From: a virus
Direction: 5' to 3' (one strand)
IMG/VR virus record: IMGVR_UViG_3300046514_000096
Span: 1-24,823 of that record
Length of the DNA stretch: 24,823 nt
In this document: piece by piece, positions 1 through 24,823 of the stretch
Position numbering within the stretch: position 1 is the stretch's first letter
How the letters are laid out: every line of letters starts with the position of its first letter
The notes under the pieces: generated by a model
The model's database searches: none
What the model saw: only the letters and a program-made list of their open reading frames with translations
What the model was told of the DNA's origin: nothing
Translations under genes and position numbers: made by a program

Positions 1-522
1 TGCAACAATATGCTTTCTATCTTCAGGACTATAAAAGTAAGTATCATGAATTTTTCCATTCATGTCGACAGTAAAAAAGGTTCTTTGTATTCCTAGCTTA
101 TTGTCTATTGTTGGGCATAAAAAAGTTAAGGAATAAGGAACTTCATCTCCTAAATATGAAATTAATTTATGAGTTTTAACTCCTCCTGGTAATTCATTCA
201 TTCTTTTAGCGTGTAAAATAGTTAAATATTCATTTTTAGCAAAAGTAATTCTTTTTTCATCATCAGGTAACGGTTTCCAAGTAATAGATACTTCAGCTGG
301 AAATCCATCTACTTTGACTTGTAATTCATCCGATAAAAACCCTCTATCATCAGGAGAAAAATAACAACCAAATTTTCTGATTTTTAACAATTCTTTTTCA
401 TTCACTTTGAATTGACGAGGATAGTATTTATTTTCTTTTGCTTCATTTGTTTCATATAAAGCAATTAAGCCACGTGTAACTAAATCCTCAAACTCTTCTT
501 TATCCCAGTAACCTTCTTGCAT
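1..522 (-). CDS. Hypothetical protein, cut by the left edge of the window
   Basis: The frame starts at an ATG at 522-520 and stays open for 174 codons to base 1, so the C-terminus lies outside the window. The protein begins MQEGYWDKEEFEDLV and is charged and soluble-looking, with no membrane segment or signal peptide. I recognise no family. The start codon overlaps the stop of the upstream gene by one base (TGATG), and GGAG lies upstream inside that gene, which is typical of translational coupling in a phage operon. The lack of any stop over 522 bases of AT-rich DNA supports real coding. It is the last visible member of the small-gene cluster that starts at 3320. Function unknown. Confidence 0.75.
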   Translation of the reverse strand, partial: MQEGYWDKEEFEDLVTRGLIALYETNEAKENKYYPRQFKVNEKELLKIRKFGCYFSPDDRGFLSDELQVKVDGFPAEVSITWKPLPDDEKRITFAKNEYLTILHAKRMNELPGGVKTHKLISYLGDEVPYSLTFLCPTIDNKLGIQRTFFTVDMNGKIHDTYFYSPEDRKHIVA

Positions 523-716
523 CAATTCAACTCCTTATATTTCATTTCCATCATTAGTCTAGCTTCCCATATGTCTTTACAATAGAAAGGATCAAAAATA
601 CCTTTTACCCAAGGCATTTGCTCAAAGTTGCGTATCGTTCTATCGTCAGTGTAACGCTTAACTGTTATCTTGCCTTGATCATCTAAATACCCCCAGAATA
701 ATAATTTAAGTGTCAT
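522..716 (-). CDS. Hypothetical small protein, 64 aa
   Basis: Short protein beginning MTLKLLFWGYLDDQGK, with several aromatic residues (YCKDIWEARLMMEMKY near the C-terminus). No recognisable domain. It starts in an ATGA overlap with the gene at 713-967 and has a good GGGAGGG ribosome binding site inside that gene's last codons. Its stop overlaps the next start by one base. Coupling on both sides supports expression as part of the operon. Function unknown. Confidence 0.65.
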   Translation of the reverse strand: MTLKLLFWGYLDDQGKITVKRYTDDRTIRNFEQMPWVKGIFDPFYCKDIWEARLMMEMKYKELN

Positions 717-967
717 TCAAACCCTCCCTTAACTACTTTAATTTTAAACCCCGCTAATTCATGAATCGGTGCAAGTGCAGGATGGAAAAACATTTCATTA
801 ATATTACGTATAAGATGAAACTCTTGCTCTTTAGTAAGCAAAACATATTTTTCAATTTTATCGCTATCTAAATAACATTCCATCATTTGATGATGCAGTC
901 GTAAGAAGTCATCCATTATCGGATAATCTTTCTCTAGTATGAAATATACTTTTAACTTATCTTTCAT
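713..967 (-). CDS. Hypothetical small protein, 84 aa
   Basis: Protein beginning MKDKLKVYFILEKDYPIMDD; a mixed alpha/beta pattern is likely, with no membrane segment and no motif I can name. The start lies 11 bases inside the end of the upstream gene (957-1154), and the stop overlaps the next start as ATGA. No strong ribosome binding site is visible, so its translation probably depends on ribosomes finishing the upstream gene. Unknown function within the small-gene operon. Confidence 0.65.
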   Translation of the reverse strand: MKDKLKVYFILEKDYPIMDDFLRLHHQMMECYLDSDKIEKYVLLTKEQEFHLIRNINEMFFHPALAPIHELAGFKIKVVKGGFE

Positions 968-1154
968 TCTGCTTGTTCCATTTATTCAATTGACGAATTG
1001 TCCATGTTATTTCCTGCGTGATTAAATCAATTTGTCCTGTGCAGTCTGGCCAGTTTGGTAACTCAAATGTACGCATTAAATTCTCTAATAATGCCTCTAA
1101 TCTATCTTTTAACCAGAAGTTTCTTGTTTGTACTATGCCAGTAGTTTTAAGCAT
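957..1154 (-). CDS. Hypothetical small protein, 65 aa
   Basis: I chose the ATG at 1154 over a GTG two codons upstream (1160) because GGAG sits 7 bases before the ATG. The protein begins MLKTTGIVQTRNFW and is rich in Leu, Trp and Asn, with a helical look (LKDRLEALLENLM). No family recognised. It lies 13 bases after the gene at 1168-1500 and overlaps the next gene by 11 bases. A plus-strand frame across 1018-1311 is its shadow. Confidence 0.6.
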   Translation of the reverse strand: MLKTTGIVQTRNFWLKDRLEALLENLMRTFELPNWPDCTGQIDLITQEITWTIRQLNKWNKQNER

Positions 1155-1167
1155 CCTCACACTCCAC

Positions 1168-1500
1168 TTAATTAAACTCCAAATGTCTTTTCTCTCTAAT
1201 CATTTGACAGTAGTCGAGCATTTCTTTTATGTCTTGATATACATCCTCTATTTGCTGTTTCTGATGTTTTATAAATTCATTCGCTTTCTCATCATTCAGT
1301 TTAGAGCATGATATTAATGCACATGCAGACCATATCGTAGCGTTAAAGCTTCCCATACACTCTTTCATACTCATAATCGAATCAAGAGGAGCACCTTCGC
1401 ATGTCATCGCATGTATTGCACTAATGATAGATTTTTCCATTACACCCAATCTCTCTTCCATTGAGTTTAAATCATGTGCGTCTATTCGTGTTGTTTTCAT
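1168..1500 (-). CDS. Hypothetical helical protein, 110 aa
   Basis: Begins MKTTRIDAHDLNSMEERLG. The sequence reads as a bundle of amphipathic helices with a charged C-terminal helix (around residues 75-105), so a helical or coiled-coil oligomer is plausible, but no family is recognised. The ATG directly follows the TAG of the 34-aa ORF upstream. The AAGGAAAG that serves as its ribosome binding site lies within that small ORF. Function unknown. Confidence 0.7.
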   Translation of the reverse strand: MKTTRIDAHDLNSMEERLGVMEKSIISAIHAMTCEGAPLDSIMSMKECMGSFNATIWSACALISCSKLNDEKANEFIKHQKQQIEDVYQDIKEMLDYCQMIREKRHLEFN

Positions 1501-1605
1501 CTAACACTTTCCTTTTTCATGTATGTTTCCGCATTTAGAACAGCGATAGTAGCCTAATAGCTTATGCAGATATTTCATATAATATCCCGCAACATCGTGA
1601 TGCAT
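1501..1605 (-). CDS. Mini zinc-finger-like ORF, 34 aa
   Basis: A very short frame, ending at TAG 1503-1501, that overlaps the 3' end of the 110-aa gene upstream in another frame. Possible starts are ATG 1605 (34 aa) and ATG 1578 (25 aa); the second has GGGA about 7 bases upstream and may be the real one. The C-terminal part reads YYRCSKCGNIHEKGKC, with C22, C25, H29 and C34 set out like one half of a zinc ribbon. It abuts the next gene without a gap and carries that gene's ribosome binding site. The cysteine pattern and tight junction suggest real coding. It could instead be only a leader for the next gene. Confidence 0.5.
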   Translation of the reverse strand: MHHDVAGYYMKYLHKLLGYYRCSKCGNIHEKGKC

Positions 1606-1894
1606 ATGTTTGAGCACCTAAATTCTCTGCCCAATTTAATTTTGCGTTGCAATTCTTGCAATGCGATTGCCTGCGATTCGTTCTCAGATAATCTTGCGCA
1701 TCGTTTATATGTTCGCTTGTTACTTTTGGCGTTGGATAAACTGGTTCATCTAGCCCATTATATTCGTTGCAATACTTAACTATATCCTCGCATCTTCCTT
1801 GAATATATAGAATATCGTTATTATCGCTTTCCCTTAAAAGATTAAGCTCATTCTTAATCAATACTCTTAATTCATAGTGTGTTAGTTTTCTCAT
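1562..1894 (-). CDS. Hypothetical protein with C-terminal cysteine motif, 110 aa
   Basis: Begins MRKLTHYELRVLIKNELN. The first 75 residues are probably helical. The C-terminal third carries C79-x2-C82 and C101-C102, separated by about 18 residues, consistent with a small zinc ribbon, as in many phage DNA- or protein-binding accessory proteins. Binding of zinc is inference from cysteine spacing. The start overlaps the stop of the preceding gene as ATGA. The 3' end overlaps the 34-aa ORF, which also carries a CxxC. Function unknown. Confidence 0.65.
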   Translation of the reverse strand: MRKLTHYELRVLIKNELNLLRESDNNDILYIQGRCEDIVKYCNEYNGLDEPVYPTPKVTSEHINDAQDYLRTNRRQSHCKNCNAKLNWAENLGAQTYASRCCGILYEISA

Positions 1895-2169
1895 TTAATT
1901 AATTCCTTTTGTTTCGCTATTTCAATCATTTTATCAATAAATGGTTTTAGCATTTTACACATTGCCTCTTGTACTTCTCCACCAAATGCTTCGTATCTAT
2001 CTTCTAATTCAGTGGCAGTCATAGGTTGTTTATAATTACCAAATTCTCTTTTGTGGCCACATCTTTCACATTTAAAGATAATATCTGGCTCTACATCATT
2101 GTAATAAAGCGCGTATGGCATTTGGCATTTTAAACAAAGATGTGTGTGACATGTTAGGTGTGTACTCAT
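1891..2169 (-). CDS. Small zinc-ribbon-like protein, 92 aa
   Basis: Begins MSTHLTCHTHLCLKCQM. Two CxxC knuckles, C12-x2-C15 and C34-x2-C37 followed by GHK, are about 18 residues apart. This is the classic zinc-ribbon arrangement. A helical, Lys- and Glu-rich tail follows (residues about 50-92). Such ribbons bind nucleic acid or protein, but the target cannot be read here. The start overlaps the upstream stop by one base (TAATG), and the end overlaps the next gene as ATGA. Confidence 0.7.
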   Translation of the reverse strand: MSTHLTCHTHLCLKCQMPYALYYNDVEPDIIFKCERCGHKREFGNYKQPMTATELEDRYEAFGGEVQEAMCKMLKPFIDKMIEIAKQKELIK

Positions 2170-2414
2170 TATTTAAACCCTTTCTTAATCGGACGGTAAT
2201 GTTTATAAATCATTGCGCCTAATTCATCATGTAAGCTAGCAAGAGTATATTCCATCACAACACGTTCTTTTTCTGAATAAAGACATTCAAGACTTCTTTT
2301 TAACTTGTATATCTCTTCTATCGCAACTTCGATTCCTTTAAACAATCCTTCCTGATAAGTTCTATCTGTTTCCATTATTTGTGTTGCTGTTGGATATTCT
2401 AAATCCTTACTCAC
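2169..2414 (-). CDS. Hypothetical helical protein, 81 aa, GTG start
   Basis: Starts at a GTG that overlaps the upstream stop by four bases (GTGA); GGGAGAG lies about 10 bases upstream within the 77-aa gene. The protein begins MSKDLEYPTATQIMETD and then forms what looks like a long helix (GIEVAIEEIYKLKRSLECL), ending in a basic tail, KHYRPIKKGFK. No family recognised. Its coupling to both neighbours makes it a credible operon member. Confidence 0.65.
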   Translation of the reverse strand: MSKDLEYPTATQIMETDRTYQEGLFKGIEVAIEEIYKLKRSLECLYSEKERVVMEYTLASLHDELGAMIYKHYRPIKKGFK

Positions 2415-2644
2415 ACCATCTCTCCCTCTTCTTTATTATTGAATTTTTCCAGCATTTTTAAAGCTTCATCCTCTGTGTAATCATCCTTGTTCATCCAAAT
2501 TACTTTCCTTTTATCTTTTCTATGAATTATTAAAAAATGCTCATTTTCTTTTATTAAAACATATCTATTCTTTAACCATTCTAGTGTGTCTCTTTGAGAG
2601 CGCACAAATCCTTTTATTATTTCTGCATCGGTTAATTCACTCAT
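2411..2644 (-). CDS. Hypothetical small protein, 77 aa
   Basis: Begins MSELTDAEIIKGFVRSQRD. It is charged, with a central beta-like stretch (YVLIKENEHFLIIHRKD) and an acidic, helical C-terminus. No motif recognised. A GGGAGAGAGG ribosome binding site lies in the 12-base spacer after the J-domain gene. The stop overlaps the GTG of the next gene. Function unknown. Confidence 0.65.
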   Translation of the reverse strand: MSELTDAEIIKGFVRSQRDTLEWLKNRYVLIKENEHFLIIHRKDKRKVIWMNKDDYTEDEALKMLEKFNNKEEGEMV

Positions 2645-2656
2645 CCTCTCTCTCCC

Positions 2657-3157
2657 TTAAGCAGCTATTCGATTATAAGATTTACCCTTCACGCTCACAC
2701 TACCGTGCGAACTCCGTATCTCATCCATACTAAACTTACCTCTACCCTTGCTCTTGCACCCTTCAGGCTTCCACATCCACATAAGCTTCTTCGGTGCCCA
2801 TCTATACCCTGATTCTTTCAATACTTCCTTGTGTGGCTTAGTATCTCCACTTACCCATATCCACGTACCACATACTTCAATTGTCAATCCCAAGTGAATT
2901 ATCGCATTCAGTGCTGCGTTTATCTCATCACCCAGATTTAACTCTTCTTCCATCTCTACATTAATCTCATCACTCGCAACGTAGTCCTGCAAGCTCATCC
3001 ACGCTGCGTTAACTAATTTCATCATCTCTAATCCCGCTGGATTCCGGTCAGGATGATATTTACTGCTTGCTCTCCTGTACGCTGCCTTAATCTCTTCAAA
3101 GCTCGCACTTCTTCCCAACTCCAACACGCCTAACGCTTCGTTATGTCTCATTTTCAT
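2657..3157 (-). CDS. J-domain (DnaJ-like) phage protein, 166 aa
   Basis: The N-terminal ~60 residues form a J-domain: helix II (SFEEIKAAYRRASSKY) leads into the HPD signature at residues 35-37, followed by RNPAG and helix III (MMKLVNAAW). J-domains stimulate the ATPase of Hsp70/DnaK, so the protein probably recruits host DnaK to a client. Instead of the Gly/Phe and zinc regions of true DnaJ, residues about 83-140 form a second, aromatic-rich domain (CGTWIWVSGDTKPH, then GYRWAPKKLMWMWKPEG). I have the impression this domain accompanies J-domains in other phage and plasmid proteins, but its role is unknown to me. ATG 3157 was chosen over GTG 3166 because GGGAG lies 8 bases upstream. The gene looks less AT-rich than the genes that follow it, by eye, which could mean separate acquisition. 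Confidence 0.85.
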   Translation of the reverse strand: MKMRHNEALGVLELGRSASFEEIKAAYRRASSKYHPDRNPAGLEMMKLVNAAWMSLQDYVASDEINVEMEEELNLGDEINAALNAIIHLGLTIEVCGTWIWVSGDTKPHKEVLKESGYRWAPKKLMWMWKPEGCKSKGRGKFSMDEIRSSHGSVSVKGKSYNRIAA

Positions 3158-3179
3158 CCCGCACACTCCCTATCATCAA

Positions 3180-3320
3180 TTAATTAGATTCGTACCATAT
3201 CCACGCTTCGTAGTTATCAAACATCCACCAACCACTCGCTGCCTTGCTCATGTACTTAGCCCATGGGCACAACTCCTTCGCTTCCTGTCTGCATTCAACA
3301 TCTACATGTACTACTTTCAT
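3180..3320 (-). CDS. Small ORF, 46 aa, first gene of the accessory cluster
   Basis: ATG at 3320-3318 with GGGAGAG about 5 bases upstream; stop TAA at 3182-3180. The protein begins MKVVHVDVECRQEAKEL and has an unusual, Trp/Tyr-rich C-terminus (GWWMFDNYEAWIWYESN). No family recognised. It is the first frame after the promoter-like sequence at 3359-3387, and 22 bases separate it from the J-domain gene. Ribosome binding site, position and spacing support it. Its shared Trp richness with the neighbouring J-domain protein hints at, but does not show, a joint function. Confidence 0.6.
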   Translation of the reverse strand: MKVVHVDVECRQEAKELCPWAKYMSKAASGWWMFDNYEAWIWYESN

Positions 3321-3358
3321 ACTCACTCTCCCTATCAGTTATTCTTAACAACACGATC

Positions 3359-3387
3359 ATGCTAATCTGTTCTATGCGATTAGTCAA
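3359..3387 (-). promoter_or_regulatory. Sigma70-like promoter with internal inverted repeat
   Basis: On the minus strand, TTGACT (3387-3382) and TAGCAT (3364-3359) are separated by exactly 17 bases, matching -35 and -10 boxes at 5/6 and 4/6. A perfect inverted repeat, CTAATC ... GATTAG (3383-3378 and 3367-3362), overlaps the edges of both boxes, so a dimeric repressor could block polymerase. The first gene starts 39 bases downstream of the -10. A second imperfect palindrome (GTTGTTAAGAATAAC) lies just downstream of the expected start of transcription. No regulator gene is seen in the window. Confidence 0.6.
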
Positions 3388-3505
3388 CACTCTTTCGCAA
3401 CTATTTCAACACAACTCAATCGGAACACAACACATCACTGATCCCGCGCTCCTTATATGCCAAACCAAAAAAACGTCATTTCTACACACTTTTTCTAAAT
3501 TCAGA

Positions 3506-3541
3506 GGGGGGTATAAACCGGGGACAGGGGGGTGAGTTGGG
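3506..3541 (+). other. Cluster of four G-runs (possible G-quadruplex)
   Basis: Runs of 6, 4, 6 and 3 G lie at 3506-3511, 3520-3523, 3527-3532 and 3539-3541, with loops of 8, 3 and 6 bases. This is close to the usual quadruplex rule but with one loop a base too long. It stands out in otherwise AT-rich DNA. The minus-strand transcript would carry the C-runs, so any quadruplex would form in DNA, on the plus strand. Confidence 0.45.
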
Positions 3542-3565
3542 ATTCCGGTGCCCCGCAACTCTCCC
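3530..3565 (-). other. Strong hairpin downstream of the large terminase
   Basis: GGG (3530-3532) pairs with CCC (3563-3565); after a T.T mismatch, GAGTTG (3534-3539) pairs with CAACTC (3556-3561); after a one-base bulge, GG (3540-3541) pairs with CC (3553-3554), closing an 11-base loop. That is 11 base pairs in all, mostly GC. No T-run follows on the minus strand, so it is not a standard intrinsic terminator. It could slow or protect late transcripts, or be part of a packaging site. Confidence 0.5.
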
Positions 3566-3703
3566 ATGCATCCTGACAGCTCGAAGTGAGGCTAATTGCG
3601 TATAAAATTCAAGAACGTCTGCCAACGTGCATGTGCCGTCGTTCGTAATCTTCCTATTATTAGACGGATTTTGTTGTGAGGTTATTATTGCTTGCGGGAA
3701 TAG

Positions 3704-3734
3704 CGGAGGTTTCACGGAGGTTTCACGGAGGTTT
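3704..3734. repeat. 11-bp tandem direct repeat, about 2.8 copies
   Basis: The unit CGGAGGTTTCA occurs at 3704-3714 and 3715-3725, with a partial third copy CGGAGGTTT at 3726-3734. It lies 13 bases past the stop of the large terminase. On the plus strand each copy contains GGAGG, but no start codon follows, so these are not working ribosome binding sites. The repeat may be a protein-binding array or a simple slippage product. Confidence 0.7.
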
Positions 3735-3747
3735 AGTTGCCTTCGTT

Positions 3748-5004
3748 CTACCCAGACGTGTACTTCACCGGGGCCTGCGGAATATCGTATAAGCGTCGAT
3801 AGTTAAGTGCGAGATAACGTACTGCGTCAGCTATATGAGTAGCCCAGTTATCGAGAGGGTGCTTGCTATAGCTTCCTGTTTGCTCTTTGTAAAGTCTCTG
3901 ATATTCTCTTAATGCACGCAGAAGAAGCTGGCAATTAACCTTGTCGATTCTTAGGCGCGGGAACATGTATCGTACTGCTTCGATACCATCTTCGAAGTTA
4001 ACTTTAGGGACTACCTGCAATTGCCATCCATGCTTTCTTGCTTGCATTATTCTTGACTCCGTATGCTCCCAACCTTGGTGCTCTTGCTTCACATCGTGTG
4101 GCATCCAGTGGTGTCCCCACGCGCAACCAATTGAACGTCGTATCATCTCAGCCTGTTCGAGATAGTATTTTAGCCCTTTGCCAGTATCATGTAAGAGATG
4201 CAACAGGTGTACGTATCGCCCAACGATTTGGAAAAGGATACCCGCAGTTGCATCCGTTCCGCCCAGGTCCCATATACTGTGTAGAGGTAGACTAGGATCA
4301 GGCTTAAGCATCATGACTCTGCCTTCACGCTCCATGTCGCTTATTTCTCTAGTATAGTAAGCACCTAAGTTACCTACTTCAAAATCAACGTAGAACTCCT
4401 GTCGAATCATTTCTTCAGACATGCCAAGATCACGTGCACGCCTGATATCATCTTCGGTGATAATGCGAGTACCATCATGCTTAAATGTTTGCTCTACACT
4501 GAGATGTTCAACATGATAGTCAGGTAAATCTTTTACTTGCTGGAATACTTCATACCCGTGATTCATTCCTCTGGGTGTGTACTGCAGGATTTCTTTTCCT
4601 TTGTTCTGTACAAGAATAGGATTGAGATACTGACGAGCAAGGGGATTATGCAAACTAAACTCTGAATAAATAATGGTGACCGGATTCGTTCCCATAAGAC
4701 CATCATAATTATTACTCCCTGCGAGAATAAGTTTTGAACCATTGAACATATCAATTTCCATACGGGCTTCGTTCTTTCGATCAATCAAAGCCTCTGGTAT
4801 AGCCTTCATGAAAGGCTTGCCATCGAAATCCATTCCTTGCCATATTACTTGTCGTGCTTGTTTAAATAACGGAAATAAATATACATGAGTTCCAATTCGT
4901 TTTAATCCACGCAGTGTCCATCCTTCTAGGCAAAATATGTCCTTTCCGGCACGGCGATGCACTACTGCACATATATTTTTATCATCAAGCAATGCTTTAA
5001 ACAT
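3748..5004 (-). CDS. Phage terminase large subunit (ATPase/nuclease)
   Basis: The motor that cuts concatemeric DNA and drives it into the prohead through the portal. Numbering from the ATG at 5004: Walker A variant HRRAGKD at 16-22; Walker B TIIYSEF at 110-116 with catalytic E115; coupling motif YTPRG at 142-146; RNase H-type nuclease motif WDLGGTDATA at 245-254 (D246, D251) and late acidic motif HIADAVRY around 390-397 (D393). Both enzyme domains are therefore intact. The start is a problem: the ATG lies only 15 residues before Walker A, and the same frame upstream reads PYPHQAR, the likely adenine-binding Gln motif. The true N-terminus is probably upstream even though no ATG, GTG or TTG exists there (see 5005-5055). 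The gene ends the late operon. Confidence 0.9.
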   Translation of the reverse strand: MFKALLDDKNICAVVHRRAGKDIFCLEGWTLRGLKRIGTHVYLFPLFKQARQVIWQGMDFDGKPFMKAIPEALIDRKNEARMEIDMFNGSKLILAGSNNYDGLMGTNPVTIIYSEFSLHNPLARQYLNPILVQNKGKEILQYTPRGMNHGYEVFQQVKDLPDYHVEHLSVEQTFKHDGTRIITEDDIRRARDLGMSEEMIRQEFYVDFEVGNLGAYYTREISDMEREGRVMMLKPDPSLPLHSIWDLGGTDATAGILFQIVGRYVHLLHLLHDTGKGLKYYLEQAEMIRRSIGCAWGHHWMPHDVKQEHQGWEHTESRIMQARKHGWQLQVVPKVNFEDGIEAVRYMFPRLRIDKVNCQLLLRALREYQRLYKEQTGSYSKHPLDNWATHIADAVRYLALNYRRLYDIPQAPVKYTSG

Positions 5005-5055
5005 ACGTGCTTGGTGGGGGTACGGATTTATACCAGGTATTTTTATATAGATAAA
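5005..5055 (-). other. In-frame N-terminal extension of terminase with no standard start codon
   Basis: Seventeen codons upstream of the terminase ATG, in the same frame, read FIYIKIPGINPYPHQAR. The PxPHQ part resembles the N-terminus of phage large terminases, where the Gln contacts the adenine of ATP. The preceding codon is the TAA (5058-5056) of the 54-aa gene. The codons contain ATC (5052) and ATA (5046, 5040, 5031) but no ATG, GTG, TTG or CTG. GGAAG lies 7 bases before the ATC. A separate ATG at 5066, in the neighbouring frame, opens a 7-codon frame (MEDNLSI) that ends at 5045-5043 and would join the terminase after a -1 shift. Confidence 0.6.
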
Positions 5056-5220
5056 TTATCTTCCATACTTCTTTTTCTCATGCTCTTCACGTTCTTTTGC
5101 TGCATGCCGTTGAACCGAGTATGCAGCAGCAATTGCTTGATCCCTTGGGTGTCCGGATTTTATCATCTCACCAATATTCTCTGATCTTGCCTTATCGCTA
5201 CTACTCTTAATCAACGGCAT
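5056..5220 (-). CDS. Small conserved-looking phage protein, 54 aa
   Basis: ATG at 5220-5218 with AGGAG seven bases upstream; stop TAA 5058-5056. The protein begins MPLIKSSSDKARSENIGEM, continues with a HPRDQAIAAAYSVQR-type helix and ends in a charged tail (AKEREEHEKKKYGR). Small proteins with the plan 'MPLIKS...ENI...KPxxQAxAxAxxxxR' are familiar from phages, where they are annotated only as hypothetical; this link is from memory. It sits between the 107-aa coiled-coil gene (14-base gap) and the large terminase, in the same frame as the terminase. Confidence 0.65.
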   Translation of the reverse strand: MPLIKSSSDKARSENIGEMIKSGHPRDQAIAAAYSVQRHAAKEREEHEKKKYGR

Positions 5221-5234
5221 AGCATTTCTCCTAA

Positions 5235-5558
5235 TTATTCTGAAACTAGTTCATCAGTTGTTGCGCCATTATCTTCTATCTTAGGCGCAGACAGTTCATT
5301 AATCTTTGCATTCAATTCATTAATCTTTTCCGCTAAACCTACGATCTGATTTTCCAGCTCAGTCTTAACTCGCTTCAGATCACTAAGCTCTCTAACTAAT
5401 TCCTGATTAGTGGAACCGAATATTTGCATATTGGTACGCAATTGCAAACATGATGCAAGTGATTCATTCAGCATTTGTTTTGCAGCTTCAGCCTGTGCTG
5501 CCAAACCTTTAATGTTGTTCTTTGCATCATTCAATTCTTTCTGTAAATCTTCTGACAT
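5235..5558 (-). CDS. Coiled-coil protein of unknown function, 107 aa
   Basis: Begins MSEDLQKELNDAKNNIKG. Heptad-like spacing of Leu/Ile/Ala through most of the length, especially residues 55-92 (LVRELSDLK, LENQIVGLAEKINELNAKINEL), indicates an extended coiled coil; the tail is acidic. No membrane segment, so it is not a holin or spanin. AAGGA lies 9 bases before the ATG. It sits directly after the tail fibre. A small virion, chaperone or trimerising role for the fibre is possible by position, but nothing in the sequence proves it. Confidence 0.65.
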   Translation of the reverse strand: MSEDLQKELNDAKNNIKGLAAQAEAAKQMLNESLASCLQLRTNMQIFGSTNQELVRELSDLKRVKTELENQIVGLAEKINELNAKINELSAPKIEDNGATTDELVSE

Positions 5559-5609
5559 ATTTTGTTTCCTTAAAAATTAAAATTAATCCTGATTATAAAA
5601 TAATATTTA

Positions 5610-8531
5610 TTAACTGTATTCATAAACGATTGCATAGCCTGATCCACCACCACCACCAGCACCCGCAGATGTACCACCACCACCACCCTGACCTGAATTT
5701 GCAATACCGTTTTGACCAGCACCCGAACTAATGGAACCATTTGGAATGTTCATAGCACTACTTGCGCCACCTGGTATGAGTGCAAGACCGCCAGCTACAC
5801 CACCTTTTGCACCTGGTATGGCGATAGTACCTGTTCCAGCAGCGGGTGCAGCACCAGCCGTATTATTAGAGCCAAAATTACCGCCTTTTGCGACTACAGT
5901 TGTAGTGTTATAAGTAGTATCACCGCCAGCCGTTCCAGCTGTTCCATTATTTGCTGCCTGACCATTTCCGCCCGTTCCAATGGATATGGTGACGTTTCCA
6001 GAAACAATAACATAAGATTCAGAATAGCCACCTGATGCCCCTGCACCACCACCAATCGTTGCGCTAGTACTTGCACCACCACCACCACCACCACCCCATA
6101 ATCTGACAATGGCATGCCCAACGCCAGCAGTTGGTGTATATGTGTTTGATCCACTTGCTGTAAATACCTGTATGCCAATAAATCTTCCAGGGATATTAGT
6201 AATAACAGCGGTTGGTAAAGTTGAGCTAATCGAAGGAGCACCACCAGCACTTGTTACTAACACGCCATTATTAGCAGTAGGTAAATCCGAGATTACATTA
6301 GTAGCTGAAGCATAAAGCAATCTGTTAACAGTTACTGTCAGAGGATAAGTAGCAGTAGAATATGAAACACCTACACCAGCAGTTGAATCAACCTGTAATA
6401 TCTGACCGTTAACTGTACCAACAGGAACTCTTGCATCGACAGTTGAGAATCCAAATAGATCGCCTTTAGTAGTTAAAGGTATTTGATCTATAGGTGCGGA
6501 ACTTACAAAGTTAGTTCCATTGCTCGTCAGCACATTACCAGACGTACCTACAGCACTTGGTAATTCATAAGCAGACCATGCTGGAATCGCATTATTAGCA
6601 GACAACAATACTCTATTTGCTGCAACAGGATTTGCCAGCATACTAGGTACACCACCAGAATCAGTTACAAGAACACCACCAACAGCAGTTGGAAGTCCTA
6701 CAACTGTGTTAGTTGCGCTGGAATATTGAATCTGATTAACCGTAGTAGTTGTTGGATATGTTGCTGTTGTGTATTGCAATCCACTTGCAGTAGCAGAATT
6801 AACCTGCAGTAACTGACCATTGACCGTACCAACTGCGAGTCGAATATCGTTAGTGCCATCATCAACAATCAAGTCACCTTTTGTTGTTGTAGGTGATATG
6901 TTGTTGAACGATATTGTTGGGCTTGCAACATCTAATAGATTTTGCGCTTTCAGTAATACTGCACTAGCAGCAAAGGTAAATTGGCTAAACAAAACTGGAT
7001 CGGTACCAACTGCGACAACAGTAGCCGTTTCAATCCATGAACTACCTGCGTTTACAGTACCATTATTAACAACAATCAAATCGCCAGGCTGAATCTGCGT
7101 TGGTTGATTATAGTCTGTAGCACGCGTTAATACCCAATTGACGGATATCGCATCACCAGCAGTCGTAACAGTGTAAATACCATTCTGCAATGATGAAGCC
7201 TGATTCTTGATTAATACACGCTGACCTACAGGAGGGTTCACACTATCCGCTGCAAATACCGCAAAGGCACCAGCATTCGTTAGTGTTGCGCCAATACCAG
7301 CAGCAGCGTTGTTATAAGTTACTGTGTAAACATTTGAAGGTGTTGTAGCTGCGTAGACTGCAGGTTGTATGGTAAGACCTACAGCAACAGAATCAACGTA
7401 AGCTTTATTTGCTAAGTCACCACCATTTATAGGTGCGGATGATCCAGAAATTAATCCATTGTTAAGATTAATGGGAGCATTAACATTCATGGTGCCACCA
7501 GCTAATGGAAGATAATTTCCAAGTTGACTGGTAACGAATATGCGTGTCGCTGCATCCTGATTTGAAACTGGATCTAGCAGGTTATGAATTGGTTGATTGC
7601 CCATATCAATTGGGCCTGACATGGTTCCACCAGCTGTAGGCAATGCACCTAGAACAGTAGCCATGCCAGCAAAGGATGTTTGAGCTAACAGAGAGCGAGC
7701 TACAGGCGTTAGATCTGTGGTGTTATATACATTAGATGCAATGCTATAGATCATCTTGTCAGCTGCAGTCGTTAAACCATCAATTGACGTTAATGGTGCG
7801 CTGATAGATAAAACACCTGTTGTTGTAGTTGATTTTAGAATACCAGTGGTTAATGCACCAAGAGACTGAGCATTAGGAGCTGCAGCATTTGCTACCTGTA
7901 ATATGAATTTTGCATTTGCTAAATCCTGCACGGTTCCAGAAGGGTTTAATCCAATAAGTGACGCACCTTCGCCGGGATTATGTGATGCAAGCGTAGCAAG
8001 AATATCCTGACTTCCCCCACCAGCAACAGCTGCAGTAATAGCCGTTCCAGCAGGATTCATTACCCAACTTTCGCCAGGGCCAAGTAAAGGTAATATCGTA
8101 TCTCTGGGCGCGCTAATTAAAGCTGAGTAGTTATAACGTGGCCCAATTAATTGATTCACTAACTGCGCTTGTTGATCTACCAGCGTGAGAATACCGAAGT
8201 CATTATTCAGCATGGATGGAACGAAGTTAGTATTTGTATAGAGATTTAATCTATCTGCAGGAGTATCACGAATCATCGTGACAACATCACCTAACGTAGA
8301 AGGCGTGAGTAATGTGACCTCAACTATCCTGCTTAATCCCACAAAGGCTACACTGTAAGCACTGGGTGCAAGTACCTGCGTAACATCATCAGCTTCCACG
8401 TTAGCAGCGCGTGAATAAACTACAACATCTGTTTCTGAGTCTGCAGTCCAGTTAGTTGAATATAAAACCTGACCACCAGTAGCTATGGCCTGAGTGCGCG
8501 GGAGAACATCATTAATTACTACTTGAGTCAT
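5610..8531 (-). CDS. Tail fibre / receptor-binding protein, 973 aa
   Basis: Residues 1-135 form a phage fibre anchor: a beta-rich start (TGGQVLYSTNWTADSETDVVVYSR), then ERLNLYTNTNF-type and DFGILTLVDQQAQL motifs (about 92-124), which I associate with T7-like fibre N-termini that dock to the tail. Residues about 293-380 carry the common fibre repeats LPxAGGTM and DxAxxxYVDS. Between about 545 and 765 a module of about 135-140 residues (TTKGDL ... VGTVNGQxLQV ... TATYP ... GVLVT) occurs twice. Residues about 795-973 are Gly-rich (seven consecutive Gly near 812, GAGGGGGSGYAIVYEYS at the end), like adhesin tips that fold as polyglycine helices. Host binding is the probable role. It lies between the ejection proteins and the terminase end, as in T7-like maps. 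Confidence 0.88.
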   Translation of the reverse strand: MTQVVINDVLPRTQAIATGGQVLYSTNWTADSETDVVVYSRAANVEADDVTQVLAPSAYSVAFVGLSRIVEVTLLTPSTLGDVVTMIRDTPADRLNLYTNTNFVPSMLNNDFGILTLVDQQAQLVNQLIGPRYNYSALISAPRDTILPLLGPGESWVMNPAGTAITAAVAGGGSQDILATLASHNPGEGASLIGLNPSGTVQDLANAKFILQVANAAAPNAQSLGALTTGILKSTTTTGVLSISAPLTSIDGLTTAADKMIYSIASNVYNTTDLTPVARSLLAQTSFAGMATVLGALPTAGGTMSGPIDMGNQPIHNLLDPVSNQDAATRIFVTSQLGNYLPLAGGTMNVNAPINLNNGLISGSSAPINGGDLANKAYVDSVAVGLTIQPAVYAATTPSNVYTVTYNNAAAGIGATLTNAGAFAVFAADSVNPPVGQRVLIKNQASSLQNGIYTVTTAGDAISVNWVLTRATDYNQPTQIQPGDLIVVNNGTVNAGSSWIETATVVAVGTDPVLFSQFTFAASAVLLKAQNLLDVASPTISFNNISPTTTKGDLIVDDGTNDIRLAVGTVNGQLLQVNSATASGLQYTTATYPTTTTVNQIQYSSATNTVVGLPTAVGGVLVTDSGGVPSMLANPVAANRVLLSANNAIPAWSAYELPSAVGTSGNVLTSNGTNFVSSAPIDQIPLTTKGDLFGFSTVDARVPVGTVNGQILQVDSTAGVGVSYSTATYPLTVTVNRLLYASATNVISDLPTANNGVLVTSAGGAPSISSTLPTAVITNIPGRFIGIQVFTASGSNTYTPTAGVGHAIVRLWGGGGGGGASTSATIGGGAGASGGYSESYVIVSGNVTISIGTGGNGQAANNGTAGTAGGDTTYNTTTVVAKGGNFGSNNTAGAAPAAGTGTIAIPGAKGGVAGGLALIPGGASSAMNIPNGSISSGAGQNGIANSGQGGGGGTSAGAGGGGGSGYAIVYEYS

Positions 8532-8548
8532 TTTTTAAACTCCGTATA

Positions 8549-11500
8549 TCACTGTTGCTTTGCTTTATGGGCTGCCTGTCTGGTTTTTGGTAGACTAGTA
8601 TTCTCAATCCATTTATTAACTAAGTTACGTGTCTGCCAACTATAAACAATTGGCGTATTAACTGCGATTCGTTTTAAATCAGTTTTGTTCATTTCACGAC
8701 TAGCTATAGCACCAATAATTCTAGTCATATCATTAGCCATTCCACCTACAGGGCCATTCATTACACCCATCTCAGTTCGACCACGATAACGTTCATTTGT
8801 AACAGCTTCCTGTAAGAACCCACTAGATAGGAAATTGGCTTCCTGATATGCATCACCAAGTATGCTAAATACACCGCCATCTCTAACAGCATTCTGGAAC
8901 ATATGATCTTCTTCCTGCATGGGATCCTGACCTGAAGCAAGCCTTCTGAGTGGATTTTGTGTTGCACCAGCTGCCATCATAAGCATTGTACCTATCAGTT
9001 GACGACCTTCTGCCTGTTGCATTAATGGTGCAAGGAAACGAGTCATACTAGCTAATGCATAGCCTTTGAATAGAAAGATGCTACTGAATATAGGATTATC
9101 CATAGCAAATGGTGCATCGAGTAATCCACGTCTTATGACAGTATCTTTGACTGCGCGATGAATAGCCTGAGACATGATATTTGAAGCTTCCTTATCAGCC
9201 CATTCCCAGTAATAACCAATACCAGCACCTTTAAATGGTTTCTCTTTTCTACCATTCAGGAATCGTTGAGCATATTCTTTAGGATCAATTCCATACTTCA
9301 ATAAATCCTTGTGATCCCTTGGCGAAATCTTTCCTTCCATAAAATCTTTCATGGCTTTCATAATCTTTGAATTAATTACAAATGCTGCCCATCGTTCATT
9401 AAAGTTTTCAACATAATTAGCACCTGTAAAGTTACCGCTGTAATGAGCAAGAGTCTCAAGACCTTTTGTTAATTTACCCTGAACAGGTTCATATGTTTGC
9501 GATGTACCAGTCCAGTTCTTATCTGAGTAAGCCATATTGACATGACGCTGAGAGACATATGCATGAGCTGCATTTTCACGTATTGCTTCGCCTTCCTCAG
9601 TATTTAACATTCCACCAAGATTTTTTAACATGGGGTATAAGCCATCTTTAACAGTAGGCCAGAACCCATGCTTAAATACGATAGCCATCGTGTCCGTACT
9701 CATTGTCCAAGGCAAGAATCCTAACTTTGTAATGACAGCATATAGATTGGCCATGCGTGAATATTCGCGTGCCTTTGCTGAATATTTGTTTTTACCTGTC
9801 ATATTAGCAATTGATAACTCAAGATCATTTTTAGCTCTTTTGTATCTACGACCAAGTTTCAATACTTCCTTATCGTATTTCTTTTTTGCTTTCGTTAATT
9901 CTTTTGGATCTGTAATACCTTCAGTAATACTTTTAAGTTTATTTTTTTCTAACTTATGTTCATTTGCAAAACGAGTGATTAACTCGTCGAATGTTCCGTT
10001 AACCGTTAAGCGATTAAGAACCTTTTTAATTGAATTCTTTCTACCAATGAAATTGCGATAATTCATGACATTAATGGATGGATCAGGATGCAACCAGTTA
10101 TTATCATATAACCATTTATCACTTAACATTAATGTACGCTGAGTAAGTGGGTTTTCTTTATTGCTTCCCATAGCCTTATCCATGATGCTAGCAATGTTAT
10201 CTTCTGCAGTTTGATTAAGTATGGAATCATAATAAGCTTTAGCTGCAGTCAATCTATCAGCTAATGAACCTAGTTCATTACCATATTCTTCACGCATCTT
10301 AAGGCGATTATTTGGATCCTTTAATTCATCTTTGCCAGTCTTTGTGTTTCTGTAATATAGTTCTTGTGGAATTTGTTTGTTATACATCTTTTCATAAATA
10401 GCTTGTTGAGCTTCAAGATGTTTGCCTTGTAGTTCATTTAATTTAGCTTCTTCCTGCTCTATTTGCTGTTGAGCTTTATCTTCTAATTCAGCATGTTTCT
10501 GAGCAGTCTCAACTGTTTTTCCTTTATTTGCAGCCTGTTTCTTTCTGCTTTTTTCATTTTTCAATGCAGTGACAATAGCTTGTTGTTCAGCAACTTGCTT
10601 TTCAATATCTTTAACAGGTTTAAGAATGGCATGAATTGCATTAGCTTCATTTGCAGATACTGCATGTCTATCTTCAACAAGAAGATCAAGATCAGGATTA
10701 TCCCGCAGCATATTCTGAACATCATTATTCATTTGTGATAAACGTTCTTTCATTACTTCAATAGCATCAGAGGATTGTTTTACACTGATATCACCAGCAT
10801 AAATTCTGGATCTTAAAGTGTCTAACTCATCCTGTAATGGTTTTAATTCATTATTAATAGCATCAATTTTAGATTGATGTTTTGCTTTTGTTTCAGGTTT
10901 TACAGCTTTCTTGAGTGCTGACTTAGCCACACTCAATTTTTCATTTATTGGCCTAATTTTATCGTTAAGAGAATTCTCATGCTTGATATCTTTTTCTTCA
11001 GGCTTCTTTTGTTCAGCCTGTCTAATTAATTCAGAATGTTGTTCTTCAGATTTCTTAATAAATTCCTGAAGATTTCTAATGGGTTGCATATGCTGATTGA
11101 TTATCTTATCTTGCTCGCCTAATTCACCAGCTACACCATTAACCCATTCATCTTCATTGAGTTCCATCCTGGCTGTATAATATACACGCGAAAGAAATCC
11201 TTTAGCTGTGCGTGGTTTAAGTATTTTGTCCGAGATGCCATTTAACTTAAGATGTTCAAGATAAAGAGGATCCATTGATTCACGAAACATGACAGCAGCT
11301 TCATTCACTGCAGAAATATCACTCGGCTCTTCTGTGATTAATGCATATTGAACTTCACGACCAAATTCATCACGTGTTACACCACCATCTTTAAAATACT
11401 TTGTAGCAATATCTTTCATTCCAGCAAAGTTTTGGCTTCCTGCTTTCTTTGGGTTAAATTCAACTCCATTACGCTTCATGAATAAACCATCATACTGTGT

Positions 11501-12682
11501 TTTCAATGAAGTATTAGATCCACGAATCATACTCATCATGGTTTCAAAAGGCGTTTCGTTCGGATTGCCTTTCTCAAATCCCATCACATCGAATGAATGT
11601 TCAACAAGGTTGTTTGCATATCCACGAATAGTATCAAATGGTGAAGTAAGCATTCTTATTTTAGGACTAATAACACCACCAGTAAATGATCCAGCCTTAC
11701 CTAATACTTTTCCTACCGTTTCACCAACATAAGGAATGGCATGAATGACATTTTTACTTAATGCAGCATCAAGATATGTTTGTGCCATACTAACTTTTGC
11801 AGCACTTGCATCACCAAGATTATGGATGTTATATCCCTTAACAATACCTTTTGCATCTAACTGTGGTCTTATTTCAAGACCCTGATTCGCTAATTTAAGA
11901 ATATTACGTGCACTATATAATTTAGTAGCTTCAGACGCATACTGGATACCAAGATGTGCGCCCATGAATGCAGTACCCATTAATGTATCTACTGCGGTGC
12001 TAATGGCCCAGTCATATAAATTACCACCAGTTTTTGTAGTTTCAAGAACAGCTTCATGAGATGCGCTTGAGATACCTACACCAGCAACCATCTTTGGAAG
12101 ATTCTGAAGTAATGCCTGAGATACTTTCGCATACTTTAAACCAGTCGCTACTGGAAATAATGATGATGGACTTAAAGCAAATCCAGCACCCCCACCAAGC
12201 AACTGCGCAATCATGCTGCCATTATTAATACGTTCATTATATTCCTGTTGATCGAGAACATAATTGTAACGTCTACGCTGATCCTTTGGGCCAGTAGCAT
12301 CAAGTATGTATTGCATGTTACGTTCGTCTACGCCGATATAAACTGATTTATCATCAGTAGCAGACCAGTTAGGTGGAACAAAATCATCGAGCGGAGAATC
12401 ATCCTGAACCTTTCTGGAAGCAGCTTCACCGACCTGAATAATTTCTTCCTGTTCAGCAAACTTACCGCCTAATGTTCTAAAAAATCCTGCGCCTTCATGT
12501 GATTTTTCAGGCATGGCTTCAGGTGGTTTTTCCTGAAATACACTATGCAATTCCTGATCGAATTTAACATCAACTGGAATAGGTGTTGATCCATCACCTT
12601 GTAATGCAGCATTCAGTGAATTTTTCTGACTTTGTTTTGGTGCAATTTCCTGACCGTTAAATTCATTGATAATAGGATCCAT
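8549..12682 (-). CDS. Large internal virion (DNA ejection) protein, 1377 aa
   Basis: Very long protein next to the fibre gene, where T7 places gp16. The ATG at 12682 was chosen over GTG 12691; GGTGG lies 5 bases upstream and the gene starts 2 bases after the upstream stop. Residues 1-150 are polar. About 155-250 is Gly/Ala-rich and hydrophobic (MIAQLLGGGAGFALSP, AISTAVDTLMGTAFMGAHLG), suiting insertion into the cell envelope. About 530-780 is a highly charged coiled coil (repeated Glu, Gln and Lys). The last ~450 residues are mixed helical with hydrophobic stretches. I see no lytic transglycosylase motif, unlike T7 gp16. It probably forms part of the trans-envelope ejection channel; the assignment rests on position, size and composition. 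Confidence 0.72.
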   Translation of the reverse strand: MDPIINEFNGQEIAPKQSQKNSLNAALQGDGSTPIPVDVKFDQELHSVFQEKPPEAMPEKSHEGAGFFRTLGGKFAEQEEIIQVGEAASRKVQDDSPLDDFVPPNWSATDDKSVYIGVDERNMQYILDATGPKDQRRRYNYVLDQQEYNERINNGSMIAQLLGGGAGFALSPSSLFPVATGLKYAKVSQALLQNLPKMVAGVGISSASHEAVLETTKTGGNLYDWAISTAVDTLMGTAFMGAHLGIQYASEATKLYSARNILKLANQGLEIRPQLDAKGIVKGYNIHNLGDASAAKVSMAQTYLDAALSKNVIHAIPYVGETVGKVLGKAGSFTGGVISPKIRMLTSPFDTIRGYANNLVEHSFDVMGFEKGNPNETPFETMMSMIRGSNTSLKTQYDGLFMKRNGVEFNPKKAGSQNFAGMKDIATKYFKDGGVTRDEFGREVQYALITEEPSDISAVNEAAVMFRESMDPLYLEHLKLNGISDKILKPRTAKGFLSRVYYTARMELNEDEWVNGVAGELGEQDKIINQHMQPIRNLQEFIKKSEEQHSELIRQAEQKKPEEKDIKHENSLNDKIRPINEKLSVAKSALKKAVKPETKAKHQSKIDAINNELKPLQDELDTLRSRIYAGDISVKQSSDAIEVMKERLSQMNNDVQNMLRDNPDLDLLVEDRHAVSANEANAIHAILKPVKDIEKQVAEQQAIVTALKNEKSRKKQAANKGKTVETAQKHAELEDKAQQQIEQEEAKLNELQGKHLEAQQAIYEKMYNKQIPQELYYRNTKTGKDELKDPNNRLKMREEYGNELGSLADRLTAAKAYYDSILNQTAEDNIASIMDKAMGSNKENPLTQRTLMLSDKWLYDNNWLHPDPSINVMNYRNFIGRKNSIKKVLNRLTVNGTFDELITRFANEHKLEKNKLKSITEGITDPKELTKAKKKYDKEVLKLGRRYKRAKNDLELSIANMTGKNKYSAKAREYSRMANLYAVITKLGFLPWTMSTDTMAIVFKHGFWPTVKDGLYPMLKNLGGMLNTEEGEAIRENAAHAYVSQRHVNMAYSDKNWTGTSQTYEPVQGKLTKGLETLAHYSGNFTGANYVENFNERWAAFVINSKIMKAMKDFMEGKISPRDHKDLLKYGIDPKEYAQRFLNGRKEKPFKGAGIGYYWEWADKEASNIMSQAIHRAVKDTVIRRGLLDAPFAMDNPIFSSIFLFKGYALASMTRFLAPLMQQAEGRQLIGTMLMMAAGATQNPLRRLASGQDPMQEEDHMFQNAVRDGGVFSILGDAYQEANFLSSGFLQEAVTNERYRGRTEMGVMNGPVGGMANDMTRIIGAIASREMNKTDLKRIAVNTPIVYSWQTRNLVNKWIENTSLPKTRQAAHKAKQQ

Positions 12683-12684
12683 GA

Positions 12685-14982
12685 TTACCACCCACCCGAT
12701 GGAACAAGATTCTTGTTCACATAAGCTGATCGTATCTTTTGAACATCGGGTTTATAAACAACGAATTGTCCCATCATCGGATTTTCTCGATATAATGGCG
12801 TATATCCATTTGGTGTGCCTAAAACGATATCCCATCCAGCAGTATATGGTTTCATCTGATTGTTAGCTTTTGATAACCACGGATCAGCTTTAATAATAAG
12901 AGGAAAAGTCTCACGTGTACCATTTTTCCAGTGTTTGAATATTCTCATTTCTGATCCAGATTCAGTTTCGGCCTGAGTTTGTTTATTTACAGCAGTTGTG
13001 ATATCAGGATTGCTGAATGCCAGAAAATTACCGGTTAAATTATGTTTTGGATTCTTTGCTGATTGAACTGTATGTCTTGGTTCTACTTCCCAGTAATAAG
13101 GTAGTGATCCAGCATCAAATGCAGCCTTTGTGGATGCGAGTTGATTATTTACAGATTCAATAACATCATCCTGAATAAAGCCAATACCATCATGCGGAAT
13201 ACCAATTACATTCTCTAATGGCATGAATACTGTTTGCTTCTTGCCATTTACATAACTCTGACCATATGTATTTTTGAGTGCTTCAGAAGTCATTGTTTTT
13301 GCAGTTTCAAGGTCGCCTTTTGTTAAGGCAAAATTAGCATGAAGCATGGATTCTGCTTGCTCTACATAACCAAGTGGATCCACAAGATCGGATTTATCAA
13401 CACCACCTAAATCCGTGAAATAAGATATTTTACCATGATCATTTTTAATAGTTCTTATTTGATCCGCCCATGTATCCTCAACAATCTTTTTCTCATCAGG
13501 AGTCTGATTATAAACTGCCTTATACGCTTCTTGAGCTGCCTCTTGAGGAATTTTGCTGCGTCGTAAACTCTGGTACATGTTATACATCGCAACTGATTGA
13601 TCATTTAATCCTTCCAGATTTGCACCCTTTTGTCTTTGGTACATATAAGCAATCGATTTTCCAGCCGATTCAATATCCACTGGATTTGCACTACCTAGTT
13701 TTGCATTAAGTACATGAACATAACCGGGAACCGCACCAGCTGCACTTGCTGCAACTTGTGCCTCTGCTTCATCTCTGCCAAGGTTGGGATTATTCTGTAT
13801 ATAGTTGGATACGATAGTATCAAATGCCTTATTCTTTTGTTCAGGTGTTCCTCTAGGGAATACTTCATTATTAGAGAAACCATTAATGAGTAAATCAGAT
13901 CCAGCTTGTTCAGCATTGAATTTTCTTTTTGCTTTAATATATTCAAGCTGCAGTTTTTCATACTGTAATGGTGAAACTTGACTTTTTAATTCTGTTATTC
14001 TGGTAGCAGGAATGATATTAGGATTTTGTGCAATTTCTTCTTCAAACTTTACAGCCTGAATATTCTGTTCCTGACTTCTTAATCCCTGCAGGAAATTAAT
14101 TTGCTGATTAACAGCCTGACCCACTGCAAGATATTGTTCATTTGTCATACCCTGTCTATCTTCAGATAATACTTTTAGATATTCAGGTAATTTACTTTGT
14201 TTATAAGCTTCAGTTGCACCGAATATATAACGACCATTTAAGTGTGACTGCCATGCAGTTTCTTTTGCAACCCTTGCTTCGTCAGGTGTTAGGTAACGAT
14301 TATTATGACCATTAGTAGCATATTTACTAGCTGCATCTACAGCACGCAATGATCCTTTAAAATCACCTTTAGATGCTAATTCATATGCATTCTGAATATT
14401 TACATGCATACCATTTTTAAGTGTATCTGCCTGATCCTGTCTTTGTTCGCGGATCATCTTTTCTTTGTACTGGGTAGTTTGATTAAGTACTTGTGAACCA
14501 AATGAAGCTTCTAACTGACTTCTAACTTGAACGGGAGCCTGTGCAGATATCTTTGCTAATCCAGTCTGTAATTGATTTTGTGTTTTAGCAATTAGATCAG
14601 GTGTTAGTCTTTGCGATTGAGCCATCTGAACTTGTGCATCTGTTAATAACTTCTCACCTTGTAATGTTAAGGTTGCATGAGCCTGAGTATTATAACTTTC
14701 TTCAAATGTTTTATCGAATTCAGTGAATGAAGGCGTTAGATTACCATGAGGGTTTTTACCTTCCTCATATCCTAATTGTTTCGCCATCTGATTACTTGCT
14801 GATTGAGCGACACTTGCACCAATAGCACTTAATGTATTCTGTGATTCAGCGAACTTCTGGAATGACGATTGAAATTCAGGCGTAGAAGTTTCCTGCACCT
14901 TCACGTTTCGTTGAACGGTAGGAACAGCAGGAGTTCCCCTTACATCAGGTACATTTTTAGAAGGTGTGAATTGATCTGCCAT
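12685..14982 (-). CDS. Internal virion protein (gp15-like position), 765 aa
   Basis: The ATG at 14982 was chosen over GTG 14991; GGTGG lies 5 bases upstream, the same arrangement as for the next gene. The protein is hydrophilic, Gln/Asn-rich and mostly helical (for example QKFAESQNTLSAIGASVAQ), with no membrane segment. It lies between a small 167-aa virion protein and the 1377-aa protein, matching the gp14-gp15-gp16 order of T7-like internal core proteins, which are ejected with the DNA. No catalytic motif seen. The C-terminal part (residues about 640-765) is aromatic-rich and may be a separate domain. Assignment is mainly from context. Confidence 0.7.
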   Translation of the reverse strand: MADQFTPSKNVPDVRGTPAVPTVQRNVKVQETSTPEFQSSFQKFAESQNTLSAIGASVAQSASNQMAKQLGYEEGKNPHGNLTPSFTEFDKTFEESYNTQAHATLTLQGEKLLTDAQVQMAQSQRLTPDLIAKTQNQLQTGLAKISAQAPVQVRSQLEASFGSQVLNQTTQYKEKMIREQRQDQADTLKNGMHVNIQNAYELASKGDFKGSLRAVDAASKYATNGHNNRYLTPDEARVAKETAWQSHLNGRYIFGATEAYKQSKLPEYLKVLSEDRQGMTNEQYLAVGQAVNQQINFLQGLRSQEQNIQAVKFEEEIAQNPNIIPATRITELKSQVSPLQYEKLQLEYIKAKRKFNAEQAGSDLLINGFSNNEVFPRGTPEQKNKAFDTIVSNYIQNNPNLGRDEAEAQVAASAAGAVPGYVHVLNAKLGSANPVDIESAGKSIAYMYQRQKGANLEGLNDQSVAMYNMYQSLRRSKIPQEAAQEAYKAVYNQTPDEKKIVEDTWADQIRTIKNDHGKISYFTDLGGVDKSDLVDPLGYVEQAESMLHANFALTKGDLETAKTMTSEALKNTYGQSYVNGKKQTVFMPLENVIGIPHDGIGFIQDDVIESVNNQLASTKAAFDAGSLPYYWEVEPRHTVQSAKNPKHNLTGNFLAFSNPDITTAVNKQTQAETESGSEMRIFKHWKNGTRETFPLIIKADPWLSKANNQMKPYTAGWDIVLGTPNGYTPLYRENPMMGQFVVYKPDVQKIRSAYVNKNLVPSGGW

Positions 14983-14983
14983 A

Positions 14984-15487
14984 TTAACCACCTACTCCTG
15001 TTAAACCATAACTTCCACCTGAACCGCTAGATGAACCGCTGGTAAATCCGCGGGTTGGAATCTTGTTAATTGCGTTTTGTCTGAATTCATTCCATACATT
15101 ACTTTCATATGTTTTTTGATGTAATTTGGATAGAGTCATACCAGCTTTGAGTCTAGCTTCATTACCTTTCTGATTGATTCGTCTAATACGCTCATCTGCA
15201 TTGAAGTTACCTACAGATTCCTGACCAAACACAAGTGCAGTACCAGCACCACCAGCAGTGCCACGTGCAGCAAATAAAGCAGCCTGAGTACCCATATTCT
15301 TTCTGAGATTGATCATGGCCTGAAGGCTTTCATCTTCAGTCTGTAATCTGGATGATTCAATATTGGATTCAATACCAGCTTGCTCAATATCAGCACCCAT
15401 GCGGGCCATTTTGATTTGATCTTTTTTACCAAGCCAGTCCACTATCATTCCAGACGCTTGCATAGCTAATAAGAAGGCAAATGGCAT
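14984..15487 (-). CDS. Small internal virion protein (gp14-like), 167 aa
   Basis: Begins with a hydrophobic stretch (MPFAFLLAMQASGMIVDWLG), followed by a long polar helix region with the Ala/Gly-rich segment AALFAARGTAGGAGTALVFG (about 88-108), then charged helices and a Gly/Ser-rich tail (GSSSGSGGSYGLTGVGG). This layout is characteristic of the small ejection protein of podoviruses, which enters the outer membrane and forms the outer part of the ejection channel. It lies between the tail nozzle and the larger ejection proteins, as expected. AAGGAAAA precedes the ATG. Confidence 0.75.
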   Translation of the reverse strand: MPFAFLLAMQASGMIVDWLGKKDQIKMARMGADIEQAGIESNIESSRLQTEDESLQAMINLRKNMGTQAALFAARGTAGGAGTALVFGQESVGNFNADERIRRINQKGNEARLKAGMTLSKLHQKTYESNVWNEFRQNAINKIPTRGFTSGSSSGSGGSYGLTGVGG

Positions 15488-15502
15488 TTTCGTTTTCCTT
15501 TT

Positions 15503-18091
15503 TTAAGTCTCAACCGAATAGAATATACCAATTAATTCTATATTAAATGGCTCACTGTGTCTGATAGTAAAACTTGGTATTTTAAAGTCATCCCATCCCT
15601 TCATGATCATCATTTCAAATACACCACGTTGAGGGTGAGGGGGATTTCCAATATCAACCATATCAAATGGTTCGAGCGAGATAGGAACATCGTTAATCGT
15701 TCCACCTATGGTGTTATTGAACATGAACCTGACGCTACGAATATGATTAGGTTTCGTCAGCGAAGTATTCTGTGAAGGGGGTGGTGATAATGGCATTGGT
15801 TCTATTACTAGATTAATAGGGAATCCTATATAAGCTAGATTGACTTCTACATCATCACCATGTGCTTCAAACGTAACCTGATTACCAACACCTATGGCAT
15901 CAAAGCCAAAGCCATCACCTATCATTTTAACGGCTTGAGCATTGAATAATGTACCCGTTGTAACTGTACTAGCAGGAACTGCAGTTGTGGAACTATCAGG
16001 TAATGGGCCATATTGAAACGCACAATCAAGATGAATGTCCTGACTTAATTCTTCCAGAGTAAATATTGTTGAAAGAGGCCACATAACCAGATTGCTATTG
16101 CTACCAGCTGCAGTGAATTCAATCGCAGCTTCATCTGCTTCCGCATCTTCCTTGCTGTTATAAACCTTGAATGTATTAGCTGTTAATCCTATCGCCCAAT
16201 AATAAGTTGATACAGCTAATGCAGGTGAAGTAGTTGGTAATGATCCTGTAGTTGTAAAGGTAACCGCTGTTGCATCAGTAGTACTGAGGTTTGATGCTAC
16301 AGCTGTAATTTCAGATTGTGGTACTAAAACAGTAGGTGCAACAGCAAATGATATTGCTATTGGAGCTGCAGCCACCGCAATCTCTCTCTGCACTACAAAC
16401 CAGCATCTACCATCAAAGCTACTTGCTACCTGAAGAAATTTTGCATGGCCATAATGCTGTTCCATAACCTGCGGGGTGAAGCCGGATACATTCTCAGATT
16501 GTAAAGTCTGATAAACTGCCATCGAGCCATTTTCATTTACAATGAATACGTAACGACTACCTGCACGTGCTAGATCAGCAAATGCAGTTTCATCTACCGG
16601 ATTACGTATCACTTGTTCACTAGCTATGGATACAATACTAGATGTATATGCGTTGTTAATACCATCCCACATCATCGTGTGAACATCATTACCTGATATA
16701 ACAATAATCTGATTATCTATCGCCTGTGGTTGCAATACACTTGCAGGAGTTGAATCCTGTAACTGCAACGTAAATGTAGAAGGTGTGATAGCTGCAATTT
16801 CAGATAATGGACTAGAGTAAATACCTGAGTTGGTATGAACAGTGATACTTCTGAATGGAACAATGAAACGAATATAGTTAATCTCATTAGATGATGGATA
16901 CCAGCTAATGGCATCATCATCATCAGTTGTATAACCAGCAAAGTCTCTGTAATCATTAATAACACTAGCCCAGAATCCATTAGGCAAACTATCACTATTT
17001 GCCATTAATGCTCTATTCTGATAGCTCGAACACTTCTGTGGCCAGCCTCTTACATCTGACCATGCAGGTTCCGCAAGGAATACTAATGAACCATTAATAG
17101 CTGTTGCTACAGAGAATGAAAATGGTTGTTGTATAGCAATTGTAAAGGTGGTTGTGTCAACAGTAACACCTGTAATTTTACCTGATCCACCAGCTGCAAA
17201 AAATGCACCACCTTTATAAGTTGCATCTTTTAATAGACCATAAGCAGGATTTATAACTACAGTTGCAGTATTAGCACCAGCATTAGGAGTTACTGTAAAA
17301 GTACGAGTATCATAAGGGGATGTATCACTATTGAAATCATAAAAAGGTAAATTCTTGAATGTAGCTTGTGCATATGTCCATGTATTCTGAATAACGACAT
17401 TATTTGTACCAGATCCAACATTGGTTACTGTGTAAGGATCAATATTAAATTTTGCATCATATGCAGTAGAATGTATTCTGACTGTCGTCGTTGTAACGAA
17501 GTATGCAAAGTAAGTAACACCAACTTTAATCTGTGGTGATGTTGTAGGAAGTGCATTTCCTGGAGCATCCTTTGTAAATTTTACAGGAAAGAATGTACCA
17601 ACTACACCTGCATTAGTTACTGTAATAACATCGGAAGATGCAGCAGTAATAGGATTAGGCGTTATATCAGCTGATCTTGTTAAATCAAACGGTCTTTGTG
17701 TTACACCTGTAAATGCAGTACGAAATGCAGTACTTAATACTGTGCTACTGAGATTGTAAACGGTATGAGCATCAAGCGTTGTTGTAACAGTCGCAACTAG
17801 TATTCCTTCCAGATAAATGGAAATCTTCAAGGCTGAAAATACTAGTTGATATATACACTCATCGAGATACTGGAACGTCTGGAAATAAATCTGATTGGAT
17901 GCAGTAATCGTATTAGTAAGTATGCTTTGAAACAGAGTACCGAATCTTTTACCTGCAGCACCAGTGGGATATGTTAAAACATTCTGTGCGGTTTTTAGAC
18001 CATTGTAATATTGCTGCACTTGCGCGCGAGCATACATGTAAGGTGATAACTCACCTTTTGAGAAATTATCCTGCGACCATAATTGATACAT
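15503..18091 (-). CDS. Tail nozzle protein (tail tubular protein B type), 862 aa
   Basis: The N-terminus has the signature of podovirus nozzle proteins: NFSKGELSP (residues 9-17), then YYNGL with TGAAGKRFGTLF (about 28-54). The nozzle closes the lower end of the short tail and holds the DNA in. The rest is beta-rich, as expected. Two internal segments, around residues 150-240 and 585-670, share LPTTSPxxxVxxxY, a Thr-rich strand and a later DA, and look like copies of one inserted domain. It is directly downstream of the adaptor gene and upstream of the ejection proteins, matching the T7 gp11-gp12 order. No strong ribosome binding site, so coupling to the adaptor (16-base gap) is likely. Confidence 0.88.
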   Translation of the reverse strand: MYQLWSQDNFSKGELSPYMYARAQVQQYYNGLKTAQNVLTYPTGAAGKRFGTLFQSILTNTITASNQIYFQTFQYLDECIYQLVFSALKISIYLEGILVATVTTTLDAHTVYNLSSTVLSTAFRTAFTGVTQRPFDLTRSADITPNPITAASSDVITVTNAGVVGTFFPVKFTKDAPGNALPTTSPQIKVGVTYFAYFVTTTTVRIHSTAYDAKFNIDPYTVTNVGSGTNNVVIQNTWTYAQATFKNLPFYDFNSDTSPYDTRTFTVTPNAGANTATVVINPAYGLLKDATYKGGAFFAAGGSGKITGVTVDTTTFTIAIQQPFSFSVATAINGSLVFLAEPAWSDVRGWPQKCSSYQNRALMANSDSLPNGFWASVINDYRDFAGYTTDDDDAISWYPSSNEINYIRFIVPFRSITVHTNSGIYSSPLSEIAAITPSTFTLQLQDSTPASVLQPQAIDNQIIVISGNDVHTMMWDGINNAYTSSIVSIASEQVIRNPVDETAFADLARAGSRYVFIVNENGSMAVYQTLQSENVSGFTPQVMEQHYGHAKFLQVASSFDGRCWFVVQREIAVAAAPIAISFAVAPTVLVPQSEITAVASNLSTTDATAVTFTTTGSLPTTSPALAVSTYYWAIGLTANTFKVYNSKEDAEADEAAIEFTAAGSNSNLVMWPLSTIFTLEELSQDIHLDCAFQYGPLPDSSTTAVPASTVTTGTLFNAQAVKMIGDGFGFDAIGVGNQVTFEAHGDDVEVNLAYIGFPINLVIEPMPLSPPPSQNTSLTKPNHIRSVRFMFNNTIGGTINDVPISLEPFDMVDIGNPPHPQRGVFEMMIMKGWDDFKIPSFTIRHSEPFNIELIGIFYSVET

Positions 18092-18107
18092 TTATTTCTC
18101 ACTTTGC

Positions 18108-18713
18108 TTAACCTATTTGTGGCCCAATTATACCAGTAATATTCCTGTTCGCTAAAACTGGCATGATTACTGGACTTAGCTGAGGACGATTCTGTGCATC
18201 TGTCGCTGCAGCAATAGCCAGTTGAGTAATTCTCTTTTGTTCCAGTGCACCGTAGTAATCAGGTTTCTGTGCGCTTGAGAGTGCTACAAATGCTGCAATC
18301 TCATAGATAAAGTAATTCACGAATACCATAGGCAACAAACTTACATCGGGGAGAAAAGCATACTCCATAAACATCGGAGATTGAGTTCCCCAATTACAGT
18401 AAATCAGATTGCTGTTATATATTTCGTAAACATAATTTTGCGGGATTATCCTGATATTCTTAAGATAACCAGAAGGTAATAAATAAATATTCTGCCACCC
18501 TGTGTTTGGATCTGGAATCATGGGTGACAGACTTAGTTGTGAGATCGTTATGGCAAAACGCCAATTACCAGTACCGAGCACACTAGGCAATAACATGTCA
18601 TATGCCTGATCTGCAGCGATAACCAAATCATCAGCGTTATCCAAAGTCTGGATGGGAGCATGACCAAGCAACATAACTGCGAGACTCACAATTTTGGTCT
18701 TGGTCAAGGCCAT
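18108..18713 (-). CDS. Head-to-tail adaptor (tail tubular protein A type), 201 aa
   Basis: Helical protein with the features of T7 gp11-like adaptors: an N-terminal SLAVMLLGHAPIQTL helix and loop, YDMLLPSVLGTGNWRFA around residues 38-54, then LLPSGYL (about 78-84) and a helical C-terminus. Such proteins form a 12-fold ring that joins the portal to the nozzle. Length is as usual for the family. GGAG lies 8 bases before the ATG. The gene sits immediately before the nozzle gene, which strongly supports the call. Confidence 0.87.
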   Translation of the reverse strand: MALTKTKIVSLAVMLLGHAPIQTLDNADDLVIAADQAYDMLLPSVLGTGNWRFAITISQLSLSPMIPDPNTGWQNIYLLPSGYLKNIRIIPQNYVYEIYNSNLIYCNWGTQSPMFMEYAFLPDVSLLPMVFVNYFIYEIAAFVALSSAQKPDYYGALEQKRITQLAIAAATDAQNRPQLSPVIMPVLANRNITGIIGPQIG

Positions 18714-18735
18714 AGGATCTGCTCCTTTCTATTCT

Positions 18736-19611
18736 TTATACTGTAGGTATCGTTGCATACCATAAATGCATTACGAACGCAGAGTTACCGGTTGTATATG
18801 CACCGCTGATATTCGACAAGTACAAGCCTTTATTGACACAGGTACTAAACGTTTCCGTTACCACACCTGGGTTCAAGTTAAGACCGATACTTACAGTTCC
18901 CTGGAATATGGTATTGGCAAGTGTAGTTGAAGCAATAACACCAGCACCGTTTGCAGTACTGTCGTATTGAATTGCTGCCGTACCACCAGCTGCATAAGCT
19001 GCAGAGTTGTAAGTCATTAATAACTGAGCTTGCTTCAATACTAATAAAGTATTTGCACCGCCATTAGCTATGAGTAACTTGGGAGCTGCGTACATACCAT
19101 TAAATTCAACTGCACTGATTGGAACAGCAACATATTGGAGTGTAGTTAAAGGAACGCGCAGAGTGGTGGTACTGAATTCCAGACCATTTCCTAGCGTTAC
19201 TTCAGAAGCTTCAGTCGTACCAGCAGTTGGGTTACCAACCAATGTATGTAGAGCAAGTTCCTGAAACTTGGCGAAGGTAACTGCATTGTCTACGATATCT
19301 GCAGTGTTAATTGCAGTCGTTAATCCAGTGCTTGTTACGGTGACCGAAGTTGCAGAAACAGTTGCAATAATAACGGAGAAACTTCCATCAGTACCATTAC
19401 CTAAAATCCAGTCGCCAACTTTGAATATGGCATATTTGGATAAGAAGTAATTAGCAGCAATAATGGTTGCTACTGTGTCATTTGGGCTACCGTAAATGAA
19501 AATATTCGGTGCGTTAATGACAGTAGGTGAACCACCAAAAGGGGTTACGGTTTGTTGACCTTGGTTAAGGGCTGAAGATATACATGTCCAGTTTGCATCA
19601 GTATAAGCCAT
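18736..19611 (-). CDS. Virion surface (decoration or head-fibre) protein, 291 aa
   Basis: The ATG at 19611 was chosen over an in-frame TTG (19626); GGAG lies 9 bases upstream. Beta-rich and rich in Thr, Ala, Val and Asn. Residues 35-95 carry a YFxSxYxxFKVGDWI ... DGSFSVI pattern; about 107-145 hold the fibre-like hinge DNAVTFAKFQ, LVGNPTAGTTEASEV, LGNGLEFS and TLRV; residues 150-291 form a compact-looking C-terminal domain with MYAAPKLLIANGGAN. Similar arrangements occur in phage structural proteins next to the capsid gene. Placement between major capsid protein and adaptor suggests it coats the capsid or projects from it. Family not recognised with certainty. Confidence 0.65.
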   Translation of the reverse strand: MAYTDANWTCISSALNQGQQTVTPFGGSPTVINAPNIFIYGSPNDTVATIIAANYFLSKYAIFKVGDWILGNGTDGSFSVIIATVSATSVTVTSTGLTTAINTADIVDNAVTFAKFQELALHTLVGNPTAGTTEASEVTLGNGLEFSTTTLRVPLTTLQYVAVPISAVEFNGMYAAPKLLIANGGANTLLVLKQAQLLMTYNSAAYAAGGTAAIQYDSTANGAGVIASTTLANTIFQGTVSIGLNLNPGVVTETFSTCVNKGLYLSNISGAYTTGNSAFVMHLWYATIPTV

Positions 19612-19641
19612 GATAATTGACTCCAAATGTTAATTCGTTAG

Positions 19642-20472
19642 TTACACAGATTCATCGCAATCGACTTCGATAATACCTTTGTTATCAATTGTGATAGCAC
19701 CGGCTGAGAAAATACCATTTACCAGCCATGAGGTTTCACGTGGCAAATAGTTAATTTCTGTTCTGAAGTCATGACCAATACCCATACCAGTGGATTGTTT
19801 GTGCCATGCAAATGTCTTTCTGATATCACCTGTTAACGGCAAGCCACCTTCAGTCATTTCAGGAATGATGATTACATTAATACCGAGATATTCACGAATG
19901 AATCCCTTATCCAGCACACGGTTTTGTGTGTAGAAAGTAGAAACAAACTGATCCTGCGCCAGTAATGATCTGAAGTTATTTGCTGACATTGCAACAAATC
20001 TTTCTGGTAATGGAACAGCGTTGTTATCGAAGAACTCTATGATCTGGGTATATTTGGTGTAAGTGAAGTTAGTACCACCATCTACAATGGTGTCGCCGGG
20101 GCTGACAGCAAGGGAATTGATGATGATCTGATCCGAACGACGGCCTAATGCATTTGCTACCAGCATTGCGTTTTCCATCTTGGCATCAAAGTTAACGGTT
20201 AGTTCCTGTACGGTATCTACTGCAGTTGGTGCAGTGTACTTTTGGAGAATCGCAGAAACCTGAGTATAACCGGGATCTTGAATCACAACAGTTTGCTGGT
20301 AACCAGTTGGAACGGCCTGAATCTGGTTTACCTTACGGAATGAAACAGTCGCACCAATAACATCACGTCGTACGCGAACAGTGTCACGTAACAAAAAACC
20401 AAGAGATTGATATTCAGCTTTAACAAGGGCATCGAATTCTATTTGTTGGACAGCGGTCAAGGAAGTAGACAT
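19642..20472 (-). CDS. Major capsid protein, 276 aa
   Basis: The shell protein of the head, inferred from its place directly after the scaffold gene and from sequence type. Begins MSTSLTAVQQIEFDALVKAEYQS, then a beta-rich stretch with LRDTVRVRRDVIGATVSFRKV (residues about 28-48), a long helix-forming segment (AKMENAMLVANALGRRSDQII, about 96-116) and a C-terminal region with VLDKGFIREYLGINVIIIPE, which fits the HK97-type fold of this group. AGGAGA lies 6 bases before the ATG. A promoter-like sequence at 20617-20647 and a 155-base leader precede it, in keeping with high expression. Rather short for a major capsid protein, but within range. Confidence 0.85.
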   Translation of the reverse strand: MSTSLTAVQQIEFDALVKAEYQSLGFLLRDTVRVRRDVIGATVSFRKVNQIQAVPTGYQQTVVIQDPGYTQVSAILQKYTAPTAVDTVQELTVNFDAKMENAMLVANALGRRSDQIIINSLAVSPGDTIVDGGTNFTYTKYTQIIEFFDNNAVPLPERFVAMSANNFRSLLAQDQFVSTFYTQNRVLDKGFIREYLGINVIIIPEMTEGGLPLTGDIRKTFAWHKQSTGMGIGHDFRTEINYLPRETSWLVNGIFSAGAITIDNKGIIEVDCDESV

Positions 20473-20616
20473 GGAAGTCTCCTAATAAATTAATCAATAA
20501 GTTCTTTGACTAAATTTGCTTAGGGCTTACCACGCTTGATTATCCCTTCTCAGAGGTCATGTGTTAAGTTATCCAACCCTTCCCGATTCGTCAGTTTCAG
20601 AAAGGTATTGGATAAT

Positions 20617-20647
20617 AATATAGCATGTTATGGGCCATTCTTGTCAA
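20617..20647 (-). promoter_or_regulatory. Likely promoter for the major capsid gene
   Basis: On the minus strand, a perfect -35 TTGACA (20647-20642) lies within the last codons of the scaffold gene, followed after 19 bases by an extended -10, TGC-TATATT (20625-20617). The spacer is two bases longer than ideal, which an extended -10 can offset. The 155-base scaffold-capsid gap is the longest inside the late operon and is otherwise non-coding. It contains a weak hairpin (20573-20611). A separate promoter would let shell protein outnumber scaffold and portal. Confidence 0.5.
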
Positions 20648-21287
20648 GAACGCCAGAATTTCTACTGGCAACCTCAAGTCTTGACTGAAGATCCTTTCTG
20701 TAATGAGGATCGGTTTTATACTTTTCAAGGTTCGCAGATAATTCAGATCTTAAATCATCGAGTGTCGCAGAGCTGGATGTTCCACCATCATTGCCGTTAG
20801 GTACTACAGGATTACCGCTCATCATTTTACCCCTTAATTCTTCAAGTGCCTTGATACCATCCGCGCTTCTTATACCGGCAAGTGCTTCATATGATTCCTT
20901 GCTAAGATTTGCCTTTGCCCAGTTATCAAGGGTTACCAGTCGTTCTTTCGCATTATCGCCAAGCTTTTTTGTCTCTTCTTCAGGATCAATAGAGAACTCA
21001 TCCATGTACTTGTCGAATGAATCAACCATCTTGTCCATGACTTCTTTTGGAACCCTGTTGTTCTTTGCAAGCGCAAGAAGATCCTGAAAAGGCGCATAGT
21101 CAGCATCAAGGAATTTCGATTTATGAAAATCATATTCCTCTGGATCGGTGAAGAATTTCTTTTCAAGTTCCGAATAACTCCGTCCAAGATCCGCTGCCGT
21201 TTTAAATTTCTCGCCTAGCCATGCTGGTCGCTCACCTACACCTGGTACACCTTCATCTATAAACCACGATGGGTTTTCATCTGTCAT
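20628..21287 (-). CDS. Capsid scaffolding / assembly protein, 219 aa
   Basis: Residues 21-45 match the typical N-terminus of podovirus scaffolds: RPAWLGEKFKTAADLGRSY followed by SELEKKF. The rest is acidic, charged and helical, with a low-complexity hinge (NPVVPNGNDGGTSSSATLDD, about 155-175) and a basic C-terminal helix (HYRKDLQSRLE) of the sort that contacts the capsid protein. It guides shell assembly and then leaves the prohead. No protease motif. The start overlaps the upstream stop (ATGA) with GGAG 8 bases before. Position between portal and capsid genes agrees. Confidence 0.85.
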   Translation of the reverse strand: MTDENPSWFIDEGVPGVGERPAWLGEKFKTAADLGRSYSELEKKFFTDPEEYDFHKSKFLDADYAPFQDLLALAKNNRVPKEVMDKMVDSFDKYMDEFSIDPEEETKKLGDNAKERLVTLDNWAKANLSKESYEALAGIRSADGIKALEELRGKMMSGNPVVPNGNDGGTSSSATLDDLRSELSANLEKYKTDPHYRKDLQSRLEVASRNSGVLDKNGP

Positions 21288-21604
21288 TTGCCAGTCTCCG
21301 CCTTGATGCGCTGTTCATGAGACATAGCAGCATGTCTTATCATCCGAACGAAATCCTTAAATCCTTCAGCCCAGATAGCACTCGTTGCAAAGTGTGGAGA
21401 GTTTCGATCAGCCATTGGAGGTATGAGATATCGCTCAGTGACCAGCTCAATGAACTTTCTACCCATTTCATTCATGCGAAAGAGTTCATAGCAGAGCTTA
21501 TCGAGAGCCACTAGATCAGGCTGATTTTTCATCTTCTCAATACTTTCGTTATAACCTGCGCTGTAGTCTTCTTGCTGCAATAACGGATTATCTTTTAATT
21601 CCAT
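21284..21604 (-). CDS. Conserved-position phage protein after portal, 106 aa
   Basis: Begins MELKDNPLLQQEDYSAGYN. The middle has LCYELFRMNEMGRKFIELV and the C-terminal part AIWAEGFKDFVRMIRHAAM, an arrangement (phenylalanine/glycine start, then an Ala-x-x-x-Gly helix) that reminds me of the Bbp19-type small proteins found between portal and scaffold genes in some podoviruses. That likeness is tentative. It could be a head completion or assembly helper. AAGGAAA lies 6 bases before the ATG, and the stop overlaps the scaffold start. Confidence 0.6.
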   Translation of the reverse strand: MELKDNPLLQQEDYSAGYNESIEKMKNQPDLVALDKLCYELFRMNEMGRKFIELVTERYLIPPMADRNSPHFATSAIWAEGFKDFVRMIRHAAMSHEQRIKAETGK

Positions 21605-21615
21605 GCAGTTTCCTT

Positions 21616-23259
21616 TTATTGACCTGTTGTGACGATTGGGTTAGCCGGATTTTGTGGTTGTTCTGGCATCATACCGGATGAATTAGCCAGTTGTTGCATA
21701 TTGTGCTGGTTCTGTACGTTCTGCATTGTCTGTGCCACTGCATTAGGATCATTGAGATATCTCGCATCAATCTGCAATGAATCAGCCAGTAGATAAGGCG
21801 TTGTTGCCGGATTGATATAAACCTGCGTTGCTTCTGGCCCCATGATTCCCTGCATGGTTTGAACGAACTGGATAAACCTTGCCATGTCCTGCTGTCCTTT
21901 AACCAGTGCAAGAGGTGATTTATATCTGAAGCGAATAGGAACACCATCCATTACAGGTATGGGTAAAATACCCATTTTGTGGGCAATATAGGCAAAACGA
22001 TAGAAGATAGGTTCAAGACATTCTTGCTGCAGTCTTGAAAATAACGGGCCAATCTTCTGGGCAAGGTTTTGTTGTTTCAGTGATAACTCATATGCAGTCT
22101 GTGGTTGTATACCACGTGCATCCTGTGGTTCTTCTGCAAACAATAATGCCTTAATCTGCATTCTCAAATCAGCAATAGTAAACTGAGCAAAGTTGGGATC
22201 TGCACTGACAGGTAAAGGTATAAGTGGGACTTGCCCGCCAGTTCCAATCGGTGCAATAGGTATGATAGTGAAAGGTTCAAGCTTAAAAGTATGAGGATTA
22301 AATACCGCATCTGAGAATCCCATGTATGGACGGAAAGTATTTAAGTTAGCTGAGGCTAATTCGATACGCGCCATCTCATTCAGCGAGATGATGGAAGGCA
22401 ATGCTTCCATGACAGGGCCACGGCCCCACGTCTCATTATTCGTTTTCTGGAATCGCCAGATAATACCAGGATTAGATTCAAGCCATTCCGAATAAAGAAT
22501 TCCTTCACCTGCCCACACAGCATAAAGATAATTCTTTGGTTCATTCGGAAAGTACGAAACACCTTCATATACATTCTTTACCTTGGCATCAAAGTCACTC
22601 ATGAGATCAGCGACAAGATCAGGCGTAAGAACGATTTTAGGCCAGCGTGTATTTAGCTCTGATATCTTCAGGTTCTGCCATGTTCTATACCAACTCTCTA
22701 CCTTACCGTTTACAGCTTCCTCAATTGCAAGCTTATCCATTGGAATGGATGTACAAAGGAAAGGTTGGTCATCACGATACTGGTTAATCACAAGTGCTGA
22801 AGTGCCTACGCACAAGTCGTAATAGCATTCATTAATTACAACATCAAAGTTTGAACCATGAATGAGACTAAAGAGATGACGGGTATATTTGTTTAATACT
22901 AACTGGGCATTCTGCAGTGTTTTAACATCACGATCAGCATCATCAACCATTGCATCATCTACTTCGAGAAATCCCCATTGTGTTTGTGGGGGTGTCATTG
23001 TCTCGTGAAGTTTGGATACGAAGGTCTTAACACCTTCCACTGCAGTTGTATCATATACGCGCGTGTTCTGTGCCGTTCCCTGAAATTCCTTACCGGGTAA
23101 ATAGTATCGGTTACGGAATGGAATGGCATAAAAAAAGGATGCCTGCATAATAGGAATCCAAAGGTCAGCCACGTACTTTGCAGCGTTGTAACGCTTGCGC
23201 AGAACTTCGAGTAAATTATTCGGTGTTCCTAACGTGCCTTGACCTTGATCTGTATCCAT
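21616..23259 (-). CDS. Portal (head-to-tail connector) protein, 547 aa
   Basis: The 12-fold ring through which DNA enters and leaves the head and on which the terminase docks. Sequence support: an N-terminal helix with LRKRYNAAKYVADLW, the PFRNRYYLPG loop (about 47-56), then VYDTTAVEGVKTFVSKL and LTPP-like TMTPPQTQWGFLEV (about 68-100), which is the hallmark of T7-like head-to-tail connectors. Length is typical (about 510-550). The C-terminal ~50 residues are Gln/Asn/Met-rich and probably disordered or part of the barrel. The start overlaps the upstream stop (TAATG). The position ahead of scaffold and capsid genes is as expected. Confidence 0.92.
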   Translation of the reverse strand: MDTDQGQGTLGTPNNLLEVLRKRYNAAKYVADLWIPIMQASFFYAIPFRNRYYLPGKEFQGTAQNTRVYDTTAVEGVKTFVSKLHETMTPPQTQWGFLEVDDAMVDDADRDVKTLQNAQLVLNKYTRHLFSLIHGSNFDVVINECYYDLCVGTSALVINQYRDDQPFLCTSIPMDKLAIEEAVNGKVESWYRTWQNLKISELNTRWPKIVLTPDLVADLMSDFDAKVKNVYEGVSYFPNEPKNYLYAVWAGEGILYSEWLESNPGIIWRFQKTNNETWGRGPVMEALPSIISLNEMARIELASANLNTFRPYMGFSDAVFNPHTFKLEPFTIIPIAPIGTGGQVPLIPLPVSADPNFAQFTIADLRMQIKALLFAEEPQDARGIQPQTAYELSLKQQNLAQKIGPLFSRLQQECLEPIFYRFAYIAHKMGILPIPVMDGVPIRFRYKSPLALVKGQQDMARFIQFVQTMQGIMGPEATQVYINPATTPYLLADSLQIDARYLNDPNAVAQTMQNVQNQHNMQQLANSSGMMPEQPQNPANPIVTTGQ

Positions 23260-23693
23260 TATGCAGTACCTAATTTAGAGGGAAGGGCTGATCCACTACC
23301 AAGTTTGTTACTGGAATCAGACTGGCTACTCATTAATCCACCGCGACCGCTACGATTTCTTAAGCCACGAATCTGCTTTTCTTCGATACGTCTGCGTTCA
23401 GTCTCTCTTTGCTTTCTGGCTTCTTCAATGCCTTGCCTTGTCAGATCGGTTGCATCTTTGTATGCCTGAATCTGTGCATTAGCTAACGCTGCAGCATCAC
23501 GTTTATCTGATGCAGTTGGTGTACCGGTTACTGCGTGATAGGCATCGGATACCGTACCAAATGGATCAGTGGTTTTACTAAAGAAGTCACCTATTGCACC
23601 TCCAACTCCACGATCAGATTTACCGCTTAAGCCATGACCTGTTCTTGCTTGCGAACTAATTCCCATTCCTTGTACATCAATAAACTTTGGCAT
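23259..23693 (-). CDS. Hypothetical protein upstream of portal, 144 aa
   Basis: Begins MPKFIDVQGMGISSQART. The N-terminal half is Gly-rich (GHGLSGKSDRGVGGAIGDFF); residues about 70-112 form a very charged helix (QAYKDATDLTRQGIEEARKQ then RETERRRIEEKQ); the tail is IRGLRNRSGRGGLMSS. Phage genes beside portal often encode small proteins ending in an LRxRxxxGGL tail of unknown role, and this looks like one of those. AGGAGAA precedes the ATG. A head-assembly role is inferred from position only. Confidence 0.65.
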   Translation of the reverse strand: MPKFIDVQGMGISSQARTGHGLSGKSDRGVGGAIGDFFSKTTDPFGTVSDAYHAVTGTPTASDKRDAAALANAQIQAYKDATDLTRQGIEEARKQRETERRRIEEKQIRGLRNRSGRGGLMSSQSDSSNKLGSGSALPSKLGTA

Positions 23694-23704
23694 AATACTT
23701 TCTC

Positions 23705-23839
23705 CTATATCCAGATATGAACATATATTGTTTTCTCAGCGAATTCATGCGGTTCAATCTTTCGATCAACGTAAACAATCCGCCAAGGTATGCGGATCTT
23801 TTTACGGAGTTCTTTTATCTGCGAAAGTATTGTTGCCAT
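23705..23839 (-). CDS. Small overlapping ORF, 44 aa
   Basis: The ATG at 23839 lies 38 bases inside the 3' end of the TerS-like gene in another frame; the stop TAG is at 23707-23705. The product begins MATILSQIKELRKKIRIP, with WRIVYVDRKIEPHEFAEK and a YVHIWI end. It is basic and plausibly folded, and it fills an otherwise empty 108-base gap ending 11 bases before the next gene. An AGAG sequence lies 7 bases upstream of the ATG. No family named. Its protein-like composition and operon fit argue for a real gene. Confidence 0.6.
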   Translation of the reverse strand: MATILSQIKELRKKIRIPWRIVYVDRKIEPHEFAEKTIYVHIWI

Positions 23840-24413
23840 TAGAATTCTCTTTCATGACTGCCAAGTCTGCTTTCAACTGGTCAATCTCTTTCTGTAATTC
23901 AAATGCCTGATGTGCGCTCATGCCTATATTTACAGCTTCCATTAACTGCTTAATTTCACCGGCTGTAAAGTCACCTGATGCAGCTTGTTTAAGCAGTTGT
24001 GAATAGTGTTCGTTTGGCTTTGCATTGGGATCAAGAGTAAGTCTGATACGTGAGTTCTTTCCTATACCGAATCGTGACCACCCTATCATCTTCCAGTATT
24101 CAAACTTGTTATTTGTGGTTCCCGGAAGATTTATCTCGTCTTTGATCTCACGACCCATCCGTTCCCAGTTCTCTCTGGAAAACATCTTGGCGAGACAGTA
24201 GCATTCGAGAAATAGTTCATATTTATTTAACCATTCATAGAAAGTGCAATCGGGAATCATGGATTCCACACAGAAAGCACTATAGGTTCCCTTCTCTGGA
24301 TTTGACATGATTGTCAGAACTAAAGCGCAATGCTTTGCTTCATCATATCCATCATGGCCAGCTTCTCTCTTTTCCTTTAATTTTTTGTATATCGCAAGAC
24401 CGTCAATTGCCAT
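23802..24413 (-). CDS. Terminase small subunit-like DNA-packaging protein, 203 aa
   Basis: Small terminases recognise the packaging site and hand DNA to the large subunit. The N-terminal half has the expected helix-turn-helix: residues about 41-72 read TYSAFCVESMIPDCTFYEWL followed by NKYELFLECY, close to the TFYxWL pattern of TerS proteins. A middle WKMIGWSRFGIGKNSRI segment is followed by GDFTAGEIKQLMEA (137-150) and a coiled coil (about 153-178), which could make the oligomer ring. It is the first gene of the late operon, while its partner, the large subunit, lies at the far end. AAAGG lies 7 bases before the ATG. It could instead be another HTH packaging or regulatory protein. Confidence 0.68.
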   Translation of the reverse strand: MAIDGLAIYKKLKEKREAGHDGYDEAKHCALVLTIMSNPEKGTYSAFCVESMIPDCTFYEWLNKYELFLECYCLAKMFSRENWERMGREIKDEINLPGTTNNKFEYWKMIGWSRFGIGKNSRIRLTLDPNAKPNEHYSQLLKQAASGDFTAGEIKQLMEAVNIGMSAHQAFELQKEIDQLKADLAVMKENSNGNNTFADKRTP

Positions 24414-24475
24414 ATTTGACCTTTACCTGATATAATTGATCACATTATAATCTATATTTTAAGGAATACAAATAA
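24414..24475. promoter_or_regulatory. Divergent promoter region
   Basis: A 62-base spacer between two diverging genes. On the plus strand, TTTACC (24422-24427) and a perfect TATAAT (24446-24451) are 18 bases apart. The -10 lies in a palindromic ATTATAAT (24444-24451), so the minus strand also reads TATAAT (24449-24444), with only a weak -35 (TTTGTA, 24472-24467). A second TATAAT lies at 24431-24436. AAGGAA (24461-24466) serves the plus-strand gene. Confidence 0.5.
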
Positions 24476-24823
24476 ATGCTGGACGCTGCACAACTCAAGC
24501 AACTAATCATCAAGCCAGCACTCACCGATTTAAATCTTTATAGCGAAGAAGCTGCCACTTTATTGCTTTTTACCTGCGCTGTCGAATCTGTTGGTGGAAC
24601 TTATATTCATCAAGTTAATGGCCCTGCTCTTGGTATCTACCAAATGGAACCAGCAACTTATAATGATATATGGGTTAACTTCATCGCTCACAGACAAGCT
24701 CTAAAGCTGCAGCTACTCCATAACTTCAATGCACCTGTCATGCCCGATGAACTCAGGATGATATACGATCTTAGATTCGCAACCGCAATGGCAAGACTTC
24801 ATTATCTGAGAATCCCTGAAGTT
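24476..24823 (+). CDS. Lysozyme/transglycosylase-like phage protein, N-terminal 116 aa
   Basis: The only plus-strand gene recognised; it is cut by the right edge after 116 codons. Begins MLDAAQLKQLIIKPALTDL. The block TCAVESVGGTYIHQ (E37) followed by GPALGIYQMEPATYNDIW (49-66) has the form of a lysozyme-fold muramidase: a catalytic Glu at a helix end, then a G-x-G-xx-QM loop as in transglycosylases. It would cleave peptidoglycan in lysis or DNA entry. AAGGAA lies 9 bases before the ATG, and a promoter-like sequence is upstream. The ejection proteins in this window lack such a domain, which may make this gene more important. Activity is inferred. Confidence 0.6.
   Translation, partial: MLDAAQLKQLIIKPALTDLNLYSEEAATLLLFTCAVESVGGTYIHQVNGPALGIYQMEPATYNDIWVNFIAHRQALKLQLLHNFNAPVMPDELRMIYDLRFATAMARLHYLRIPEV

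Follow-up and report, generated by a model that had tools for sequence, protein, structure and literature searches.

A conserved element in inverted repeats around the late module of T7-like phages, and its reading as a candidate genome-end signal

In phage T7, the genome end lies between the terminase and the early genes, with the early promoters following it, and near the left ends of T7, T3, SP6, gh-1, phiKMV, Syn5 and the Zobellviridae VpV262, ICBM1 and ICBM2 a C-run, a short spacer and then a run of G or C occur 21-29 nt from the end. In cobaviruses, terminal repeats located with PacBio reads likewise open with a conserved G+C-rich region (PMC6775973). In herpes simplex virus, two unique segments are parted by inverted repeats, each of which contains an end signal; pac1 is described as an A/T-rich stretch between C-rich ones, within the a sequence (PMC10763189), and isomerisation has been tied to recombination, for which an exonuclease acting with an annealing protein has been proposed (PMC3415443). 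Among podoviruses, the record of Roseophage SIO1 (NC_002519) has an inverted repeat, with 1398 bp aligned at 97.9% (19-1415 and 3249-4636); in the literature searched, which left most subscription journals outside, no further phage with such repeats or isomers was found, and PMC4909266 deals with a transposon region. Unlike the repeats described below, the SIO1 copies stand about 1.8 kb apart and do not flank the late module, and later authors deemed them a probable misassembly (PMC6775973); they deserve a fresh look beside the present group.

The group considered here consists of uncultured bacterial podoviruses of 32-36 kb and was approached through the virus record IMGVR_UViG_3300046514_000096. 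The whole stretch of that record which was analysed, 24,823 bases and hereafter the window, contains a late module of T7-like type, encoded on the minus strand. Its element occupies the site of the T7 end, with the same order of terminase, end and early promoters. It differs from T7-type ends in three respects: the conserved core, GGCACCGGA, was not found in T7-type phages and is peculiar to this group; the ends are predicted from sequence; and each circular map has two inverted copies of the signal, not one, so that it is at most a variant of a T7-type end. The likeness to herpes simplex virus comprises two unique segments parted by inverted repeats (in six contigs), an end-signal candidate inside each repeat, a C-rich / A-T-rich / C-rich box of the form given for pac1 (PMC10763189), and an exonuclease with a probable annealing protein, the pairing proposed for recombination in that virus (PMC3415443). 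Unlike that virus, the group has host-type early promoters in its repeats; the analogy is one of arrangement and form, and no descent is claimed. We think it probable, with real room for doubt, that the element is a genome-end signal recognised by the terminase of a T7-type podovirus group, present twice in inverted orientation, with flipping between the copies.

A conserved element beside the terminase gene

The large terminase gene is the final gene of the late module; tail and head genes lie beyond it, and a portal-type gene reaches 23259 (Table 1). The gene at the module's opposite end had no family match and, by position and likeness, is a putative small terminase subunit gene. The far-end gene, a phrog_3108 member that may be lysozyme-like, faces the second repeat copy in the related contigs G006 and G010. 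A first, sequence-only reading had placed a cluster of G-runs of 6, 4, 6 and 3 between two operons, and both points were borne out: the terminase gene lies on one side, early-side ORFs of annotated size run from 3166 downward on the other, and the plus strand carries G6 at 3506-3511, G4 at 3520-3523, G6 at 3527-3532 and GGG at 3539-3541. The two G6 runs are the sole G or C runs of at least six in the window. Of 1000 dinucleotide shuffles of the local 1.1 kb, 6 contained a cluster of three runs of at least four within 60 nt, and when the whole window was shuffled the count was 146 of 1000; the cluster is unusual for its location, not extreme in itself.

Table 1. Features of the window around the element and at the two ends of the late module
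Feature	Position	Strand	Remarks
DnaJ-domain protein gene	2657..3166	-	Pfam DnaJ, 2.2e-11; within the repeat; first sizeable gene past the element
One long inverted repeat copy (1155 bp)	2635..3789		stretch shared by window and G010, 99.9% identical
Outward early promoter candidate	3359..3387	-	TTGACT-17-TAGCAT; 9/12 matches, weak in the window
Run of seven T	3467..3473	-	32 nt past the last C-run on the terminase strand
C-run / C-run / GGTTTATA spacer / C-run box	3506..3532	-	the G-runs read on the terminase strand
Conserved core	3540..3565	-	GGGAGAGTTGCGGGGCACCGGAATCC in the window; kept in relatives
Large terminase subunit gene	3748..5004	-	phrog_2, 9.5e-18; final gene of the late module
Putative small terminase subunit gene	23802..24413	-	opposite end of the late module; identity from position
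Far-end gene of the late module, cut by window end	24476..24823	+	phrog_3108, unknown function

Read on the terminase strand, the element consists of a conserved core, GAGAGTTGnnnGGCACCGGA, followed by a C-run, an AT-rich spacer and a C- or G-run. It is this DNA sequence, and not the stem overlapping it, that is conserved; mean pairwise identity in 15-nt windows reached 0.70-0.78 in the core, compared with 0.57 across the C-runs and 0.27-0.54 in the remainder, except for a single gapped upstream window at 0.63. A search pattern derived from the window and two relatives, GTTGNNNGGCACCGGAATCC, matched 11 IMG/VR stretches, eight of them in this group and from five distinct phages, and each of those eight lies next to the 3' end of terminase or to a duplicate of its tail.

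The search set for a profile of 14 aligned elements comprised 46 contigs, one of them the window, together with another three loci and the genomes of six terminase relatives from the databases. Matches at E < 0.05 were obtained in 17 of the 21 terminase contigs with at least 277 nt after the terminase or a repeat copy elsewhere, 13 of the 17 having also trained the profile; the untrained matches were G011 (4e-10) and, weakly, G031, G034 and G032 (5e-4 to 0.016). Core-like sequences are still visible by eye in G031, G032 and G011. G023, G033, G036 and G043 had sufficient sequence and yielded no recognisable element in the profile search, although G036 and G043 carry the repeat; none was recognised in the repeat of G036. 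Among the six database relatives (31-37% identity; four cultured phages and two circular metagenomic genomes), no profile match was better than E 8, and the 9-mer core sequence alone occurred in two. Matching the element's DNA against a phage collection returned three records, all at E about 2, and a pattern scan of a genome collection gave 44 stretches against about 30 expected on a rough estimate, from which no host or prophage link is drawn. A separate contig, L176, matched by 0 of 16 group marker proteins, contains the spacer-and-runs string CCCCGGTTnATACCCCCC at 3227-3244.

Inverted repeats and two arrangements of the genome

The region around the element forms one half of a pair of long inverted repeats of 0.5-1.2 kb, whose two copies stand one at each end of a late module of about 21 kb. 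In the window, the late-side edge of the repeat lies 41 nt inside the terminase 3' end, and the last 42 bases of the gene (3748-3789) are part of the repeat. Among 41 terminase contigs (the terminase relatives plus the window), an inverted repeat pair linking both late-module ends was present within the contig in 24; the inner overlaps were exact in 20 of these 24, at 69-127 nt (11 of them at 119-127 nt), a pattern that, in our reading, assembly graphs breaking at a repeat would leave. Of the 32 contigs with both ends of the late module, 8 showed no repeat within their own sequence (the window, G005, G013, G027, G029, G030, G039 and G042); for the phages of the window and G005 it follows from comparison with other contigs, G005, from another metagenome, being identical to the stretch from repeat edge to repeat edge that forms the late module of G003.

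Six contigs (G003, G014, G015, G016, G028 and G036) each span the late module, a whole repeat copy (487-1193 bp) and the early region, with a repeat edge at either terminus. Despite looking like fragments they hold the full map minus one repeat copy, and the circles they imply measure 31.9-36.4 kb. This is a practical trap: short-read assembly splits such genomes at the repeat, and they resemble fragments; a completeness estimate is absent from the listings for all of these records. An artefact of contig ends was considered and rejected, one copy being internal in many contigs and the copies differing at an edge in four: an edge comparison in G025, G028, G031 and G034 shows 3-6 aligned positions at which one copy departs from the other, so that these are separate copies. 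Contigs stopping within 200 bp after the terminase numbered 28 of 41, versus 0 of 80 pelagiphage controls; an inverted repeat was found in 0 of 80 control loci, a weaker control than the contig ends because these loci extend at most 10 kb either side of the terminase. The six database relatives of the terminase showed no long inverted repeat.

Repeat edges vary from phage to phage, as though repeats could lengthen and shorten. The element and the promoter zone beyond it lie inside the repeat in the six phages for which the element and both repeat edges are known (the window's, G003, G014, G015, G016 and G028). For the pair G001/G007, 0.43 kb is a lower bound on repeat length; their shared stretch ends 109 nt past the core, where both contigs stop, and so does not extend into the promoter zone. 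Copies of the terminase tail, 26-58 codons long, occur at the far end of the late module in G002, G004, G007, G008, G009, G016, L179 and L181, because the repeat extends into the terminase gene.

Two arrangements of the late module relative to the early genes occur in public contigs. G006 corresponds to window positions 1-3789 and then, after 383 nt, to window positions 24821-17968 reversed, the sequences being identical, whereas G010 has the repeat (2635-3789) and the late module in common with the window, plus the other early arm; early arm E lies on the window side and early arm F on the G010 side. These joins mean that the window and G010 fit one arrangement and G006 the other, the same phage being found in both, in contigs from different samples. 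G008 and G009 have 9.6 kb in common at 99.95% and 364 bp at 98.6% with an indel, and past this common stretch they carry different early arms. In all, the early segment runs one way in seven marker-gene contigs (G003, G014, G026, G032, G036, G006 and G009) and the other way in six (G015, G016, G028, G031, G008, and the window with G010 as one). Judged from the contigs, the two halves of the genome can probably flip as in herpes simplex virus; since assemblers may have picked joins at random, the two arrangements are suggestive only.

The same observations admit a second account, in which the inverted repeat is real and the arrangement fixed, contigs that cross the repeat being arbitrary joins made by short-read assemblers and no flipping taking place. 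A near-even split of seven against six is what random joining predicts, and most contigs do stop at the repeat; set against this, one phage appears in both arrangements across different samples, and near-identical copies within one genome would call for exchange between them. We regard a fixed arrangement as a serious contender, though on balance doubtful.

A mark shared with T7-type left ends

The run/spacer/run signature was defined as a C-run of at least four, a spacer of 3-8 nt and a G- or C-run of at least three. Of 10 podovirus records, 9 have it beginning at nt 21-29 from the left end, namely those of the nine phages listed at the outset, and it is absent from the left end of N4; as background, it begins in 0-1.1% of 13-nt windows in seven whole genomes. 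The rule is empirical, having been defined after inspection of T7-type ends, the ten records were hand-picked, and a single family accounts for six of them, so that it is provisional. ICBM3 was left out of the ten because its record lacks a repeat annotation and begins in the opposite orientation. No repeat is annotated in the sequences examined for T7, SP6, N4 and Syn5, whose records are taken to begin at the physical end. In our numbering, the records with the shared mark 21-29 nt from the end are L263, L264, L266-L270, L272 and L273. A thin search of the packaging literature found no statement of such a signature near T7-type ends.

Within the group, 13 of 15 elements, the window's among them, have the signature starting 15-29 nt past the core; G001 and G014 lack it. 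Loss of the G-runs in close relatives had been named as a refuting outcome; retention of the run signature in 13 of 15 aligned relatives speaks against refutation, though the four others noted above have no recognisable element. The suggestion of a packaging or genome-end signal, one of several offered by the sequence-only reading, gains from the conservation of the element between terminase and early genes and from its T7-type end signature, and we infer a T7-type packaging signal with a predicted end in or next to the core, at 3543-3560, this position following from the 21-29 nt offset in T7-type phages.

On this proposal, the terminase strand would be read in the order terminase, core, C-run/AT spacer/run, early promoter and early genes. 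The terminase would recognise the core and the C-runs and cut there. The physical left end would fall inside the core or adjoin it, 20-28 nt ahead of the C-runs, and the direct terminal repeat would extend from that end toward the early genes. The circular map would read late - IR - early - IR'; as the repeat is inverted at the two ends of the late module, both signals would face the early segment, so whichever copy packaging started from, an early arm would stand at the left end of the chromosome. The copies would exchange with each other, probably by means of the RecE-like exonuclease, the likely annealing protein and RusA, and this would invert the segments and prevent the copies from diverging.

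A broader version extends a herpes-simplex-like chromosome to a whole group of tailed phages: each inverted repeat would hold a cutting signal like that of T7 or pac1, facing the early segment, the terminase would use either copy, virions would hold the flip isomers, and an early arm would always lead injection. T7-type phages would then share the run/spacer/run mark near genome ends with herpesvirus pac1, at any rate in its form. We put this forward tentatively, as a reading that falls somewhat short of an even chance. If true, segment flipping of the herpes simplex type exists in tailed phages with a simple recombination kit, open to dissection. The signature also suggests a sequence rule by which T7-type genome ends might be predicted in uncultured phages.

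Early arms, promoters and other roles for the element

The group encodes a RecE-like exonuclease VIII, the phrog_3657 protein, RusA and an O-like initiator. The first two also belong to the window's phage, by way of G010; RusA was found in relatives and not in the known pieces of the window's own phage. A predicted structure for phrog_3657 was of low confidence (mean pLDDT 49.7) and had no significant PDB match, its weak matches among viral models being named RecT, Rad52 and Erf; from this model it is likely an annealing protein. The O-like initiator gene of G003 contains three 22-nt direct repeats spaced 18 nt apart, with two related ones (L022:8662-8761), and given these tandem repeats is likely a lambda-type origin, and the likelier replication origin.

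Promoter-like sites with at least 10 of 12 matches lie 130-191 nt past the core in 8 of 14 phages, against a mean of 0.41 and a maximum of 2 in 200 sets of shuffles; on the opposite strand, 1 of 14 phages reaches 10 matches. In the window itself, the scan returned two promoter-like sites versus 1.5 expected, and its 9/12 site would not stand out alone. The ORFs of both early arms point outward from the repeat. These observations would also suit a regulatory role, in which the element is an operator or enhancer for an outward early promoter 110-200 nt beyond it and the repeat supplies both early arms with the same promoter, packaging playing no part. Such a role would not need a position adjoining the terminase, the distance from core to promoter is long and variable, and the run/spacer/run pattern is that of genome ends; we consider it unlikely.

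Phages Mu and P1 have invertible tail-fibre segments between inverted repeats, together with an invertase gene of their own. By analogy, the element could be a recombination site for site-specific inversion, and a conserved sequence does lie within each repeat copy. In the present group, however, the whole late module is flanked; no site-specific recombinase was found among the 41 early ORFs of G003 and G028, where the scan returned one weak match to a Tc5-transposase tail (E 0.0016), and the repeat edges vary by phage, unlike a crossover at a fixed short site. We judge site-specific inversion very improbable.

The sequence-only reading had also drawn a strong 11-bp stem through the G-runs. 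The stem exists, with arms at 3530-3541 and 3553-3565, but its stability is at the level of shuffles (z -0.33 on the minus strand and +0.32 on the plus strand) and its pairs are lost in relatives, where 54.5% of cells are paired versus 54.0% in shuffles; across ten sequences neither excess pairing nor covariation was detected, and Rfam gave 0 matches for the element. A hairpin or G-quadruplex in DNA or RNA, acting as a pause or in 3'-end protection, is thus the least probable role and scarcely credible, since a drawable stem and the G-runs themselves are offset by pairing at the shuffled level, by four or more C-runs of three within 75 nt of the core in just 6 of 15 elements (the window, G001, G002, G014, G017 and G034), and by a last run that is G rather than C on the terminase strand in G003, G008 and G028. 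The remark that this is not an ordinary terminator was upheld: no terminator-like site, a stem followed immediately by a T-tract, occurs within 3100-3800. In 10 of 15 relatives a T-run of at least five occurs no more than 130 nt from the core. Directly past the terminase stop and still within the repeat, at 3705-3735, a short GGAGGTTTCAC-like unit is present three times in tandem.

Follow-up and report, generated by a model that had tools for sequence, protein, structure and literature searches.

Where does translation of a large terminase subunit (TerL) begin when no standard start codon lies ahead of its conserved N-terminus? The question is raised by a virus record of 24,823 bases, hereafter the window, in which the TerL gene lies on the minus strand with its stop at 3748. 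On that strand the TerL frame reads TAA(5058-5056) TTT ATC TAT ATA AAA ATA CCT GGT ATA AAT CCG TAC CCC CAC CAA GCA CGT ATG(5004-5002). Between the TAA and the first in-frame ATG there are 17 sense codons, none of which is ATG, GTG, TTG or CTG, as a preliminary description of this DNA had stated and as a rereading of the sequence agreed. The TAA is the stop codon of an upstream gene of 54 aa (5056-5220, minus strand), which appears in the open reading frame list, matches phrog_2423 (E = 3.9e-18) and is in the same frame as TerL. We conclude that TerL translation very probably starts at the AUC at 5052-5050, 3 nt downstream of this stop, giving a gene of 434 codons plus stop (3748-5052, minus strand).

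Identity of the protein as a large terminase

The gene was assigned by PHROG profile, by Foldseek and by its IMG/VR homologues, which are up to 83% identical to it. The profile match was to phrog_2, terminase large subunit (E = 1.4e-21). By tblastn the protein matched annotated TerLs, that of Alteromonas phage ZP6 at 35.8% identity, and the closest TerL of a cultured phage lay at ~36% identity. A Pfam search returned no family at E 0.001, and a PDB sequence search with a 16-sequence alignment returned nothing at E 0.01; the link to the PDB therefore comes from the fold search, in which the best Foldseek matches of a low-confidence model (mean pLDDT 65) were D6E TerL (E = 1.6e-12) and T4 gp17. 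Phages D6E, ZP6 and their relatives carry TerLs of the same protein family as the window; unlike the window, ZP6 and the distant relatives that were inspected have an ATG, GTG or TTG available 5′ of the conserved N-terminus.

Invariant residues in the 16-sequence alignment were Q14, H32, R33, R34, G36, K37, D38, D262, D320 and D409. From knowledge of the family we take Q14 to represent the Q motif, HRRAGKD the basic Walker A motif and the acidic residues the C-terminal nuclease; read in this way from the sequence, the TerL motif set is present. The Gln14 codon (CAA, 5011-5013, minus strand) thus encodes the probable adenine-contacting residue, which lies inside a predicted helix spanning residues 12-22 (local pLDDT about 83-89).

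A separate observation concerns locus L003, where TerL has an extra in-frame TAA between its ATPase and nuclease parts (about 3617-3621; RQEFY*VDFEVGN), as it also has in L005, L022, L032 and L160. Records from two metagenomes (3300045391 and 3300033412) agree exactly on this TAA, and no other in-frame stop of this kind was found among the tested genes of the L003 contig.

Codon usage at the start position

IMG/VR searches yielded 51 distinct TerL loci, the window included, after near-identical loci had been merged (97% over the start region). The conserved TerL N-terminus reads IYIKIPxINPYPHQxRMF, and its codon 1 is ATG in 18 loci, ATT in 16, ATC in 9, GTG in 7 and TTG in one, with no other codon found. 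The ATC of the window (5050-5052, minus strand) thus shares an alignment column with the ATG, GTG, TTG, ATT and ATC codons of 50 other loci. The comparison proposed in the preliminary description, a search of homologous loci for an ATG at this point, accordingly found ATG, GTG or TTG there in sister loci. For example, locus L001/L013 reads ATG TAT ATA AAA ATC CCA against ATC TAT ATA AAA ATA CCT in the window, and this locus and L020 have ATG TAT followed by ATA or ATT where the window has ATC TAT ATA.

Internal hydrophobic positions of the same protein do not behave in this way. Columns 3 and 5, in which ATA, TTA, GTT, CTG and other codons are in use, fall within the set of five codons in only 27/51 and 25/51 loci (Fisher P = 3e-9 and 4e-10 versus column 1). 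Every Val codon in column 1 is GTG (7/7; P = 1.6e-6 given the Val codon usage of the family itself). ATA is absent from the Ile codons of column 1 (0/25; P = 0.0016), while it makes up 165 of the 726 Ile codons in those genes. A column confined to ATG, ATT, ATC, GTG and TTG therefore carries the signature of a start codon. The ATA at 5046, which had also been put forward as a start, was rejected: its column holds ordinary Ile, Leu and Val codons (ATT 19, ATA 16, ATC 8, TTA 4 and others) and varies like any ordinary Ile position.

Onset of conservation and signals for initiation

The onset of conservation falls exactly at the AUC. In the 21 AUU/AUC loci of the same layout, amino acid identity in the TerL frame stayed between 0.06 and 0.27 at every one of the 12 codons upstream, and nothing 5′ of codon 1 was conserved in this frame. 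Identity was 1.00 at codons 1, 2, 6, 10, 11, 14 and 16, with third positions free to vary. Across these 21 loci, pN/pS was 1.00 upstream, 0.22 in codons 2-16 and 0.25 in codons 17-56. The jump in identity together with the low pN/pS in codons 2-16 therefore shows that the TerL N-terminus is translated. Since purifying selection acts strongly on the N-terminal stretch as soon as codon 1 is reached, the lack of a standard start is biological and not a product of chance.

Pairing with the 3′ end of the 16S rRNA points to the same codon. The mean energy of the anti-Shine-Dalgarno (anti-SD) duplex was -4.95 kcal/mol at AUU/AUC starts versus -1.56 kcal/mol at random TerL positions (P = 5e-11). The SD-like element of the window, GGAAGA (5059-5064, minus strand, 6-7 nt 5′ of the AUC), is among the weaker ones at -3.3 kcal/mol, and most sister AUU/AUC loci have a stronger one. 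SDs were somewhat stronger in AUU/AUC loci than in NTG loci (P = 0.007, a value that ignores kinship among loci). In many NTG loci the start overlaps the upstream stop (TAATG, TAGTG); in AUU/AUC loci the upstream stop lies mostly 1-16 nt 5′ of the start. Translational coupling to the upstream gene is plausible in both groups, and in the window because the TAA of the 54-aa gene is so close to the AUC. Initiation at the ATC at 5052, one of several options in the preliminary description, is therefore strongly supported by the codon column, the onset of conservation and the ribosome-binding signal.

Alternative explanations for the missing start

Translation might instead begin at Met17 (5002-5004, minus strand), the sole standard in-frame start in the window, producing a TerL of 418 aa that is shorter by the N-terminal 16 residues. 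Met is common at this position, being found in 20/21 AUU/AUC loci and 11/13 NTG loci of the same layout, yet we consider such a start highly improbable. It would leave the strong purifying selection on codons 2-16 outside the gene, and ribosome-binding pairing is absent 5′ of Met17 (mean -0.18 kcal/mol). In NTG relatives the start lies 16 codons before this position. Met17 itself is not invariant: L001/L013, with ATG at codon 1, has Ile there, and L163, with ATC at codon 1, has Cys. A start here would also cut inside the predicted helix and, as had been pointed out before, cost the protein its Gln motif, of which Gln14 is invariant in the family alignment. Met17 is best read as an internal methionine.

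Less probable again is a programmed -1 frameshift that would carry ribosomes from an out-of-frame ATG (5064-5066, minus strand) into the TerL frame. This ATG does open a seven-codon frame (MEDNLSI*) whose first 11 bases are shared with the 54-aa gene, exactly as described earlier, and the overlap is found in the window and in its relative L002/L012/L150. However, this relative is nearly identical to the window over the junction, and the MEDNLSI frame is absent elsewhere. Seven of the 25 AUU/AUC loci have no NTG in any frame within 30 nt upstream, and the others have one at scattered distances. No slippery heptamer of the form X XXY YYZ exists in ATG GAA GAT AAT TTA TCT ATA TAA, which runs from the ATG at 5066 to the TAA at 5045-5043. 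With neither a conserved frame nor a slippery site, the frameshift option fails, and the ATG is apparently a chance feature.

Readthrough of the TAA at 5058-5056, which would fuse the 54-aa protein to TerL, is scarcely credible. The upstream gene is in the TerL frame in the window and in seven other AUU/AUC loci, but 8/24 is the chance level, the gene being out of frame in the other 16; moreover, the upstream genes differ between loci and the interval from their stop to codon 1 is unconserved. The length of 489 residues given for the fusion holds if the stop is not decoded, and becomes 490 (54+1+17+418) if it is. No more credible is a sequencing or assembly error that destroyed a normal start, such as the one-base error suggested earlier: a single metagenomic contig alone cannot exclude it, but the comparative set refutes it, the arrangement being common to 25 distinct loci with AUU/AUC, drawn from some 20 metagenomes, with downstream frames intact in nearly all.

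Distribution of the AUU/AUC start among genes

Next, we asked whether the AUU/AUC start is confined to TerL. The proteins of the window served as queries for homologues in 21 sister contigs, and the start of each homologue was read; a few homologues are counted twice because some segments overlap. AUU/AUC was found at TerL in 18/22 homologues and in other genes in 2 of roughly 290. Among the genes tested in the sister genomes, this start is nearly exclusive to TerL. Four exceptions outside TerL were flagged. In two of them (L273 and L270) the NTG candidates lie farther upstream than the limit set for this comparison, and the other two are a tail gene (phrog_394) with a true AUC, an ATC at the aligned first residue in G015 and G017 (2/24) behind an SD of TAGGAG or GAGGA. 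Since an AUC lies behind an SD in the tail gene as well, AUC initiation recurs. The tail protein, a homologue of window 18108-18713, has ATC in place of its relatives' ATG, with an SD upstream, on the minus strands of L258 and L262 (starts at 3059 and 4557 on the reverse-complemented sequences), and is thus a second gene with the AUC trait.

Two broader causes were rejected. Genome-wide relaxed initiation does not fit the remaining conserved genes in sister contigs, where an NTG lies near the expected start. A phage-encoded initiator tRNA was not found: the window has no tRNA and the sister contigs, which may be incomplete, have only a tRNA-Gln. This tRNA-Gln (anticodon TTG) lies at 103-173 of L237.

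Evolution of the start codon

A TerL tree was built with IQ-TREE from 50 rows, with codon 1 left out. Parsimony placed nine interchanges between AUU/AUC and NTG on this tree, and at least five are forced by well-supported branches. The supported clade of the window (25 rows) comprises 21 AUU/AUC and 4 NTG loci. Distant TerL relatives that were inspected (28-39% identity) have an NTG 5′ of the motif in nearly all cases; expansion of the search from L063 reached mostly a distant family (28-30%), whose inspected members likewise have one. The tree thus indicates that AUU/AUC is the normal TerL start in the lineage of uncultivated short-tailed phages to which the window belongs, with repeated switching with AUG, GUG and UUG. 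A search for hosts in genome contigs found no host and only relatives at 29-37%, in MAGs.

Architecture of the sister contigs

Most sister contigs (G002-G026, corresponding to L236-L275) carry inverted repeats of 69-234 bp at their ends, perfect or nearly so. Examples are 1-127 versus 23388-23514 in G009, 1-70 versus 21879-21948 and 23002-23071 versus 35271-35340 in G012, and 11360-11898 in G018. The longer contigs look as if they consist of two unique segments, a structural one of about 22 kb ending at TerL and a replication one of about 10-13 kb, parted by inverted repeat copies of 0.5-1.2 kb. This would be a chloroplast-like quadripartite map; repeat lengths of 127, however, are typical of assembler overlaps. 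The replication segment occurs in both orientations relative to TerL, one in the window and G012, the other in G005, G007 and G018. Downstream of TerL, positions 3512-3563 of the window are 80-87% identical to the core of the inverted repeat, or to a matching region, in G003, G011, G012, G018 and G021; this stretch is a candidate packaging or recombination site.

Proposed mechanism and role

Herein, we propose how the AUC start may operate. The initiator fMet-tRNA would pair imperfectly, with a third-base mismatch, with the Ile codon AUC at 5052-5050. Two things would help: a ribosome-binding site within the last part of the upstream gene, and the termination of that gene's translation at a distance of 3 nt. 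The first residue of TerL would be fMet, and the expected N-terminal peptide would be M-YIKIPGINPYPHQAR or YIKIPGINPYPHQAR. Host IF3 would disfavour the AUC, as established work on infC and sigR leads us to infer, and TerL would be made at a low level, which may be what selection keeps. A low level is reasonable because a motor needs no more than a few copies of TerL and because TerL in excess brings with it ATPase and nuclease activity. On this analysis, we lean towards selection of the AUU/AUC start for low TerL dosage.

The start could also be real but neutral, good enough in its host owing to the SD, to coupling or to unusual initiation in the host, and have no part in determining how much TerL is made. 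Several switches back and forth on the TerL tree and the AUC of the tail gene in two genomes are in keeping with neutrality. However, drift in a permissive host should hit many genes, and the start is instead concentrated in TerL, which makes neutrality unlikely, if a serious contender. Less likely still is a switch of timing and dosage, in which an IF3-sensitive start would hold TerL synthesis close to zero for most of the infection. Release would come with a late change in the infected cell, such as an altered ratio of IF3 to ribosomes or the translation of the upstream gene. If such a switch exists, the phage would use host start-codon proofreading to control genome packaging.

Comparison with known systems

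Bacteria are known to use non-NTG start codons in a handful of genes, a few of which have AUU or AUC. The infC gene starts with ATT in E. coli and with ATC in Streptomyces, and sigR of Streptomyces starts with GTC, for which repression by IF3 was shown (PMC5472188). In S. aureus, AUU and AUA starts with an extended SD gave about 10% of the expression from AUG, in poor medium (PMC13009471). The TerL of the window resembles infC in that AUU/AUC is kept across a lineage, at a position fixed by homology and led by an SD; the SD is properly spaced in the group and weak in the window itself. It differs in that infC is a cellular gene whose product, IF3, rejects the codon and so regulates itself, whereas TerL is an enzyme that packages phage DNA and has no such way of controlling its own synthesis (PMC5472188). 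In pcnB of E. coli (AUU) and in cvfC1 (AUU) and ccpN (AUA) of S. aureus, the non-canonical start lowers the amount of product (PMC13009471); these are bacterial chromosomal genes in which initiation was measured, whereas the TerL start is deduced from sequence. Like TerL, sigR has a non-canonical start in a coupled gene pair, where it sets stoichiometry (PMC5472188), but its codon is GTC and not AUU/AUC, and it encodes a transcription regulator and is not a phage gene.

In the open-access papers that we searched, no phage TerL is described as starting at AUU or AUC. As far as we found, a conserved AUU/AUC start on a phage packaging gene, concentrated there and switching with NTG, is undescribed. 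Gene callers limited to ATG, GTG and TTG would truncate this terminase and drop its Q motif, and such mis-annotation matters since terminase is much used in phage classification. With AUU/AUC retained by a whole lineage on this one essential gene, the natural AUG, GUG and UUG versions at the same TerL codon are a ready-made comparative system for finding out what purpose weak starts serve.
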